Of a DNA stretch of 64,000 nucleotides, positions 1-64,000 are shown in pieces. The position numbers and the translations under genes are program-made. The DNA is from Streptomyces sp. SCL15-4 (GTDB lineage: Bacteria > Actinomycetota > Actinomycetes > Streptomycetales > Streptomycetaceae), in the NCBI RefSeq assembly GCF_033366695.1, contig NZ_JAOBTQ010000001.1, positions 1,550,001 to 1,614,000 on the forward strand, given 5' to 3'. The notes under the pieces are model-generated. The model was not told the DNA's origin. It saw only the letters and a list, made by a program, of their open reading frames with translations, and ran no database searches. Each line of letters starts with the position of its first letter. Positions within the stretch are counted from its first letter, which is position 1.

Positions 1-496
1 CACCGGTCGTACCGCTGGTGTAGAAGACCACCGCGGGATCGTCGGCGGCGCGGGTGACGTAGGAGGGCAGCGGCTCGGCGTCGGCCGCCAGCTTGTCCAG
101 CTCCTCGCCCAGCGTGACCACTCGGACGCCGACCGCCTCGGCCGCGGCCCGGCCGGTTACGGCCTGCGCCGGGTGGACGAGCAGCACGGTGGCCCCGCTG
201 TCCTTCAGCACGTGCTGGACCTCGTCGGCCGACAGCAGCAGGTGGACCGGGACGACGACACCGCCCGCCGCGGCGATCGCGTAGTAGGCGACCGGGAACT
301 CGGCGGTGTTGGGGGCCATGAGGGCGATCCGGTCGCCGGGCCGTACGCCGAGGCCGGTGAGCGCGCCCGCCCGGGCGAGCGCCCGCCGCCACACCTCGGC
401 GAAGGTGAGCCGCAGTTCGCCCTCGACCAAGGCGGTCTTGCGGGGGCGGCGCCGGGCGTTCTCGGCGAGTATGGCGGCGACGGACAGGGTTGCCAT
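1..496 (-). CDS. acyl-CoA ligase (AMP-binding), N-terminal part, cut by window edge
   Basis: This is the first ~165 residues of an ANL-superfamily acyl-CoA synthetase, which activates a carboxylic acid as acyl-AMP and then acyl-CoA. The reading frame begins [18 protein letters not shown] and keeps the usual N-terminal layout (an [11 protein letters not shown] segment, then [14 protein letters not shown]). It reaches the P-loop motif VFYTSGTTG at the window edge, so the C-terminal two thirds are missing only because the window ends. The gene lies 74 bases downstream of the thiolase in the same direction, which suggests a fatty-acid or other acyl-CoA degradation operon. The substrate cannot be told from this fragment. 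Confidence 0.9.
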
Positions 497-570
497 GGAG
501 TGCTGCTCCGTTTCCTTGCTGCGGCTCGTGCTACCGGATCCCCGTGCGGGGAGCCCCCGTTGACGTCGGC

Positions 571-1758
571 TCAGTCTCGCTCGACCAGCATCGCGGTGCC
601 CTGCCCCACGCCCACGCACATGGTCGCGAGGCCGCGCCGGGCGCCCGTGCGCCGCATGCGGTGCAGCAGGGTGGTGAGGATGCGGGCGCCGGAGCAGCCG
701 AGGGGGTGGCCGAGGGCGATGGCACCGCCGGTGGGGTTCACCAGGTCGGGGTCGAGGCCCAGTTGGTCGACGCAGGCGAGGGCCTGGGCGGCGAACGCCT
801 CGTTCAGCTCGGCCTCCTCGATGTCGCCGGTCTCCCAGCCGGCCCGGGTGAGCACCTTGCGGGTGGCGGGGACCGGGCCGAGGCCCATCACGTCGGGGTG
901 GACGCCCGCGGAGGCGCCCGCGACATACCGGCCGAGGGACTCCAGGCCCAGTTCGTTCAGGGCCTCTTCGCTGACCAGCAGCAGACCGGCGGCGCCGTCG
1001 TTCATCGGCGAGGCGTTCCCGGCCGTGACGGTGCCGCCCGCACGGAAGGCCGGCTTGAGACGGGCCAGCTTCTCCAGCGAGGTGTCCTCGCGGACGCACT
1101 CGTCGTGCTCGACGGTGACGCCGTCCGGGCGCTCCACGGGCAGGAGTTCGTCGTCGAAGTGGCCGTTCTTGCGGGCGGCGGCGGCGAGTTGGTGGCTACG
1201 CAGGGCGAACTCGTCCTGGCGGGCACGGGAGATGCCGAGGCGAGCGGCGACCTCCTCGGCGGTCTCGCCCATGGAGAGCAGGCCGTGCAGCTCCTTCATG
1301 GCGGGGTTGACCAGGCGCCAGCCGAGCCGGGTGTCGTGGGTCTCCATGCGGTGCGGCAGGGCCTCGTCGGGCCGGGGCAGCACGAACGGGGCGCGGCTCA
1401 TCGACTCGGAGCCGCCGGCGATCACGATGTCGGCCTCGCCCGCGGCGATGGTGCGGGCGGCGGCGGTGACCGCTTCGAGTCCGGAGGCGCACAGCCGGTT
1501 GACGGTGGCGCCGGGCACGGAGTCGGGCAGGCCGGCGAGCAGGGCGGCCATGCGGGCGACGTTCCGGTTGTCCTCGCCGGCCTGGTTGGCGGCGCCCCAG
1601 TACACGTCGTCGACGCGGGCCGGGTCGAGCGCGGGCACGTCGGCCACCAGGTGGCGGATCACGGTCGCTGCCAGATCGTCGGGGCGGACCGAGGAGAGGG
1701 CACCTCGCACCTTGCCGATGGGGGTGCGGCGGGCGATCGCGAAATGGACGGGACGCAC
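571..1758 (-). CDS. acetyl-CoA acetyltransferase (thiolase)
   Basis: A full-length 395-residue thiolase, which condenses or cleaves acyl-CoA and acetyl-CoA. The acyl-accepting cysteine is in [11 protein letters not shown] (Cys90). The active-site histidine is in [10 protein letters not shown] (His351) and the second catalytic cysteine in CVGVGQG (Cys381); [12 protein letters not shown] is also present. The GTG start follows an AGGAG seven bases upstream. It shares direction with the acyl-CoA ligase downstream, consistent with beta-oxidation or an acetoacetyl-CoA step. Degradative and biosynthetic thiolases cannot be separated from sequence alone. The divergent gap to the next gene is AT-rich and probably carries both promoters. 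Confidence 0.95.
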
Positions 1759-1898
1759 GGCGGGACTCCTGACCTACGACATTGTGGATCACGGACCTGT
1801 GCAGCATTAATTAGCACTGCTAGTTTTGGACTATAGACCTCCGGCCGCCCCGCTGGGAAGCTCCCCCCGGGGCTTCGCCGGCGGGAACGGGAGGAGAC
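1759..1898. promoter_or_regulatory. AT-rich divergent promoter region
   Basis: This gap separates the thiolase (minus) from the lipase-like gene (plus). Around 1808-1840 it has an AT-rich core that is unusual for this genome, containing ATTAATTAGC and TAGC-ACT-GCTA (a short inverted repeat). A sigma-70-like -10 hexamer TATAGA follows about 60 bases before the plus-strand ATG. A regulator binding the inverted repeat could control both genes. This is inference from base composition and spacing only. Confidence 0.35.
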
Positions 1899-2708
1899 AT
1901 GCACCACGTCCGCGAGCACGTCCTCGACGGCACGCGCGGAGCCCTCGCCGTACGCGAGTGGCCGCACCCGGAGCCCCGCCTGCTGGCGCTCCTGGTGCAC
2001 GGGTACGGCGAGCACATCGGCCGGTACGAGGAACTGGCCGGCGTGCTCACCGGGTACGGGGCCGCCGTCTACGGGCCCGACCACACCGGCCACGGCCGGT
2101 CGGCCGGGGAGCGGGTGCTGATCGAGGACTTCGAGGACGTGGTCACCGATGTGCACGCCGTCGCGGACCTCGCCCGGGCCGCGCATCCCGGTCTGCCGCT
2201 GGTCCTGGCGGGCCACTCGATGGGCGGGCTGATCGCGGCCCGCTACGCCCAGCGGTACGGCGACGGGCTGAGCGCGCTGGTGCTGTCCGCGCCGGTGATC
2301 GGCGCCTGGGAGCTGCCGGGGCGGCTGCTGGCCCTGGAGGAGATCCCGGACACGCCGGTCAGCCCTTCCGCGCTGTCCCGGGACCCGGCCGTGGGCGCCG
2401 CCTACGCGGCCGATCCGCTGGTCTGGCACGGGCCCATGAAGCGGCCGACGCTCCGGGCGTTCGCCCGCACCCTGGAGACCGTCGCCCGGGGCGGTGACGT
2501 GGGCCGGCTGCCGTTGCTGTGGCTGCACGGCGACGACGACCGGCTGGTGCCGCTGTCCGGGAGCCGGCCCGGAGTGGAGCGGCTGAGCGGCGGCCGGCTG
2601 ACCGAGCGGATCTTCCCCGGGGCACGGCACGAGGTGTTCCACGAGACGGACCGTACGACGGCCCACACGGAGCTGCTCCGCTTCCTGGACCGAGTACTCC
2701 CCCTCTGA
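1899..2708 (+). CDS. alpha/beta hydrolase, monoacylglycerol lipase-like
   Basis: A 269-residue alpha/beta hydrolase of the lysophospholipase/monoacylglycerol lipase type (Hydrolase_4), with no signal peptide, so probably cytoplasmic. The oxyanion segment is LLVHGYGEH. The nucleophile is Ser107 in GHSMGG. The acid is probably Asp in WLHGDDDRLV (near 216), and the base His is in GARHEVFHE (near 246). The ATG has a clear GGGAGGAG upstream. It is divergent from the thiolase/acyl-CoA ligase pair, so release of fatty acids that the ligase then activates would be a sensible shared role. The substrate is not proven. Confidence 0.9.
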   Translation: MHHVREHVLDGTRGALAVREWPHPEPRLLALLVHGYGEHIGRYEELAGVLTGYGAAVYGPDHTGHGRSAGERVLIEDFEDVVTDVHAVADLARAAHPGLPLVLAGHSMGGLIAARYAQRYGDGLSALVLSAPVIGAWELPGRLLALEEIPDTPVSPSALSRDPAVGAAYAADPLVWHGPMKRPTLRAFARTLETVARGGDVGRLPLLWLHGDDDRLVPLSGSRPGVERLSGGRLTERIFPGARHEVFHETDRTTAHTELLRFLDRVLPL

Positions 2709-3141
2709 CCGACCGAGCCTGCCACGCGCCGGCGCCTGCCCTCCCCAGCCGAGGCTGCCACGCCGACAGGGCAGGCGCTGCCGTATGCCGGGGCGCCACC
2801 TCAGCCGACGGACCGAGCCCGCCACACACCGAGCACCGCCTCCGCCGCACAGCCGAGGCCGCCCCACCGTCCGGCCGGCACCATCGCCCGAGCCTCCACC
2901 GATCAGCCGACGCTCCCGCGACCGGCCGCCGCGCCCACCGATCGATCCGCGTGCGCTCCCGCACCCCGAGTGCCTCGCCCGCCGGTGACCCGACGTCGCC
3001 GCATCCCCGGCATGCCCTCGCCACCCCGCGCCCCTCAGCGGATGCCGCCCCCGCTGATCAGCCGGTTTGTCTGCGTGTGCCGGGGGCACCCGCCCTTTCG
3101 GACATGGCTGAGGAAAGTTGAGGAAAGGGGACCAGCGCATC
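2709..3141. other. 433-bp non-coding stretch before dps
   Basis: I see no gene here. The sequence is C- and A-rich on the plus strand and carries imperfect repeats of a CAGCCGAGGC(T/C)GCC motif (around 2748 and 2859). Open frames crossing it are proline/arginine-rich and lack ribosome sites, so I treat them as composition artefacts. The last ~80 bases probably hold the dps promoter. A GGTTTG ... GGGGCA pair near 3063-3090 loosely resembles a stress sigma factor (SigB-type) promoter, but the match is weak. Confidence 0.4.
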
Positions 3142-3633
3142 ATGACCGTGGTCAAGAGCACTCTGTCCGAGGACGCGCTCGGCGTCACCGGTACCGCCCT
3201 GCAGGACACCCTGGTCGATCTGCTCGGGCTGTCACTGGTCGGCAAGCAGGCGCACTGGAACATCGTGGGCCCGCGGTTCCGGTCGATCCACCTCCAGCTG
3301 GACGAGGTGGTCGCCACGGCCCGCGCCCACTCCGACACGGTGGCCGAACGGGCCGCCGCGCTGGGCGTGTCGCCGGACGGCCGGCCGGAGACCATCGCCG
3401 CCACCTTCGCGCTGCCCGGCACCAAGGACGGCTGGCTGCGCGACACCGAGGTCGTGGAGCTGATGGTGTCCTCGCTGGAGGCGGCCATCGGACGGCTGCG
3501 GGAGCGGATCGCGGCGACCGAGAAGGCCGACCCGGTCAGCCAGGACCTGCTCATCACCATCACCGCCGATCTGGAGAAGCAGCGCTGGATGTTCGAGGCG
3601 GAGAACCACCCCCGCGACACGGACGCCGGCTGA
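3142..3633 (+). CDS. dps: Dps-family ferritin-like DNA-protection protein
   Basis: A 163-residue Dps/ferritin-like protein. Dps proteins form dodecamers that oxidise and store iron using peroxide and protect DNA under stress. The family signature is clear: KQAHWNIVGPRFRSIHLQLDE carries the His, Asp and Glu of the inter-subunit ferroxidase centre. Helical segments follow, with a short C-terminal tail. I chose ATG 3142 because AGGAAAGGGG lies nine bases before it; an in-frame upstream start (3118) would put that ribosome site inside the gene. The small DUF3140 gene follows after a hairpin, and stress-induced expression is likely. Confidence 0.93.
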   Translation: MTVVKSTLSEDALGVTGTALQDTLVDLLGLSLVGKQAHWNIVGPRFRSIHLQLDEVVATARAHSDTVAERAAALGVSPDGRPETIAATFALPGTKDGWLRDTEVVELMVSSLEAAIGRLRERIAATEKADPVSQDLLITITADLEKQRWMFEAENHPRDTDAG

Positions 3634-3660
3634 TCCCGGAGCCCGACGGCCCCGCACGCC

Positions 3661-3679
3661 GTCCCGCCCCCGGCGGGAC
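3661..3679 (+). terminator. hairpin between dps and the DUF3140 gene
   Basis: A perfect 8-bp stem (GTCCCGCC / GGCGGGAC) with a 3-base loop lies 27 bases after the dps stop and 21 bases before the next ATG. It could end dps transcription or act as a partial terminator/attenuator between the two genes. No T-run follows, as is common in high-GC genomes. Confidence 0.5.
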
Positions 3680-3700
3680 AGAACACGGAAGGGAGAACCC

Positions 3701-4042
3701 ATGGCCGACTCCCCGGAACCCGACACGCTGTGGGACGACTTCCACCGCGTGGTGAACATGACCTCGGCGGAGCTCGCGGACTGGCTGAAGGTCCGGGACG
3801 CCGGCGAGGAGACCGAACCGCTGCCGGAGGCGGCGGGCACGGAGACCGGGAAGCATGTCCTGGCGATCCTGCAGAAACGCCGTACCGACCTGACCCACGA
3901 CGACGTCCGCGTGATGCGGCAGGTCGTGGACACGGTCGGTGAGCTGGTGGACGTGGAGAACGAACCCGCGCCGGAGACCGCCCGGGACACCGGCCGCCGG
4001 CACCGGCTGATGACACTGGGCCACGACCCGCTCAAGCCGTAG
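3701..4042 (+). CDS. DUF3140 family protein
   Basis: A 113-residue acidic cytoplasmic protein. The segment WDDFHRVVNMTSAELADWL and the later DVRVMRQVVDTVGELV are what I associate with DUF3140, a small actinobacterial family often predicted to bind DNA but without an established function. GGAAGGGAG stands about nine bases before the ATG. It lies just behind dps, which hints at a stress-related role, but that is context only. Confidence 0.8.
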   Translation: MADSPEPDTLWDDFHRVVNMTSAELADWLKVRDAGEETEPLPEAAGTETGKHVLAILQKRRTDLTHDDVRVMRQVVDTVGELVDVENEPAPETARDTGRRHRLMTLGHDPLKP

Positions 4043-4437
4043 GCCACTAACCGTGATGCCGTACCGGCTGCTGGTGCCGTCCCTGCCGCTCGGCCCCCGT
4101 GGGCCCGGGCGCCGGCCGCGGTGGCCGCCGCCCGGGCCCACGGGGGCTGGGGCTGTCCAGGTGCTCCTCGTGCGGGAGACGGCGCCGAGCTGCTCGACGA
4201 ACGCCGGGCCGGCGATCTGCGCCGGCTGTCCCGGAAGGCCGAAGACGACATCCGCACGCTGCGGGGCCTGATCCAGGAGGAGCCCGGCATCGGCCCGGCC
4301 GACGCCCGGTCAGCGTCCCGGGCGGCGCCGGATGAACAGGTGGCCGAGGACCGTCTGCGCCGCACCGCATGATCGTGCCAGACTGCTCCCGCGCGTCCCG
4401 GACCGACCGCCGGGACCGGACGGGGAGGAGCGGCCGC
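4043..4437 (+). other. 395-bp gap with a possible short reading frame
   Basis: Apart from the long hairpin at 4094-4146 there is no convincing gene. One plus-strand frame ends at 4372 and gives a charged helical peptide (GAELLDERRAGDLRRLSRK, then DDIRTLRGLIQEE) that looks more protein-like than its surroundings. Its only start codon is inside the hairpin and has no ribosome site. It may be a gene remnant or a small protein with an unseen start. I do not recognise the sequence. Confidence 0.3.
4094..4146. terminator. very long perfect hairpin (18-bp stem)
   Basis: The arms CCCCCGTGGGCCCGGGCG (4094-4111) and its exact complement (4129-4146) form an uninterrupted 18-bp GC stem around a 17-base loop that can itself fold (GGCC/GGCC). 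It begins 52 bases after the DUF3140 stop, so a strong terminator for the dps side is the simplest reading. Confidence 0.75.
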
Positions 4438-5241
4438 ATGCCGGAGACCGGACCGGACATCCAGGACATCGACACCAGCCGGCCGCATCCGGCCCGGGTC
4501 TACGACTGGTTCCTCGGCGGCAAGGACAACTATCCGGTCGACGAGGAACTGGGCCGGCGGATCGCGGCGATCGACGCCGGCTCCGCGCCCCGGACCGCCC
4601 GCGCCAACCGGGCGTTCATGCGCCGCGCCACCCGGACGCTGGCGACGCGGCACGGCATCCGCCAGTTCCTGGACATCGGCACCGGCATCCCCACCGAGCC
4701 CAACCTGCACCAGATCGCCCAGTCCGCGGCCCCCGACGCCCGGGTCGTCTACGTCGACAACGATCCCATCGTGCTGGCCCACGCGGGCGCCCTGCTGGTC
4801 GGCACGCCGGAGGGCGTGACGGAGTACGTGCAGGCCGACGCCCGCGATCCGCGCACCATCCTGGAACGCGCCGCCCGCGTCCTGGACCTCGGCCGCCCGG
4901 TGGCCCTCTCCCTCGTCGCCCTGCTGCACTTCGTCGCCGACGAGGACGGCGCCCGCGACCTGGTCCGCACCCTGGTCGACGCGCTGGCCCCGGGCAGCGC
5001 GCTGGTGCTGTCCACCATGACCGCCGACTTCGAGCCGGAGAACGTCGGGAAGGGCATCGCCGCCTACGCGGCCGGCGGAGTGACCCTGGTGGCCCGCTCG
5101 CACGCCGAGGTGGGCACGTTCTTCGCCGGGCTCGGCCTGCTGGAGCCGGGCATCGTGCCGGTCACCGACTGGCGCCCCGACGAGCCGCCGGCCGGCGGCG
5201 GCCCGGTCTCCCTGTACGGCGGGGTCGCGCTCAAGCCCTGA
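4438..5241 (+). CDS. SAM-dependent methyltransferase, DUF574 (Methyltransf_19)
   Basis: A 267-residue class I methyltransferase of the DUF574 family, which is greatly expanded in Streptomyces. The N-terminal signature RVYDWFLGGKDNYPVDEELG is followed by motif I FLDIGTGIPTEPNLH and the acidic-loop strand ARVVYVDNDPIV. Start 4438 is preferred over 4369 because GGGGAGGAG lies upstream and the homologous signature begins soon after it. The substrate is unknown. A second family member lies beyond the HAD phosphatase, and the two share layout and motifs, so they are probably an old local duplication. Confidence 0.9.
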   Translation: MPETGPDIQDIDTSRPHPARVYDWFLGGKDNYPVDEELGRRIAAIDAGSAPRTARANRAFMRRATRTLATRHGIRQFLDIGTGIPTEPNLHQIAQSAAPDARVVYVDNDPIVLAHAGALLVGTPEGVTEYVQADARDPRTILERAARVLDLGRPVALSLVALLHFVADEDGARDLVRTLVDALAPGSALVLSTMTADFEPENVGKGIAAYAAGGVTLVARSHAEVGTFFAGLGLLEPGIVPVTDWRPDEPPAGGGPVSLYGGVALKP

Positions 5242-5250
5242 ACCCCCGGA

Positions 5251-5272
5251 AGCGGCCCGTGGCCCGGCCGCT
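5251..5272. terminator. bidirectional hairpin between convergent genes
   Basis: AGCGGCC / GGCCGCT, a 7-bp stem with an 8-base loop, sits at the convergence of the first DUF574 methyltransferase (plus) and the HAD phosphatase (minus). Its right arm touches the HAD stop codon. Confidence 0.5.
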
Positions 5273-6125
5273 ACAGGCCGAGCACGTGCGCGATGGTCCG
5301 CAGGACGCCGGCGTCGTTGTTGGACGGAGCCAGGTGGCGGGCCCGGCGGATCACCTCGGGGTGGGCGCCGGCCATGGCGAAGGACCACTCGGCGGCGTCG
5401 AGCATCCCCAGGTCGTTCAGGTAGTCGCCGAACACCATGGTCTGGGCGGGCGTGATGCCGAGCGCCCGCTGGAGGCCGCGCACGGCGGTGCCCTTGTCGG
5501 CGGTGCGGTTCATCACGTCCACCCAGTGCTCGCCGGAGACGACGACCCGGTGGGTGGCGGCGAACCCGGCGAGGGCCGGGGCGACGGTGTGCTCGGCGGC
5601 CCCGAAGTCGAACACCGCCACCTTGATCACGTCGTCCTCGACGGCGGTGACGTCCTCCACGATCCGGTGCTCGGCGTAGTACTGGCGCACCTCGGCCAGG
5701 AACGCCTCGTCGGTCCGCTCGACGTACGCCGCCCGCTTGCCGCAGACGACGGCTCCGACGTCCGCGCCGTCCGCGGCCAGCCGCCGTACCGCCCGCGCGA
5801 TCTCCGCCGCGACGGGGCCCGCGAGCGGGTCGGAACCCAGCTCCACGCCGTCGCGGACCACGTACGTGCCGTTCTCCGCGATGAACACCATGCCCTCGGC
5901 GACCTGCTCGAACTGCCGGTACAAGGTGGCGTACTGCCGTCCGCTGGCCGGGCTGAACAGCACCCCGCGGCGGCGCAGCTCGGCGAGCATCGGCCACAGG
6001 CCCTCGGGAATCCGCTTGGCGTCGTCCAACAGCGTGCCGTCCATGTCGGTGACGATCAGCCGGATGTCGGCGGGGCCGGCGGGCAGGGCGGAGGTGTCGG
6101 GGAGGGGCGCGGGTATGGCGGGCAT
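5271..6125 (-). CDS. HAD-IIB (Cof-type) phosphatase
   Basis: A 284-residue Cof-like HAD hydrolase, a class that dephosphorylates small phosphorylated metabolites such as sugar phosphates. Motif I is VTDMDGTLLDD, with the nucleophile and acid/base aspartates. The C-terminal metal-binding motif is FGDYLNDLGML. A type IIB cap lies between them. The first ~20 residues are a Pro/Ala-rich extension. The gene lies between two DUF574 methyltransferases on the opposite strand, and nothing ties it to a particular substrate. Confidence 0.9.
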   Translation of the reverse strand: MPAIPAPLPDTSALPAGPADIRLIVTDMDGTLLDDAKRIPEGLWPMLAELRRRGVLFSPASGRQYATLYRQFEQVAEGMVFIAENGTYVVRDGVELGSDPLAGPVAAEIARAVRRLAADGADVGAVVCGKRAAYVERTDEAFLAEVRQYYAEHRIVEDVTAVEDDVIKVAVFDFGAAEHTVAPALAGFAATHRVVVSGEHWVDVMNRTADKGTAVRGLQRALGITPAQTMVFGDYLNDLGMLDAAEWSFAMAGAHPEVIRRARHLAPSNNDAGVLRTIAHVLGL

Positions 6126-6276
6126 GTCCTGCTTCCGGTCGGGTGCGGGGATACCGGTCCAGTGTTCCTCATCGGCCCGGCGGTCCCCGAACCCCCCGGT
6201 GTTCCGTTTCCCGGGACAGCGCGATCACCGGAAGGCACAATGACCGCGAAGAACAGCACGTGAGAAGGGCAGACAG

Positions 6277-7086
6277 GTGAGCAACGGCCACTCCCCGGCG
6301 ACCGGGACGGCACGGCTGGACACCAGCGTCGCGCACAACGCGCGGGTCTGGAACCACTGGCTGGGCGGCAAGGACAACTACGAGGTCGACCAGCGGGTGG
6401 GCGAGCAGATCGCCGGGATGTTCCCGGTGATCCGGGCCGTGGCCCGCGCGGACCGGGACTTCCTGGGCCGGGCGGTGCGGTACCTGGCCGCCGAGCGCGG
6501 GATACGGCAGTTCCTCGACATCGGCACCGGGCTGCCCACGGCCGACAACACCCACGAGATAGCCCAGCGGATCGCACCCGGGTCGCGGATCGTGTACGTC
6601 GACAACGACCCGATCGTGCTGGTGCACGCCCGCTCGCTGCTGACCAGCTCGCCCGAGGGCGCCACCGACTACATCGACGCCGACGTGCGCGACCCGGACG
6701 TCATCGTGCGGGGCGCCGCCGCCACCCTCGACCTGGAGCGGCCGGTCGCGGTGATGATGCTGGGCATCCTGAACTTCGTACCGGACACCGGCGAGGCCCG
6801 GGACGTCGTGCGCCGGATCATGGCGGCCGTTCCCTCCGGCAGCCATCTGGTGCTCACCCATCCGACCTACGACGCCGAGGCGGGCGGTGCGGGCAACGTC
6901 CCCGCGATGGAGTTCTGGAACGCCCACGCCACTCCGCCGATCACCGCCCGCAGCCGCGACGAGATCGCCGGTTTCCTCGACGGTCTGGAGCCGGTCGAGC
7001 CCGGACTGGTGCCGTGCTCGCGGTGGCGCGCCGGGGCGGAGGCCGCCGTGGTGCCGCAGTACGGCGCGGTGGCCGTGAAACCCTGA
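6277..7086 (+). CDS. SAM-dependent methyltransferase, DUF574, second copy
   Basis: A 269-residue DUF574 methyltransferase. It repeats the signature of the first copy (VWNHWLGGKDNYEVDQRVGE), then motif I FLDIGTGLPTADNTH and VYVDNDPIVLVHA. The start is GTG with GAAGGGC upstream. It runs in the same direction as the FluG-like pair 48 bases further on and may be co-transcribed with it. Similarity to the first copy is clear by eye across the whole length, but conservation drops in the C-terminal half, which suggests different substrates. That is inference. Confidence 0.9.
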   Translation: MSNGHSPATGTARLDTSVAHNARVWNHWLGGKDNYEVDQRVGEQIAGMFPVIRAVARADRDFLGRAVRYLAAERGIRQFLDIGTGLPTADNTHEIAQRIAPGSRIVYVDNDPIVLVHARSLLTSSPEGATDYIDADVRDPDVIVRGAAATLDLERPVAVMMLGILNFVPDTGEARDVVRRIMAAVPSGSHLVLTHPTYDAEAGGAGNVPAMEFWNAHATPPITARSRDEIAGFLDGLEPVEPGLVPCSRWRAGAEAAVVPQYGAVAVKP

Positions 7087-7134
7087 CCCCGGCCCCGGCC
7101 GTCCCCCGCCGGCCGGGCCCGTCGAGGAGGACGC

Positions 7135-8538
7135 ATGACCACGCTCGCCGACCCCCGCCCCGGTGGCCGCCCCGGCGACCTGGAACGGGTTCCCGCCCTC
7201 AGCACCGGCCTGGCGGCCCGGGGCGTGCACGGCATCGTCCTGGCGTACGTGGACACGGCGGGCATCTGCCGGGTCAAGACGATCCCGACGGCACGGCTGG
7301 CGGCGGCCGTGGCCTGGGGGGTCGGCATGTCGCCGGTGTTCGACACGTTCCTCGCCGACGACTCCGTCGTCACCACCGACGTCCTCGGCTCCCCCGACGG
7401 CGACCTCCGGCTCTACCCCGACCTCGACCACCTCGTGCCGCTGGCCGGGCAGCCGGGCTGGGCGTGGGCGCCGGTGGACCGGATCACCCAGGAGGGCGAA
7501 CGGCATCCCGGCTGCGCCCGGACCTTCCTGCGCCGGACCGTCGCGGACGCCGCCGACCGCCACGGCCTCGCCTTCAAGGCGGCGATCGAGATCGAGTGGG
7601 CCGTGGGCACCGCTTCTGCGCCCGCCGACGAGTTCGTGCCGGCCGCCACCGGCCCGGCCTACGGCGCCGTCCGGCAGGTGGAGCTGAGCGACTACACCGC
7701 CGAACTGCTGGCCGCGCTCGCCGCCCAGGGCGTGGACGTCGACCAGATCCATCCCGAGTACGCGCCCGGTCAGTTCGAGGTCTCGGTGGGCGCGCTGGAC
7801 CCGGTGGCGGCGGCCGACCGCAGCGTGCTGGTACGGCAGACGATCCGGGCGGTGGCCCGACGGCACCGGCTGCGCGTCTCCTTCGCGCCCGCCTATCTCC
7901 CCGAAGGGGTCGGCAACGGCGGCCATCTGCACCTGTCGTGCTGGCGCGACGGGGTGAACCTGCACTCCGGCGGCGAGGGCCGGTACGGCATGACGGCCAC
8001 GGCCCAGTCGTTCCTGGCCGGGGTCCTCGCCCATCTGCCCGGCCTGACCGCGGTGACCGCGCCGAGCCCGGCCAGCTATCTGCGGCTCCAGCCCTCCCAG
8101 TGGGCGGGGGTGTTCACCGCCTGGGGCCGGGAGACCCGCGAGGCGGCCGTACGGATCGTCACCGGCACCGCGGGCCGCCGGGACCAGGACGCCAACATGG
8201 AGGTCAAACCCGTCGACCTGGCCGCCAACCCGTATCTGGCGCTGGGCTGTGTGATCGCCGCCGGCATCGACGGCATCACGGCCGGCCGTCCGCTGGGCGA
8301 GGAGATCACCGGCGACCCGGCCCGCTACGGCCCCGAGGAGGCGGCGGCCCTGGGCGTACGACGGCTGCCGCGGTCGCTGCCGCAGGCCGTCGAGGAGTTC
8401 CGCGCCGACCCGGTGCTGCGGACCGCGCTGGGCCCGGTCCTCGCGGACGCGGTGAGCGCCGTACGGCTCGGCGAGGCGGCGGCCGTCGAGGGCCTCGCCC
8501 CCACCGCGCTGGCGGCGGCCTACCGGTGGGCGTACTGA
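7135..8538 (+). CDS. glutamine-synthetase-like ligase (FluG C-terminal-domain type)
   Basis: A 467-residue protein of the glutamine synthetase superfamily, in the group that includes FluG and gamma-glutamylpolyamine synthetases. Active-site elements are visible: FKAAIEIEWAVG (metal-binding Glu pair), HPEYAPGQFEVSV, GNGGHLHLSCW (His), and NMEVKPVDLAANPYL, with the Glu-x-Lys near the C-terminus. ATP-dependent gamma-glutamylation of an amine is the family chemistry. The start has GAGGAGGACGC upstream. It overlaps the amidohydrolase that follows; together they match the two halves of fungal FluG, encoded separately. The exact amine substrate is not evident. Confidence 0.88.
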   Translation: MTTLADPRPGGRPGDLERVPALSTGLAARGVHGIVLAYVDTAGICRVKTIPTARLAAAVAWGVGMSPVFDTFLADDSVVTTDVLGSPDGDLRLYPDLDHLVPLAGQPGWAWAPVDRITQEGERHPGCARTFLRRTVADAADRHGLAFKAAIEIEWAVGTASAPADEFVPAATGPAYGAVRQVELSDYTAELLAALAAQGVDVDQIHPEYAPGQFEVSVGALDPVAAADRSVLVRQTIRAVARRHRLRVSFAPAYLPEGVGNGGHLHLSCWRDGVNLHSGGEGRYGMTATAQSFLAGVLAHLPGLTAVTAPSPASYLRLQPSQWAGVFTAWGRETREAAVRIVTGTAGRRDQDANMEVKPVDLAANPYLALGCVIAAGIDGITAGRPLGEEITGDPARYGPEEAAALGVRRLPRSLPQAVEEFRADPVLRTALGPVLADAVSAVRLGEAAAVEGLAPTALAAAYRWAY

Positions 8539-9716
8539 CCGTGGCCGCGCCGGGACCGGTCCACGAGGCACTCGCCGCGCTGCCGCTGGTGGACCACCAC
8601 TGCCACGGCGCGGTGACCGCCGATCTGGCCGCCGGGGAGTTCGCCTCCCTGCTCACCGAGGGCGCGGCCTGGCCCGGCGTCTCCCCCTTCGACACCCCCG
8701 CCGGCGTGGCCGTACGCCGCCACTGCGCTCCCCTGCTGGACCTGCCCCGGCACGCCCCGCCCGCCGACTACGTCGCGCGGCGCGCCCAGCTCGGCTGGCA
8801 GGAGGTCAACCGGCGCTTCCTGACGGCGTCCGGGGCCGGAGTGTTCTGCGTGGACACCGGCTTCGCCCCGCACCCGGTCACCACCCCCGCCGAGCTGGCC
8901 GCGGCGGCCGGCGCCACCGCCTGCGAGGTCGTACGGCTGGAGCAGGTCGCGGAGGCGGTGCTGGCGCGGGGTGTGGAGCCGGGCGAGTACGCGGCGGTGT
9001 TCCGCGCCGCCGCCGAGGAGGCCGTACGGCGGCCCGGTGTGGTGGCGGTGAAGTCGGTCGCCGCCTACCGCACGGGCTTCGCCCTGGACCCCGGGCGCCC
9101 CACGGACGCCGAGGTGACCCGGGCGGTTAGGCGCCGGCCGGCGCACGGCGGCCGCCTCGCCGACCCGGTGCTGGTACGGCACCTGCTGTGGACCGCCGTC
9201 GATCTGGGGCTGCCGCTGCAACTGCACACCGGCTTCGGCGACGCGGACCTGCGGCTGCACCGCGCCGACCCGGCCCTGCTCACCGACTGGCTGCACCGGA
9301 CGGCCGGCACGGTGCCGGTCCTGCTGCTGCACTGCTGGCCGTACCACCGCCAGGCGGCGTATCTCGCCGCGGTGTTCGAGCAGGTGTACCTGGACGTCGG
9401 CCTCGCCCTGCACCACACCGGCCCGGCCCGCTGCCGGGCGGTGCTGGAGGAGGCCCTGGAGGTGACCCCGTTCCGCAAACTGCTGTACAGCTCCGATGCT
9501 TACGGTGTGGCCGAGTTCCACCACCTGGGCGCGCTGTGCTTCCGCCGGGGCCTCGCCGGTCTGCTGCAGGACCGGGTGGACGCCGACGAGCTGAGCCTGG
9601 CCGACGCCCTGCGGATCGCCGACTGGACGGGCCGGGACAACGCCCGCCGGCTGTACGGACCGCCCGTATCCGAACCCGCCCGCGATCCCGGCGGGCGCCC
9701 CTCGCGGAAAGTATGA
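8526..9716 (+). CDS. amidohydrolase family protein (FluG N-terminal-domain type)
   Basis: A ~396-residue amidohydrolase_2 (TIM-barrel metal hydrolase). The metal-binding HxH is in LPLVDHHCHG at the N-terminus. Later motifs are LPLQLHTGFGD, VLLLHCWPYHR and YSSDAYGVAEF, the last holding the catalytic aspartate. Start candidates are GTG 8526 and GTG 8541. Either way the gene overlaps or abuts the glutamine-synthetase-like stop, so the two are translationally coupled. Hydrolysis of a gamma-glutamyl or related amide made or used by its partner is a plausible role (inference from the FluG arrangement). Confidence 0.87.
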   Translation: MGVLTVAAPGPVHEALAALPLVDHHCHGAVTADLAAGEFASLLTEGAAWPGVSPFDTPAGVAVRRHCAPLLDLPRHAPPADYVARRAQLGWQEVNRRFLTASGAGVFCVDTGFAPHPVTTPAELAAAAGATACEVVRLEQVAEAVLARGVEPGEYAAVFRAAAEEAVRRPGVVAVKSVAAYRTGFALDPGRPTDAEVTRAVRRRPAHGGRLADPVLVRHLLWTAVDLGLPLQLHTGFGDADLRLHRADPALLTDWLHRTAGTVPVLLLHCWPYHRQAAYLAAVFEQVYLDVGLALHHTGPARCRAVLEEALEVTPFRKLLYSSDAYGVAEFHHLGALCFRRGLAGLLQDRVDADELSLADALRIADWTGRDNARRLYGPPVSEPARDPGGRPSRKV

Positions 9717-9723
9717 TCAAGCA

Positions 9724-10260
9724 ATGTCTGACATGACCGAGACCACGCCCGGCTGGCTGACCACGGACGAACTGGAGATGGCCAGGGCCCGGATGCCGAT
9801 CCTGTACGTCGAGGCCGTGCCCGTGCGCGTGGACGACAGCGGTGAGGTCACCAGCATCGGGCTGCTGCTGCGGATCGGCCCGGACGGCACGGTCAGCCGG
9901 GCCCTCGTCTCCGGCCGGGTCCTGCACCACGAGCGGGTCCGCGACGCGCTGCTGCGGCACCTGGAGAAGGACCTCGGGCCGGTCGCCCTGCCCCGCGTCC
10001 CCACGTCCCTGCAGCCGTTCACGGTCGCGGAGTACTTCCCGACGGCGGGCGTCACGCCGTACCACGACCCGCGCCAGCACGCGGTGTCCCTGGCCTACAT
10101 CGTGCCGGTGGCCGGCGACTGCCGGCCCCGCCAGGACGCCCTGGACCTCGTCTGGTTCAGCCCCCGGGAGGCCGCCTCCCCGGCCGTCCAGAGCGAGATG
10201 CCGGGCGGCCACGGGGTCCTGCTGAAGCAGGCGCTGGCGCATGTGGGACTGGTGTCCTGA
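9724..10260 (+). CDS. Nudix-like protein (DUF4916) with an altered Nudix box
   Basis: A 178-residue protein beginning MSDMTETTPGWLTTDELEMA, which I place in the DUF4916 branch of the Nudix fold. The Nudix consensus GX5EX7REUXEEXGU can be traced in GRVLHHE ... RHLEKDLG. The REUxEE core reads RHLEKD, so the Glu residues that bind catalytic metal are replaced by His, Lys and Asp. It may therefore be a weak enzyme or a binding protein. It begins seven bases after the amidohydrolase stop and probably shares its transcript. Confidence 0.82.
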   Translation: MSDMTETTPGWLTTDELEMARARMPILYVEAVPVRVDDSGEVTSIGLLLRIGPDGTVSRALVSGRVLHHERVRDALLRHLEKDLGPVALPRVPTSLQPFTVAEYFPTAGVTPYHDPRQHAVSLAYIVPVAGDCRPRQDALDLVWFSPREAASPAVQSEMPGGHGVLLKQALAHVGLVS

Positions 10261-10522
10261 GCCCGTGCCGGGAGGGCGCGTGCGGGAGACGAACCGGCTG
10301 ACGGTGCGGGCGGGCGTGCCTGGCCGGAAGCGGTCCCGTCCGGACCCGGCGCCCGCGCGCGCCTGACCGTGCGGGCCGGTGACCATTGCGGGCCGGGGCC
10401 GGTCGAGTTCACCGTCCGCTGTCCGCACGGGCTGTTGCCGAGGCGGCGCCGGGCTTCCTCCGCGCGCGGGCCGCGGCTCGACGGTGCGGCTCGAACCCCG
10501 GCAGGTGCGGTCCGGTGCCCCG

Positions 10523-11284
10523 TCAGCATCCCTCTGTGAGGTCCACGAGCATCCAGGGTGCCGGTCCGGTGCCGTCGTGCCATGCCCGCAGGGCCGGCCG
10601 GTCGAAGCAGAGGATCCCGCACTGTTCGGCGTACTCGGCGGCCGGTGCGGTGAAGTCGCTGGTGGTGACGAGGACCGCGACGTCGGCCTCGTGCACGGTG
10701 TAGCAGGTGCCGCCGAAGCGCTGCAGGTCCTGGGAGCCGACCCGGTGACCGTCGCCGTAGCGCTTGCACTGGATGACGACCCGCCGCCCGTCGGGTGCCA
10801 CGGCCAGCACATCGGCGCCCAAGTCCCCGGCACCGCCGACGACTTCGACACCGGTGCAGCCGTCCCGTTCGCACAGTACGGCCACCGCCTGCTCGAACTC
10901 GTCGGCGTCCAGGGCGTCGTAGTCGTACGCGGGGACACCGGTGACGTACCGGTCACCGGCGGCCGGGACGGGCGGCGCGGGCGCCTTCCACTCCTCCAGC
11001 GCCGTGTGCACGCCTTCTTCCAGTGCCGCGGCGGCCCTTCGGGCGGTCCGGGCGCCGGAGAGGCGGTGCCGCCGGCGCCCCCAGGCGAGGACGGCGGCGA
11101 GACCGACCAGGCAGAGGACGGCCACCCAGGCGGGGCGCCGCTCGGCGGTCCCGGCCAGCGTACGGACGGCGAAACCGAGGACACACACGGCGAGGGCGAG
11201 AAGCACGAAGAACAGGGCGGTCGCGCGTAGGTCGAACGACCGGCGGCCGGCGCGTGGTCGTATGCGGCGTGCGGGCATGGTCAC
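10523..11284 (-). CDS. membrane-anchored Mrr-like restriction endonuclease
   Basis: A 253-residue protein with two N-terminal membrane segments (about residues 21-45, ALFFVLLALAVCVLGFAV, and 52-68) followed by a PD-(D/E)xK nuclease domain of the Mrr_cat type. The catalytic core is GDLGADVLAVAP followed by VVIQCKRYG, giving the Asp ... Gln-x-Lys pattern. The family cleaves DNA, often modified DNA, and membrane-tethered versions are widespread in actinobacteria. It stands alone, without methyltransferase or specificity genes. The start is GTG 11284 or ATG 11278. Confidence 0.88.
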   Translation of the reverse strand: MTMPARRIRPRAGRRSFDLRATALFFVLLALAVCVLGFAVRTLAGTAERRPAWVAVLCLVGLAAVLAWGRRRHRLSGARTARRAAAALEEGVHTALEEWKAPAPPVPAAGDRYVTGVPAYDYDALDADEFEQAVAVLCERDGCTGVEVVGGAGDLGADVLAVAPDGRRVVIQCKRYGDGHRVGSQDLQRFGGTCYTVHEADVAVLVTTSDFTAPAAEYAEQCGILCFDRPALRAWHDGTGPAPWMLVDLTEGC

Positions 11285-11461
11285 GAGGTGACGCCCCCTT
11301 CCCCTGACGGAACATGAAGATCAGTTCCGTCTGCCCGCAAAGCGCGTGCCCCACAACTCCGGCGCGTCCTCGGAGGATCGCCGGACACGGGCCCCGCGCC
11401 ATCGTGTCGTTCCGCGGCCGGCCTCGGGCGACCGCACAGACCGGTCCCCGGGCACGAGCCG

Positions 11462-11509
11462 AGGGCCGGTCTCGGACACTGCCGAAACCGGCCCCTGGTC
11501 CGCGACCAG
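11462..11509 (-). terminator. paired hairpins after the secreted-protein gene
   Basis: AGGGCCGGTCTCGG pairs with CCGAAACCGGCCCCT around a 6-base loop (11462-11496). A second small hairpin, CTGGTC-CGC-GACCAG, follows at 11495-11509. They lie 33-80 bases beyond the stop of the minus-strand secreted-protein gene. A close relative of the first hairpin sits beside tRNA-Pro at 22530-22563. Confidence 0.55.
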
Positions 11510-11541
11510 GAACGAACCCGCTCCCGGCTCGCGAGAGACGG

Positions 11542-12165
11542 TCAGTGAGTGTGCTGGTGCATCGACGGGCGGACGGAGGGCGGCGTGGCAACGTGCCGCG
11601 CGGGAGCCTTCTCGGGCGCCTTCGGCCGGCCGGCGTGGAACCGGGCGGGTGAGACGAACTCGTAGCCCGACCAGATGCCGCCGCCGCGCCACGCGGAGCC
11701 GTCCCAGACGTAGGCCGAGGCGAGGGTCTGGTAGTAGCCCTCCCCGCAGGCCTGCCACCCGCCCCAGTTGTAGACCATCTCCGGCCCATAGGGTCCGGGG
11801 AACTCGCCTCCCGTCTGGCCCGTGGCGCCGTACTTCCAGGCGCTGGTGCGGCACACCGCCCAGGCGGAGCCGTTCCACCGGTAGACGGTGGCTCGCGTGG
11901 CGGCCCAGCCGTCGGGCCTGGACAGACCGGTCCCGCACCCTTGGGTGAGGGCGTAGGTGTGGGAGTACGCCAGGTTGCCGGACAGCGCGCCGGGTCGCAC
12001 GTGGTCGATTCCCGCGTCCCCTTGGACGCACAGGCCGGAACCGTTGTACACGGTCACTTCCCTGGCCCAGGTCCAGGCGTTCGCCGGTTGCGTCCAGACG
12101 GCGGCCATCAGCAAGGTGACGGCCGTGCACAGCGCGGCTTTCAGAGTCAGGCGGAATGCTGCCAT
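11542..12165 (-). CDS. secreted protein of unknown function
   Basis: A 207-residue protein with a clear Sec signal peptide: MAAFRLTLK, a hydrophobic core, and a likely cut after PANA. The mature part is rich in Trp, Tyr and Gly, with repeated segments such as VYRWNGSAWAVC and YVWDGSAWRGG, and four scattered cysteines that could form two disulfides. The C-terminal ~40 residues are Pro/His-rich and probably disordered. GGAGGGACC before ATG 12165 fixes the start; the frame stays open far upstream by chance. I do not recognise the family. The repeat pattern suggests a small beta-rich extracellular domain. Confidence 0.75.
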   Translation of the reverse strand: MAAFRLTLKAALCTAVTLLMAAVWTQPANAWTWAREVTVYNGSGLCVQGDAGIDHVRPGALSGNLAYSHTYALTQGCGTGLSRPDGWAATRATVYRWNGSAWAVCRTSAWKYGATGQTGGEFPGPYGPEMVYNWGGWQACGEGYYQTLASAYVWDGSAWRGGGIWSGYEFVSPARFHAGRPKAPEKAPARHVATPPSVRPSMHQHTH

Positions 12166-12599
12166 GGTCCCTCCGTTTCTCGATGCGCCGGTGGACCGGG
12201 CTCTCGCGGGCGGAGCGGTGCGGAGCCGGACGGCGCGATGGGTTCCGGTGGTGACGGTCAGAACAGGAGCGGCCGGCGGGACACGCTGGGAACGGGTGAC
12301 CTGGCCGGCGTACTCACGGCCCCACGGGAGGAGGCGTTTCCGGGACCGCGAACCAGATGACCCCGAGAGGGTGAGCCTCCCTCGACTCACCGCCTCCCAC
12401 CATAGGTGATCCGGTCGCCTCACGCCTGTCGGCGGTTGCCCGGCAGCGGGCCCGAAAGACCGGTCGGGCGGGACGCGTTCGCCGCCGGTTCGGCCTCCAG
12501 GTGGCGTTCTCCGCGCGGTCACGCCGACGTTGTGAGGCTCCCTGGTGCTCTTCCGGCAGCGCCCGCGGGGCCATAGGGCCATGCCCCCGGGACGGCCGC
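12166..12599. other. 434-bp gap upstream of the secreted-protein gene
   Basis: No gene is supported here. An 86-codon minus-strand frame (12314-12574) is arginine/proline-rich, lacks a ribosome site and shows no recognisable domain. The region should contain the promoter of the secreted-protein gene, but I cannot point to convincing -35/-10 elements. Confidence 0.4.
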
Positions 12600-13163
12600 T
12601 CAGCGCCTCGTCTCGTACCTGGTCAGGATCACACCACAGGGAAACGTCCGCGTCTCCACCAGCTTCAGGTCCACCCAGTTGTCCAGTGCGGTGAAGAACG
12701 GCGTGCCGCCGCCCACCAGGACCGGCGCGGTGGCCAGCATGTACTCGTCGATCAGGCCGGCCCGCATGGCCGCCCCGGCGAGCGTCGCGCCGCCGATGTC
12801 CATCGGGCCGCCGTCCTCGGCCCTGAGCCGCGTGATCTCGGCGACCGCGTCGCCGGTGACCAGGCGGGTGTTCCAGCCGACCTCGTCGATCGTCGAGGAG
12901 AACACCACCTTCGGCATGTCCCGCCAGCGGCGCGCATACTCGATCTCCGCCGGGGTGGCGTCCGGCTGCTGGTCGCCGGTCGGCCAGTAGGAGCTCATCG
13001 TCTGCCACAGCTTGCGCCCGTACAGCGTCAGGTCGGTCGCCTGCAACCGGTCGGACCAGAACCGGAACAGCTCGTCGCTCGGCACGCTCCAGCCGATGTC
13101 GTCACCGGGCGCGGCGATGTAGCCGTCCAGGCTCATATTCATGCCGTAGATCAATTTCCGCAT
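12600..13163 (-). CDS. dihydrofolate-reductase-like (RibD C-terminal domain) protein
   Basis: A 187-residue RibD_C/DHFR-like protein beginning MRKLIYGMNMSLDGYIAAP, a hallmark of this family. Further conserved pieces are LTLYGRKLWQTMSSYW, MPKVVFSSTID and GPMDIGGATLAG, the last matching the NADPH-binding loop. Members reduce pteridine- or flavin-like substrates, but most in actinobacteria are uncharacterised, and it is not expected to be the housekeeping DHFR. It is a single gene with no clear operon partner. Confidence 0.88.
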   Translation of the reverse strand: MRKLIYGMNMSLDGYIAAPGDDIGWSVPSDELFRFWSDRLQATDLTLYGRKLWQTMSSYWPTGDQQPDATPAEIEYARRWRDMPKVVFSSTIDEVGWNTRLVTGDAVAEITRLRAEDGGPMDIGGATLAGAAMRAGLIDEYMLATAPVLVGGGTPFFTALDNWVDLKLVETRTFPCGVILTRYETRR

Positions 13164-13365
13164 GGCGTCAGCCTTCCGTGAGTCGGTGGCCTGCTGACTC
13201 TCAACCGCCCCGCCTCTTCACCGCCTGGGTGGAACAGGTCTACCACCGACGGGTCCGCTCCGAGACCGCTGATCGACTCCGCGCGCGCGAAGGAGCGTGG
13301 CCGGCGGATCGACTACGCTATCTTCCTGCCGAGCCGGGACCAGCCGATCGAGGCCGTCGAACCCG

Positions 13366-13695
13366 TCACGCGGACGCTTGGGCGCCTGGCTCCGGGACCA
13401 TCTGGAAATCGACGAAAAACGTGCCGGGGTCGCCAGGCACGACACGGCAACTGAAGTGGCGCCCAAGCAGAGAACTGACGCTGATTTCGAGGTTCTGCGA
13501 GAGAACGGCGGCCGAGCCGACGTACTTGTTCGTCGGGTCGTCGACGGCATGGGCATCGACGAGCGCTCCACGGACCCCGGTCACGACGTATGCGACCCGT
13601 CGACCGCCGCGGAGGTCGGGCTCTTCGTCCTCGTGGTCGCAGTTCACTACGTGGGCGAGCACGTCACCCAGGCCGGTCTTCGGATCGTCGCTCAT
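13366..13695 (-). CDS. small hypothetical protein
   Basis: A 109-residue acidic protein starting MSDDPKTGLGDVLAHVVNC. It shows normal amino-acid variety (for example GRRVAYVVTGVRGALVDAH, then DPTNKYVGSAAVLSQNLEI), unlike the arginine/proline-rich shadows around it. There is no signal peptide or membrane segment and no domain I recognise. The ribosome site is poor (no clear GGAGG before ATG 13695). Short open pieces on both sides suggest the neighbourhood has been rearranged, so it may be a young or decaying gene. Confidence 0.5.
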   Translation of the reverse strand: MSDDPKTGLGDVLAHVVNCDHEDEEPDLRGGRRVAYVVTGVRGALVDAHAVDDPTNKYVGSAAVLSQNLEISVSSLLGRHFSCRVVPGDPGTFFVDFQMVPEPGAQASA

Positions 13696-13985
13696 GAGCG
13701 CACACGCTACGTGGCCGCCACGGCAACCGCACAGAGCCCGCGGCTCTCGGTCCGCTCCCGCCGGCGGGGCCGAGCAGGTCGCGCTTCAGCGCGGTCCGCG
13801 CCCTTCGATCACCCTCTGCCCCCGGTCGCGGGCCTGGCCCCAACTGGTCCCCAAGGGGCACGTCCGCGCCGCCTCGGACAGACAAAGCGGCTAGTGCGAC
13901 GACAGATGGGGCGTCATCCTCGTCAACCCACCTACGTGCTCCCCGCCGCATGCCATGGCGGACACCGGCCTTGCCCTCGGCGAAG

Positions 13986-14513
13986 TCAGCGGAGCTGCCG
14001 CGCCAGCAGGTCTACGGCCAGGCCGGCGAGGACGTCGGGAGCCGGCGTCGCGTCGAGCTCGGCTCCCGGCTCGTCCGGTTCGAGGGGTTCGAGCGTGGCA
14101 AGCTGCGAGTCGAGGAGCGAGCTCGGCATGAAGTGGCCGGTGCGTCCGCCGATCCGGTCCGCCAGCACTTCGCGGCTGGCGATCAGGTGCAGGAAGAATG
14201 CGCCCGGGCAGGCCGCTCGCAGGATGTCCCGGTAGCGCCGCCTGAGCGCGGAGCAGGCGACCACCGCACCGGTGCCCGCCACGTCCCGCTGGTGCAGCCA
14301 GCGGCCGACGGACTCCAGCCAGGGGCGGCGGTCGGCGTCGTCGAGCGGCGTACCGGCCGACATCTTGGTGATGTCGGCCGCCGAGTGGAAGTCGTCGCCG
14401 TCCGCGAAGGGCACGCCCAACCGCTGTGCCAGCAGGCGGGCCACCGTGGTCTTGCCGATCCCTGCGACGCCCGTGACGACGACGCACGGGGACCGGCGCT
14501 CAGCGCGGTCCAT
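13986..14513 (-). CDS. gntK: gluconokinase
   Basis: A 175-residue gluconokinase of the shikimate-kinase-like P-loop type, which phosphorylates gluconate to 6-phosphogluconate. The P-loop is VVTGVAGIGKTTVA. FADGDDFHSAADITKMSAG is the characteristic gluconate-binding and Asp-containing stretch, and VACSALRRRYRDILR carries the conserved Arg cluster. HFMPSSLLDSQLATLEPLE is the family's C-terminal signature. Its start overlaps the end of the Zwf-like gene by 14 bases, so the two are coupled. Gluconate is not the product of a true glucose-6-phosphate dehydrogenase, which makes this pairing informative about the neighbour. Confidence 0.93.
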   Translation of the reverse strand: MDRAERRSPCVVVTGVAGIGKTTVARLLAQRLGVPFADGDDFHSAADITKMSAGTPLDDADRRPWLESVGRWLHQRDVAGTGAVVACSALRRRYRDILRAACPGAFFLHLIASREVLADRIGGRTGHFMPSSLLDSQLATLEPLEPDEPGAELDATPAPDVLAGLAVDLLARQLR

Positions 14514-15933
14514 CTTCCGGTAGCGCTTCGGGGTGCAGCAGGTCGCTGCGCCGCCGTTGGGCGCCCTCGTGCGGCCGGGGAGGCGGACCGTCGGAGCCGG
14601 CCGGATACTCCTCCAGCGGGACCAGGTTGCTCTCCCATGCGCTCAGGACGGGGGCCAGGACCCGCCATGCCTCCTCGGCCTCGTCGCCCCGGATGGACAG
14701 GGCGGGATCACCCTTCATGACGTCCAGAAGGAGCCGGCCGTAGGCGGGCAGGTCGGGCGGTTCCATCCGGGCTGTCAACGAGAGCTGGGTGAGAGCCTGG
14801 GCGCGTGCGCCGATGCCCGTCATGTCGAGGGTCATCCCTTCCGGCTCCAGCCCGAAGCGCAGCACGTTGGGCTCGGCCTGGCCTTCGTGACCGAAGGGCA
14901 GATGGGGCACGGAGCGGAAGCGCACCGCGACCTCCTTGCGGTCCCGTCCGAGCGCCTTGCCGCTGCGCAGCCGGAACATCGTCCCCGACCAGCGCCAACT
15001 GTCCAGTTCCAGTTCGACCTCGGCGAAGGTCTCCGTGCGTCGCCCGGGGTCCACGCCCTCCTCGTCGACGTATGCGGGGACATCGCGGCCGCCGATCCGG
15101 CCGGACAGGTAGCGTGCGCGGCGTGTGCGGTGCACGACGTCGTAGTCGGTGAGGAGCCGCACGGACCGCAGCACGTCGACCTTCCGGTCGCGCAGGTCCC
15201 GCTCGCCGAGGGTGATCGGGGGTTCCATGGCCACGAGGCACAGCAGTTGCAGCAGGTGGTTCTGCACCATGTCCTTCAGCGCGCCGACGCCGTCGTAGTA
15301 GCCGGCGCGGCCTTCCAGGGCGAGGGTCTCGTCCCAGACGATCTCGATGTCCGCGATGTGAGTGCTGTTCCAGATGGGCTCCAGCATCCGGTTGGCGAGC
15401 CGGCTTCCGAGGACGTTCTGGACGGTCGTCATGGCGAGGAAGTGATCGACCCGGAACACCGCCTGTTCGGGCACGAGACCGGCGAGCAGCCGGTTGAGCC
15501 GGTGCGCGCTCGCCAGGTCCTCGCCGAACGGCTTCTCCAGAACGATCCGGCTGCCCGGCGGCAGGCCGGCCTCGTGCAGGGCCGTGACCACGTGCGGGAA
15601 GAGTGCCGGGGGAAGGGCGAGATACACGGCGATCGGGTCGTCGCCGACGACGACGGCGGCGACGTCCGCTGGATCGGTGACGTCGGCCCGCCGGTAGTGG
15701 GCCGAAGCCGCGACGGCCGTCCTCGCCTCGACAGGGCAGGAGCCGCCGTGGCGGTCGAGCTGGTCGGTGCACCACCAGCGGAAGCGGTCGGTGTCCCAGC
15801 CTTCCCTGCTCGCGCCGGTCAGCCGGAAGCCGTCGTCGATGTGTCCCGCGGCCCGCAGCGCGGCCAGGGCCGGCAGGAGGTAGCGGGCGGTGAGGTCGCC
15901 TGTCGCGCCGAAGACGGCGAGCCGCTTGATCAT
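14500..15933 (-). CDS. zwf: glucose-6-phosphate dehydrogenase homologue with altered active-site signature
   Basis: A 477-residue member of the Zwf family. It has the nucleotide-binding GATGDLT (9-15), the EKPFGEDL motif (133-140), the catalytic-base region KDMVQNHLLQ (His226) and RSGKAL near the C-terminus. The family signature DHYLGK(E/Q/K) instead reads DHFLAMT at 163-169. The His stays, but Tyr, Gly, Lys and the last acidic residue are changed; in characterised enzymes the Tyr and Lys help bind the 6-phosphate. It may therefore prefer a substrate other than glucose 6-phosphate, possibly free glucose. ATG 15933 overlaps the GH15 stop (ATGA). The symbol marks homology, not proven function. 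Confidence 0.85.
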   Translation of the reverse strand: MIKRLAVFGATGDLTARYLLPALAALRAAGHIDDGFRLTGASREGWDTDRFRWWCTDQLDRHGGSCPVEARTAVAASAHYRRADVTDPADVAAVVVGDDPIAVYLALPPALFPHVVTALHEAGLPPGSRIVLEKPFGEDLASAHRLNRLLAGLVPEQAVFRVDHFLAMTTVQNVLGSRLANRMLEPIWNSTHIADIEIVWDETLALEGRAGYYDGVGALKDMVQNHLLQLLCLVAMEPPITLGERDLRDRKVDVLRSVRLLTDYDVVHRTRRARYLSGRIGGRDVPAYVDEEGVDPGRRTETFAEVELELDSWRWSGTMFRLRSGKALGRDRKEVAVRFRSVPHLPFGHEGQAEPNVLRFGLEPEGMTLDMTGIGARAQALTQLSLTARMEPPDLPAYGRLLLDVMKGDPALSIRGDEAEEAWRVLAPVLSAWESNLVPLEEYPAGSDGPPPRPHEGAQRRRSDLLHPEALPEDGPR

Positions 15934-17777
15934 GTCCGTGTGCCTGCCTTCGCTCGGGCGAGGTTCACGCCGCTGGCGATGATCCCGATGTGGCTGAACG
16001 CCTGGGGGAAGTTGCCCATGAACTCTCCAGTGCTGGGCTCGATCTGTTCCGGCAGTAGTCCGAGCGTGCTGGCACGGGCGCACAGCGAGGTGTACACCTT
16101 CTCGGCCTCCTCGATCCGGCCCTGGGCGGTCAGGTTGTCGGCCAGCCAGAAGCTGCACAGCACGAAGCCGCCCTCGTCGCCGGGCAGGCCGTCGGGCGAC
16201 TCCTCGTGGAGGTAGCGGTAGAGCAGGCCGTCGCCGGCCGACAGGCGTTCGGCCACGGCCGTGGTGGTCGCGGCCATCCGCGGGTGGTCGGCCGGCACCA
16301 CGTGGCGCAGCGGGAGCGCGAGCAGGCTCGCGTCGAGCGCGCCGCCGCCGTCCAGGTGCGCGCTCAGCGTCTGCGCGTCCTCGTCCCAGGACTCCTCCAG
16401 GATGCGCCGGCGCAGCCGGTCGGCCGAGGCACGCCAGGCTGTGGTCGGCCCGGGCAGTCCGAGCCGCTCGCCGATGTCCGCGGCCCGGGCCAGGGCCACC
16501 TGGCACATGCCGGCCGAGTACGTGAACACCCGACCGTCGCTGCGTACCTCCCAGATTCCCTGGTCCGGCCGGCGCCACGCCCGCCCCGCGGTTTCGGCCA
16601 GCTCCGCCAGGCCCGCCCACAGCGCGGGCTGCACCTCACGGCCGGAGCGCAGCCACTGGTCGGTGCGCAGCCACTGGTCGGCGCAGTCCAGGATCTCGCC
16701 GTAGACGTCGTGCTGGCGCTGATCGGCCGCGCCGTTGCCCCACCGCACCGGACCGGAGCGGCGGTACCCCTCCAGCTCGGTGTCCTCGATCTCCTCGGGC
16801 ACGGGGCCGCCATCGAGGTTGTACATGATCCGGGGGCTGCGGCTCTGCTCAACGGCGTCGAGGACCCAGCCGAGGAAGGCGTCCGCCTCGCCGGTGAAGC
16901 CGACGCGCCGCAGGGCGAACACGGCGTAGGCGGCGTCGCGGATCCAGGCGTAGCGGTAGTCCCAGTTGCGGACTCCGCCGACCGGCGCGGGCAGGGAGGA
17001 GGTGGGCGCCGCGACGACGGCGCCGTTGGTCCAGTCGTCGCACAGTTTCAGAGTGACGGCGGCACGCCGGACCAGTGCCTCCTGGGGACCGGAGTAGTCG
17101 AAGTGTCTCATCCAGCGCCGCCAGGCGTCGGCGGTGTCCGTGAGCATCGTGTCGGTCCGGAACCGGTGGTGGCGGTGGAAGCGGCCCCAGGACAGGACGA
17201 GGTCGAGGTGTTCGCCCTGTCGCAGGTCCTGGGTGCTGTGCAGGCCGGGCAGGGGGTGATTGGAGCGCAGGTGCAGGCGCAGGTCCGGCCGGCGAGAGGG
17301 TCGCAGTTCCAGGCCGCTGAAAAGCGTCTGGGTCGTGCCGCCGCCACGGGGCTCCAGGTCCACCCGCAGCCGCACGTGTCCGGAGAGGACCACGGCCGAC
17401 CGGACGAGCTCGCACCGTCCGGCTGGGGAGTCCTCGGTGAGGTCGGCGCCGGTGCGCACGGTCAGCGCGTCGGTGACCCGTACCAGGCCGGTGGTACTGC
17501 GCATCTCGGTGGTGAGTACACCGGTGTCGGGTTCGTAGCGCTGGCGGGCCTCCACCAGGTCCTGCGGCGCGAGGGTGAAATGGCCGCCTCGTGCGTGGTC
17601 CAGCAGGCCGCAGAACAGGGGGTCGGAGTCGAAACGGGGCAGGCACATCCACGGGATCGAACCGTCCAGGCCGACCAACGCGGCCGTCGTACCGTCCCCG
17701 ATGAGGCCGAGGTCCTCCAGCGGCAGGTAGCCCTCGCGCCTGCGGACCGGGCGGAACGGGGGGTCGGGATCGTGCAT
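15930..17777 (-). CDS. glycoside hydrolase family 15 protein (glucoamylase/trehalase-like)
   Basis: A 615-residue GH15 enzyme. An N-terminal beta-sandwich opens with GYLPLEDLGLIGDGTTAALV and SIPWMCLPRFDSDPLFCGLL. It is followed by an (alpha/alpha)6 barrel with VRNWDYRYAWIRDAAYAVFA (substrate-binding Arg/Trp/Asp) and FVLCSFWLADNLTAQGR near the end, holding the region of the catalytic base. Family members release glucose from alpha-glucans, and some actinobacterial ones are trehalases. No signal peptide is visible, so it acts inside the cell. An in-frame 18-bp tandem duplication lies at 16647-16682. It overlaps the zwf-like gene by four bases. Confidence 0.92.
   Translation of the reverse strand: MHDPDPPFRPVRRREGYLPLEDLGLIGDGTTAALVGLDGSIPWMCLPRFDSDPLFCGLLDHARGGHFTLAPQDLVEARQRYEPDTGVLTTEMRSTTGLVRVTDALTVRTGADLTEDSPAGRCELVRSAVVLSGHVRLRVDLEPRGGGTTQTLFSGLELRPSRRPDLRLHLRSNHPLPGLHSTQDLRQGEHLDLVLSWGRFHRHHRFRTDTMLTDTADAWRRWMRHFDYSGPQEALVRRAAVTLKLCDDWTNGAVVAAPTSSLPAPVGGVRNWDYRYAWIRDAAYAVFALRRVGFTGEADAFLGWVLDAVEQSRSPRIMYNLDGGPVPEEIEDTELEGYRRSGPVRWGNGAADQRQHDVYGEILDCADQWLRTDQWLRSGREVQPALWAGLAELAETAGRAWRRPDQGIWEVRSDGRVFTYSAGMCQVALARAADIGERLGLPGPTTAWRASADRLRRRILEESWDEDAQTLSAHLDGGGALDASLLALPLRHVVPADHPRMAATTTAVAERLSAGDGLLYRYLHEESPDGLPGDEGGFVLCSFWLADNLTAQGRIEEAEKVYTSLCARASTLGLLPEQIEPSTGEFMGNFPQAFSHIGIIASGVNLARAKAGTRT
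16647..16682 (-). repeat. in-frame 18-bp tandem duplication inside the GH15 gene
   Basis: Two adjacent copies of GCGCAGCCACTGGTCGG(T/C) differ at one base. In the protein they give DQWLR-TDQWLR near residues 366-377, six extra residues at a helix boundary. Because the frame is kept, the gene stays intact. A recent replication slippage is likely, and its variability between strains is unknown. Confidence 0.8.
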
Positions 17778-17846
17778 GGCTCCTCGCTTCCGCGGCGCCG
17801 CAAAGCACCGTCCGCCGCGCTGCGCAAGTCCGGGAAAGGACGCTGC

Positions 17847-18896
17847 CTAGAAAGTGATCAGCACCTTCACGACGTCTTCGAGCTTCTTGTCCGCGACCTC
17901 GAAGGCCCGCTCCATGTCGTCGAAGGAGAACGTGTGGGTGGTCATGCGCGTGGGGTCGATGCGCTTCGCCTCCACTACGCGCAGCAGCCGTTCCATGCGG
18001 AGCCGGCCTCCGGGGCAGAGCCCGGTCGCGATGGTCTGGTCCGCCATGCCGACGCCCCATTCGACGCGGGGGATGCTGATGAACTCGCCCTCGCCGAAGT
18101 AGCCGATGTTGGAGATGGTGCCGCCGGGCTTGGTGATCTTCACAGCGGTCTGGAACGTGATGTCCGCGCCCAGGGCCTCGATGGCGGTGTCGACCCCTTC
18201 TCCACCGGTCAGCTCACGGACCCGCTCGACGACGTCCTCGCTGGTGAAGTCCACGATCTCATCGGCGCCGTACTCGCGCGCCAGTTTCTGCCGACTGGGG
18301 ACCGACTCGACCCCGATGACCCGGCCGGCGCCGCGGAGCCTGGCCCCCGCCGTGGCCATCAGGCCCACCGGTCCCTGCGCGAGGACGGCGACCGTCCCGC
18401 CGATCGGGATGTTGCCCTTCTCCGCTCCCATGAATCCCGTCGACAGCATGTCGGCGCAGTAGACCGCCACGTCGTCACCGATCGTGTCGGGGATCCCGGC
18501 GAGATTGGCGTCGGCGTCGTTGACGTGGAAGTAATCGGCGAAGACCCCGTCCTTGCGGTTGGCGAACTTGAACCCGCCGAGCGGTCCGCCCGACTGCGAC
18601 GGGAACCCGTTCTGGGAGGCCATGTCGCCCCAGTCGGGGGTGATGGCGCCGACCAGCACGCGGTCGCCGGGCCGGAATTCCTTCACCTCGCTGCCCACCG
18701 CGTGCACGATGCCGACGGCTTCGTGGCCCAGCGTCAGGTTCTTCCTCGGGCCGATGCCGCCGTGAACGGTGTGGGAATCGGATGTGCAGATCAGGGCACT
18801 GGTCGTCCGCACCACCGCGTCGCCTGGGCCCGGCTCCGGAACGGGCTTCTCCATGAAGCCCGTCCGTCCGATTTCCTTCATCACGAACGCCTTCAT
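17847..18896 (-). CDS. NAD(P)-dependent secondary alcohol dehydrogenase (zinc, TbADH/CbADH-like)
   Basis: A 349-residue medium-chain zinc dehydrogenase closest to the clostridial and thermoanaerobacter isopropanol dehydrogenases. It starts MKAFVMKEIGRTGFMEKPVP. The catalytic zinc ligands are Cys in ALICTSDSHT, His/Glu in LGHEAVGIV and Asp in VYCADMLSTG. The PRVEWGVGMADQTI and TGLCPGGRLRMERLL stretches match that subgroup. As in that subgroup, the four-cysteine structural zinc loop appears absent. Start 18896 (with GGAGG upstream) fits the homologues better than 18923. It heads the GH15-zwf-gntK group, 69 bases before GH15. The substrate is unknown. Confidence 0.88.
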   Translation of the reverse strand: MKAFVMKEIGRTGFMEKPVPEPGPGDAVVRTTSALICTSDSHTVHGGIGPRKNLTLGHEAVGIVHAVGSEVKEFRPGDRVLVGAITPDWGDMASQNGFPSQSGGPLGGFKFANRKDGVFADYFHVNDADANLAGIPDTIGDDVAVYCADMLSTGFMGAEKGNIPIGGTVAVLAQGPVGLMATAGARLRGAGRVIGVESVPSRQKLAREYGADEIVDFTSEDVVERVRELTGGEGVDTAIEALGADITFQTAVKITKPGGTISNIGYFGEGEFISIPRVEWGVGMADQTIATGLCPGGRLRMERLLRVVEAKRIDPTRMTTHTFSFDDMERAFEVADKKLEDVVKVLITF

Positions 18897-19182
18897 CCGC
18901 CCGCCCTTCCTCCACCGGCTCACTGCCGGCCGCGACGACGGTGAGCCGGCCGCATCGACTCCGGTCTTGGCGTCAGCTCTTCACTCCTGCCACTGTCGCA
19001 GGGTCCGAGTCCGCTCGCGACTCGACCGGACGATGCCCGGTCAGGCGACGCGGGCGTGCGGAAGGGTTCGGTGAAATGGCCTCGGTGAGGTGACCTGGGT
19101 GACACGCCTGTCCCGGTACTGGCCCCGGCGGCGAAAGCGGCCCTGCCGGCGTCGGGCCACGCGCGCGAGGGCGGAGGACGCT

Positions 19183-20075
19183 GTGGGTGACGAACGCACG
19201 GATCGAGCCTTCATCAGATCGTTCACATCATCGGGTGGCCGCGGCATCGTGGTGGCCGCCGTGCATCCGAAGACGGGAGCGCTGACCGAAATCGGCGTTG
19301 TCGATGCCCTACCGGACCCGTCCTACCTGACTGCCGATCACGACCGGTCCTCTACACCGTCTCCGAGACGGCACAGGGCTCGGTCGCCGCCTACGACATC
19401 GCCGATCCCGAACCGCGACCCCTCGAGGTCCCCGTGGCAGTGCGAGGGGATGCGCCCACCCAGCTGTCGGTGGTGCGTGGTCACCGCTGACCGCCAATCA
19501 CGCCTCCCGGCAGCGTCACCGTGCTCTCCCTCGCCGCCGACGGCGGCCTGCGAACCACCGGGGACGTGCGGCACTACACGGGCAGCGGACCTGACCCCGC
19601 CCGCCAGTCCGGCCGCGTCACCTGGCCTTCCGGCCGTCCGGAAGCCACGCCCGCGTTCTCGGAGAACTCGATGCGGCCGTCACCGTGTGCCGCTGGGACG
19701 CCGCCGCCGGCGTGCTCGAACCGGTGGGCACGGCACTCTCGTTCCCGGGTGGCACCGACGAGGCCGTCTCTCCCCCGGCACCGGTCGTCTCACCCGACGG
19801 CCGCCGTCTGTGGGCGGCGGTCCGCGGCACCGGCACCATCACCGTCCTTGCGCTCGACGCGACCGGCGAGCGAGCGGAGTCGGTCGCGTCGGTTCCGTGC
19901 GGAGGTCGATGGCCGCGCGACCTGGTCCTGCACCGTTCCGGCGCGCGGCTGTACGCGGCCGACGAACGCTCAAGCGACGTCACACGGCTGGACCCGGACC
20001 CCGCGACCGGCGTCCCGCGACGCGCCGGTTCCCTGCCGGTGCCGGCGGCGTCCGGCACCGTGATCGCCCGACGGC
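19183..20075 (+). pseudogene. lactonase (YbhE/Pgl-type beta-propeller), frameshifted and internally deleted
   Basis: Three different frames carry consecutive pieces of one seven-bladed lactonase. Frame one gives FIRSFTSSGGRGIVVAAVHP to YLTADHD (19183-19343). A second gives VLYTVSETAQGSVAAYDIA up to a stop at 19488, then SVTVLSLAADGGLRTTG. A third gives LGELDAAVTVCRWDAAAG through CGGRWPRDLVLHRSGARLY to VPAAS near 20065. At least two frameshifts, one stop and a missing middle section are needed to explain this. The intact family hydrolyses 6-phosphogluconolactone or similar lactones. It lies just beyond the alcohol-dehydrogenase/zwf/gntK operon, where a lactonase would make metabolic sense. Confidence 0.85.
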
Positions 20076-20098
20076 AGCGCACGCGCACCCGGCTCCAC

Positions 20099-20908
20099 TC
20101 AGGATCCGCCGCGGACGACGGCGACCGGGCAGTGCGCGTGGTGCAACAGCACCTGGCTGACCGACCCCAGGAGCATCCCGGAAAACCCGCCGCGCCCCCT
20201 GGCGCCGGCCACCATCAATTGGGCGCTCCTGCTGGCCTGGACCAGGACCTCGCGGGTCTCGCCGCTAAGCACTTCCTGTCGGACCGTCACGTCCGGACAG
20301 CTCTCCGCGCGTCCGGCGACCGCCTGGGCCAGCAGGCGCTCCGGGCTCTCCACGCCCGTACCGGCCGGTGCGTGGTCCGGCAGCCACGCGTGCACGGCGA
20401 CGAGGTCGGATCCCCGCCTCTCCGCCTCGGCGAAGGCGAATTCGACCGCCTTCTCGCCCTCTGGGGAGCCGTCGACGGCCAGCACGACGGGCCCGGAGCA
20501 GTCCGGCTCCTCGCGGATCACCAGCACCGGACAGTGGCTGTGGGCGGCCAGGGATACCGCCGTCGAGCCCAGCAGCATGCCGACGAAGCCCCCGATGCCC
20601 CGGCGGCCGACGACCACGAGGTCCGCGGCGCGCGACTCGGCCACCAGCACCGACACCGCACCGCCGATCATCACGGCTTCGTCGACCTTCACCCCGGGCG
20701 CCACACGCCGAGCATCCTGTGCGGCGTCGTGCGCCAGCATGTTGAGCGGCGACGGGTCCAGCGGTGCGTACATGGGCCCGACCGGCCAGCTGAAGGCGTG
20801 CACCACACGCAGCTCCGCACCGCGCCGCTCAGCCTCCCGAGCGGCCTGAACCACCGCGGCATGGCTCGACGACGAGCCGTCCACACCTACGACGACCATG
20901 CTGCCCAC
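20099..20908 (-). CDS. universal stress protein, tandem UspA domains
   Basis: A 269-residue protein with two Usp domains. The first runs from MVVVGVDGSSSSHAAVVQAA to HCPVLVIRE. The second starts VVLAVDGSPEGEKAVEFAFA and contains GARGRGGFSGMLLGSVSQ. Both halves keep the ATP-binding G-2x-G-9x-G(S/T) pattern (GRRGIGG...GST and GARGRGG...GSV). The GTG start has AAGGAGG just before it. It overlaps the end of the preceding secreted-protein frame by about 22 bases. Family roles are in survival under starvation, hypoxia or oxidative stress. Confidence 0.92.
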   Translation of the reverse strand: MGSMVVVGVDGSSSSHAAVVQAAREAERRGAELRVVHAFSWPVGPMYAPLDPSPLNMLAHDAAQDARRVAPGVKVDEAVMIGGAVSVLVAESRAADLVVVGRRGIGGFVGMLLGSTAVSLAAHSHCPVLVIREEPDCSGPVVLAVDGSPEGEKAVEFAFAEAERRGSDLVAVHAWLPDHAPAGTGVESPERLLAQAVAGRAESCPDVTVRQEVLSGETREVLVQASRSAQLMVAGARGRGGFSGMLLGSVSQVLLHHAHCPVAVVRGGS

Positions 20909-21441
20909 CGCGCCTCCTTACACACGTCGGTACCGTGGGCATGGGCGAGACAGGCCGTCGGATGGGCCCCTCGCGGCTGTCCGCTGAAGGCGATGGGCTG
21001 CTCCTTGTGGCCGGGCTCAAGGTTCGCCGCTTGCACGACGCAGGACGCCCTCTGGTTGGTCTTGTTCGTGATCGTCACCAGGGCGGCGGGCAGTCCACCG
21101 GTCCGGTTCCGGTGCAGGGTCTCGGACACAGCGTTGCCGCGGCCCTGAACGTTCTTGAGCGCACTGTCGGCGGCGGTGCCGGCCCGGGCGGCCTCGGCGT
21201 CGACGGATGCCTCGCATCCCAGGGCCCGGGCAGCCGCGGAGGATGCCGCTGCCGAGGCGGACGTGCGAGTGGAGGCGATGGTGGAAGCCGCCGAAGAGGT
21301 CGGCGCCGACCGTGGTGTGCCGGGAATGTTCTGACCGCCGCCGCGACCTGCCAGGGCGAGCGTCCCTACGGCGCAGCCACATGGCAACGCGACGGCTCGG
21401 TGGCCGAAGCGACGGGAGCTGCCGGGGAACCTTGGGGACAT
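20887..21441 (-). CDS. secreted hypothetical protein, possibly with a shifted C-terminus
   Basis: A 184-residue frame with AAAGGA before ATG 21441. The N-terminal stretch looks like an export signal (Arg-rich start, then AVALPCGCAVGTLALAG). An Ala/Ser/Thr-rich middle follows, then a globular-looking end with LVTITNKTNQRASCVVQAAN and LEPGHKEQPIAFSGQPRG. This resembles small Streptomyces secreted proteins that read NLxxGxxxxxPxAFS near the C-terminus. The last ~12 residues run into the usp start and look out of place, so a late frameshift is possible. Function is unknown. Confidence 0.5.
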   Translation of the reverse strand: MSPRFPGSSRRFGHRAVALPCGCAVGTLALAGRGGGQNIPGTPRSAPTSSAASTIASTRTSASAAASSAAARALGCEASVDAEAARAGTAADSALKNVQGRGNAVSETLHRNRTGGLPAALVTITNKTNQRASCVVQAANLEPGHKEQPIAFSGQPRGAHPTACLAHAHGTDVCKEARWAAWSS

Positions 21442-21839
21442 GTGCCATCCTTTGCGCCTTACACGGCCGAGCACACTCATCTTCCGCCCCGAGATCGCGA
21501 CCGGCGAGTCGACCATGGCCATTCGGAGAGGACGTGCACACTCCCCACGTCATGGTGCTGCTGCCAACCGGGGAAGTCTCTCCGTCTCCTCCTTGTTGGA
21601 GACCGAACGCGAACGCCTGCAACACCAATACGGTCCGACACCGTACGGCGCCATCGCGGACAGCCCCGCACAGACACTCCGCAGCGTGCGGACCTGGCTC
21701 GCGCGATGTCCACGGCGCTCGAAGAGGTCGCCCTGGCCGCCGGCTACGTCGCCCTCGGCCGCGACGACCGAGCCAGCCGGCACTCGAACTGGCACTGGCA
21801 CTGGCACGGAGGGAACCGATGTCCGTCTCTCCCGTCCGG
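21442..21839. other. ~400-bp stretch without a recognisable gene
   Basis: Several overlapping frames exist on both strands, but none has a ribosome site plus a believable protein. A (CTGGCA)3 short tandem repeat lies at about 21789-21806. A plus-strand fragment reading DLARAMSTALEEVALAAGYV (around 21697-21756) looks protein-like but has no start or continuation. The stretch fits the decayed surroundings and is best seen as gene debris. Confidence 0.4.
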
Positions 21840-22347
21840 CGCCGACGGACCCGTGCCCGGCGTCCGCATCCGGAGCAGGGCTCGTGCCGGGCCGGGTCGG
21901 CGGCATAGCAGCTCCAACACACCGGATTCCCCGCGTCGCTGGCTGCCACGACGCCGTCGCGTCAGCAGTGCGTGCACGGGCGCTTGCGGTCTTGTTCGGC
22001 ACAAGGCCGCACGCCCTGCCCTCGGCCCGCTGTTCGGGCAGCGGGCGGAGACGGCCGCAGCGCGCGCACCCCGGATCCGCACCGGGTGCCCGGACTGCTT
22101 CAGTCGGTCGAGGAGTCGCAGCAAAGAGGGCGGGATGTCCGCACTGCCGGCGGTCAGGGCGTCTGGGTGCCGCCGCAGAGTGGGCGTCGAGGCGGTGCAG
22201 CCCGATGTGCCGGTGAGCGTTGACCGCGGCCAGCGCCGCTGCGGCTTCACCCGGGCCGAGGCCGGGCAGCAGCTGGTGCAGGCGGGCCGTCGCCCGTGCA
22301 CACACCACATCGGGCGGTTCGGGCCTGCTCACGGGAGAGGTGGACAC
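21840..22347 (-). pseudogene. zinc-ribbon recombinase/integrase-like gene, N-terminal remnant
   Basis: Pieces of one protein appear in three frames on the minus strand: ATARLHQLLPGLGPGEAAAA, then HPDALTAGSADIPPSLLRLL with DRLKQSGHPVR, then GCARCGRLRPLPEQRAEGRAC, and finally PVCWSCYAADPARHEPCSGC. In this order they match, from memory, the N-terminal region and cysteine-rich zinc ribbons of large Streptomyces site-specific-integrase-like proteins (~700 residues). Only the first ~170 residues survive, with several frameshifts, and the recombinase domain is gone. It lies 238 bases from tRNA-Pro, a typical integration site. Confidence 0.65.
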
Positions 22348-22529
22348 CCCGCTCGGTCGGCAACGGCACCAGATCGGCAGTCTGGAACATGAAGATCACG
22401 GCCGTCGGCACAGCACTCTCCGCACACCTCAGCGCAGTCCGCGCCCCCGCTCCCTCCCGAGCCCGATCGCCATCACCCGCCGACACCGGTCAAGGGAGCC
22501 TGGCCCCCGACTGGCCCCGAAAACGATCA

Positions 22530-22563
22530 AGGGCCGGTCTCGGATGTCTCCGAAGCCGGCCCT
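22530..22563 (-). terminator. hairpin downstream of tRNA-Pro
   Basis: AGGGCCGGTCTCGGA and TCCGAAGCCGGCCCT form a 15-bp imperfect stem (two internal mismatches or wobbles) around TGTC. It starts 22 bases past the 3' end of the minus-strand tRNA, the expected place for its terminator. Confidence 0.7.
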
Positions 22564-22584
22564 CTGAACTGCGACTCTCTCGAG

Positions 22585-22658
<74 letters not shown>

Positions 22659-22744
22659 GTGCGGTCTGACCTGGGGTTTCCCCGGCCGAACGCGCAGGGA
22701 AACAATACCGCATTCGGCTCGGTGATCGCGCGCCCCTTTCGGCG

Positions 22745-22775
22745 TTGACCTCAAGTTTGGTTGAGGTTGCACGAT
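22745..22775 (+). promoter_or_regulatory. MerR/SoxR-type promoter of the split transketolase
   Basis: A -35 hexamer TTGACC (22745-22750) overlaps a perfect 7-bp inverted repeat ACCTCAA-GTTTGG-TTGAGGT (22748-22767). The -10 (CACGAT, 22770-22775) lies about 19 bases from the -35, the long spacing typical of MerR-family activated promoters. The CCTCAAGTT...TTGAGG core resembles SoxR operators. The transcription start would fall at or next to the ATG at 22783, and no ribosome site precedes that ATG, so the message may be leaderless. Confidence 0.7.
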
Positions 22776-22782
22776 CAACCGT

Positions 22783-23490
22783 ATGACGATCGCAACGGAA
22801 CAGTCCCGCACGTACGGCTACGACGACCTGCCCCGGCTGATGGCCCTGATGACCGGCGACGAGAAGCACGGCCCGGCGGCCACCTCCACGCTCGACGTGC
22901 TGTGGGTGCTCTACGACCGCGTGCTGCGGGTCACTCCCGAGCGGCGCACCGACCCCGGCCGGGACCGCTTCCTGCTCAGCAAGGGGCACGGGCCCATGGC
23001 CTACTACGCCGTGCTGGCCGCGAAGGGCTTCGTGCCCGTGGAGTGGCTGCCGGGGTTCGGGACGTACGACTCCCCGCTCGGGCACCATCCGGACCGGGTG
23101 CTCGTGCCGGGCGCCGAGATCGGCAGCGGGTCGCTCGGGCACGGGCTGCCGATCGGCGTGGGCACCGCGCTGGGCCTGCGCGCCCAGGGCCTGACCGATC
23201 CGGCGGTCTGGGTGCTGACCGGGGACGCCGAACTGGACGAGGGCAGCAACCACGAGGCGATCGCCTTCGCCGGGCCCGCCGGGCTGGACCGGCTGCACAC
23301 CGTCGTGATCGACAACTCCTCCGCCAGCCACGCGCTGCCCGGAGGCGTCGCCGCCCGGTTCCAGGCCGCCGGCTGGTCCGCGGTGACCGTGGACGGCCGC
23401 GACCACGAGGCCCTGTACGCCGCGTTCACCGCGCCGCATCCGGGCCGGCCGCACGTCGTCGTGGCCCGTGTCGAACCGAAGAACTCCTGA
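22783..23490 (+). CDS. transketolase, N-terminal (thiamine-diphosphate) subunit
   Basis: A 235-residue protein equal to the N-terminal third of transketolase. The segment RDRFLLSKGHGPMAYYAVLA and the diphosphate/metal motif GDAELDEGSNHEAI (GDG-type, here GDA) are present, as is IGSGSLGHGLPIGVG. In split transketolases the other subunit provides the pyrimidine-binding half. The ATG has no visible ribosome site, and a MerR/SoxR-like promoter lies immediately upstream. Transfer of two-carbon ketol units in the pentose phosphate pathway is the family reaction; the substrates of this pair are unknown. Confidence 0.9.
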   Translation: MTIATEQSRTYGYDDLPRLMALMTGDEKHGPAATSTLDVLWVLYDRVLRVTPERRTDPGRDRFLLSKGHGPMAYYAVLAAKGFVPVEWLPGFGTYDSPLGHHPDRVLVPGAEIGSGSLGHGLPIGVGTALGLRAQGLTDPAVWVLTGDAELDEGSNHEAIAFAGPAGLDRLHTVVIDNSSASHALPGGVAARFQAAGWSAVTVDGRDHEALYAAFTAPHPGRPHVVVARVEPKNS

Positions 23491-23521
23491 TCCTCCCCGC
23501 TCCCCGAAAGGGCTCTCTGTC

Positions 23522-24442
23522 ATGGACACCATGCGTGACCGCTTCGCACCCGTCGTCTCCCGGCTTCTGGACGAGGACCCCCGGGTCGCCGTCGTCCTCG
23601 CCGAGATCGGCCTCGACGGCTTCCGGGACGCCATGCGGCGCCATCCCGACCGGGTGATCAATGTCGGCATCCGCGAACAGCTGCTGGTCGGGGCGGCGGC
23701 GGGGCTGGCCCTCACCGGTCTGCGGCCCGTCGTGCACACCTTCGCCAGCTTTCTCGTGGAGCGGCCGTTCGAGCAGGTCAAGCTGGATCTGGGACACCAG
23801 GACACGGGTGCGGTGCTGGTGAGCGCCGCCGCCTCCTTCGACTGGCCGGCCGGCGGCTTCACCCATATGGCACCGGGTGATGTGGCCCTCCTGGACACGC
23901 TGGACGGCTGGAGTGTGCATGTGCCCGGGCATCCGGACGAGGCCGGGACGCTGCTGCGGCACGCGGTCGCCGCGGGCGACGACAAGGTGTACGTACGGCT
24001 GTCCGTGCAGTCCAACCGGCAGGCGCGGCCGATCGACGGGCAGCGCTTCGTCACGGTCCGCGAGGGCCGCTCGGGTGTCGTGGTCGCCGTCGGCCCGCTG
24101 CTGGACACCGTCCTCGCCGCCACGGAGGGGCTGGACGTGACCGTGCTGTACGCCACGACGGTACGGCCGTTCGACGCGGCCGGGCTGCGCCGGGCCACGG
24201 AGGCCGCCGGTACGGATGTGGTGCTGGTCGAGCCGTATCTGGCGGGGACCTCGGCGGCCGCGGCCGGCGAGGCGCTGTCCGATGTGCCGCACCGCGTGCT
24301 CGGCCTCGGCGTGGGCCGGCGCGAACTGCGCCGCTACGGCACGATCGAGGAGCACGTGGCCGCGCACGGCCTGGACGCGGCGAGCCTGCGGGAGCGGATC
24401 GGCGGGTTCGTGGGCGCCGGGCGGGTGCCGGTGGGCGGGTGA
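23522..24442 (+). CDS. transketolase, C-terminal subunit
   Basis: A 306-residue protein equal to the pyrimidine-binding and C-terminal domains of transketolase (like the second half of DXS/transketolase). Visible features are VINVGIREQLLVGAAAGLAL (the Glu that activates thiamine diphosphate is in IREQ), HTFASFLVERPFEQVKLDL and GGFTHMAPGDVALLDTL. ATG 23522 follows GAAAGGG and lies 31 bases behind the partner subunit's stop, so the pair forms one operon. It is convergent with the YjbR gene. Confidence 0.92.
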   Translation: MDTMRDRFAPVVSRLLDEDPRVAVVLAEIGLDGFRDAMRRHPDRVINVGIREQLLVGAAAGLALTGLRPVVHTFASFLVERPFEQVKLDLGHQDTGAVLVSAAASFDWPAGGFTHMAPGDVALLDTLDGWSVHVPGHPDEAGTLLRHAVAAGDDKVYVRLSVQSNRQARPIDGQRFVTVREGRSGVVVAVGPLLDTVLAATEGLDVTVLYATTVRPFDAAGLRRATEAAGTDVVLVEPYLAGTSAAAAGEALSDVPHRVLGLGVGRRELRRYGTIEEHVAAHGLDAASLRERIGGFVGAGRVPVGG

Positions 24443-24619
24443 GCGCGGGCGGTGCCGCCGGGCGGGCCGGGTCCGGGCCCGGTGGGCCGGTGAGTCCGGG
24501 TGCCGGTGGGCCGACGTGTTCCCGCCTCGGCGGGGTCGGTGTGAGCGGGCGGGTGCGTTCCGGCCCGGGCGGGCCGGTGGGCCGCGGGTCTCAGTGGACC
24601 GGTGTCTTGAAGCCTTGGC

Positions 24620-24647
24620 GGGTGGGAGCGGGTGGGAGCGGGCGGGG
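24620..24647 (+). other. G-quadruplex-type motif between convergent genes
   Basis: Six runs of three or four G separated by one to three bases (GGGTGGGAGC repeated, then GGGCGGGG) satisfy the usual G3+N1-7 quadruplex rule on the plus strand. The run lies in the 261-base gap between the transketolase pair and the YjbR gene, where it could affect transcription ends. No gene is seen in this gap. Confidence 0.4.
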
Positions 24648-24703
24648 CGGCGGCTCGGGGCAGGTGGACGATGCCACCCTCCCGTCCGCACCCACCGGAT
24701 CTT

Positions 24704-25063
24704 TCAGTCCCCGGACGGGAGGCCCAACTCGGGGTGGGCGTCCAGGAGTCGGGGCGGGGCGGCCTGGCGCCAGGAGTCGGCCAGGATGTCCCGCAGTTCG
24801 TCCTCGTCCTCCAGGGCGGCCAGTCTCGCTCTCACCCAGGCGAACTGGGCCTCGTGGCCGGCGATCCAGAACTTCTCCGGCTCGGCCAGCACCAGTTCGT
24901 CGCGCTCCACCTTGGGACAGCGCACGGCGATGGACGTCTCGTTCTCGGGCAGGGTCGCGAACATCTTCCCGGCCACCCGGAACGTGGGCATGCTCCAGGC
25001 GACCTTCTCCGTGGTGTCCGGCAGGGACAGGGCGATTCGGCGTACGTCTTCTGCATCCGGCAT
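24704..25063 (-). CDS. MmcQ/YjbR family protein
   Basis: A 119-residue YjbR/MmcQ fold protein with the typical opening MPDAEDVRRIALSLPDTTEK, then SMPTFRVAGKMFATL and KFWIAGHEAQFAWVRARL. The family has a double-wing-like DNA-binding fold but no proven function. ATG 25063 begins the conserved part; an in-frame upstream start (25093) would add ten non-conserved residues. It ends the run of minus-strand genes that starts with tdh. Confidence 0.85.
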   Translation of the reverse strand: MPDAEDVRRIALSLPDTTEKVAWSMPTFRVAGKMFATLPENETSIAVRCPKVERDELVLAEPEKFWIAGHEAQFAWVRARLAALEDEDELRDILADSWRQAAPPRLLDAHPELGLPSGD

Positions 25064-25108
25064 GCCACGCAAGGTAGCTCCTGCCACTGACAACGGGCCG
25101 CCGGGCGA

Positions 25109-25630
25109 TCAGCCGCCGAGCCGCTTGTAGTACAGCGTCGTCGGCCGCAGTTCGCCCGCCGGGCTCGCCGCGTAGTCGGGGATGGTGCCGGCCGGGGTCC
25201 AGCCGGCCGAGCGGTACAGCCGCTCGGCGGGGCAGCCGGTCTCGGTGTCGAGGTGGAGCAGGGTACGGCCGTCGGCCGCGGCGGCCCGCTCGGCGGTGGC
25301 CAGGAGCCGGCGGCCGAGCCCCAGTCCGCGCGCGCTCCGGTGCACCATGAGCTTCACCAGCTCGGCCCGGTGCCGGCTGTTCGGCTTGGCCGGGAAGTCC
25401 AGGCTCACCGTGCCGGTCACCCGCTCCCGGTCGTCCACGGCCGCCCAGACGGCGAACCGGCCCGTCGCCACGGCGTCCGCCCGCTCCCGCCACCAGGCGA
25501 CGGCCTCGGCGTGCCCGAGCGGTGCGAGGAAGCCGACGGAGGCGCCCGAGGCCACGGTGTCGGTCAGCAGCTCCGCCAGGCCGTCGGCCCGTTCGCGCAC
25601 CCGGTCGCCGCTCCAGCGCTCCACCCTCAT
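25109..25630 (-). CDS. GNAT family N-acetyltransferase
   Basis: A 173-residue GNAT acetyltransferase. The acetyl-CoA-binding motif is VHRSARGLGLGRRLLATAE (R-x-x-G-x-G/L type). DDRERVTGTVSLDFP precedes it, and CPAERLYRSAGWTPAGTIPD is the typical C-terminal region. It starts at ATG 25630 overlapping the cupin-XRE stop (ATGA), so the two are translated together; such regulators often control the acetyltransferase next to them. The substrate is unknown. Confidence 0.9.
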   Translation of the reverse strand: MRVERWSGDRVRERADGLAELLTDTVASGASVGFLAPLGHAEAVAWWRERADAVATGRFAVWAAVDDRERVTGTVSLDFPAKPNSRHRAELVKLMVHRSARGLGLGRRLLATAERAAAADGRTLLHLDTETGCPAERLYRSAGWTPAGTIPDYAASPAGELRPTTLYYKRLGG

Positions 25631-26193
25631 GGCCGTACCACCGCCAGGACGTAGCGCGCCGGATCCGGACCGGGGCAGTGGAACCGGGTCGCGCCGGTCA
25701 CCCGCATCCGCAGGCAGTCTCCCGCGTCGAGCCGGTGGACCTGCTCGCCGACGGTGACCTCCAGCGTTCCCGCCAGCAGGTACAGGTGCTGTTCCAGGCC
25801 GGGCACGGGCGGACGGTCGTAGGCGAGGTCCGCGCCCGGGACGAGCCGGCCCTCGACCAGTTCGCCGCGCAGCCCGGCGTGCGGCGGGGACACCGACCGC
25901 CGGACGAAGCCGGCCCGGCGGTCCTCCCAGACCCGCTGGCCGGCGGCCCGGACCAGCGGCGCCGGTGCCGCCTCGACCTCGCTGAGCAGCTGGGACATGG
26001 TGCGGCCGTAGACATGGCAGAGCCGGTTCAGGACGGCGGCGGTGGGGCTGGTCTCCGCGCGTTCGGCGCGGGACAGCGTGGACCGGCTGACTCCGCTGCG
26101 CTCCGCCAGCTCGCCCAGGGACCAGCCGTGCTGGGCGCGCAGTTCGGCGAGCCGGGCGCCGATCAGGAGATCGACGGGATCTTCCCTTCTCAT
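25627..26193 (-). CDS. XRE-family regulator with cupin domain
   Basis: A 188-residue regulator. The N-terminal helix-turn-helix is ELRAQHGWSLGELAERSGVS followed by RSTLSRAERAE. A C-terminal cupin (GELVEGRLVPGADLAYDRPP, EQHLYLLAGTLEVTVGEQV, LDAGDCLRMRV) probably senses a small ligand. The frame runs further upstream but those residues are Arg/Pro-rich, so I place the start at ATG 26193. The end overlaps the GNAT start by four bases. A specific link to amino-acid or polyamine acetylation is only a guess. Confidence 0.87.
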   Translation of the reverse strand: MRREDPVDLLIGARLAELRAQHGWSLGELAERSGVSRSTLSRAERAETSPTAAVLNRLCHVYGRTMSQLLSEVEAAPAPLVRAAGQRVWEDRRAGFVRRSVSPPHAGLRGELVEGRLVPGADLAYDRPPVPGLEQHLYLLAGTLEVTVGEQVHRLDAGDCLRMRVTGATRFHCPGPDPARYVLAVVRP

Positions 26194-26228
26194 ATCCGGG
26201 ACGCTATCCCCGATGTGAGACATCGGTG

Positions 26229-27143
26229 TTACGGACGCCTCACGACCGTGCCCGCCTCGCCGAGCGCGTCCAGTACCGGGCGGATCAGCGGGTGGCCCTC
26301 GGCTCCCCGGCGGACGGCGGCGAAGACCCGGCGGGTCGGGGCGACGCCGTCGACGGGGCGTACGACCACGCCCGCGAGGTCCATACCGCACAGCGCCGAG
26401 CGCGGTACGAGGGCCACGCCCACGTCGGCCGCGGCGAGCGCGACGACGGCCCGGAAGTCGTCGGAGGAGTGCTCCAGGCGGGGCTGGAAACCGGCGCTCT
26501 CGCAGGCGAGGACGACCACGTCGTGGCAGGGATTGCCGGGGTACGGGCCGATCCAGGCGTCCTTGGACAGGTCGGCCAGGGGCACCTCGGGCGCGTCGGC
26601 GAGCCGGTGTCCGAGCGGGACGACCGCGTCGAACGGCTCGGCGTAGAGCGGGACATGGGTCAGGCGGGGGTCGTCGGCGGACGGGGCGCCCCGGTACTCG
26701 ACGGCGACCGCCACGTCCACCTGCCGGTCCAGGACCATGGGCAGGCTGGCGTCCCCCTCCGCGTCCTGCACCCGGATCCGTATGCCGGGCGCGGAGTGGG
26801 CGAGGCGGGCCACCGCCGGGGCCACGACCTGGGCGATGCCGGTCGCGAAGGCCGCCACGGTGACGGTGCCCGCCTCGCCGGAGCCGTAGGCGGCCAGCTC
26901 GGCCTCGGCCCGCTCCAGCTGGGCGAGGACCGCGTTGGTGTGGCTGAGCAGGATCTCGCCGGCCGGGGTGAGCCGTACGCCCTTGGCGCCGCGCTCCACC
27001 AGGCGGTGGCCGGTCTCCTGCTCCAGGGCCGTCAGCTGCTGGGAGACTGCGGACGGGGTCAGGTAGAGCGCGGCGGCCGCCGCGGTCACCGTACGGTGGT
27101 CGGCCACCGCACGGAGGATGTGGAGCCGCCGTGCCTCGATCAT
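26229..27143 (-). CDS. LysR-family transcriptional regulator
   Basis: A 304-residue LysR-type regulator. The winged helix-turn-helix (RRLHILRAVADHRTVTAAAA, SAVSQQLTALEQETG) occupies residues ~5-60. The rest is a periplasmic-binding-like effector domain (AGTVTVAAFATGIAQVVAPA onwards). Many LysR regulators control a divergent neighbour, but this one follows kbl in the same direction, 31 bases after its stop, so it may be part of the tdh-kbl transcript and perhaps respond to threonine or glycine metabolites (inference). Confidence 0.92.
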   Translation of the reverse strand: MIEARRLHILRAVADHRTVTAAAAALYLTPSAVSQQLTALEQETGHRLVERGAKGVRLTPAGEILLSHTNAVLAQLERAEAELAAYGSGEAGTVTVAAFATGIAQVVAPAVARLAHSAPGIRIRVQDAEGDASLPMVLDRQVDVAVAVEYRGAPSADDPRLTHVPLYAEPFDAVVPLGHRLADAPEVPLADLSKDAWIGPYPGNPCHDVVVLACESAGFQPRLEHSSDDFRAVVALAAADVGVALVPRSALCGMDLAGVVVRPVDGVAPTRRVFAAVRRGAEGHPLIRPVLDALGEAGTVVRRP

Positions 27144-27174
27144 GCCCCCGATTATCCCAGCTCGTCCGGCCTGG

Positions 27175-28368
27175 TCAGGCCGCCAGCTCGGCGCGCGCCG
27201 CGACGAACGCGTCCACCGCGCGGTGGACGTCCTCCGTGGAGTGCGCGGCGGACAGCTGGACCCGGATGCGGGCCTGGCCCTGCGGGACGACCGGGTAGGA
27301 GAACCCGATCACGTACACCCCGCGCTCCAGCAGCAGTTCGGCCATGCGGGCCGCCTGCGCCGCGTCGCCGATCATGACGGGGGCGATGGCGTGGTCGCCG
27401 GGGAGGATGTCGAAGCCCTCCTCGGTCATCCGGCGGCGGAACAGCGCGGTGTTCTCGCCCAGCCGCACCCGCAGGTCGTCGGCGGACTCCAGCAGGTCGA
27501 GGACCTTCAGGGAGGCGGCGGCGATCACCGGGGCGAGGGTGTTGGAGAACAGGTACGGGCGGGAGCGCTGGCGCAGCAGGGCGACGATCTCGGCGCGGGC
27601 GGCGACGTAGCCGCCGGAGGCGCCGCCGAGGGCCTTGCCGAGGGTGCCGGTGACGATGTCGACGCGGTCCATGACGCCGTGCAGTTCGGGGGTGCCCCGG
27701 CCGGTCGGGCCGACGAAGCCGACGGCGTGCGAGTCGTCGACCATGACCATCGCGTCGTAGCGGTCGGCGAGGTCGCAGATCTCGCGCAGCGGGGCCACGT
27801 AGCCGTCCATGGAGAAGACGCCGTCGGTGACGATCAGCCGGCGGCGGGCGTCGGACGCCTCCTTCAGCTTGGCCTCCAGGTCCGCGAGGTCGCGGTTGGC
27901 GTAGCGGTACCGGCGGGCCTTGGACAGGCGGATGCCGTCGATGATGGAGGCGTGGTTGAGGGCGTCGGAGATCACCGCGTCCTCCTCGCCGAGCAGGGTC
28001 TCGAAGACACCGCCGTTGGCGTCGAAGCAGGAGGAGTACAGGATGGTGTCCTCCTGGCCGAGGAACGCCGACAGCCTGGCTTCCAGCTCCTTGTGCACCT
28101 CCTGGGTGCCGCAGATGAAGCGGACGGAGGCCATGCCGTAGCCCCAGCGGTCCAGGGCCTGGTGGGCGGCGGCGATCACCTCGGGGTGGTCGGCGAGGCC
28201 GAGGTAGTTGTTGGCGCAGAAGTTGAGGACCTCGCCGGGACGGCCGCCGGCGGTGACGCCCACGGTCGCGGACTGCGGGGTGCCGATGACCCGCTCGGGC
28301 TTGTGCAGGCCGGCGGCGCGGATCTCGTCCAGGGTGGCGCGCAGGTCGTCGCGCACGGTGTCGAACAT
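27175..28368 (-). CDS. kbl: glycine C-acetyltransferase (2-amino-3-ketobutyrate CoA ligase)
   Basis: A 397-residue PLP enzyme of the alpha-oxoamine synthase family that cleaves 2-amino-3-ketobutyrate with CoA to glycine and acetyl-CoA. Conserved parts are [17 protein letters not shown], the PLP-contact [20 protein letters not shown] and the PLP-lysine motif [15 protein letters not shown]. Its length matches the E. coli enzyme. It lies 35 bases downstream of tdh, the standard threonine-degradation pair. GGAGCCCC before ATG 28368 supports the start. Confidence 0.96.
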
Positions 28369-28403
28369 GGGGGGCTCCTGAAGGTGCTCGCGGGTGAAGG
28401 GGG

Positions 28404-29432
28404 TCAGACGGTCCAGTCGAGGATGACCTTGCCGCCCTTGCCGCTCGCCGCGTCGGCGAAGGCGGCCTCGAAGTCGCGGTAGCCGTACCGGCCGGTGATC
28501 ACGGGGGCGAGGTCGAGGCCGCCCTCCAGCAGCACCGACATCGCGTACCAGGTCTCGAACATCTCGCGGCCGTAGATGCCCTTGAGGGTGATCATCGAGG
28601 TGACGATCCGGGCCCAGTCGACGGGGAACTCCTCGGCGGGCAGGCCGAGCATGGCGATCCGGCCGCCGTGGGTCATGTTGGCGATCATGTCGCGCAGGGC
28701 CTCGGGGCGGCCGGACATCTCCAGGCCGATGTCGAAGCCCTCGCGCAGGCCCAGTGCGCGCTGGCCGTCGGCGATGGTGGAACCGGCGACGTTCAGGGCG
28801 AGGCTCGCGCCGATCTTGCGGGCCAGGTCCAGGCGCTCCTCGCTGACGTCGGTGACGACGACATGGCGGGCGCCCGCGTGCCGGGCCACGGCGGCGGCCA
28901 TCAGGCCGATCGGTCCGGCGCCGGTGATCAGGACGTCCTCGCCGACCAGCGGGAAGGACAGCGCGGTGTGCACGGCGTTGCCGAACGGGTCGAAGATCGC
29001 GGCGACGTCGAGGTCGACGGGGACGCGGTGCACCCATACGTTGGACGCGGGCAGGGCCACGTACTCGGCGAACGCGCCGTCGCGGCCGACGCCGAGGCCG
29101 ACGGTGGCCCGGCACAGGTGGCGGCGGCCGGCCAGGCAGTTGCGGCACTTGCCGCACACCAGGTGCCCCTCGCCGCTGACCCGGTCGCCGACGCGGACCT
29201 CGGTCACGTCCCGGCCGGTCTCCACGACCTGTCCGACGAACTCGTGGCCGACCACGAGCGGCGTGCGGATCGTCTGCCGGGCCCAGCCGTCCCAGGCACG
29301 GATGTGCAGGTCGGTACCGCAGATACCGGTCCGCATGACCTTGATGAGGACGTCACCGGGGCCGATGGCGGGCTCCGGGACGTCCGTCAGCCAGAGTCCC
29401 GGCTCCGCCTTCTCCTTGACCAGCGCCTTCAA
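28404..29432 (-). CDS. tdh: L-threonine 3-dehydrogenase
   Basis: A 342-residue zinc alcohol-dehydrogenase-family enzyme oxidising threonine to 2-amino-3-ketobutyrate with NAD. Catalytic zinc ligands are in GICGTDLHI and [10 protein letters not shown]. The structural zinc loop [15 protein letters not shown] has all four cysteines. DYGR-type and DWA(R)IV segments match characterised Tdh proteins. I start it at TTG 29432: AGGAG lies eight bases upstream and the protein then begins (M)[18 protein letters not shown], exactly like E. coli Tdh in length. The longer frame (29471) would bury the ribosome site. Confidence 0.95.
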
Positions 29433-29649
29433 CGCTACGGCTCCTGTGAGTGAGGCCCGGCCCACGGGCATGCCGAAGAAGCCCGCACCGGGTCAGAGGG
29501 GTGGAATCACCCTGCAATCTGCCGTATGAGCGCGCGGTGGTCCATCGAGCTTTTCTTAACCGGCGCCTCAGCTTTCCTTCAGGCCTCGCGGGCATTCCTC
29601 ATGCCCCTTGCGCCGCGCCCGCGTTGGGCCCGGCTCCGGCGGCGGGGCC

Positions 29650-30222
29650 TCACAGAGGCAGGCCGTCCCGCGTGCTCCGTTCGAGTCGTACGACGAGATC
29701 GGCGGCGAGCGTCTTGATGGTCTCCAGGCCGGCCCTGCCCCAGGCGCGCGGGGATGTGTCGGCGGCACACACCGTGCCGAGCGCCATGCCGGAGCTGTCG
29801 ATGAGCGGGGCGCCGAGGTAGGAGCGGATGCCGAACCCGTCGACGACCGGGTTGCCCGCGAACCGCGGATAGTCGCGGACGTCGTCCAGGACGAGTGCCC
29901 TGTGTCGTACCACCACATGGGGGCAGAACCCATGGTCGCGCGGCAGCACCCGGCCCATCTCGGCCCTGCTCCCGTCCTCGCGGACGACCGGGACGGCCGG
30001 GGCGCTCAGGCCCGCGAAGAACTGGCGGTCCTCGCCGATGAAGTTGACCATGGCGTAGCACGCGCCGGTGAGCTGGGCGAGGTGGCCGGCGAAGGCGTCG
30101 AGCGCCGGGTCGGGCCGGTCCGCCAGGCCGAGCCGGCGCAGCCGGTGGACGCGGGCGGGGGCCTCCTTGTCCTCGGGGGTGAGCAGCAGACCCCGGACCG
30201 GCCGGGGCGGCTCGTAGCTCAT
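29650..30222 (-). CDS. GAF-domain protein downstream of the conservon
   Basis: A 190-residue protein made almost entirely of one GAF domain (about residues 35-180): CYAMVNFIGEDRQFFAGL, HGFCPHVVVRHRALVLDDV and IRSYLGAPLIDSSGMALGTV are typical. The residues around HGFCPHVV could bind a ligand or be redox-sensitive, but no cofactor can be assigned. It starts 61 bases after cvnD in the same direction, so it likely belongs to the conservon transcript, where sensory partners are common. Confidence 0.88.
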   Translation of the reverse strand: MSYEPPRPVRGLLLTPEDKEAPARVHRLRRLGLADRPDPALDAFAGHLAQLTGACYAMVNFIGEDRQFFAGLSAPAVPVVREDGSRAEMGRVLPRDHGFCPHVVVRHRALVLDDVRDYPRFAGNPVVDGFGIRSYLGAPLIDSSGMALGTVCAADTSPRAWGRAGLETIKTLAADLVVRLERSTRDGLPL

Positions 30223-30283
30223 CGCCGGGCTCCGGCGCTGTGGGCGTACCTCATACAGGGACTCCGTGGACGGTGGGTCGGGA

Positions 30284-30883
30284 TCACATGTGGGCGCCCT
30301 GGCTGGGCGTGGTCGCCGGCGCGAGGGCCAGCAGGTGGCGGACGAGGATGAGCAGGGTCTGGATGCCGGAGCTGGAGATCCGGGCGTCGCAGCGCACGAT
30401 CGGGACCTCCGGATCGAGGTCGATGGCGGCCCGCACCTCCTCGGGGTCGTAGCGGTGGGCGCCGTCGAACTCGTTGACGGCGACGACGAAGGCGAGGCCG
30501 CGCTCCTCGAAGAAGTCGACGGCGGCGAAGCAGTCCTCCAGGCGCCGGGTGTCGGCGAGGACGACGGCGCCGAGCGCCCCCTCGGACAGCTCGTCCCACA
30601 TGAACCAGAACCGCTCCTGTCCCGGCGTGCCGAACAGGTACAGCACATGGTCCGGATCGAGGCCGATCCGGCCGAAGTCCATGGCGACGGTGGTCTCCGT
30701 CTTGTTCTCGATGCCCTCGAGACTGTCCGTGCCGACGCCGACCGTGGTGAGCAGCTCCTCCGTGCTGAGCGGCGCGATCTCGCTGACCGCCCCCACGAAG
30801 GTCGTCTTGCCGACTCCGAACCCGCCCGCGACGAGGATCTTGAGCGCGGTCGGGAACGGGTCAGAGCTGTCGTCGTAGTCCAT
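30284..30883 (-). CDS. cvnD: conservon GTP-binding protein CvnD
   Basis: A 199-residue small GTPase-like ATP/GTP-binding protein of the conservon type. The P-loop is VAGGFGVGKTTFVGAVSEI, the switch/G3 region LYLFGTPGQERFWFMWDEL, and the NKxD-like specificity motif VAVNEFDGA. It starts 23 bases inside the end of cvnC. Conservon products assemble at the membrane as a G-protein-like relay and affect development in Streptomyces, as known for the family. Confidence 0.93.
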   Translation of the reverse strand: MDYDDSSDPFPTALKILVAGGFGVGKTTFVGAVSEIAPLSTEELLTTVGVGTDSLEGIENKTETTVAMDFGRIGLDPDHVLYLFGTPGQERFWFMWDELSEGALGAVVLADTRRLEDCFAAVDFFEERGLAFVVAVNEFDGAHRYDPEEVRAAIDLDPEVPIVRCDARISSSGIQTLLILVRHLLALAPATTPSQGAHM

Positions 30884-31238
30884 CGAGCACTGCCTCCAGC
30901 AGAGACCGGTCAGTGGGGGTGTGGTGGTAGGCGGGCGGCCTGGTGGTCAGCGCGCCGCAGGCGACCAGGTCGGACAGCAGCACCTTGGTGACCGCCGCGG
31001 GAAGCTTCAGCTGGGCGGCCACCTCGGCGACCGGGACGGGCACCCGGGACAGGTCCAGGGCCTGCGCGTGCTCGGGGCCGAGGTAGCCGAGCGGAGTGAC
31101 GCCGGTGGCCATCACCTGCGACATCAGGTCGAGGGCGATGCTCGGCTCGGTGCGGCCTTCGCTGACCGCGAACGGCCGCACCAGCCGGCCGGCCGCCTCG
31201 TCCAGCCAGGGCCCGTCGCCGGCTGCGGCCACGCTCAA
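30861..31238 (-). CDS. cvnC: conservon DUF742 protein CvnC
   Basis: A ~125-residue DUF742 winged-helix-like protein: WLDEAAGRLVRPFAVSEGRT, then SRVPVPVAEVAAQLKLPAAV with TKVLLSDLVACGAL and a C-terminal DRSLLEAVLDGLRRQL. I place the start at TTG 31238, which overlaps the cvnB stop as TTGA; GTG 31232 is the alternative. It is the third gene of the cvnABCD operon, between the roadblock protein and the GTPase. Confidence 0.87.
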   Translation of the reverse strand: MSVAAAGDGPWLDEAAGRLVRPFAVSEGRTEPSIALDLMSQVMATGVTPLGYLGPEHAQALDLSRVPVPVAEVAAQLKLPAAVTKVLLSDLVACGALTTRPPAYHHTPTDRSLLEAVLDGLRRQL

Positions 31239-31669
31239 TGCCTCGTGGCCGCGGTGCCGGCGGCCTGCTGCCGGGGGGCGGTGACCAGATAGGGGCGGAC
31301 GCTCTTGACGAGCATCGCCATCTCGTAGCCGAGCACCGCGGCGTCGGCATCGCGGCCGGCCAGCACGGCGAGACAGGTGCCGGAGCCGGCGGTGGTGACG
31401 AAGAGCAGGGTCGCGTCGAGTTCGACCACGACCTGACGCACGTCGCCGCCGTCGCCGAACCGGACGCCCGCGCTGCGGCCGAGGGAGTACAGGCCGCAGG
31501 CCAGGGCCGCCATGTGGTCGGCGCTGTCGGCGTCCAGGCCGTGCACGGACTTCACCAGCCCGTCGGAGGAGAGGAGCACCGCGCTGGTGGTGTGCGGTAC
31601 GCGCTGCACGAGGCCGCTCAGCAGCCAGTCGAGGTCGGATGCGGGGACGGTCGGCGCATCGCTCGCCAT
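31235..31669 (-). CDS. cvnB: conservon roadblock/LC7 protein CvnB
   Basis: A 144-residue roadblock/LC7-domain protein: SDLDWLLSGLVQRVPHTTSA, VLLSSDGLVKSVHGLDADSA and QVVVELDATLLFVTTAGSG are characteristic. Such proteins act as GTPase-activating or scaffold partners of CvnD-like GTPases. ATG 31669 has AAGGAG nine bases upstream, so the longer frame to 31762 is rejected. It follows cvnA by 89 bases, the largest gap in the operon. Confidence 0.92.
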   Translation of the reverse strand: MASDAPTVPASDLDWLLSGLVQRVPHTTSAVLLSSDGLVKSVHGLDADSADHMAALACGLYSLGRSAGVRFGDGGDVRQVVVELDATLLFVTTAGSGTCLAVLAGRDADAAVLGYEMAMLVKSVRPYLVTAPRQQAAGTAATRH

Positions 31670-31758
31670 GGTGGATCGACTCCTTGGGGTACGGAAAACT
31701 GCGGGCGCGCTGGGGGTGGGGGTACGACGTGCGGGAGCGGGGGCGGAGGTGGGTACGG

Positions 31759-34227
31759 TCATCCGGCCGGGGCACTTCCCTCGGCTGGGCCGGTACCGGG
31801 CGTGCCGTCCGGCGCGGGCGCGTGGGCGCGGGCCTGAGGTATGGGGGCGGGGGCCGGGGGTTGTCCGGCGGTGGTGTGCTCCGAGCCCATGTGGTGGCGG
31901 GCTGTGTGCCGGGGAGCCGTGTGGTCCGGGGTGGCGGGTTCCGGTGCCGTGTGGCGCGGGCCCATGTGGTCCGCGGCCATGTCGGGTGCGCCCATGGGAG
32001 GCGGGCCCGTGTGGTCGGCGGCCATGTGGCGAGCGTCCGTGTGGCGGGAGTCCGTGTGTGCGGCATCCATAGGCGAGGCGTCCGTGTGGGCCGGAGCCAT
32101 GTGTCCGTACGCCGTATGGGCATACGCCGGTTCCCCGTAGGCCCGGTACGAGGCGCCGTCCCTCCTCGGCTCCTCGTAGGCCTCTCCTCCACGCCTCGGC
32201 TCCTCGTACGCCGCCCGCTCGCGCCTCGGCTCCTCGTACGCCGGCCCGCCGTGGCCCGGCGGTTCCTGTCGCGGCTCCTCGTGGCCGGACTCCAGTTGCT
32301 GCTGGGCCTCGGCGAGTCCGACGCCGCGCTGGAAGGCGGCCATCAGGCCGGGGTCGTGGCCGGTGACGGTGCCGGCGGCCTGACGGGGGGCCGGGCCGCC
32401 GCGCAGTTGGGGCGCGATGTGCTCCTGGGCGCGTCTGCGGGGCAGTTGGGGCTTTTCGACCATGATGTCGCGCACCATGCCGGCGCGCGGGACGGGCAGG
32501 ATGCCCGTGCGGGCCTCCACCACCGGCCGGTCCCCGGCGCTGACGCCGGGCACGGCATCGGCGGGGGTGGGACGCGCCGCACGGGTGCCGCGCACGGGCA
32601 GCGGGGGCAGGGCGCCGTCTTCGTGGCCTCCGCGTGTGCCGTCCTCGGAGTCACGCCGCCCCGATTCGCACTGCGCGTGCCGCCGTCGCCCGGCCTCCTG
32701 AGCCCGTGCGCCGCCGTTCCCGTCCTCGGAGCCGTCAGCCGCGCCGGTTTCCCATCCGGCTCCGGTTCCGGTTCCGGTGCCGCTGGTCCCAGGGTCCCCG
32801 GCCCCGGTCTCCGTACCGGCCACGGGCGCGGAACCGTTCCCGGCCTCGCCGCCGCCGTTCCCGGTACCCGGCTCGGCCGTCCCCCCGCCCGCCCCTCCGG
32901 GCAGGGGCACGGACACCGGCAGCAGCGGCGGCGCGACAAGAGCGGCCTCCGCGCCCTCGCCCGTGTCCGTGCCCTGTCCAGCCGCGGCGCCTTCGCCCGT
33001 GTCCGTGCCCGGCCCGTCCTGGGACTGCCCCAACAGGGCCTGCGGGACGACGAGTACGGCCTGCACACCGCCGTAGATGTTGGTCTGCAGCCGCACCTGG
33101 ATGCCGTGCCGGCGGGCGAGCTGGGAGACGACGTAGAGACCGATGCGACCGTCGGCCAGCAGGCTGGCGACGTTGACCTGGTCGGGGTCGGCGAGCAGGG
33201 CGTTCATCCGGTTCTGCTCGGTGACGGGCATGCCCAGCCCTCGGTCCTCGACCTCCACGGCGCACCCGGAGGTGACGAAGCCGGCGCGGAGCAGCACCTG
33301 CGTGTGCGGTGCGGAGAACACCGTGGCGTTCTCGACGAGTTCGGCGAGCAGGTGGATGACATCGGCGACGGCATGGCCGCGCAGTTCGCCGTCGACGGGC
33401 GGCACGAGCCTGACCCGGGAGTACTGCTCGACCTCGGCGATGGCGGAGCGCAGCACCTCGGTCATGCTGACCGGGTTGCTCCACTGGCGGCGGGAGACGG
33501 CGCCGCCGAGCACGGCGAGGTTCTCGGCGTGCCGGCGGATCCGCGTGGCCAGGTGGTCCACGTGGAAGAGGCCCTTGAGCAGGTCGGGGTCCTCGATGTC
33601 GTTCTCCAGGTCGTCGAGGATCGAGATCTCCCGGTGCACGAGGGACTGGAGCCGGCGCGCGAGGTTGACGAACACCTCCAGTTTCTGTTCGCTGCCCGTC
33701 CTGCTGGAGAGCTGGGAGGCCCGTACGACGGCGGTGACGGCGCCGTCGTGGGCGCGGGCCAGGTCGGCGGCGAGCAGCTCGAAGTCGTCGGCGTCGGCGG
33801 GCGGCCGGTGGTGCCGGCCGCGCTGTGGCGGGGTCTCGCCCTGCCGGAGCGCGTCGACCAGGGCGTGCAGGTCGGCTTCGCCGCGCACGGCGGTGCGCCT
33901 GAGGGCGTCGAGGCGGTCGGCGACCGAGCGGGCGGCGCGGTCGGCGGCCACGGCGGCGATCAGGATGCCGGCGACGGCCAGGCCGGCCGCCCCGGCGACC
34001 ATGGCCCACAGCAGGGGACCGGTGCGCGCGCCGGCGGAGCGGACGGTGAACAGCACCGCGGCGCCGGAGCCGAGCGCGACCGCGAGGGGCGGCAGGACGG
34101 CGAGCCGCATCAGCTGGGGCCGTATGCGCGTCTCGGACAGCGCGGGAGCGGGACGGGCGGCCGGTCGCCCGTGCCGGCCGCCCTCGCGGCGGTCGGCGTG
34201 GGCGGCCGCTGCTCGGAGGTGAGACAT
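31759..34227 (-). CDS. cvnA: conservon sensor-kinase-like protein CvnA with His/Met-rich tail
   Basis: An 822-residue membrane protein. Two membrane segments lie near residues 40-63 and 70-95 (VLPPLAVALGSGAAVLFTV; LLWAMVAGAAGLAVAGILI). A dimerisation-like helical region follows, then a histidine-kinase ATPase domain with N-box HLLAELVENATVFSAPHTQ, G1 VEVEDRGLGMPV and G2 region DGRIGLYVVSQLARRHG. The tail from about 440 on is long and low-complexity, with three YEEPRR repeats (~664-690) and then a segment (703-784) with 14 His and 7 Met. ATG 34227 begins MSHLRAAAAHAD. It is the first gene of the operon. Confidence 0.9.
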   Translation of the reverse strand: MSHLRAAAAHADRREGGRHGRPAARPAPALSETRIRPQLMRLAVLPPLAVALGSGAAVLFTVRSAGARTGPLLWAMVAGAAGLAVAGILIAAVAADRAARSVADRLDALRRTAVRGEADLHALVDALRQGETPPQRGRHHRPPADADDFELLAADLARAHDGAVTAVVRASQLSSRTGSEQKLEVFVNLARRLQSLVHREISILDDLENDIEDPDLLKGLFHVDHLATRIRRHAENLAVLGGAVSRRQWSNPVSMTEVLRSAIAEVEQYSRVRLVPPVDGELRGHAVADVIHLLAELVENATVFSAPHTQVLLRAGFVTSGCAVEVEDRGLGMPVTEQNRMNALLADPDQVNVASLLADGRIGLYVVSQLARRHGIQVRLQTNIYGGVQAVLVVPQALLGQSQDGPGTDTGEGAAAGQGTDTGEGAEAALVAPPLLPVSVPLPGGAGGGTAEPGTGNGGGEAGNGSAPVAGTETGAGDPGTSGTGTGTGAGWETGAADGSEDGNGGARAQEAGRRRHAQCESGRRDSEDGTRGGHEDGALPPLPVRGTRAARPTPADAVPGVSAGDRPVVEARTGILPVPRAGMVRDIMVEKPQLPRRRAQEHIAPQLRGGPAPRQAAGTVTGHDPGLMAAFQRGVGLAEAQQQLESGHEEPRQEPPGHGGPAYEEPRRERAAYEEPRRGGEAYEEPRRDGASYRAYGEPAYAHTAYGHMAPAHTDASPMDAAHTDSRHTDARHMAADHTGPPPMGAPDMAADHMGPRHTAPEPATPDHTAPRHTARHHMGSEHTTAGQPPAPAPIPQARAHAPAPDGTPGTGPAEGSAPAG

Positions 34228-34709
34228 CTGCGTCCTCGTACGGGTGCGTCGGGCCTGGGGTCCTCGTGCGGTGCGCGCCGCGGGCATGGGTCGATGCGGG
34301 CGCGCGCGATCGCGGCGTCGGCCGACGGGACCGGCGGATCCGGCCGCGTGTCACCCGACGGACACTCACAGTAGTTGTCCGCGCATTCACCGTGGTGGGC
34401 AGTTCGCAAAGTCACCCGGGGAGCGTCCCGCTCTGGTATGAGGGGTCGTACGGCAGACCGACCGTCCGGCCGAGCGTCTCCCGGGCGGAACGAAAGAGAT
34501 CGATACGGCCTGGTCGGAAGCGGTCAGAAAAGACGAACGGGGGTGGCGAGCCGGATCGGCCCGCCACCCCCGCGAGGTGTGAACGTACGAACGTCAGTTT
34601 TCCTCGATCGTCCTGCCGAGGCGCCTTTCAGGAGGCGGCGACCTCCTCCGATGTCACGGAGAGTGGTTGCCTTGGCCTGGGATCGGCGGCACCGGATCCC
34701 CGGCTCCGC
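34228..34709. other. 482-bp gap upstream of cvnA, with terminator
   Basis: Apart from the hairpin at 34539-34571 there is no supported gene. A minus-strand frame starting near 34415 (MTLRTAHHGECADNYCECPS) runs into the cvnA start region, but its later part is Arg/Pro-rich and it lacks a ribosome site. The cvnA promoter must lie here; I cannot place it reliably. Confidence 0.4.
34539..34571 (-). terminator. terminator after the metallo-beta-lactamase-fold gene
   Basis: GGGGGTGGCG and CGCCACCCCC make a perfect 10-bp stem with a 13-base loop, about 140 bases beyond the stop of the minus-strand hydrolase and well upstream of cvnA. It separates the two transcription units. Confidence 0.65.
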
Positions 34710-35876
34710 TCAGTTCCGTACCGGCGGTTCGGCCACGAGTGCGCCGGCCGAGCGCCAGGTGCGCCGGACGTCGCCCGAGACGTGGCGCCACCATGCCTCC
34801 GCCGGCAGCTTCCCGGCGGGTTCGAAGGGTTCGCCGGGACGCGGCAGGGCGACCGCCTGGCCGGCGTCCTCGGCGACCTCCTTGGTCCACTCCCCCGGTT
34901 CCGCCCAGGGGTGCGGGGCCAGGTTGAACGTGCCCCAGTGGATCGGCAGCAGCGCCCCGTGCGGTGCTCCGCCCTGGAGGTCGAGGTGCGCGCGCAGGCC
35001 CTCCTCCGGGGTCATGTGGATGTCGGGCCAGAACTCGCTGTACGCCCCGATCTGGATCATCGTGGCGTCGAACGGCCCGTACGCGGCGCCGATGTCCTTG
35101 AAGCCGTCGAAGTAACCGGTGTCGCCGCTGTGGTATATCCGGTGCTCCTCGCCGGCGACGGTCCAGGACGCCCAGAGGGTGTGCTGGGTGTTGCGCAGGC
35201 CCCGGCCGCAGAAGTGGCGGGCCGGGGTGGCGGTGAGCGTGAGTCCGCCGATCCGGGTGGACTCGTGCCAGTCCAGTTCGCGCAGCCGGTCCGGGGAGAC
35301 GCCCCAGTGCTCCAGGTGGGCGCCGACCCCGAGCGGCACGGCGAACAGGGTGTCCGTGCCGGCCAGCGCCTTGATGGTGGGCAGGTCCAGGTGGTCGTAG
35401 TGGTCGTGCGAGATGACGACGACGTCGACCGGGCCGAGCGCGGCCAGCGGCAGCGGCACGGGATGCAGCCGCTTGGGGCCGGCGAACGGGAACGGGGAGC
35501 AGCGCTCGCCCCAGACGGGGTCGAACAGCACCCGGTGGCCGTCGATCTCGGCGAGCACGCTGGAGTGGCCCATCCAGGTCAGCCGCAGTCCGGTGGCGGG
35601 CGGCTCGGCGAGGTCGGCGAAGGTGGTGGGGTGCACCGGCACGGTGCCGCCGGGCGAGCGCAGCGGCCGGGTGTCCTTGTCCAGGAACACCTTCGCGAGG
35701 TCCAGCGCCGAGGCGCTCGGCCGGGTGCGGGCGGGGCCGCCGGGGTTCTGGAAGACACCGTCCCTGAAGTGCGGCGAGCGGCGGATGCGTGCCAGGCGGG
35801 CGCCGCCCGGGTCCGCGCCGAAGGCGGCGGGCCGCAGGGCGCGCGGCCCGGAGCCCGGAGAACGCAAACCGGTCAC
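34710..35876 (-). CDS. metallo-beta-lactamase-fold hydrolase (NAPE-PLD/UlaG-like)
   Basis: A 388-residue metallo-beta-lactamase-fold protein. The dinuclear zinc motif is VVISHDHYDHLDLPT (HxHxDH). Further ligands are His in TPARHFCGRG, Asp in YHSGDTGYFDGF and His in PIHWGTFNLAPHPW. The subgroup includes N-acyl-phosphatidylethanolamine phospholipase D and sugar-lactone-like hydrolases, so the substrate may be a phospholipid or lactone. No signal peptide is seen. GTG 35876 has GGAGG five bases upstream. Transcription is monocistronic. Confidence 0.9.
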   Translation of the reverse strand: MTGLRSPGSGPRALRPAAFGADPGGARLARIRRSPHFRDGVFQNPGGPARTRPSASALDLAKVFLDKDTRPLRSPGGTVPVHPTTFADLAEPPATGLRLTWMGHSSVLAEIDGHRVLFDPVWGERCSPFPFAGPKRLHPVPLPLAALGPVDVVVISHDHYDHLDLPTIKALAGTDTLFAVPLGVGAHLEHWGVSPDRLRELDWHESTRIGGLTLTATPARHFCGRGLRNTQHTLWASWTVAGEEHRIYHSGDTGYFDGFKDIGAAYGPFDATMIQIGAYSEFWPDIHMTPEEGLRAHLDLQGGAPHGALLPIHWGTFNLAPHPWAEPGEWTKEVAEDAGQAVALPRPGEPFEPAGKLPAEAWWRHVSGDVRRTWRSAGALVAEPPVRN

Positions 35877-36273
35877 GGTACCTCCCGGTGGAATGGGGTG
35901 AGGCCCCTATTATGGTCGGCCCCTCCGACAGTCCGGGCACGGCGGGGTGCCTCCCGCACACCTCGGCCGCCGAAAGCCCGTTCGGCGCCCGCCGGCTCCG
36001 GGGCCGGCCACCGGGACGACCGCCTGGACGGCGGGAGCCGCCGGGCGGAACGAGGCGAGAGAGCGCGAGGGTCGGCGGTTCGCGTGAGCGGGCCGGGTGC
36101 CGCGGCCGGCGGGGCCGGAGGTGCGGCCGACGCGCTGCCCGGGCGCGGGAACGGCCGGACGGCGGCCTCGTCCGTGAACCGGGCCCGGAACAGCGGGCGT
36201 TGGCCCGGCGACGGTGTGCGCCGGGCGCGTCCCGGGCCGCCCGTGCGGGCGGTCCGGGACGCGGCCGGCGGCG
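35877..36273. other. 397-bp gap, no gene seen
   Basis: I see no coding sequence. It holds the promoter of the metallo-beta-lactamase-fold gene near 35900 and, at the other end, the strong hairpin at 36226-36263. The frames crossing it are Arg/Gly-rich shadows without ribosome sites. Confidence 0.45.
36226..36263 (-). terminator. terminator of the SGNH hydrolase gene
   Basis: CGCGTCCCGGGCCGCCC pairs with GGGCGGTCCGGGACGCG over 17 bp (one G-T wobble) with a GTGC loop. It begins 11 bases after the stop codon on the minus strand. Confidence 0.75.
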
Positions 36274-37092
36274 TCAGGCCACGGAGGCGATGCGCATCTT
36301 GATGGCGTCCGGCGAGAGCGTGCCCTTGGCGGTCACGTGATCGCCGGAGGACTCGCCGCGCAGCCGGCGGCCGATCCACGGCACGAGGTACTCGCGCGCC
36401 CACTGCACGTCGTCGCGGCGGACCTCCAGCGTGCCCCGGGGCGGCAGCGGCGGCCACGGCTGCTCGGGGTCGGCCGGCACCTGAAGGCCGAGGACCTGTC
36501 CGGCCCGCAGCGCCACGCGCGTGTGCCCCTCGGGCGAGAGGTGCAGGCGGTCGCTGTCCCAGGCCCTGCGGTCCTGCACGGACTTCAGGGACCACAGGTC
36601 GAGCACGGGGCAGCCGTACCGGTCGGCGATGGCACGGACGTGGCCGTTGTAGGTGGCGATCTTGCCGCGCAGGTGCTTGAGCAGCGGCACGCCGCGGGTG
36701 TCGAAGCCGGTCGTCACCATCACCGTCCCGGCGGCCCCCGCGAGCCGGGCCACGGCGCGTTCGAAGCGCTCGGCCACCTCGTCGGGGTCGGTGCCCGGGC
36801 GGATGATGTCGTTGCCGCCCGCGCAGAAGGAGACCAGGTCGGGTGCCAGGTCGACGGCCTGCGGGACCTGGTCGGCCACGATCTGGTCCAGCAGCTTCCC
36901 GCGCACGGCGAGGTTGGCGTACCGGAAGTCGCCCTCGGGGCGCCGGTCGGCGAGCAGTACCGCGAACCGGTCGGCCCAGCCCACGAACGCCCCGTCCGGC
37001 CCGGGGTCGCCGACGCCCTCGGTGAAGCTGTCCCCCACCGCCACGTACGACCCGATCACTGATCTGCTGTCACTCTTCGAATCGTCTGCCAC
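36274..37092 (-). CDS. SGNH/GDSL hydrolase
   Basis: A 272-residue SGNH-family esterase/lipase-like protein. Block I is YVAVGDSFTEGVG (nucleophile Ser), block II has the Gly in RYANLAVRGK, block III is SFCAGGNDIIRPG (Asn) and block V is SDRLHLSPEGH (catalytic Asp and His). No signal peptide is evident, so it probably acts in the cytoplasm. The GTG start at 37092 has only a moderate ribosome site (GAAGG at long spacing). The natural ester is unknown. Confidence 0.9.
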   Translation of the reverse strand: MADDSKSDSRSVIGSYVAVGDSFTEGVGDPGPDGAFVGWADRFAVLLADRRPEGDFRYANLAVRGKLLDQIVADQVPQAVDLAPDLVSFCAGGNDIIRPGTDPDEVAERFERAVARLAGAAGTVMVTTGFDTRGVPLLKHLRGKIATYNGHVRAIADRYGCPVLDLWSLKSVQDRRAWDSDRLHLSPEGHTRVALRAGQVLGLQVPADPEQPWPPLPPRGTLEVRRDDVQWAREYLVPWIGRRLRGESSGDHVTAKGTLSPDAIKMRIASVA

Positions 37093-37235
37093 GTCGGACC
37101 ATGATTCACCTTCGGATGTGACCTACGCGACCGTAGGCCGGGGTTGACGAACGGTGAGATGAGCCACTCTTAAAGACTTCGTAATCCAGGAATAAAGGCG
37201 GACCGCACCAGAGGCGCCGACTGCGGGCATGAGGG

Positions 37236-39308
37236 TCACACGCGGCGCAGCCGGACAACCGTCGCGTCCAGGTCGCCCTTGAGGTCCGTGCGCAGTCCGT
37301 GGTGCAGCAGCACCGCGCCCCGGTGCACTTCGCCGGTTTCGCGGCATGCGTACGAGGCCGCCGGGTCGAGTCCGCGCAGCCGCACCGCCGGGGACGGCTC
37401 GCCGTGGTGCTGCGCCTGGAGCCAGGCGAGGACGACGGTCTCCTCGCCCCGGAGGTACTGCACGGCGCTCAGGCCGCCCGTCGGGGGCCGCAGCCGGTAC
37501 AGCTCGCCGTGCTGCACGAGCGGGCGGATCTCCTTGTACAGCTCCACCCACCGGCGGGCCTCGGCCAGTTCCTCCGCGCTCCACCGCGTCAGGTCGCCGC
37601 CGATGCCGAGGACGCCGGCCATGGCGCTGACGAACCGGAACCGCAGCGAGCTGGACCGCCCGTTGAGCTGGGTGTTGGGGCTGTCGGTGACCCAGGCGGC
37701 CATCACGCGCGCGGGATGGATCTGGCTGAAGCCGTGCTGGATGGCGAGCCGGTCCAGCGGGTCGGTGTTGTCGGAGGTCCACACCTGGTCGGTGCGGCCG
37801 AGCACGCCGAGGTCGATCCGGCCGCCGCCGCCCGAGCAGGACTCGAAGGCGACCCGGGGATGCGCGGCCCGCAGCCGGTCCAGCAGGTCGTACAGGGCGC
37901 GCACGTGGTCCACCCACAGGCGCTGCGGGTAGGGCTCCCCGGGCCAGCCGGCGTCGGTGAAGCAGCGGTTGAAGTCCCACTTCACATAGTCGATCGGGGC
38001 GCTGGAGAGCAGGGTGTCCAGCCGGTCCCACAGATACCGCCGGACATCCTCGCGGGCGAGGTTGAGGACGAGCTGGTGGCGCAGCTCCGTGCGCCTCCTG
38101 CCGGGATGGTGCTGCACCCAGTCGGGGTGGGCGCGGTACAGCTCGCTGTCCGGGTTGACCATTTCGGGCTCGACCCAGATCCCGAACCGCATGCCGAGGT
38201 CGTGCACATGGTCGGCGAGGGGTTTCAGGCCGTGCGGGAAGCGGTCGGGGTTGGGCGTCCAATCGCCGAGGCCGGCGCGGTCGCTGGTGCGTGCGCCGAA
38301 CCAGCCGTCGTCCACCACGAACAGCTCGACGCCGATCCCGGCGGCGCGGCGGGCGAGGGCGGCCTGCCGCTCCTCGGAGATGTCGAAGTACGTCGCCTCC
38401 CAGGAGTTGAACAGCACGGGCCGGTCCCGGTCGGCGTCCGGGACGACGTACGCGCGCTGGTAGGCGTGCCAGGCGCGGCTCGCGCCGCCGAAGCCGCCGT
38501 CGCTCCACAGGCCCGCGAAGACGGGCGTGGTGTACGACTGTCCGGGCGCCAGGAGCAGCAGGCCCGAGTCGTCGTGTCCGGCGCCGCCGGTGATCTGCAC
38601 GCGCGCGTCCGGGAGCTGGGCGACCGCGATGCGCCAGGAGCCGGACCAGCCGAGCGCGCAGCCGTAGACCTCGCCGCGCTCCTCGGTGGCGTCGGTGTCG
38701 AGGGCGACCCAGGGCAGGTGCTGGTGGCCGGTGTGGCCGCGGCGGCTACCGATGACCTTCTCGCCGTAGGTGAGGGGGGCGGTGGTGAGCCGGGACTCGG
38801 CGGCCCACCGGCCGTGCAGCTGGGACAGCCGCCAGCCCTCGCGGTCGGGCAGCGTCCAGGTGGCCGCGTCGGCGCGCAGCAGCTCCACGGGCGCGGGGCC
38901 GTCGTTGGCGACGGTCGCCCAGCGTTCGACCACGTCGCCGCGCATCCGGTAGTGCAGGACGACGCCGAGGCCGTCGTCGTCGAAGCGCAGCCGCAGTGTG
39001 CCGTCCCCGACGGCGTACGACACGAAGCGCCACTCGGTGCCGCGCCGCCGCTCGGTGCGGACGGACAGGGCGGGGCGGACGAAGCGGAGGCCGCCTTCGA
39101 CGGGGTACTCCTCGCGGCCGTCGAGCGGGGACTCGAAGGGCCAGGGGCCGGGCAGCGGGCGGGCCGCCAGCGCCTCGGCGTCGGCGAGCGCGATCCGTGG
39201 CCCCCAGTGCAGGTGGAGCAGTTCGTCGGCGTCGGTCAGACGCAGGGCGTAGCTGCTGGCCGGACCCGACAGCAGCCAGGTGCGTCCGTCTTCGGCGATG
39301 TCCACCAT
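37236..39308 (-). CDS. alpha-galactosidase, GH36
   Basis: A 690-residue GH36 alpha-galactosidase. It has an N-terminal beta-sandwich (DELLHLHWGPRIALADAEAL to LPWVALDTD), a TIM barrel with VELFVVDDGWFGARTSDRAG and FGIWVEPEMVNPDSELYR, the nucleophile Asp in YVKWDFNRCFTD and the acid/base Asp in QVWTSDNTDPLDRLAIQHG. A small C-terminal beta domain ends it. No signal peptide is present, so it hydrolyses imported galactosides such as raffinose or melibiose. ATG 39308 has TGAGG six bases upstream and fits homologues better than 39341. It is divergent from the tyrosine phosphatase. Confidence 0.95.
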   Translation of the reverse strand: MVDIAEDGRTWLLSGPASSYALRLTDADELLHLHWGPRIALADAEALAARPLPGPWPFESPLDGREEYPVEGGLRFVRPALSVRTERRRGTEWRFVSYAVGDGTLRLRFDDDGLGVVLHYRMRGDVVERWATVANDGPAPVELLRADAATWTLPDREGWRLSQLHGRWAAESRLTTAPLTYGEKVIGSRRGHTGHQHLPWVALDTDATEERGEVYGCALGWSGSWRIAVAQLPDARVQITGGAGHDDSGLLLLAPGQSYTTPVFAGLWSDGGFGGASRAWHAYQRAYVVPDADRDRPVLFNSWEATYFDISEERQAALARRAAGIGVELFVVDDGWFGARTSDRAGLGDWTPNPDRFPHGLKPLADHVHDLGMRFGIWVEPEMVNPDSELYRAHPDWVQHHPGRRRTELRHQLVLNLAREDVRRYLWDRLDTLLSSAPIDYVKWDFNRCFTDAGWPGEPYPQRLWVDHVRALYDLLDRLRAAHPRVAFESCSGGGGRIDLGVLGRTDQVWTSDNTDPLDRLAIQHGFSQIHPARVMAAWVTDSPNTQLNGRSSSLRFRFVSAMAGVLGIGGDLTRWSAEELAEARRWVELYKEIRPLVQHGELYRLRPPTGGLSAVQYLRGEETVVLAWLQAQHHGEPSPAVRLRGLDPAASYACRETGEVHRGAVLLHHGLRTDLKGDLDATVVRLRRV

Positions 39309-39383
39309 CGAGACCTCACAGGTGTCAACAGATTCGCGCAAGTCCCGACATCATCAAGGGCCGCGGGCCCGTCTGACAATGCC

Positions 39384-39392
39384 TGTGGATAA
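39384..39392 (-). other. single consensus DnaA-box-like 9-mer
   Basis: The minus strand reads TTATCCACA, the E. coli DnaA-box consensus, in the short gap between the divergent alpha-galactosidase and phosphatase genes. One box is not an origin. It could bind DnaA as a regulator or be chance. Confidence 0.3.
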
Positions 39393-39481
39393 CTCATTGC
39401 CCGAGGAAATCGATGCCGTATGGTCGACTTCAGTGCCCGCCGGCGAGCCGCGACGGCGGGGAACGACCGGGAGGAGCCCCC

Positions 39482-40279
39482 GTGACGCAGCAGGTCCCGT
39501 CGACCGAGCCGGAGCTGGCAGGAGTGCGCAATTTCCGTGACGTGGGCGGGCTGCCGACCGTGGACGGACGGCGGGTGCGGCACGGAGTGCTGTTCCGCAG
39601 CGGGCATCTCGCGCACGCGACGGAGGACGACGCGGCCTTCCTCGCCTCCCTGGGGCTGCACACGATCTTCGACTTCCGCAACGCGGCCGACCAGAAGCTG
39701 GAGGGCCCGGACGTCGAGCTGCCCGGCGTGCGCAATGTGAACCTGCCGCTGAGCGACCCGGCGGACGGCGCCGAGTTCTGGAAGATGGTCCGCGACGGCG
39801 ACCTCGACCAGCTGCGCGCGATCCTCTCCGACGGCAGGGGCGCGGCCCGGATGACCGAGTCCTACCGGAGGATGGTCAAGGAGCGCACCGCCGAGCACTC
39901 CCGGGTGCTGCACGCGCTCGCCGACGACAGCGTCCCGGCGCTGATGCACTGCGCGGCCGGCAAGGACCGCGCGGGCGTGTCCATCGCCGTCACGCTGCTC
40001 GCGCTGGGCGTGGAGCGCGAGGCGATCGTCGCCGACTATCTGGAGTCCAACGCCAAGCACCGGCGCTACAAGGTCCGGCGCAGCGGCAGCGCGGAGACGG
40101 CGTACACGCCCGAGGTGATGGAGCTGCTCGACCCGCTCTTCGACGCCCGGGCCGAGTATCTTCAGGCGGCGTTCGCGAGCATCGAGGAGAACTGGGGCGA
40201 CGTCGAGACGTATCTGGCGCGGGGCCTGGGGCTCACGCCCGAGGCGCGTGAGCGGCTGCGCGAACGCCTGCTGGACTGA
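39482..40279 (+). CDS. tyrosine-protein phosphatase (Tyr_phosphatase_3)
   Basis: A 265-residue phosphatase. The opening GVRNFRDVGGLPTVDGRRV is typical of the group. The catalytic P-loop is MHCAAGKDRAGVSIA (Cys-x5-Arg with the extra Lys-Asp seen in lipid/tyrosine phosphatases such as PtpB), and IFDFRNAADQKLEGP precedes it. Related actinobacterial enzymes dephosphorylate phosphotyrosine or phosphoinositides. GTG 39482 follows GGGAGGAG. No partner kinase is nearby. Confidence 0.93.
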   Translation: MTQQVPSTEPELAGVRNFRDVGGLPTVDGRRVRHGVLFRSGHLAHATEDDAAFLASLGLHTIFDFRNAADQKLEGPDVELPGVRNVNLPLSDPADGAEFWKMVRDGDLDQLRAILSDGRGAARMTESYRRMVKERTAEHSRVLHALADDSVPALMHCAAGKDRAGVSIAVTLLALGVEREAIVADYLESNAKHRRYKVRRSGSAETAYTPEVMELLDPLFDARAEYLQAAFASIEENWGDVETYLARGLGLTPEARERLRERLLD

Positions 40280-40310
40280 CGCCTGGCGGACCGCGGTGGC
40301 CGCGGGAAGG

Positions 40311-40433
40311 TCAGCTCTTGGCGCCCACCGCGAACAGCAGGTAGAGGAAGGCCGCCAGTACGTGCCCGAGGGCGATGTAGACGATCAGCCGGATCCACAG
40401 GGCGCGGGGAAACTTCTCCTCGAAGTTCGTCAT
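40311..40433 (-). CDS. 40-residue single-pass membrane protein (DUF6126-like)
   Basis: A tiny protein: MTNFEEKFPRALWIRLIVYI, then ALGHVLAAFLYLLFAVGAKS. It has one membrane segment covering about residues 15-36 with a charged N-terminus. I associate it with DUF6126, found in Streptomyces beside cupin-XRE regulators. Its ATG overlaps the regulator's stop (ATGA), so the two are co-translated and probably work together, for example as a membrane anchor or antagonist of the regulator (inference). Confidence 0.8.
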   Translation of the reverse strand: MTNFEEKFPRALWIRLIVYIALGHVLAAFLYLLFAVGAKS

Positions 40434-41053
40434 GGCAGCTCTCCGGTCGGCGAGCCCAGGCACAGCGTGGCCGTGGGGCTCTGCAGCAGGGTGTGGACGA
40501 ACAGAAGCTCGACGCCGTCGTGGTCCTCGGCGGCGAGGCGGTGCGGTGTCAGCGAGTCGAAGTGTGCGCTGTCCCCGGGCCCGAGCAGGTGCGCGGTGTC
40601 CCCGAGCCGCAGCCGCAGCCGCCCCTTGAGGACGTAGAGCCACTCCTCGCCGGGGTGGACGCGCACGATGTCGCCCTGGGAGCCGTAGGGCGCCCGCACC
40701 CGCAGGGCCTGCATGCCGCGGCCGGACGCGCCGGCCTGGACGTACGTCCAGCCGCCGGCCCGGGTCGGTTCCATGTCGGCGGCGCGCACGATCGCGTCCC
40801 GGTCGGCGACCGTCTCCCCGAGCAGTTCGGAGACGGTCGTACCGTAGATACGGGCGAGCGCCAGCAGCATCGGCAGCGACGGCTGCCGGTGCCCGGTCTC
40901 CAGGCGGGAGAGATGGGCCGGGGAGAGACCGGCGGAGCGGGCCGCGGCCTCCAGCGTGAGCCCGGCGCGCCGGCGCAGAGCACGCAGCTGCGGTGCGACG
41001 GCGGGCAGGCCCCCGTCCGCGGCCGCCGGCGGCGCGGCGTCTGAGGCGTTCAT
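40430..41053 (-). CDS. XRE-family regulator with cupin domain (end of hopanoid block)
   Basis: A 207-residue regulator. The helix-turn-helix (LRRRAGLTLEAAARSAGLSP, SRLETGHRQPSLPMLLALA) lies at residues ~25-85. The C-terminal cupin has VHPGEEWLYVLKGRLRLRLG and LLGPGDSAHFDSLTPHRLAA. The start is ATG 41053 (GGAGG immediately before it is tight) or the upstream in-frame ATG at 41074. It follows the hopanoid aminotransferase in the same direction, is fused by overlap to the 40-residue membrane protein, and is preceded by two palindromes at 41073-41110 that are likely its own operators. Confidence 0.88.
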   Translation of the reverse strand: MNASDAAPPAAADGGLPAVAPQLRALRRRAGLTLEAAARSAGLSPAHLSRLETGHRQPSLPMLLALARIYGTTVSELLGETVADRDAIVRAADMEPTRAGGWTYVQAGASGRGMQALRVRAPYGSQGDIVRVHPGEEWLYVLKGRLRLRLGDTAHLLGPGDSAHFDSLTPHRLAAEDHDGVELLFVHTLLQSPTATLCLGSPTGELP

Positions 41054-41072
41054 GCCTCCATTGAGCCCCACC

Positions 41073-41110
41073 ATTGCCCGTGGGGCAATTTTCTTGCCTC
41101 AGAGGCAAGA
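41073..41110. promoter_or_regulatory. two tandem palindromes, likely regulator operators
   Basis: Palindrome one is ATTGCCC-GTG-GGGCAAT (41073-41089). Palindrome two is TCTTGCCTC-A-GAGGCAAGA (41092-41110). Both share the half-site TTGCC and their centres are 20 bases apart, about two helical turns, so two dimers could bind on the same face. They lie 20-57 bases upstream of the cupin-XRE start, in the position expected for autoregulation. Confidence 0.65.
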
Positions 41111-41163
41111 GGCGGAGCGCCCCGGCGTCCACCGCCGCCGGCGCCCCGCCGTCCAGGCCGCTG

Positions 41164-42549
41164 TCAGCGGTTCGCCACGGCCTGCTTGATCAGCGTCTTG
41201 CCGAAGTCCCACATCAGGCCGCCGCCGTTGTGCGCGTCGTCCATCACCGCGGTGAAGGCCTCCACGAACCGGTCCACGTCGGCCTCGTCGACGATCAGCG
41301 GCGGAATGAGCTTGATCACCTCCAGGTGGTCGCCGGAGACCTGGGTGAGGATCCGGTGCTTCTGCAGCAGCGGTACGACGACCATCTGGGCGAACAGGCC
41401 CTTGCGGGCCGCCTGGAGCATGGTCCAGCGACCGCGCAGCTTCAGCGAGGAGGGCCTGCCGAACTCGATGCCGATCATCAGGCCCCGGCCGCGCACGTCG
41501 GCGAGCAGCTCGTAGGTGTCGATCAGCGCGGTGAGCCGGGACTTCAGCAGCTCGCCGGTGCGGCGCACGCCGGCGACGATCTGCTCGTTCTCCATGACCG
41601 ACAGCACGGCGAGGCCGCACGCCATGGCCTGCGCGTTGGAACCGAAGCTCGCGGAGTGCACCAGCACGCGGTCCATCGAGGAGTAGACCTTCTTGAAGAT
41701 CCACTCCTTGCCGAGGGTGGCGCCGACCGGGACATAGCCGCCGGACAGGGCCTTGGCCACGCACACCAGGTCCGGTTCGACGCCGTCCTCGTGCTGGTAG
41801 GCGTAGAAGTCGCCGGTGCGGCCGAGACCGGTCTGCACCTCGTCGGCGATGAGCAGCGCCTTGTGCTTGTGCAGCAGTTCCTGCGCGGCCCGCAGATAGC
41901 CGGGAGGTGCCTCGTGGACGCCCTTGCCCTGGATCGGCTCCACGATCAGCGCGGCCACGTCGCCCTTGCGCAGCTCCCGCTCCAGGGCCTCCAGATCGCC
42001 GAGGGGGACGGCGGTGTCGGGCAGCAGCGGGGCGAACCCGTCGCGGAAGCCGTCTTCGCCGTTGACCGACAGCGAGCCGGTGGTCAGGCCGTGGAAGGCG
42101 TGGTCGCAGTACAGGACGCGCGGCTTGCCGGTGGCGTACCGGGCGAACTTCAGGGCCGTCTCGACCGCTTCGGTGCCGCTGTTTCCGAAGAACACCCGGT
42201 CCAGGTGCGGGCTGTGGGCGAGGAGCCGTTCGGCGAGCAGGCCGGGCAGCGGCTGGCAGTCGAAGCGGGTGAGGTCGGCGAGGTCCAGGTCCAGGACGTC
42301 GTGCAGCGCCTTGCGGACGACCGGGTGGTGGCGGCCGAGGCCCATCACGCCGAACCCGGCGAGCATGTCCAGGTAGTCGTTGCCGTCCGCGTCGAAGAAG
42401 TGCGCTCCCTCGGCGCGCTCGTAGACCTTGTCGAAGCCGATGGTGTGCAGCATCCGCGGGAGCTGCGGGTTGAGGTGCTTGGTGTGCAGCTCGTAGCGTT
42501 CGGCTCCGCGCTCGGCGAGCAGGGCGCCGAGGTCGAACTCGGTGGTCAT
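41164..42549 (-). CDS. class III aminotransferase of the hopanoid operon (HpnO-like)
   Basis: A 461-residue PLP aminotransferase of the aspartate/ornithine (class III) group. Features are [36 protein letters not shown], the PLP-contact [19 protein letters not shown] and the lysine region [17 protein letters not shown]. Transfer of an amino group to C35 of a hopanoid aldehyde, giving aminobacteriohopanetriol, is the likely role, from the known presence of this hopanoid in Streptomyces and the operon position. The ATG overlaps the dxs stop (ATGA). Confidence 0.85.
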
Positions 42550-44444
42550 TCACTCTCCTTGGCTGTGCCGCCGACGTCCTTGGCGGCCAGACTCGCGCTG
42601 ATCCGCCCGGCGATCTCGACGGGCGTGAGGCCGATGTCGGCCAGTACCTCGGCGCGCTTGGCGTGCGCGAGGAACTGATCCGGGATGCCGAACCGCCGTA
42701 CCGGTACGTCCACGTCGGCGTCGCCGAGGGCCAGCGCGACGGCCGAACCGACGCCGGCTGCGCGGCTGTTGTCCTCGACCACGGCCACCAGCCGGTGTCC
42801 GGCGGCCAGTTGGGGCAGGGCGGGGTCGACGGGTTTGACCCAGCGCGGGTCGACCACCGTGCAGCCGATGCCGCGGGCTTCGAGCAGTTCGGCGGCCCGC
42901 AGGCACACCGTGGCCATCACGCCGACGGCCACCAGCAGCACCTCGGGACGTTCGGCGCGGTGCAGGACGTCCATGCCGCCGACCCGGTCCACGGCGGGGA
43001 CGCGCGGGCCGGCGGTCTCCTTCGGGAAACGGACCAGCGTGGGCGCGTCGTCGACGGCGACGGCCTCGCGGAGCTGGGCGCGCAACTGGTCGGCGTCGCG
43101 CGGGGCGGCGATCCTCAGGCCGGGGACGACCTGGAGGATCGACATGTCCCACATGCCGTTGTGGGAGGCGCCGTCGGTGCCGGTGACACCGGCCCGGTCC
43201 AGCACGAAGGTGACCCCGCAGCGGTGCAGGGCGACGTCCATCAGCAGCTGGTCGAAGGCCCGGTTGAGGAAGGTGGCGTAGACGGCGACGACCGGGTGCA
43301 GTCCGCCGGTGGCGAGGCCGGCCGCGGAGACGGCCGCGTGCTGCTCGGCGATGCCGACGTCCCAGACGCGGTCCGGGAAGCGTGCGGCGAACTCGGCGAG
43401 GCCGACCGGGTGCAGCATGGCCGCCGTGATCGCCACGACGTCCTCGCGTTCCTCCCCGATCCTGACGATCTCCTCGCCGAACACCGAGGTCCACGACGGG
43501 CCCTTGGACGGCGCGAGCGGCTCGCAGGTGAGCGGGTCCATCACGCCCACGGAGTGGAAGTGGTCCTCCTCGTGCGCGAGGGCGGGTTCGTAGCCGCGGC
43601 CCTTCTCGGTGAGGCAGTGGACCAGGACGGGGCCGTGGAAGCGTTTGGCGCGGCGCAGCGCCGACTCGACGGCCTTGAGGTCGTGGCCGTCGATCGGGCC
43701 GAGGTACTTCAGGCCCAGGTCCTCGAACATGCCCTGCGGGGCGAAGGCGTCCTTGAAGCCCTTCTTCGCGCCGTGCAGGGACTCGTAGAGCGTGCTGCCG
43801 ACGACCGGGGTGCGCTGGAGCACTTCCTTGCCCCAGGCGAGGACCTTCTCGTAGCCGTCGGTGGTGCGCAGCGCGGCCAGGTGGTTGGCCAGGCCGCCGA
43901 TGGTGGGTGCGTAGGAGCGTTCGTTGTCGTTGACGACGATGATGAGCGGCCGGTCCCGGGCCGCGGCGATGTTGTTCAGCGCCTCCCAGGCCATGCCGCC
44001 GGTCAGCGCGCCGTCGCCGATGACGGCGACCACATGGCCCTTCTCCCCCTGCACCTGGTTGGCCTTGGCCAGGCCGTCGGCCCAGCCGAGCGCCGTGGAC
44101 GCGTGGCTGTTCTCGATGACGTCGTGCTCGGACTCCTCGCGCGAGGGGTAGCCGGACAGCCCGCCCTTTCCGCGCAGCTTCGAGAAGTCCTGACGGCCGG
44201 TCAGCAGCTTGTGGACGTAGGACTGGTGGCCGGTGTCCCACAGGATGCGGTCGGCCGGCGACTCGAAGACCCGGTGGAGCGCGATGGTGAGTTCCACCAC
44301 GCCCAGATTGGGCCCGAGGTGACCGCCGGTCCTCGACACGGCGTGCACCAGGAACTCACGTATTTCTCCGGACAATTCCCCGAGTTCCGCTTCGGACAGC
44401 GCCTTCAGGTCGCGTGGTCCCCGGATGCTCTCCAGAATGGTCAC
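42546..44444 (-). CDS. dxs: 1-deoxy-D-xylulose-5-phosphate synthase
   Basis: A 632-residue DXS, the first enzyme of the MEP isoprenoid pathway: pyruvate plus glyceraldehyde 3-phosphate to DXP. The thiamine-diphosphate motif [31 protein letters not shown], and [19 protein letters not shown] with the activating Glu are all present. [20 protein letters not shown] follows. The GTG start is preceded by GAGGGGGCC. Inside the hopanoid operon it raises precursor supply, and Streptomyces usually carries another dxs elsewhere (general knowledge). Confidence 0.95.
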
Positions 44445-44475
44445 TCTCGGGCCCCCTCTCGTTGCGTGCCTTGCC

Positions 44476-45618
44476 TCAACTCACCTGGTCCGACGGTCTC
44501 TTGCTCTCGGCGAGCCTCATGGCCTCCTCGATCAGGGTCTCCACGATCTTCGACTCGGGGACGGTCTTGACGACCTCGCCCTTGACGAAGATCTGGCCCT
44601 TGCCGTTGCCGGAGGCCACGCCGAGGTCGGCCTCGCGGGCCTCGCCCGGGCCGTTGACCACACACCCCATCACCGCGACCCGGAGCGGCACCTCCATGCC
44701 GTCCAGGCCGGCCGTCACCTCCTCGGCGAGCTTGTAGACGTCGACCTGGGCGCGGCCGCAGGACGGGCAGGAGACGATCTCCAGGCGGCGTTGGCGCAGC
44801 CCCAGGGACTCCAGGATCTGGATGCCGACCTTGACCTCCTCGGCCGGCGGTGCGCTCAGCGACACCCGGATGGTGTCGCCGATGCCCTGGCTCAGCAGCG
44901 CGCCGAACGCCACCGCCGACTTGATCGTGCCCTGGAACGCCGGGCCGGCCTCGGTCACGCCGAGGTGCAGCGGATAGTCGCAGCCGGCGGCGAGCTGCCG
45001 GTAGGCCTCGACCATCACGACCGGGTCGTTGTGCTTGACGGAGATCTTGATGTCCCGGAAGTCGTGCTCCTCGAAGAGGGACGCCTCCCACAACGCCGAC
45101 TCGACCAGCGCCTCCGGGGTGGCCTTGCCGTACTTCTGGAGCAGACGGCGGTCCAGGGAGCCGGCGTTGACGCCGATCCGGATCGGGGTGCCGTGGTCCT
45201 TGGCGGCGCGCGCGATCTCCTTGACCTTGTCGTCGAACTGCTTGATGTTGCCCGGGTTGACGCGGACCGCGGCGCAGCCGGCCTCGATGGCGGCGAACAC
45301 GTACTTCGGCTGGAAGTGGATGTCCGCGATCACCGGGATCTGCGACTTCCTCGCGATGGTCGCCAGGGCGTCCGCGTCGTCCTGCGTGGGGCAGGCGACG
45401 CGGACGATCTGGCAGCCGGACGCGGTGAGTTCGGCGATCTGCTGCAAGGTGGCGCCGATGTCCGAGGTGCGGGTCGTGGTCATCGACTGCACGGACACCG
45501 GGGCGCCGCCGCCGACCGGCACGCTTCCGACCTGGATCTGCCGCGACGCCCGCCGAGGCGCGACCGGACGGGCCGGCACCTCGGGAACGCCCAGCGGAAC
45601 GGCGGTCATCGCGGTCAC
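44476..45618 (-). CDS. ispG: 4-hydroxy-3-methylbut-2-enyl diphosphate synthase
   Basis: A ~380-residue IspG (GcpE), converting ME-cPP to HMBPP with a 4Fe-4S cluster. The N-terminal barrel has [19 protein letters not shown] and [19 protein letters not shown]. The cluster-binding domain has [12 protein letters not shown] and [17 protein letters not shown], which supply the three cysteines. I use GTG 45618, which overlaps the hpnH stop as GTGA; ATG 45609 is possible. It pairs with dxs to supply isoprenoid units for hopanoids. Confidence 0.95.
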
Positions 45619-46637
45619 TCCCGGTTCCCGGCGACGGTCTCGCGCATGGCGCGCAGGGACTCCTTCAGGGAGCCCATGGTGGCGAGGACGGCGGTCGGCT
45701 CGTAGCCGCAGTGCGCCATGCAGTTGGCGCAGCGCGGGTCCTTGCCGCGGCCGTACTTGTCCCAGTCGGTCTTCTCGACCAGCTCGCGGTACGTCGGCAC
45801 GTACCCGTCGCTCATCAGGTAGCAGGGGCGCTGCCAGCCGAAGAGCGAGTAGTTCGGGATCGCCCACGCGGTGCACGGGAAGTCGACCTTGCCTTCCAGG
45901 AAGTCCAGGAAGAGCGGGGAGTGGTTGAGCCGCCACTTGCGGCGGTTGCCGCCCGCGAATGCCTTCTTGAACAGCTCGCGGGTCTGCTCCACACCGAGGA
46001 AGTGCTCCTGGTCCGGAGCCTTCTCGTAGGCGTAGGCGGGCGAGATCATCATCTCGTCGACCTGGAGGTCGTCGTTGAGGAAGTTGAGCACCTCGATGAT
46101 GGTCTGCGGGGTGTCGGTGTTGAAGAAGGTGGAGTTGGTGGTCACCCGGAAGCCGCGCCGCTTGGCCTCCTTGATGGCCGCCACGGCCTCGTCGAACACG
46201 CCTTCCTTCGCGACGGATTCGTCGTGCCGCTCACGCAGCCCGTCGATGTGCACCGCGAAGGCGAAATAGGGCGAGGGAGTGAACTTGTCCATCTTCTTGC
46301 GCAGCAGCATCGCGTTGGTGCACAGGAAGACATACTTCCGCTTCGCCACCAACTGCCGCACGATCTCGTCGATCTGAGGATGCATCAGCGGCTCGCCGCC
46401 CGCGATGGAGACCATCGGCGCACCGGACTCCAGCACGGCGCCCACGGCCTGGGCGACCGGCATGCGCTGCTTGAGCACACCGGCGGGGTGCTGGATCTTG
46501 CCGCAGCCCTCGCACTTCAGATTGCAGGCGAAAAGCGGTTCCAGCTCGACAATGAGCGGGAACTTGTCCCGCTTGCGGAGCTTCTGTTCAGCCAAGTATG
46601 TAGCGACCTTGATGGACTGGCGCAGCGGCATGGCCAT
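45615..46637 (-). CDS. hpnH: adenosyl-hopene transferase, radical SAM (HpnH)
   Basis: A 340-residue radical SAM enzyme that joins the 5'-deoxyadenosyl group to diploptene, giving adenosylhopane. The cluster motif is [12 protein letters not shown] (CxxxCxxC). [20 protein letters not shown] is the SAM-binding GGEP segment. A C-terminal SPASM-like cysteine group sits in [23 protein letters not shown] eight bases before ATG 46637 sets the start. It is five bases downstream of hpnG, and the pair acts in succession. Confidence 0.96.
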
Positions 46638-46642
46638 CTGGC

Positions 46643-47326
46643 TCACCTCCGAGGGAGCAGCGAAGAACGGTGCCATTCGAAAAATGCGGGAAGGACGGAT
46701 CGGAGAACGCGGAAGGCCGATATTCCTCCGCGCAGGGTGCCGACACGGACGAGTTCGTGTTCGGGGGCGTCCACGACGACCCGTACGGCGGCCACCGGCC
46801 GCTCGCCGGCGCGGACGGCGGCCAGCAGCGTGGCCGCCGACTCCATGTCCACGGCGATCGCGCCGGTGGCGAGCAGATCGGAGCGCTCGGGGCCCCGCAC
46901 GACGTGGTCGGAGCCGGTGAGCGGGCCGGTGTGGACGGTGCGTCCGGGCAGCAGGCGCGCGAGTTCCTCGACCAGGAGCTCGGTGCCCACGCACGGAACG
47001 GTACCGCGCGGGTCCCGGGTCTCCTCGGCGACCACCAGGTCGCCGGGGTGCATCCCGGGGGCCAGTCCGGCACAGAAGCCGGTGGCCAGCACGGCCGTGC
47101 CGGCGGGTGCCGGGCCGGCCAGGAGCCGGGTGACGGAGCGTTCCGCCGCACGGGGCCCCATGCCCGTGCGGACGAAGGTCACCGGCCCGCCGGCCCTCCG
47201 CCCCGCGCCCCCGCGCAGCGGCCCGCCCGCCCCGCGCGCCCGGCGGTCGCCGGTGCGCAGGGCGAGGTGCTCGATGCCGAGCGCGCAGGCGATCAGCAGC
47301 GGAGCCGGAGCGGGCTGGTGGCTCAC
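46643..47326 (-). CDS. hpnG: hopanoid-associated phosphorylase/nucleosidase (HpnG)
   Basis: A 227-residue member of the nucleoside phosphorylase/MTA-SAH nucleosidase family that removes adenine from adenosylhopane to give ribosylhopane. Recognisable parts are VTFVRTGMGPRAAERSVTRL, VLATGFCAGLAPGMHPGDLV and AVDMESAATLLAAV (the substrate-ribose-binding Met-Glu and catalytic region). It starts at GTG 47326, one base after the shc stop codon. Other annotations often mislabel it as a reductase; the fold motifs argue for a phosphorylase. Confidence 0.88.
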   Translation of the reverse strand: MSHQPAPAPLLIACALGIEHLALRTGDRRARGAGGPLRGGAGRRAGGPVTFVRTGMGPRAAERSVTRLLAGPAPAGTAVLATGFCAGLAPGMHPGDLVVAEETRDPRGTVPCVGTELLVEELARLLPGRTVHTGPLTGSDHVVRGPERSDLLATGAIAVDMESAATLLAAVRAGERPVAAVRVVVDAPEHELVRVGTLRGGISAFRVLRSVLPAFFEWHRSSLLPRR

Positions 47327-47327
47327 A

Positions 47328-49358
47328 TCAGTTCCCCTCGGCCCGCGCGGAGACCTTCTGGGCCCGGGCGAGCAGGTTGCGCTCGAAGGGGTCGCCGTGC
47401 AGGTACCGGCCGAGCGCGGTGAGCGGGAACACCTGCCGGTACAGGTGGTAGTTGATGGAGAAGTCCCAGGGGAAGCCGGTGCCGGTGAAGTACGGCTCGT
47501 CCCAGCCGCCGTCCTCCCGCTGGGTGTCGGCCAGCCAGCGCACGCCGCGCTCGACGGCCGCGGAGCCCTTCTCCCCGGCCGCGAGCAGCGCCATCAGCGC
47601 CCACGCGGTCTGCGAGGCGGTGGAGGCCCCCCGGCCGCTCCATTCCTTGGCGTGCTGGTAGGAGCGCAGGTCCTCGCCCCAGCCGCCGTCGTCGTTCTGG
47701 ACGCTCTCCAGCCAGGTCACGGCACGCCGGATCGCCGGGTGCGAGGTGGGCAGTCCGGCCGCGGTGAGCGCGGGGACCACCGATCCGGTGCCGTAGATGT
47801 AGTTGACGCCCCAGCGGCCGAACCACGAGCCGTCGGCCTCCTGTTCGGCGAGCAGCCAGTCGATGCCGCGCCGAGTGCGCGGGTCGTCGGCCAGGCCCTC
47901 GGCGGCGAGCATCTCCACGACGTGCGCGGTGACGTCCGCGGACGGCGGGTCGATGACCTCGCCGAAGTCGCAGAACGGCAGCCGGTTCGGGAACGGGCTG
48001 GTGTTGTCCACGTCGAAGGCGCCCCAGGCGCCGTTCTTCGACTGCATGCCCAGGTTCCAGCGCACCGCACGGCCGATGGCCCGGTCCACGTGCTCGGGGT
48101 CGTGGTGGCGGACCCGGCGCAGCGCGAGCGCGACCTCGGCGGTGTCGTCGATGTCGGGGTAGTTGTCGTTGTGGAACTCGAAGGCCCAGCCGCCCGGCGG
48201 CAGTTCGGGCCGGCGTACGGCCCAGTCGCCGGGCCGGGCGATCTCCTCGCCGAGCATCCAGTCGGCGGCCTTGACCAGTTGCGGGTGGTCCGCGGGCAGT
48301 CCGGCGTCCACCAGCGCGATGGTGGCCAGGCAGGTGTCCCACACCGGGGACTGGCAGGCCTCGATCATCCGGGCGCCGTCCTCGCGCCAGACGGCGAAGC
48401 GGTCCAGGGAGGCGAGGCCCTCGCGCAGCACCGGGTGCTGGAGGTCGTAGCCGAGCAGGTGCAGGGCGATGACGGAGTACACGGCCGGGGGCTGGATGCC
48501 GCCCCAGCAGCCGTCGTTCTCCTGCCGCTCGATGATCCAGCGGGCCGCCGCGTTCAACGCGGCCGTGCGCAGCCTGCGCACGGCGACCTTGCGGTAGCCG
48601 CGGACCACCTTGTCCAGCCGCTGGAAGACGCCGTCCCAGCTCGCCACCGGGGCGAGCGGCTGCGGCGGGTTGGGCTCGGCCGGGTCGGTGTGCAGCTCGT
48701 CCAGCGCGAACGGGGCCGGGCGCACCGGGCGCTTGGCGGAGACGATGGTGAGCGGCACGATGGTCTGCCGCGCCCAGCATCCGAAGTCGTAGATGTTGAG
48801 CGGGAACCAGGTGGGGAAGAAAATCAGCTCCGGTGGGAGTTCGGGCAGGTCCTCCCATTTCCACCAGCCGAACAGGGCGAGCCAGATCCGGGTGAAGACC
48901 CGCGCGGCGGCGATGCCGCCGCGCTCGCGGATCCAGGCCGAGGCCTTCGCCATGTGCGGCGCGTCGGGCGCGTCGCCGGCCAGGCGCAGGGCGACGTACG
49001 CCTCCACGGTGGTGGACAGGTCGCCCGGGCCGCCGTAGAAGGTGGCCCAGGTGCCGTCCTCGCGCTGCTCGCCGCGGATGAACTTCGCGGCGGCCTGCGC
49101 GGTGTGCTCGTCCAGGATGCCCAGGAACTGACGGAGCAGCAGGTCCTCGGCGTCCATGGTGACGTTGGTCTCCAGGTCGCCTTTCCACCAGCCCTCGGTG
49201 TCCTGCCGGGCGAGCAGGAAATCGGTGGCGCGCCGTACGGCGCGCGTGGCGGCTTCTTGTACCCCGGCCGTCTCGGGGATGGTGAGGGTGGAGTCGCTGG
49301 CCGCGGCAGCCCGGGACGGCAAGATGGCCCCGGTGCTTCCGTCGGTCGTCGCTGTCAT
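47328..49358 (-). CDS. shc: squalene-hopene cyclase
   Basis: A 676-residue squalene-hopene cyclase, a membrane-associated triterpene cyclase making hopene and hopanol. The protonating DxDD motif is in NYPDIDDTAEVALALR, and multiple QW-type repeats occur (QREDGTWATFYGGPGDLS, NDGCWGGIQPPAVYS, NGAWGAFDVDNT, DGSWFGRWGVNYIYGTGSV, DDGGWGEDLRSY). The ATG has GAAGGGGA upstream. It lies 116 bases behind the polyprenyl synthase, the largest gap in the operon before ispG, so an internal promoter is possible. Confidence 0.97.
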   Translation of the reverse strand: MTATTDGSTGAILPSRAAAASDSTLTIPETAGVQEAATRAVRRATDFLLARQDTEGWWKGDLETNVTMDAEDLLLRQFLGILDEHTAQAAAKFIRGEQREDGTWATFYGGPGDLSTTVEAYVALRLAGDAPDAPHMAKASAWIRERGGIAAARVFTRIWLALFGWWKWEDLPELPPELIFFPTWFPLNIYDFGCWARQTIVPLTIVSAKRPVRPAPFALDELHTDPAEPNPPQPLAPVASWDGVFQRLDKVVRGYRKVAVRRLRTAALNAAARWIIERQENDGCWGGIQPPAVYSVIALHLLGYDLQHPVLREGLASLDRFAVWREDGARMIEACQSPVWDTCLATIALVDAGLPADHPQLVKAADWMLGEEIARPGDWAVRRPELPPGGWAFEFHNDNYPDIDDTAEVALALRRVRHHDPEHVDRAIGRAVRWNLGMQSKNGAWGAFDVDNTSPFPNRLPFCDFGEVIDPPSADVTAHVVEMLAAEGLADDPRTRRGIDWLLAEQEADGSWFGRWGVNYIYGTGSVVPALTAAGLPTSHPAIRRAVTWLESVQNDDGGWGEDLRSYQHAKEWSGRGASTASQTAWALMALLAAGEKGSAAVERGVRWLADTQREDGGWDEPYFTGTGFPWDFSINYHLYRQVFPLTALGRYLHGDPFERNLLARAQKVSARAEGN

Positions 49359-49474
49359 GGCTTCCCCTTCGTGCAGTCGTGCGAGTCGTGCTGCTGTGGG
49401 TCCGCCGTCGGCCGGTGTCCTTCGTGCTGCGGCACCGGCCGGCGACTACGCCAGGCTTATCCGGCCAATGGTGA

Positions 49475-50548
49475 TCATCTCTTTCGTACGACGACGAAGT
49501 CGGCGAGCGCCGTGAAGGACTCCCGCACCCGGTCGGGCATGTCCACGGCCTCTAGGGCTTCGATGGCGATGGTGTGCTGACGGCGCGCCTCGGCGGCCGT
49601 CCAGTCGCGGCCGCCGGCCTCCTCGATGAGGGCGGCGCGGGCCGCGAACTCCTCCTCGGAGAAGTTCTCGAAGTCGCTGCTCTTGGCGTCCGCGGCGAGG
49701 ATCTCGCCGAGCTGTTCGGAGGCGGGGCCGCCGGCCGCGAGGGCCGCGACGACCGGCAGGGACTTCTTGCGCTGGCGCAGGTCGCTCCAGGTCTGCTTGC
49801 CGGTGGCCTCCGGGTCGCCCCAGATGCCGAGCAGGTCGTCCACGGCCTGGAAGGCGAGACCGAGGTGGTAGCCGTACCGCTCCAGCGCGTCGGCGGTGGT
49901 GTCGTCCGCGCCGCCGAGGACCGCGCCGATGGAGGAGGCGCAGGCCAGCAGGGAGCCGGTCTTGTTGCCCTCCATCTCCAGGCACTCCTCGACGCTGACG
50001 CGGTCACGGTGCTCGTAGGAGATGTCCTGGGCCTGGCCGTCGATCAGGGCGCGGGTGGCCGCGGTCAGCCGGCGGGCGGCGCGGCCGGCCTCGACCGTGC
50101 CGATCTCCAGCAGCACCTCGCCGGCGAGGGCGAACAGGGCGTCGCCGACCAGGATGGCCTGGGCGGGGCCGTGCACCTTCCAGACGGTGTCGCGGTGCCG
50201 GCGCTGCTCGTCGCCGTCCATCAGGTCGTCGTGCAGCAGCGAGAAGTTGTGCACGAGTTCGACGGCGACCGCGCCGGGCACGCCGGTCTCGGGCGCGGCA
50301 CCGGTGACCTCGGCGGACAGCACGGCCAGCGCGGGGCGGACGGCCTTGCCGCCGTCGCCGTCCACGGGGTTGCCGGCGGCGTCGATCCAGCCGAAGTGGT
50401 AGGCGGCCACGGTGTCCATGGGCGGGGCGAGACGGTCGACGGCCGCCCGCAGCACCGGTGTGGCCAGGTTCCTGCCGCGCTCCAGGAGCGCGGTCACGTC
50501 CACCGCGGGCCTCCGAGCGGGCGTCGCGGCCGGGGGCACAGTGGGCAC
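49475..50548 (-). CDS. polyprenyl diphosphate synthase (farnesyl/geranylgeranyl type)
   Basis: A 357-residue trans-isoprenyl diphosphate synthase. The first aspartate-rich motif is HNFSLLHDDLMDGDEQRR. The second, AFQAVDDLLGIWGDPEATGK, has DDLLG rather than DDxxD, as in several actinobacterial relatives. KAVRPALAVLSAE is the early substrate-binding part. It most likely supplies farnesyl diphosphate to HpnC/HpnD in this operon. The product length is not certain from sequence. Confidence 0.93.
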   Translation of the reverse strand: MPTVPPAATPARRPAVDVTALLERGRNLATPVLRAAVDRLAPPMDTVAAYHFGWIDAAGNPVDGDGGKAVRPALAVLSAEVTGAAPETGVPGAVAVELVHNFSLLHDDLMDGDEQRRHRDTVWKVHGPAQAILVGDALFALAGEVLLEIGTVEAGRAARRLTAATRALIDGQAQDISYEHRDRVSVEECLEMEGNKTGSLLACASSIGAVLGGADDTTADALERYGYHLGLAFQAVDDLLGIWGDPEATGKQTWSDLRQRKKSLPVVAALAAGGPASEQLGEILAADAKSSDFENFSEEEFAARAALIEEAGGRDWTAAEARRQHTIAIEALEAVDMPDRVRESFTALADFVVVRKR

Positions 50549-50606
50549 AATCTCTCCTCTAGTTGCGGTACCGGGGGTGCGGGGGCGGTCGCCCGCCGGC
50601 CGGCCG

Positions 50607-52037
50607 TCACGCCGCCTCCTCGAACGCGAAGAGGTGGCGGGGTCGGGGCCGGCCCAGGGTGCCGAGCGCGGCGTCGGCCGCGCTCACTCCGCTGCGGACC
50701 GCACTCTCCATGGTCGCGGGCCACCCGGTGGCGGTCCACGCTCCGGCCAGGTACAGGCCGGGGGCCTTGGTCCGGGCGCCGGGCCTGAGGCGTCCGACGC
50801 CGGGGCTGGGGGCGAACGTGGCCGTGCGCTCCCGGGTCACGAAGAAGTCCTTCACCCCGGCGGCGCGGGTGCCTGGGATGAGCCGCTCCAGCTCGGGCAG
50901 GTAGCGCTCGCGGAGTTCGGCCACCGGGGTGTCGATGTCGTCCTGCGCGGCCGACTGCGACAGCGCGAGGTACTGCCCCGAGCGCAGTCCGGAGGCGTCG
51001 GTCCGGTCGAACACCCACTGCACCGGGGTGCCGAGCGCGGCGAAGAAGGGGCGCGCGAGCACCTTGCGGTCGTAGACGACGTGGACGTTGAGGATCGGCG
51101 CGGTGCCGATCCTCAGCAGCCGCTCGGGCTCGTCGAGGGCGCCGGGCGGGAGCAGGTCGTGGGCCTCGCGCTGGGGTACGGCGAGAACGACGGCGTCCGC
51201 GGAAAGTGTCTCGCCGGGAACTTGAACGCTCCACCCGCCGTTGTCGTTGGTGGAGACGGAGGTGACGCGTGTACGGACCTCGGTACGGACGCCCGCGGAG
51301 TCGAGCGCCTTGCGGGCCAGCCGGTCGTGCAGTTCGCCCAGCGGGACGCGGGCCCAGCCGATGTCGGCCGCGCCCGGGTCGGACAGCAGACCGGTCTTGA
51401 ACACCATCGCGGCGAGGCCCAGCGAGGCGTCGCCCGCGACCGCGTTGAGGGTGGCGACCCCGACCAGGTCCCACAGGGCCTCGACGGCGCGCGCGGACTG
51501 GCCGTGCGCGGCCAGCCAGCTGCCGAAGTCCTGGGTGTCCAGGGTCGGATCGGCGAGGTCGAGCCCCTTCAGCGCGAGCGCGGCCCGCCCGACGGCGGCG
51601 CGCTCGGCGAGCGAGAGGTGCGGATAGGCGGCCAGGCCGCGTCCCAGGTGGAGGGGGACGGGCAGCGGGTCGCGCCGCAGTCTGCCGAGCCGCCGGCCCA
51701 CGGGCTTGGCGACGTCGACGACGGGCACGTCCAGGCGGTCCTGCAGCGGTGCCAGCGCCGTGCCCCGGATCCGGTCGAGGAACCAGCGGTAGGCGGTGCA
51801 GCAGCGCAGGTACACGTGCTGGCCGTTGTCGACGGTCAGTTCGCCGCGCTGGAAGGAGAAGGCGAGGCCGCCCAGCCTGGGCCTGCCTTCGAGCAGGGTA
51901 ACGCGGACGCCCGCGTCGGCGAGGGCGAGCGCCGCGGTGATCCCGGCCAGTCCGCCGCCGACCACGACCGCGCTGCGGGCCGCCGTGCGCGGCGTGTCGG
52001 CCGACGTTGGTGCCGGGTGGGGTGAGCCGTCGCTCAT
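50607..52037 (-). CDS. hpnE: hydroxysqualene dehydroxylase (HpnE)
   Basis: A 476-residue FAD-dependent amine-oxidase/phytoene-desaturase-like enzyme that reduces hydroxysqualene to squalene. The FAD-binding N-terminus is AVVVGGGLAGITAALALADA then LLEGRPRLGGLAFSFQ, and DNGQHVYLRCCTAYRWFLDR follows, characteristic of the group. The C-terminal FAD segment is LYLAGAWTATGWPATMESAV. ATG 52037 follows GGAAGGA and overlaps the small unknown ORF upstream by four bases. Confidence 0.93.
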   Translation of the reverse strand: MSDGSPHPAPTSADTPRTAARSAVVVGGGLAGITAALALADAGVRVTLLEGRPRLGGLAFSFQRGELTVDNGQHVYLRCCTAYRWFLDRIRGTALAPLQDRLDVPVVDVAKPVGRRLGRLRRDPLPVPLHLGRGLAAYPHLSLAERAAVGRAALALKGLDLADPTLDTQDFGSWLAAHGQSARAVEALWDLVGVATLNAVAGDASLGLAAMVFKTGLLSDPGAADIGWARVPLGELHDRLARKALDSAGVRTEVRTRVTSVSTNDNGGWSVQVPGETLSADAVVLAVPQREAHDLLPPGALDEPERLLRIGTAPILNVHVVYDRKVLARPFFAALGTPVQWVFDRTDASGLRSGQYLALSQSAAQDDIDTPVAELRERYLPELERLIPGTRAAGVKDFFVTRERTATFAPSPGVGRLRPGARTKAPGLYLAGAWTATGWPATMESAVRSGVSAADAALGTLGRPRPRHLFAFEEAA

Positions 52038-52297
52038 CGTGCGTCCTTCCCTACGTGCGCGTGCGCCCCGCAGGCGCGACCGGTGCGGGCCGCCCGCCGG
52101 CCGCCGCCTCGTCGTGGCTGGTCGCGTCCCTGCGCCGGGAGCCGCGTGCCGGACCCGGCCCCGCGTTCCCGAGCGGTCGGGGCACACCGGCCGAACGGTG
52201 CGCGACCGGCCGTCTCAGTCAGGGACGCCGCGCCGCGGTGCGGGGTTGCCTGCCGCGGGTCGTCGGGTTCGGCCGGCTCCGGTTCGGTGCGCTGCAT
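52034..52297 (-). CDS. 87-residue unknown ORF between hpnD and hpnE
   Basis: A small frame that fits exactly between two hopanoid genes. Its ATG overlaps the hpnD stop (TGATG) and its stop overlaps the hpnE start (ATGA). The protein (MQRTEPEPAEPDDPRQATPH onward) is Pro/Arg/Ala-rich without a clear domain, signal or membrane segment and is probably disordered. The overlaps at both ends argue for translation, at least as a coupling device for HpnE. I recall a hypothetical gene at this position in S. coelicolor, but that is memory only. Confidence 0.55.
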   Translation of the reverse strand: MQRTEPEPAEPDDPRQATPHRGAASLTETAGRAPFGRCAPTARERGAGSGTRLPAQGRDQPRRGGGRRAARTGRACGAHAHVGKDAR

Positions 52298-53247
52298 CAG
52301 GCGCGCCTCCGGACGGAGCGCCGGGAGACGTGGCGGGTGTCGAGGCCGGACAGGCCGCGCACGGCGACGTAGGCCTTCTCGTGTCCGGGCAGCGAGACCC
52401 GGCCGCGCAGCACGGCCTCCGGGTCGCGCTCGATGCGGTCGAGCAGCCGGCGGTAGATGCCGGCCATCGCGGCGACACAGGCGCCGCTGCGCCGGTCGAG
52501 CATGGGCAGCAGCCGGTAGCCCTCGGCGAACAGGGCCCGGGCGCGCCGTACTTCGAAGTGGACGAGGCCGGCGAAGTCGGCGCCCTCCGGCGGGGTCGGC
52601 GCCTGGAAGCCGGCCGAGCAGCCGAACTTGGCGAGGTCGTCGGCCGGGAGGTAGGTACGGCCGCCCAGCGCGTCCTCGCGGACGTCGCGGAGGATGTTGG
52701 TGAGCTGGAGGGCGAGGCCCAGCGTGTCGGCGTATTCGGCGGCGCGCTCGGTGCCGCGCGCGCCGGGTTCGGTGCCGAACACGCCGAGCGAGAGGCGGCC
52801 GATGGCACCGGCGACACACCGGCAGTAGACCTTGAGGTCCTCCCAGGTCTCGTAGGTCTCCCCGCGCACGTCCATCTGGACGCCGTCGATCAGCTCGTCC
52901 AGGCCGCCGAGCGGGATCGGGAAGGCCCGCGCGGCGTGGCTGAGGGCCACGGCCACCGGGTCGGTGTCGTCCTCCTCGACGTCGTCCTCGCGGATCCGGG
53001 CGAGCAGTGCCCGGGTGTCCTCCAGCCGCGTCAGCTTGACCTCGTCGGCAAGATTGCCGTCGCCGATGTCGTCCACCCGCCGGGAGAACGCGTACAGCGC
53101 CGACATGGCGCGGCGCTTGGCCGCCGGCAGCAGCCGGATGCCGTAGGCGAAGTTACGGGCCTGCTGCCCGGTCACGGCCTCGCAGTAGCTGTAGGCGGCG
53201 AGTACCGGCGCGGACACGTACGGCACAGACTCCACGGTCCGGATCAC
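52297..53247 (-). CDS. hpnD: presqualene diphosphate synthase (HpnD)
   Basis: A 316-residue squalene/phytoene-synthase-family enzyme, condensing two farnesyl diphosphates to presqualene diphosphate. Motifs are AYSYCEAVTGQQARNFAYGI, the first Asp-rich motif FSRRVDDIGDGNL, and the second LQLTNILRDVREDALGGRTYLP region (DxxxD). The GTG start overlaps the hpnC stop (GTGA). The following small ORF begins within its stop. HpnC, D and E act in sequence. Confidence 0.93.
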   Translation of the reverse strand: MIRTVESVPYVSAPVLAAYSYCEAVTGQQARNFAYGIRLLPAAKRRAMSALYAFSRRVDDIGDGNLADEVKLTRLEDTRALLARIREDDVEEDDTDPVAVALSHAARAFPIPLGGLDELIDGVQMDVRGETYETWEDLKVYCRCVAGAIGRLSLGVFGTEPGARGTERAAEYADTLGLALQLTNILRDVREDALGGRTYLPADDLAKFGCSAGFQAPTPPEGADFAGLVHFEVRRARALFAEGYRLLPMLDRRSGACVAAMAGIYRRLLDRIERDPEAVLRGRVSLPGHEKAYVAVRGLSGLDTRHVSRRSVRRRA

Positions 53248-54140
53248 CCCTCTCCTCGCAGGATCGCGCCCGCCTCACGCAGCAACTGGATCTTGCCGGG
53301 TCTGGGCGGGCCGGGAAGTACGTCGTATTCGGCGGCGGCGATCGCTCTGATCGCCGCCCTTCCCCCCGCCACGAACCCCGCGAGCAGCAGTCTGAGCCTG
53401 CCGTGGACGCTACCCACCAGGGGAGCGCCTTCATCCAGCAGATCGCGGGCGCGTTGTGCTTCGTATGCAACCAGGGCGCGCACCGATGCGCCCGCGCTTT
53501 TTTGGCCAAGATCAGCTTCCTGGACGTGGAAGCGTTTCATGTCCTCGGCGGGCAGGTAGACGCGGTCGCGGCCGAGGTCCTCGGCGATGTCCTGGAGGTG
53601 CTCCACGATCTGCAGCGCGGTGCAGATCGCGTCGGACAGCCGGATCCGCTCGGGAGTGGAGGTGCCGGTGACGGCGAGCACGAGGCGGCCGACGGGGTTG
53701 GCGGACAGTTCGCAGTAGGCGAGGAGGTCGTCGTAGGTCTCGTACCGGGCGACGAGCTGGTCCTGGCGGTTGGCGGCGATCAGCCCGAGGAACGGCTCGG
53801 GGGTGAGGGCGCGGCGCCGGACGGTGGGCTGCAGGCGGCGCAGCAGCGGGTGGCGCGGCGTGCCGTCGAACACGCGGCGCAGGTCCTCCTCGAAGGCGTC
53901 GAGGAGGACGAGCCGGTCGGCGGCCTCGGCGGGCGACACGCCGAGCAGGCGGGCGTCGGCGCCGCCGGGGGCGAGGTCGCCGTCGCCGATGTCGTCCACG
54001 AGGCGGGCGAAGCCGTAGACGGCCATGAGGTCGGCGCGCCAGGCCCGGGGCAGGAAGAAGGGGGCCACCGGGAAGTTCTCGCTCGCGGCCTTGTCCAGGG
54101 TGGCGCGTTCCGGGCCGGACGCCGTCTCGGCGGCCGTCAT
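53244..54140 (-). CDS. hpnC: hydroxysqualene synthase (HpnC)
   Basis: A 298-residue squalene/phytoene-synthase-family protein that converts presqualene diphosphate to hydroxysqualene. It has ASENFPVAPFFLPRAWRADL, the first motif GFARLVDDIGDGDL and the second QIVEHLQDIAEDLGRDRVYL with YLP. The start ATG 54140 overlaps the stop of a 21-codon upstream frame (ATGA); the hpnC frame itself stays open to 54170. It is the first major gene of the operon. Confidence 0.92.
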   Translation of the reverse strand: MTAAETASGPERATLDKAASENFPVAPFFLPRAWRADLMAVYGFARLVDDIGDGDLAPGGADARLLGVSPAEAADRLVLLDAFEEDLRRVFDGTPRHPLLRRLQPTVRRRALTPEPFLGLIAANRQDQLVARYETYDDLLAYCELSANPVGRLVLAVTGTSTPERIRLSDAICTALQIVEHLQDIAEDLGRDRVYLPAEDMKRFHVQEADLGQKSAGASVRALVAYEAQRARDLLDEGAPLVGSVHGRLRLLLAGFVAGGRAAIRAIAAAEYDVLPGPPRPGKIQLLREAGAILRGEG

Positions 54141-54202
54141 CGGACGCTGCCCGGGGCGGGGACGGCACACGCTGCGCTGCGCTGGGGCGTTTCCGTAGCC
54201 AT
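54137..54202 (-). CDS. possible 21-residue leader ORF upstream of hpnC
   Basis: ATG 54202 is preceded by GGGAGA and encodes MATETPQRSAACAVPAPGSV plus Arg, ending at a TGA that overlaps the hpnC ATG (ATGA). hpnC itself has only a poor ribosome site, so coupled translation from this leader would explain how it is started. Its peptide shows no obvious attenuation run. Confidence 0.4.
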   Translation of the reverse strand: MATETPQRSAACAVPAPGSVR

Positions 54203-54343
54203 TGCCGTCACATCTCCCGTTCTACACTGCCGACCCAATACACACTATTTCGGACACGCCGCCCCGCAATGCACGAGGACACCTCCACGAAGGAAGGCGC
54301 GCATTATCGCCGCACTTGCCGGTTTCCGGCACCGGTACAGCTT

Positions 54344-54357
54344 ACGTTGTACAACGT
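54344..54357. promoter_or_regulatory. perfect 14-bp palindrome upstream of the hopanoid operon
   Basis: ACGTTGTACAACGT is a perfect, uninterrupted palindrome about 140-155 bases before the first hopanoid start codon. A regulator of the TetR or LacI kind could bind such a site. No matching regulator gene is adjacent. Confidence 0.5.
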
Positions 54358-54456
54358 GGCGCCCATCGTCGGGGTGTCCCGCACATCACAACAACACACC
54401 GATTGGCTCCAAGATTCCTGCTACGGGGCCGAGTTGACGTTTCCTTTGCAGACGAA

Positions 54457-54488
54457 GGGCCCCACCGGACGAAATTCCGGTGGGGCCC
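54457..54488 (-). terminator. terminator of the ABC/glycopolymer operon
   Basis: GGGCCCCACCGGA and TCCGGTGGGGCCC form a perfect 13-bp stem with a 6-base loop, 14 bases after the ABC ATPase stop on the minus strand. It separates this operon from the hopanoid operon downstream. Confidence 0.8.
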
Positions 54489-54501
54489 TGACCGAAACGG
54501 G

Positions 54502-55281
54502 TCACTTGCCCGTGAACTTCTCGTACTCCTTCAGGACCTCGTCGGTGGGTCCGTCCATCCGCAGTTCACCGCGCTCCAGCCACAACACGCGGTTGCAGGT
54601 GTCGCGGATCGACTTGTTGTTGTGACTGACCAGAAAGACCGTTCCGGCCTCTTTGCGCAGTTCCCGGATGCGTTCCTCGGAACGCTTCTGGAACTTGCGG
54701 TCACCGGTGGCCAGCGCCTCGTCGATCATCAGGACGTCGTGGTCCTTGGCGGCGGCGATGGAGAAACGCAGCCGGGCGGCCATACCGGAGGAGTAGGTGC
54801 GCATCGGCAGGGTGATGAAGTCGCCCTTCTCGTTGATGCCGGAGAAGTCGACGATGTCCTGGTAACGCTCCTTGACCTGTTCCCGGGACATGCCCATGGC
54901 CAGACCGCCGAGGATGACGTTCCGCTCGCCGGTGAGGTCGTTCATCAGGGCCGCGTTCACGCCCAGCAGGGACGGCTGGCCGTCGGTGTAGACCCTGCCC
55001 CGCTCCGCGGGCAGCAGGCCGGCGATGGCGCGCAGCAGGGTCGACTTGCCGGAGCCGTTGGAGCCGATCAGGCCGACGGCCTCGCCGCGGTAGGCGACGA
55101 AGGACACGCCGCGCACGGCGTGCACCTTGCGCACGCCCCGCTCCTCGCCGCGCCTGAGGATGCGGCTGAGGGCCGCGGTGGCGCTGCCCTTGCCGGTCTT
55201 GGCGCCGTTGACTCGGTAGACGATGTGCAGATCGTCCGCGATGACCGTCGGACGCGGGTCCTGGATGTGCTGCTCAGCCAC
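54502..55281 (-). CDS. ABC transporter ATPase, polysaccharide/teichoic-acid export type
   Basis: A 259-residue ATPase of the TagH/KpsT/RfbE class. Walker A is GLIGSNGSGKSTLLRAIAG, the signature region MRTYSSGMAARLRFSIA, Walker B DVLMIDEALATGD, and the switch His lies in VFLVSHNNKSIR. The N-terminal extension GKGSATAALSRILRRGEERG before the conserved fold is as seen in this class. The GTG start overlaps the permease stop by eight bases. With the permease it should export a lipid-linked glycopolymer across the membrane. Confidence 0.93.
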   Translation of the reverse strand: MAEQHIQDPRPTVIADDLHIVYRVNGAKTGKGSATAALSRILRRGEERGVRKVHAVRGVSFVAYRGEAVGLIGSNGSGKSTLLRAIAGLLPAERGRVYTDGQPSLLGVNAALMNDLTGERNVILGGLAMGMSREQVKERYQDIVDFSGINEKGDFITLPMRTYSSGMAARLRFSIAAAKDHDVLMIDEALATGDRKFQKRSEERIRELRKEAGTVFLVSHNNKSIRDTCNRVLWLERGELRMDGPTDEVLKEYEKFTGK

Positions 55282-56203
55282 GGCCGTACCGCTCCTCCGC
55301 CTTCCAGAAGTACACGAAGCCGCCGGCGAAGACGAGCACGGCCCACAGCAGGGCGATGGCCCACACGTGCGGCGGCAGGTTGACGGAACCGTAGTCGTCG
55401 ATCAGGGCGAAGCGCATCAGGTCCATGTAGACCGCGACCGGGTTGACCTGGAGCACCCGGACGATCCACTCGGGACGGCCCGCCAGCATGGTGTTGATCG
55501 AGAACATGACGCCGGAGGCGTACATCCAGGTGCGCAGCACGAACGGCATCAGCTGCGCGAGGTCCGGCGTCTTGGCGCCCATGCGGGCCACGATCAGCGC
55601 GAGCCCGGTGTTGAACAGGAACTGCAGCACCAGCACCGGCACGATCAGCAGCCAGGACGGGCCCGGGTAGCTGCCGAAGCCGATCGCCACGGCGAACAGC
55701 ACCAGCATCGAGAACAGCAGCTGCTGGAGCTGCTGGAGCGAGAAGGAGACGGGCAGCGAGGCGCGCGGGAAGTGCAGGGCGCGCACCAGGCCGAGGTTGC
55801 CGGAGATGGCGCGGACACCCGACATCACCGAGCTCTGGGTGAAGGTGAACACGAACACGCCGGTGACCAGGAACGGGATGTACACGTCCCGGGACATGCC
55901 GCGGCTGGCGTGCAGGATCAGCCCGAAGATGAGGAAGTACACGGCCGCGTTCAGCAGGGGCGTGGCCACCTGCCAGAGCTGGCCGAGCTTGGCCTGGCTG
56001 TACTGGGCGGTCAGCTTGGCCTGGGAGAAGGCCAGGATGAAGTGGCGCCGTCCCCACAGCTGCCGGACGTACTCCACGAGCGAGGGCCGGGCGCCGCTCA
56101 CGGAGAGCCCGTACTTGGCGGCGAGCTCGGCCGCCGTCAGTCCCGCGTCGGGCGACGGGGCCGCGGTCACCGCGACCGTGCCGTCGTGCGTGGTCTCACT
56201 CAC
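55274..56203 (-). CDS. ABC-2 type permease, polysaccharide/teichoic-acid export
   Basis: A 309-residue TagG/KpsM-like permease with about six membrane segments. Examples are LLNAAVYFLIFGLILHA, FLVTGVFVFTFTQSSV and LLFSMLVLFAVAIGFGS, with others to the C-terminus. An N-terminal cytoplasmic stretch with LTAQYSQAKLGQLWQVATPL is the class's typical amphipathic gate helix. GTG 56203 is chosen because the upstream frame is Arg-rich and the conserved region starts soon after. The ribosome site is weak. It pairs with the overlapping ATPase gene. Confidence 0.9.
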   Translation of the reverse strand: MSETTHDGTVAVTAAPSPDAGLTAAELAAKYGLSVSGARPSLVEYVRQLWGRRHFILAFSQAKLTAQYSQAKLGQLWQVATPLLNAAVYFLIFGLILHASRGMSRDVYIPFLVTGVFVFTFTQSSVMSGVRAISGNLGLVRALHFPRASLPVSFSLQQLQQLLFSMLVLFAVAIGFGSYPGPSWLLIVPVLVLQFLFNTGLALIVARMGAKTPDLAQLMPFVLRTWMYASGVMFSINTMLAGRPEWIVRVLQVNPVAVYMDLMRFALIDDYGSVNLPPHVWAIALLWAVLVFAGGFVYFWKAEERYGRG

Positions 56204-56291
56204 AGGGGAAACTTTCGTCTTCGGGTACGCGTGTCGGTTCGTCGTCCGGGCAGCCGCGCGCGGCGGCACTGACCCGTCGGGGACGAGCTTG

Positions 56292-57176
56292 TCAGATGAC
56301 CGGGGGACGGCCCAGTCGGGTGAGTCGCCACACCGTACGCCAGCGCATCGGGCGGCGAGGACCGCACGGCGTGGCCCAGCCCTCCCGGAAGCCGCCGAAC
56401 CAGGCCTTCAGGGCCGGCCGCGAGGGGCGGCGGAGCAGGGTGAGCAGCAGCCAGACCCCGAGGTAGACCGGGACCAGGAGGGCGGGGAGGTTGCGGCGGG
56501 CGAGCCAGACGCGGTTGCGGGCGACCATGCGGTGGTAGACGGCGTGCCGCGACGGCGCGGTCGTCGGGTGGTAGAGCACCATGTCGGACCGGTAGTCGAT
56601 CATCCAGCCCGCGTCGAGGGCCCGCCAGGCCAGGTCGGTCTCCTCGTGCGCGTAGAAGAACGCGTCGGGCAGGGCGCCGACCTCGGCGAAGACGCGGGTG
56701 CGTACGGCGTTTGCGCCGCCGAGGAAGGTGGTGACCCGGGAGGAGCGCATCGGGTCCGAGGCACGCAGCCGGGGCACGTGCCGGCGCTGGGTCTCGCCGG
56801 TGTCGGGGTCGGCGATGCGGAAGCTGATGATGCCCAGCTCGGGGTCCGCGGCGAAGGCCTCGCGGCACAGCTCGGCGGTGTCGTGGCGGGCGAGCAGGCC
56901 GTCGTCGTCGAGGAAGAGCAATATGTCGACGTCGCGGCCGGAGGGGCCGAACGCCTCTATGCCGACGTTGCGGCCGCCGGGGATGCCCAGGTTCTCGGGC
57001 ACCTCCACGGTCCGTACGCCCTCCGGCACGTCCGGGACGGGCGAGCCGTTGCCCACGACGACCACCTCGACCGGGTCGCCGTCCTGCTTGGCGACGGAGT
57101 CGAGCAGGGCCCGCAGCTCCTCGGGCCGGTTGCCCATGGTGATGATGACGGCGCCGACCTTCATGGGCGCGCTCAC
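56292..57176 (-). CDS. GT2-family glycosyltransferase
   Basis: A 294-residue GT-A fold glycosyltransferase. It starts APMKVGAVIITMGNRPEELR, with ENLGIPGGRNVGI and the metal-binding DxD-like LLFLDDDGLLA. GGANAVRTRVFAEVGALPDA and YAHEETDLAWRALDAGW match rhamnosyl- or galactofuranosyl-like GT2 proteins. A C-terminal hydrophobic stretch (LPALLVPVYLGVWLLL) may anchor it to the membrane. GTG 57176 overlaps the previous stop (GTGA). It probably adds sugar to the exported polymer or lipid. Confidence 0.9.
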   Translation of the reverse strand: MSAPMKVGAVIITMGNRPEELRALLDSVAKQDGDPVEVVVVGNGSPVPDVPEGVRTVEVPENLGIPGGRNVGIEAFGPSGRDVDILLFLDDDGLLARHDTAELCREAFAADPELGIISFRIADPDTGETQRRHVPRLRASDPMRSSRVTTFLGGANAVRTRVFAEVGALPDAFFYAHEETDLAWRALDAGWMIDYRSDMVLYHPTTAPSRHAVYHRMVARNRVWLARRNLPALLVPVYLGVWLLLTLLRRPSRPALKAWFGGFREGWATPCGPRRPMRWRTVWRLTRLGRPPVI

Positions 57177-57952
57177 TTCAGCCTGCTGGAGGCGAGGATG
57201 GACACCAGGTGCAGCAGGGTCTGCAGCAGGGCGATGCCGGCCAGCACGGCGGTGCCGAGGCGGGTGAAGAACAGGTCGCCGCGGGCCTGGTCCGCGATCG
57301 CGAGGACGACGATCAGCAGCGAGGCCTCGATGCCGAGGATCAGCCGGTGGAACTTCAGCGCGGCGGCGGCCCGGCGGGCCAGCGCCATGCCGGAGGAGCG
57401 CGGCTCGGAGGCGGCCTCCTGCACCGGGGGCTTGCCGGTCTGGTGCCGGGCGACACCGACCAGGTCGGTCTCGGCCTTGATCAGGATGGCGCCGAGCGCG
57501 GCGAGCGTGCCGAGGAAGGCCCACAGCCAGTCGATGCGGCCGGTGCCCCACAGGTCGGCGGCGCGCAGCCCCAGACCGACCAGCACGGCCGCGTCGGTGA
57601 GGTAGGCGCCGACCCGGTCCAGGTAGACCCCGCCGAGCGAGTACTGCTGCTTCCAGCGGGCGATCTCGCCGTCGACGCAGTCCAGCAGCAGGTACAGCTG
57701 GGTGGCGACCACGCCGAGCACCGCGCCCAAGATGCCCGGCACCAGCAGGGCCGGGGCCGCGAGCACGCCGCAGACGGTCATCAGGTACGTGAGCTGGTTG
57801 GGCGTGACCCTGGTGTTGACCAGGTAGCGGTCGACGCGCAGGGACACCTCGCGCATGTAGAGGCGTCCCGCCCAGTGCTCACCGCTGCGCCGGTCCTTCA
57901 CCCCCGCGGGGTGGACGACCGGACGGAGTTCAGCTACCGATGGCCTTGACAT
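57173..57952 (-). CDS. CDP-alcohol phosphatidyltransferase family membrane protein
   Basis: A 259-residue integral membrane enzyme. The family motif D-x2-D-G-x2-A-R-x8-G-x3-D-x3-D is seen in LLDCVDGEIARW followed by KQQYSLGGVYLDRVGAYLTD. About six membrane segments surround it. Such enzymes transfer a phospho-alcohol from a CDP donor to another alcohol or polyol. It is followed by the GT2 gene and preceded by the glycerol-1-phosphate-dehydrogenase-like gene, whose end it overlaps by 23 bases. The acceptor is unknown. Confidence 0.9.
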   Translation of the reverse strand: MSRPSVAELRPVVHPAGVKDRRSGEHWAGRLYMREVSLRVDRYLVNTRVTPNQLTYLMTVCGVLAAPALLVPGILGAVLGVVATQLYLLLDCVDGEIARWKQQYSLGGVYLDRVGAYLTDAAVLVGLGLRAADLWGTGRIDWLWAFLGTLAALGAILIKAETDLVGVARHQTGKPPVQEAASEPRSSGMALARRAAAALKFHRLILGIEASLLIVVLAIADQARGDLFFTRLGTAVLAGIALLQTLLHLVSILASSRLK

Positions 57953-58991
57953 AGTCGGCGTAGATGTCCTTGATCTGGTTCGTCTTGAGGTCGAGGTGTT
58001 CGAGGATCGTGTAGCGGCCGGGCCGGGTCTCCGGGGCGAACTCCACCGCGCGGACGAACTCGTCCACCGTGAAGCCGATCTCCTCCGGCAGCACCGGGAG
58101 CCCGTGCCGGCGCAGCACCTCGGCCATGTACGCCGACTCCTCGTGGGCGCCGCGCAGATACATCGCGAAGGCGGCGCCGAGGCCGCACTGCTCGCCGTGG
58201 GCCGCGGCGCGCTTGGGATAGAGCAGGTCGAAGGCGTGGTTGATCTCGTGGCAGGCGCCGGAGGACGGGCGCGAGTCGCCCGACACGGACATGGCGATGC
58301 CGGTGAGGACCAGCGCCTCGGCCAGTACCTGGAGGAAGCCGTCGTCGCCGACTCCGCCGGGGTGGCGGAGCACCGCCTCGCCGGCCTGCCGGGCCATGGC
58401 GGCGGCGAGCCCGTCGACCTTCTCGCCGTTGACCCGGTGGGCCAGCTCCCAGTCCGCGACGGCGGAGATGTTGGAGATGGCGTCGCCGATGCCGGAGCGG
58501 ACGAACCGGACGGGTGCCTCGCGGATCACGTCGAGGTCGATGATGACCGCGATCGGGTTGGGCACGCCGTAGGAGCCGCGGCCGGCGTCGTTGTCGAGGG
58601 TGGCGACCGGCGAGCACAGGCCGTCGTGGGCCAGGTTGGTGGCGACGGCGACCAGCGGCAGGCCCACCCGGGCCGCCGCGAACTTGGCGCAGTCGATGAT
58701 CTTCCCGCCGCCGAGGCCGACCACCGCGTCGTAGTGTCCGGCCTTTATGTCGCTCGCCAGCCGGACCGCGTCGTCGATGGTGCCGCCGCCGACCTCGTAC
58801 CAGGTGGCGCCGGGCAGCGTGGGGGCGATCCGCTCGCGCAGCCGGGCGCCGGAGCCGCCGCTGACGGCGATGGCGAGCCGGCCCGACTGCGAGATGCGCT
58901 CGTCGGCGAGCACACAGGCCAGGTCGTCCAGGGCACCCGGGCGGATGTCCACGACGACCGGCGAGGGGATCAGCCGGGTCAGTACTGGCAC
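57930..58991 (-). CDS. iron-containing dehydrogenase, glycerol-1-phosphate dehydrogenase-like
   Basis: A 353-residue member of the iron-ADH/glycerol dehydrogenase superfamily in the group of archaeal EgsA and Bacillus AraM. Those enzymes reduce dihydroxyacetone phosphate to sn-glycerol 1-phosphate. Features are GLGGGKIIDCAKFAAARVGL (NAD-binding Gly-rich), ATNLAHDGLCSPVATL (G1P-type signature), RSGIGDAISN (metal Asp) and GACHEINHAFD and AAAHGEQCGLGAAFA (metal His). The GTG start overlaps the nucleotidyltransferase end. A bacterial G1P source beside a CDP-alcohol transferase is unusual. Confidence 0.85.
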   Translation of the reverse strand: MPVLTRLIPSPVVVDIRPGALDDLACVLADERISQSGRLAIAVSGGSGARLRERIAPTLPGATWYEVGGGTIDDAVRLASDIKAGHYDAVVGLGGGKIIDCAKFAAARVGLPLVAVATNLAHDGLCSPVATLDNDAGRGSYGVPNPIAVIIDLDVIREAPVRFVRSGIGDAISNISAVADWELAHRVNGEKVDGLAAAMARQAGEAVLRHPGGVGDDGFLQVLAEALVLTGIAMSVSGDSRPSSGACHEINHAFDLLYPKRAAAHGEQCGLGAAFAMYLRGAHEESAYMAEVLRRHGLPVLPEEIGFTVDEFVRAVEFAPETRPGRYTILEHLDLKTNQIKDIYADYVKAIGS

Positions 58992-59731
58992 GCGATCTCC
59001 CGTCCCCGGGCGAGGTCGTCGTGGTTGTCGATCTCGACCCAGTCGACCTCGCCGATCGGAGCCACGTCGATGCGGAAACCGCGGTCGACCAGTTCCTGGT
59101 AGCCGTGCTCGTAGAACTGCTGCGGGTCGGTCTCCCAGACCGTCTTCAGCGCGTCGGCCAGTTCCGGCGCGGCGTCGCCCTCGATCAGGGTGACGCCGAT
59201 GTACTCGCCGGTGGCCTCGGCGGGGTCCATCAGCTTGGTGATCCTCGTCATGCCCCGCTCCGGGTCGACGACGACCTTCATCTCCTCGTCGGCCAGGCTC
59301 TTCACCGTGTCCAGGGCGAGGATGATGCGCTTGCCGTCGCCGCGGGCGGCGAGCAGCGTCTTCTCGACGGAGACCGGGTGGACGGTGTCGCCGTTGGCGA
59401 GGATCACGCCGTCCTTGAGGGCGTCACGGCCGCACCACAGGGAGTAGGCGTTGTTCCACTCCTCGGCCTTGTCGTTGTCGATGAGGGTGAGCTTGAGGCC
59501 GTACTTCGCCTCCAGGGCCGCCTTGCGCGCGTAGACGGCCTCCTTGCGGTAGCCGACGATGATCGCAACCTCGGTCAGGCCGATCTCGGCGAAGTTGCCG
59601 AGCGTCAGGTCCAGGACCGTCGGTTCGCCCTCTATGCCCGCGGGCCCCACCGGCACCAGCGCCTTGGGCAGGGTGTCGGTGTAGGGGCGCAGACGCCGTC
59701 CGGCGCCGGCCGCCAGCACGAGGCCGATCAT
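58979..59731 (-). CDS. nucleotidyltransferase (sugar/polyol-phosphate NTP transferase)
   Basis: A 250-residue nucleotidyltransferase-fold protein. The N-terminal GLVLAAGAGRRLRPYTDTLP then KALVPVGPAGI, and the metal-binding region GVILANGDTVHPVSVEKTLL, are typical. EVAIIVGYRKEAVYARKAAL links them. With the G1P-dehydrogenase-like and CDP-alcohol enzymes it could make the CDP-activated polyol (CDP-glycerol-type) donor, but NTP and substrate choice are not visible. The ATG overlaps the previous stop (ATGA). Confidence 0.88.
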   Translation of the reverse strand: MIGLVLAAGAGRRLRPYTDTLPKALVPVGPAGIEGEPTVLDLTLGNFAEIGLTEVAIIVGYRKEAVYARKAALEAKYGLKLTLIDNDKAEEWNNAYSLWCGRDALKDGVILANGDTVHPVSVEKTLLAARGDGKRIILALDTVKSLADEEMKVVVDPERGMTRITKLMDPAEATGEYIGVTLIEGDAAPELADALKTVWETDPQQFYEHGYQELVDRGFRIDVAPIGEVDWVEIDNHDDLARGREIACQY

Positions 59732-61557
59732 GCGGTTTCTCCTTCGTCGTGTACGGCGGGCGCCCCGGCGGACACCCAGAAGCGGACGCTCTCGACGAGC
59801 ACCACCAGGGCGACGGCCACGGCGAGCACCGTGAGCGCGGCCTTGAACTGCGCGGCGGTGAGCACGGCGGCCAGGGCGGTGACGAGCAGCGTCCGCCCCT
59901 CCTGCCCGCCGATGGCGCGCACCAGCCAGGCCGGGGACGCTCCGGCGTCGCCGCGGATGCGGTACACCGTGTCGTAGTGATGGTAGGCGACGGCCGCCAC
60001 CAGCCCGAAAGCGGCGGGAAGGGCTCCGTTCACGTCCGCTTCACCGGCGAGCGCGAGGACGGTGCCGTACTCGGCGGCCCGGAACAGCGGGGGGACCAGC
60101 CAGTCCAGGGCGCCCTTGAGGGGGCGGGCGACGGCGAGGGCCGAGGTGAGGACGTAGACCAGGGCGCCGGCGACCGGGAGGACGCCGCCGAAGTCCGTGA
60201 GGGCCGAGCAGGCGACGACCGCGGCGCCGCCCAGCAGGGCGACGGCGGGCACGGCGAACCCGGGCAGGCCGCGCCCGAGCACCCGCCGCAGCGCGTGCGC
60301 CAGCGGACCGGAGTCGGCGAGGTCGGCGAGCGCCCGCGCGGCGCGGTCGGTGCGCCGGGCCCCGCGGGTCACCGAGCGCAGCACCCGGCCCGCCGTGGTG
60401 TACGCGGCCGCCAGGGCGCAGCCGACGAGCAGGGCGTAGAAGGTGATGCGCGGGGTGGTGACCGCGGTGAGGACCGCGATCATCGCCCAGCGCTCGCCGA
60501 TCGGCAGCACGATCATGCGGCGCACCCAGACCGTCCAGCCGACGCTGTCGAGCTTGTCGGAGAGGGCGGCGGTGGGGCTGGTGTTGGCGGTGGCGTCGTG
60601 GTTGGCCTCGTTGAAGGAGAAGTCGACCACGTGACGGCAGGTCTGCAGGATCATCGCGCCGAGGGCGAGCGCCCAGACGTCGTCGCCGCCGCGGGCCGCG
60701 CCGAGGGCGAGGCCCGCGTAGTAGGCGTACTCCTTGGCCCGGTCGAAGGTGGCGTCGAGCCAGGCGCCGAGGGTGGAGTACTTCAGCGCGTAGCGGGCGA
60801 GCTGGCCGTCGGTGCAGTCCAGGACGAAGGAGGCGATGAGCAGCACGCCGGCCGCGACGAAGCCGCCTCGGGTGCCGGTGGCCGCGCAGCCGGCCGCGAT
60901 CAGCGCGGTGAGCAGCGAGGCCGTGGTGACCTGGTTCGGGGTCAGGCCGCGGCGGGCGCACCAGCGGGCGAGGTAGCGCGAGTAGGGGCTGATGAAGAAC
61001 GTGGTGAAGAAGCCGTCGCGGGACTTCACGGCCGATTTCAGGCGCACCGCCTCGTCGTCGACGGCGGCGACGGCCCGCCGGGCCTCGTCCAGCGCCCGCG
61101 GGCCGACGGGCACGGTGGCGACCAGGCTGCCCAGCTCGGGCCGGTGCACCGCGCCGCCGTCGTCGTCCAGGGCGCCGGCGACGCGGTCGGCGAGGCCGTC
61201 CACGGCGAGCGCCGGAGCGCCGCCCTCGGCGCCCCGGGCGGCCGTACCGGCGGGCGCGGAGGTCGCGCGGGCCACGGCGCGGGCGAGGGCCTGCCGGGCG
61301 GCGGGCTGGGCGGTGACGGCGCCGGGGACGGCGGCGAGCGGGAAGCGCGGGTCGGTCAGGCCGAGGCGCAGCGCGTGCGGGTGGCCGACGAAGCGGGCGT
61401 CGACCAGGGCCACGCGCCGGTCGGCCGGCACGGTGGTGAGCAGGGTCTGCGTCTCGGCGGCGTCGGCGGCCACGCGCACGTCGAAGCCGAGGGACCGCAG
61501 ATCGTGTTCCAGTGACGATCCGGGGACCGGCTGACCGGTGACGATGGCCGTCGACAA
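59728..61557 (-). CDS. large CDP-alcohol phosphatidyltransferase-domain protein (DUF5941-like)
   Basis: A 609-residue first gene of the operon. Residues ~1-200 form a soluble alpha/beta domain (AIVTGQPVPGSSLEHDLRSL, then VRVAADAAETQTL). A CDP-alcohol transferase module carries LDCTDGQLARYALKYSTLG then AWLDATFDRAKEYAYY, the D-x2-DG-x2-AR motif. The C-terminal half has many further membrane segments and matches, as I recall, DUF5941. TTG 61557 with GGGAG nine bases upstream is the start. Why a second CDP-alcohol transferase is fused to an extra domain is unknown. Confidence 0.85.
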   Translation of the reverse strand: MSTAIVTGQPVPGSSLEHDLRSLGFDVRVAADAAETQTLLTTVPADRRVALVDARFVGHPHALRLGLTDPRFPLAAVPGAVTAQPAARQALARAVARATSAPAGTAARGAEGGAPALAVDGLADRVAGALDDDGGAVHRPELGSLVATVPVGPRALDEARRAVAAVDDEAVRLKSAVKSRDGFFTTFFISPYSRYLARWCARRGLTPNQVTTASLLTALIAAGCAATGTRGGFVAAGVLLIASFVLDCTDGQLARYALKYSTLGAWLDATFDRAKEYAYYAGLALGAARGGDDVWALALGAMILQTCRHVVDFSFNEANHDATANTSPTAALSDKLDSVGWTVWVRRMIVLPIGERWAMIAVLTAVTTPRITFYALLVGCALAAAYTTAGRVLRSVTRGARRTDRAARALADLADSGPLAHALRRVLGRGLPGFAVPAVALLGGAAVVACSALTDFGGVLPVAGALVYVLTSALAVARPLKGALDWLVPPLFRAAEYGTVLALAGEADVNGALPAAFGLVAAVAYHHYDTVYRIRGDAGASPAWLVRAIGGQEGRTLLVTALAAVLTAAQFKAALTVLAVAVALVVLVESVRFWVSAGAPAVHDEGETA

Positions 61558-61823
61558 CCGAACTCACTCCCTGGGTGCCGACGCGCGCGGCGCCGGTCTG
61601 CTGCATGGTGGGGCGCCCCGGCCTGCGGCACCCGGGCGGCATGTCGGCAGAGGCTATCGGATGGGCCGGAGCCCGCGTTCACCGGCCGTTCACGGCCCGG
61701 CCCACCGGGGCTGACCCGGCCTTTGCCGCGATCATCATCGGTGATCGGAGGGCCCGCCCACAAACCCATGGGGCAGACCCGGGCAACCGGGACACCGGGC
61801 GGCTGCGCATAGGCTGGGCGACC

Positions 61824-62795
61824 ATGACGTGGCTGATCACCGGCGGAGCCGGATACATCGGGGCGCATGTGGCACGGGCCATGGCGGGCGCCGGGGAGAG
61901 CGTCGTGGCGCTGGACGACCTGTCGGCGGCCGTGCCCGAGCGGCTGCCCGCCGACGTGCCGCTGGTGCGGGGCTCGACGCTGGACGGACCGCTGCTGAAG
62001 CGGGTGCTCGCGGAGTACGGCGTGACGGGCGTCGTCCATCTCGCGGCGCGCAAGCAGGTCGCGGAGTCGGTGGCCCGGCCCACTGCGTACTACCGGGAGA
62101 ACGTGGGGGGCCTCGCCACCCTGCTGGACGCGGTCGCGGAGGCGGGCGTGGGCCGGCTGGTGTTCTCCTCGTCGGCGGCGGTGTACGGCAACCCGGACGT
62201 GGACCTGATCACCGAGGACACCCCGTGCGCGCCGGTGAACCCGTACGGCGAGACCAAGCTGGCCGGGGAGTGGCTGGTGCGGGCGGCCGGGCGGGCGCAC
62301 GGGATCTCCACCGTGTGCCTGCGCTATTTCAACGTGGCGGGCGCGGCGGCGCCGGAGCTGGCGGACACCGGCGTGTTCAACATCGTGCCGATGGTCTTCG
62401 ACCGCCTCACCCGCGACGAGGCCCCGCGGATCTTCGGCGACGACTATCCGACCCCGGACGGCACCTGCGTCCGTGACTACATCCATGTGGCCGATCTCGC
62501 CCAGGCCCATCTGGCGGCGGCGCGGCGGCTGGCCGACGGGGCGGTCACCGGTGATCTGACGCTGAACATCGGCCGCGGCGAGGGCGTCTCGGTGCGCGAG
62601 CTGATCGAGGTCGTCGGGGAGGTCACCGGGGACCGCAGGGAGCCCGTGGTGGAGGGCCGCCGGCCGGGCGACGCGCCGCGCGCGGTGGCCTCGGCCGACC
62701 GGGCCGCCGAGGCACTGGGCTGGCGGGCCCGGCGCGGGGTGCGGGAGATGGTCGGGTCGGCCTGGGAGGGCTGGCGGCTGCGTCACGGCCGGTGA
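61824..62795 (+). CDS. galE: UDP-glucose 4-epimerase
   Basis: A 323-residue short-chain dehydrogenase-type epimerase interconverting UDP-glucose and UDP-galactose. It has the NAD motif LITGGAGYIGAHVARAM, the catalytic Ser/Thr region VFSSSAAVYGNP, the YxxxK motif in VNPYGETKLAGEWL and FNVAGAAAPELADTG. The ATG at 61824 has no ribosome site; a TAGGCT -10-like hexamer lies about 10 bases before it, so the mRNA may be leaderless. It is divergent from the CDP-alcohol operon and could supply galactose units to it (inference). Confidence 0.92.
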   Translation: MTWLITGGAGYIGAHVARAMAGAGESVVALDDLSAAVPERLPADVPLVRGSTLDGPLLKRVLAEYGVTGVVHLAARKQVAESVARPTAYYRENVGGLATLLDAVAEAGVGRLVFSSSAAVYGNPDVDLITEDTPCAPVNPYGETKLAGEWLVRAAGRAHGISTVCLRYFNVAGAAAPELADTGVFNIVPMVFDRLTRDEAPRIFGDDYPTPDGTCVRDYIHVADLAQAHLAAARRLADGAVTGDLTLNIGRGEGVSVRELIEVVGEVTGDRREPVVEGRRPGDAPRAVASADRAAEALGWRARRGVREMVGSAWEGWRLRHGR

Positions 62796-62801
62796 GCCGA
62801 G

Positions 62802-62836
62802 GCGCTGACCTGCGGAACGTTTCCGCAGGTCAGCGC
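62802..62836 (+). terminator. strong terminator after galE
   Basis: GCGCTGACCTGCGGAA and TTCCGCAGGTCAGCGC form a perfect 16-bp stem around a CGT loop, six bases after the galE stop. Confidence 0.85.
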
Positions 62837-62924
62837 ACATGACAACGGTGTTCAGTGCCGCGTTGCCAATACCCCCCACCCGTAGTTCACTGGCCCTCCG
62901 GGCAGGCAACGGAAGGCGGTAGTC

Positions 62925-63866
62925 ATGGGGGCAGGGCACGACCACGGGCACGCGCACTCCCACGCGCCGGCCCCGGGTACGGCCACGGCCGCGTACCGGG
63001 GACGGCTGCGCGTCGCGCTGGGCATCACGCTGATGATCATGGTGGTCGAGATCGTCGGCGGCCTGGTCGCGGACTCGCTCGCGCTGATCGCGGACGCGGC
63101 GCACATGGCGACCGACGCGGTGGGCCTCGGCATGGCACTGCTCGCGATCCACTTCGCGGGCCGCCCGCCGAGCACCAACCGCACCTTCGGCTACGCGCGC
63201 GCCGAGATCCTCGCGGCCCTCGCCAACTGTCTGCTGCTGCTCGGCGTCGGCGGCTACGTCCTGTACGAGGCGGTGCAGCGGTTCGTGGAGCCCGCCGAGA
63301 CCCGGGGCGGCCTGATGATCGTGTTCGGTCTGGTCGGCCTGGTCGCGAACTCGGTGTCGCTGATGCTGCTGATGCGCGGGCAGAAGGAGAGCCTGAACGT
63401 GCGCGGCGCCTTCCTGGAGGTGGCGGCGGACGCGCTGGGCTCGGTGGCGGTGCTGCTGTCGGCGGCGGTGATCCTGACCACCGGCTGGCAGTCGGCGGAC
63501 CCGGTCGCCTCCCTGGTCATCGGCCTGATGATCGTGCCGCGGACGCTGAAGCTGCTGCGCGAGACGCTGGACGTGCTGCTGGAGGCGGCTCCCAAGGGCG
63601 TCGACATGGCCGAGGTCCGGGCGCACATCCTGGCCCTGGACGGCGTGGAGGACGTGCACGACCTGCACGCCTGGACGATCACCTCGGGCATGCCGGTGCT
63701 GTCGGCGCACGTGGTGGTCAGCTCCGAGGTGCTGAACGCCATCGGGAACGAGAAGATGCTGCACGAGTTGCAGGGCTGCCTGGGCGACCACTTCGACGTG
63801 GAGCACTGCACGTTCCAGCTGGAGCCGGGCGGGCACGCGGAGCACGAGGCGCGGCTCTGCCACTGA
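62925..63866 (+). CDS. cation diffusion facilitator (zinc/cobalt efflux)
   Basis: A 313-residue CDF transporter exporting divalent metal against protons. The N-terminus is a His-rich metal loop (HDHGHAHSHA). Six membrane segments follow, with the transport site residues in SLALIADAAHMATDAVGLG (HxxxD) and FLEVAADALGSVAVLLSAAV. A C-terminal cytoplasmic ferredoxin-like domain begins near residue 215 (VDMAEVRAHILALDGVED), and a His-containing tail ends it. CzcD/ZitB-like. The start has GGAAGGCGGT upstream. It is transcribed alone. Confidence 0.93.
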   Translation: MGAGHDHGHAHSHAPAPGTATAAYRGRLRVALGITLMIMVVEIVGGLVADSLALIADAAHMATDAVGLGMALLAIHFAGRPPSTNRTFGYARAEILAALANCLLLLGVGGYVLYEAVQRFVEPAETRGGLMIVFGLVGLVANSVSLMLLMRGQKESLNVRGAFLEVAADALGSVAVLLSAAVILTTGWQSADPVASLVIGLMIVPRTLKLLRETLDVLLEAAPKGVDMAEVRAHILALDGVEDVHDLHAWTITSGMPVLSAHVVVSSEVLNAIGNEKMLHELQGCLGDHFDVEHCTFQLEPGGHAEHEARLCH

Positions 63867-63879
63867 CGGCACCGCCGGC

Positions 63880-63910
63880 CCGCCGTCCGGCACGCCTCGC
63901 CGGACGGCGG
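63880..63910 (+). terminator. terminator after the cation efflux gene
   Basis: CCGCCGTCCGGC and GCCGGACGGCGG form a perfect 12-bp stem with a 7-base loop, 13 bases after the stop. A short plus-strand frame from ATG 63948 (MAYRVRPPVPLRARQAC) is cut by the window end and cannot be judged. Confidence 0.75.
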
Positions 63911-64000
63911 GGACCCGGCCGGTTTCCGGCGGCGGACGCCGGGCACGATGGCCTACCGGGTCCGGCCGCCGGTGCCGCTCCGCGCGCGACAGGCGTGCGG

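Follow-up and report, generated by a model that had tools for sequence, protein, structure and literature searches.

In the genome of Streptomyces sp. SCL15-4, a homologue of the glucose-6-phosphate dehydrogenase (G6PDH) Zwf is encoded between a glycoside hydrolase and a gluconokinase. The locus raises the question of whether this protein oxidises glucose 6-phosphate, as its family name implies, or an unphosphorylated sugar freed by the glycoside hydrolase. The window, that is, the whole stretch of DNA analysed here, is 64,000 nucleotides long. It belongs to a genome of 8.4 Mb whose closest named relative among the matches listed is Streptomyces flaveolus (Zwf 98% identical).

Table 1. Positions of the zwf variant, its key codons and its neighbours in the window
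Feature	Position	Strand	Remarks
GntK/IdnK-type gluconokinase (gntK)	13986..14513	-	TIGR01313; 14-base overlap with zwf
zwf homologue, proposed free-glucose dehydrogenase	14500..15933	-	477 aa; start Met at 15933, last base of stop codon at 14500; G6PD_N and G6PD_C found by domain search; predicted structure with mean pLDDT 90 and the fold of solved G6PDHs
Codon for Asp331	14941..14943	-	aligned place of human Arg365
Codons for DHFLAMT (residues 163-169)	15427..15447	-	Phe165 at the place of human Tyr202, Met168 at that of human Lys205
GH15 glycoside hydrolase with TREH_N	15930..17777	-	Glyco_hydro_15 and TREH_N; 4-base overlap with zwf
Zinc-dependent alcohol dehydrogenase	17847..18923	-	69 bases upstream of GH15
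Broken PF10282-type lactonase (7-bladed)	19204..20050	+	matching pieces in three frames; divergent

The zwf variant and its neighbours in the window

The order on the minus strand is GH15, zwf variant, gntK, and the two overlaps are of the lengths given in the initial annotation. Such overlaps are common among co-translated genes. The DHFLAMT motif pointed out there is indeed encoded, and RIDHYLGKE, quoted as the G6PDH signature in PMC12429737, is not found in the protein. With the TIGR00871 zwf model the protein scores 386.2 bits, below the cut-off of 400.6, and with NF009492, also named G6PDH, it scores 532 bits, above the cut-off of 428. NF009492 was rejected as a marker of the subfamily; it does not discriminate, as 3 of 4 canonical Zwf tested also pass. 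Two canonical zwf genes, both with DHYLGK, are located elsewhere in the genome, making three Zwf-family genes in total. In a study of 31 bacterial G6PDHs, paralogues are said to occur only in Proteobacteria (PMC4807051); given the three Zwf-family genes in this genome, the restriction as worded there does not hold.

The GH15 gene exceeds the cut-offs of PF00723 (194 bits; cut-off 22) and TREH_N (50 bits; cut-off 23.1). It is far under the cut-offs of the archaeal trehalase models NF041084 and NF041085 and matches none of the bacterial trehalase models. The gntK product scores 169.3 bits with TIGR01313 (cut-off 113.75). A second gluconokinase over the cut-off and three further GH15 genes are encoded elsewhere in the genome. 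Aldonate dehydratase, KDG kinase and KDPG aldolase were not found near the zwf variant of the window by tblastn with baits. The zinc-dependent alcohol dehydrogenase upstream of GH15 may be a member of the pathway. The lactonase pseudogene described initially as lying next door is real, but it is divergent and located beyond the alcohol dehydrogenase gene, not adjoining zwf.

Two other features were observed farther along the window. A two-domain universal stress protein is encoded at 20099-20908 (-), and its relatives are present near many variant loci. At 22783-23490 (+), the N-terminal half of a transketolase forms a separate ORF, with an apparent C-terminal half right downstream in another frame, which reads like a split two-gene transketolase.

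Residues of the phosphate site and extent of the subfamily

The Asp200/His263 dyad and the ring contacts at 171, 239, 258 and 360 (human numbering; for some of these positions we presume the role) are all found in the window protein. The alignment of 109 actinobacterial variants and 30 canonical Zwf shows no exchange at any catalytic or sugar-ring position. His201 and the EKP lysine are also retained, the latter in all 109 variants. L129 (381 aa, start not placed) was left out of these residue counts, and the 109 correspond to 108 distinct sequences, as L075, L076 and L077 have an identical Zwf that is counted three times. These three records, titled Geodermatophilus and two Blastococcus, also share the same neighbourhood; recent transfer, mislabelling and contamination are alternative explanations.

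Contacts to the 6-phosphate in G6PDH are named in PMC11448927, and Tyr202, Lys205 and Arg365 are not found in the window protein. Tyr202 is present in none of the 109 variants (30/30 canonical Zwf), Lys205 in 7 (30/30 canonical), and Arg or Lys at 365 in 4 (29/30 canonical). Asp replaces Arg365 in 88 of the 109. The charges at 205 and 365 are both gone in 98 variants; among the canonical proteins, 1 of 30 is short of one. The initial annotation took the altered DHYLGK as its pointer, which is not decisive alone. M. avium G6PDH (4LGV), deposited as G6PDH, reads DHFLGK and resembles the variant in its DHF, with Phe202, but has Lys at both 205 and 365, and the loss of DHYLGK was therefore rejected as a diagnostic. 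Judged from the aligned sequences, the diagnostic change is the joint loss of the phosphate-site charges at 205 and 365. The window protein matches 4LGV with 209 bits and the Zymomonas enzyme with 315 bits.

A charge at 205 or 365 is still present in 11 of the 109 variants. A listed partner gene is located near 2 of these 11, compared with 86 of the remaining 98. Among the deep members alone, a partner is near 11 of 18 with both charges lost and 2 of 11 with one kept, which is a trend. As 11 members keep a charge and few of them have a partner, the clade may be mixed, with deep members perhaps including true G6PDHs. The cut-off of TIGR00871 is passed by 3 (L118, L121, and L137) of the 4-6 deep variants scanned. 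NF009492 (PRK12853.1-3), the curated equivalog that gives the variants their G6PDH name, fits L133-type sequences best (706 bits), and both lysines are present in these sequences. G6PDH names assigned to variants through this model may be wrong. Arg43, which corresponds to human Arg72 close to the 2'-phosphate of NADP, occurs in 72 of 80 close members and in 22 of 29 deep ones; this would fit NADP as the coenzyme, although it is not decisive.

DHFLAM is common to all 120 homologues listed (the best 120 of 7948 over the E-value limit), so a mutation or sequencing error confined to the window is rejected. Of 235 related genome loci, the best 80 all have this motif as well. Names among the matches listed include Rubrobacter, Egicoccus, and Allonocardiopsis. 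Among 396 genomes drawn evenly across the phylum, 31 (the own genome counted) have a variant match of at least 384 bits, not including G264 with its partial match of 321 bits, and the other matches listed reach at most 330 bits. At least two Zwf-family matches are present in 28 of the 31 variant genomes, and the variant therefore need not supply G6PDH. A tree built from 43 variant and 30 canonical rows separates all the variants from the rest by a branch supported with SH-aLRT 100; the rows were chosen by score, and the tree shows a clean split rather than an unbiased sample.

Gene neighbourhoods of variant and canonical zwf

Neighbours within 6 kb were counted by tblastn with baits at 110 variant loci, consisting of the 80 close loci and 30 deep loci from the phylum search, and at 30 canonical loci. 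The baits were drawn from these same loci and may therefore fail to detect remote partners, and contig ends truncate some of the loci. The variant loci share kinship, and counts across related genomes are not independent.

A count of GH15 and gntK around the variant and around canonical Zwf had been suggested at the outset, and it separates the two. GH15 is found at 78 of 110 variant loci, including two opposite-strand matches with 34-40% identity (L129 and L143), and at 1 of 30 canonical loci. It lies upstream on the same strand, at most 60 bases from the variant, in 74 of the 110, and the tight adjacency is seen again in separate deep branches (L115, L117, L120, L131, and L138). The gntK gene is found at 31 variant loci, 30 of them among the 80 close ones, and at none of the 30 canonical loci; in 28 of the 110 it is downstream of the variant within 130 bases. 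Also seen at variant loci and at 0 of 30 canonical loci are an IlvD/Edd-type dehydratase (20/110, one of them, in L044, with 44% identity), a 7-bladed lactonase (15 of the 80 close loci), a PfkB-type kinase (6/110), KDPG aldolase (6/110), GH65 (4/110) and SMP-30 lactonase (3/110). A relative of the alcohol dehydrogenase accompanies the variant at 38 of 110 loci and canonical zwf at 2 of 30. The genes typical of canonical loci show the opposite distribution: transaldolase (tal, 0/110 versus 28/30), transketolase (tkt, one weak match with 26% identity in 110 versus 26/30), DevB-type lactonase (pgl, 0/110 versus 25/30), opcA (0/110 versus 23/30), gnd (0/110 versus 13/30) and pgi (0/110 versus 9/30). 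No listed partner is present within 6 kb in 21 of the 110 variant loci.

Gluconokinase was the partner named in the initial annotation, which would have counted against its own proposal a prevalence of DHFLAM-type proteins without it. It is in fact absent from most DHFLAM loci (present in 30 of 80). With gntK at 31 of 110 loci and a gluconokinase over the cut-off in 4 of the 31 variant genomes, a universal partnership is rejected. However, 19 of the 50 close loci without gluconokinase bear an IlvD/Edd-type dehydratase instead. The two genes occur together in L024 alone, with 29 gntK-only and 19 dehydratase-only loci among the 80 (p 0.0004). For the 32 Streptomyces-placed loci, the corresponding numbers are 1, 18, and 6 (p 0.01).

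The dehydratases are of more than one kind. That of L051 passes PRK13017, and its matches to solved structures are galactonate dehydratase (854 bits), Caulobacter IlvD/Edd (807 bits), and 6-phosphogluconate dehydratase (126 bits). That of L031 is another kind and passes no listed cut-off. A D-2-hydroxyacid dehydrogenase gene follows the dehydratase gene in both loci (L051:7838-9004 (+) and L031:9161-10180 (+)); 2-hydroxyacid dehydrogenase is found at 20 of 110 variant and 0 of 30 canonical loci.

Runs resembling a complete route were observed in some relatives. In L082 (Nocardia gamkensis), GH15 and the variant stand in a single run with genes for a dehydratase, a 2-hydroxyacid dehydrogenase and a KDPG aldolase that exceeds the TIGR01182 cut-off, together with a PfkB gene resembling KDG kinase (under the equivalog cut-offs). 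L121-L124 (family f18, Rubrobacter-like judging from a contig on which a named protein is also encoded) combine the variant with GH65, a KDG-kinase-like gene and a GlcP-like sugar porter that stays below the GlcP equivalog cut-off. Three of these four have KDPG aldolase (L123 is cut off by the end of its contig); genes resembling beta-phosphoglucomutase and ROK glucokinase are present in three, and a trehalose-phosphatase-like gene in three. L122 also has an enolase-superfamily sugar-acid dehydratase, under the equivalog cut-offs. Aldonate dehydratase, KDG kinase, and KDPG aldolase are jointly present in L082 and L122. GH65 includes phosphorylases and hydrolases (PMC8626586), and an enzyme of either kind would free glucose from a glucose disaccharide.

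Proposed reaction and alternative explanations

We consider it fairly likely that the zwf variant is an NAD(P)-dependent glucose 1-dehydrogenase which arose within the G6PDH family and whose sugar acid exits to central metabolism. Its substrate, coenzyme, direction, and pathway are what we infer. The protein retains the fold, the Asp-His dyad and the ring-holding residues, with a 6-phosphate pocket rebuilt by the changes of Tyr to Phe, Lys to Met, and Arg to Asp. The enzyme of the overlapping GH15 gene, as an inverting alpha-glucosidase, would free beta-glucose, and the variant would oxidise it to the lactone. The lactone would open spontaneously or through a lactonase to gluconate, and gluconokinase would convert this to 6-phosphogluconate, skipping glucokinase and canonical Zwf. 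GH15 trehalase inverts, giving one alpha- and one beta-glucose (PMC10969515), and the substrate anomer of G6PDH is beta-glucose 6-phosphate (PMC11448927); thus, GH15 could pass beta-glucose to the variant. In other lineages, the variant would feed a dehydratase, KDG kinase, and KDPG aldolase, as in a semi-phosphorylative Entner-Doudoroff pathway. The phosphate transferred by GntK and KDG kinase goes onto O6, which must therefore be unphosphorylated in their substrate. A sulfoquinovose-type route with a 6-sulfo sugar was set aside by reasoning, as both kinases require a free O6. The scheme initially annotated, in which an unphosphorylated sugar is freed by the glucosidase, oxidised by the Zwf variant and returned as a sugar acid, is well supported at the sequence level by residue conservation and by the neighbourhoods compared with the canonical control, but gluconokinase is only one of several exits.

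The variant is a G6PDH by fold and descent, but probably not by its reaction. We lean slightly towards a wider claim: the Actinomycetota-wide "G6PDH" subfamily would be a separate glucose dehydrogenase class and, with GH15 or GH65, would form an intracellular route from trehalose or alpha-glucan to gluconate. This route would have two interchangeable exits, gluconokinase to 6-phosphogluconate, or aldonate dehydratase with KDG kinase and KDPG aldolase, alongside the canonical pentose phosphate pathway.

The minority status of gluconokinase, the partnerless loci, the charge-keeping members and the deep variants passing TIGR00871 count against the glucose dehydrogenase reading. The variant could still be a G6PDH, or a dual enzyme, with an altered phosphate pocket, and the operon would then supply glucose to a glucokinase acting elsewhere. 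Such an enzyme would be consistent with the retention of His201 and all ring contacts, Phe202 in 4LGV, the NF009492 name, and the charge kept in 11 members. It is nevertheless unlikely: both charges are absent in the great majority of members, mostly with Asp for Arg365, the pentose phosphate partners are absent, and an adjoining gluconokinase, aldonate dehydratase or KDG kinase would make no sense after 6-phosphogluconolactone. An equally low probability is given to the oxidation of another unphosphorylated aldose or a small oligosaccharide, such as galactose, xylose or maltose. GH15 and GH65 act on alpha-glucosides, and gluconokinase, KDG kinase, KDPG aldolase, and the GlcP-like porter all fit glucose and recur across separate lineages, although the enzymes that the dehydratase matches best, galactonate dehydratase and Caulobacter IlvD/Edd, are not gluconate-specific, and the trehalase function of GH15 is tentative. 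In human G6PD, Lys205 is important not only in binding but also in catalysis (PMC12429737), and a protein that lacks it could be poorly active. That the variant is a Zwf paralogue with little or no catalytic activity, serving a regulatory or structural role, is, however, very improbable: all 109 members retain the dyad, the EKP lysine and the ring contacts, and the genes linked to the variant are those of glucosidases and sugar-acid enzymes rather than canonical zwf or opcA.

The proposed glucose dehydrogenase differs from known systems in several respects. Canonical Zwf (Zymomonas 7XHL and L. mesenteroides 1DPG/1E77) differ from it at 202, 205, and 365 and in their pentose phosphate neighbours. 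Human 8EM2 (hexose-6-phosphate dehydrogenase/GDH-6PGL), which we take to be a G6PDH-family enzyme that also accepts free glucose, is eukaryotic, fused to 6-phosphogluconolactonase and distant from the window protein (109 bits). In the semi-phosphorylative Entner-Doudoroff pathway, known from archaea, glucose oxidation is followed by dehydratase, KDG kinase, and KDPG aldolase, and the same kinds of genes are found in L082 and L121-L124; here, the first enzyme is of the G6PDH family, and the window itself has gluconokinase. Methanotrophs likewise convert free glucose through gluconate to 6-phosphogluconate, reportedly with a dehydrogenase of another family. Their route consists of glucose dehydrogenase and gluconokinase (PMC8062543) and, unlike the variant, is not known to be linked to GH15. 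Glucose oxidation followed by gluconokinase and the semi-phosphorylative Entner-Doudoroff pathway are thus already known. In a literature search with most subscription journals outside its scope, no title or abstract among the best-matching papers names this subfamily or gene cluster, and none describes a G6PDH subfamily of bacteria that is dedicated to free glucose and linked with GH15.

Zwf is a textbook enzyme, and its name is passed on automatically. Should glucose 6-phosphate not be the substrate of the subfamily, a wrong reaction has entered the metabolic models of many actinobacteria, among them Streptomyces, Nocardia, and Nonomuraea. If it is a glucose dehydrogenase, these models miss an NAD(P)H-making glucose oxidation without ATP cost before oxidation. 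The exchange of two or three phosphate contacts would then have turned a sugar-phosphate enzyme into one for free sugars, and members keeping one charge would be natural intermediates.

The distribution of KDPG aldolase was compared among the 35 genomes of one family with a Zwf match. Of the 11 genomes with the variant, 6 have it, compared with 4 of the 24 others (p 0.04; a weak test); within genera g111 and g118 of that family, it is present in 4 of 4 variant genomes and in 1 of the 12 that lack the variant (p 0.003; also a weak test). An aldose 1-epimerase gene is located directly upstream of one deep variant zwf (L141:9386-10297 (-)), and it would suit a free-sugar substrate.
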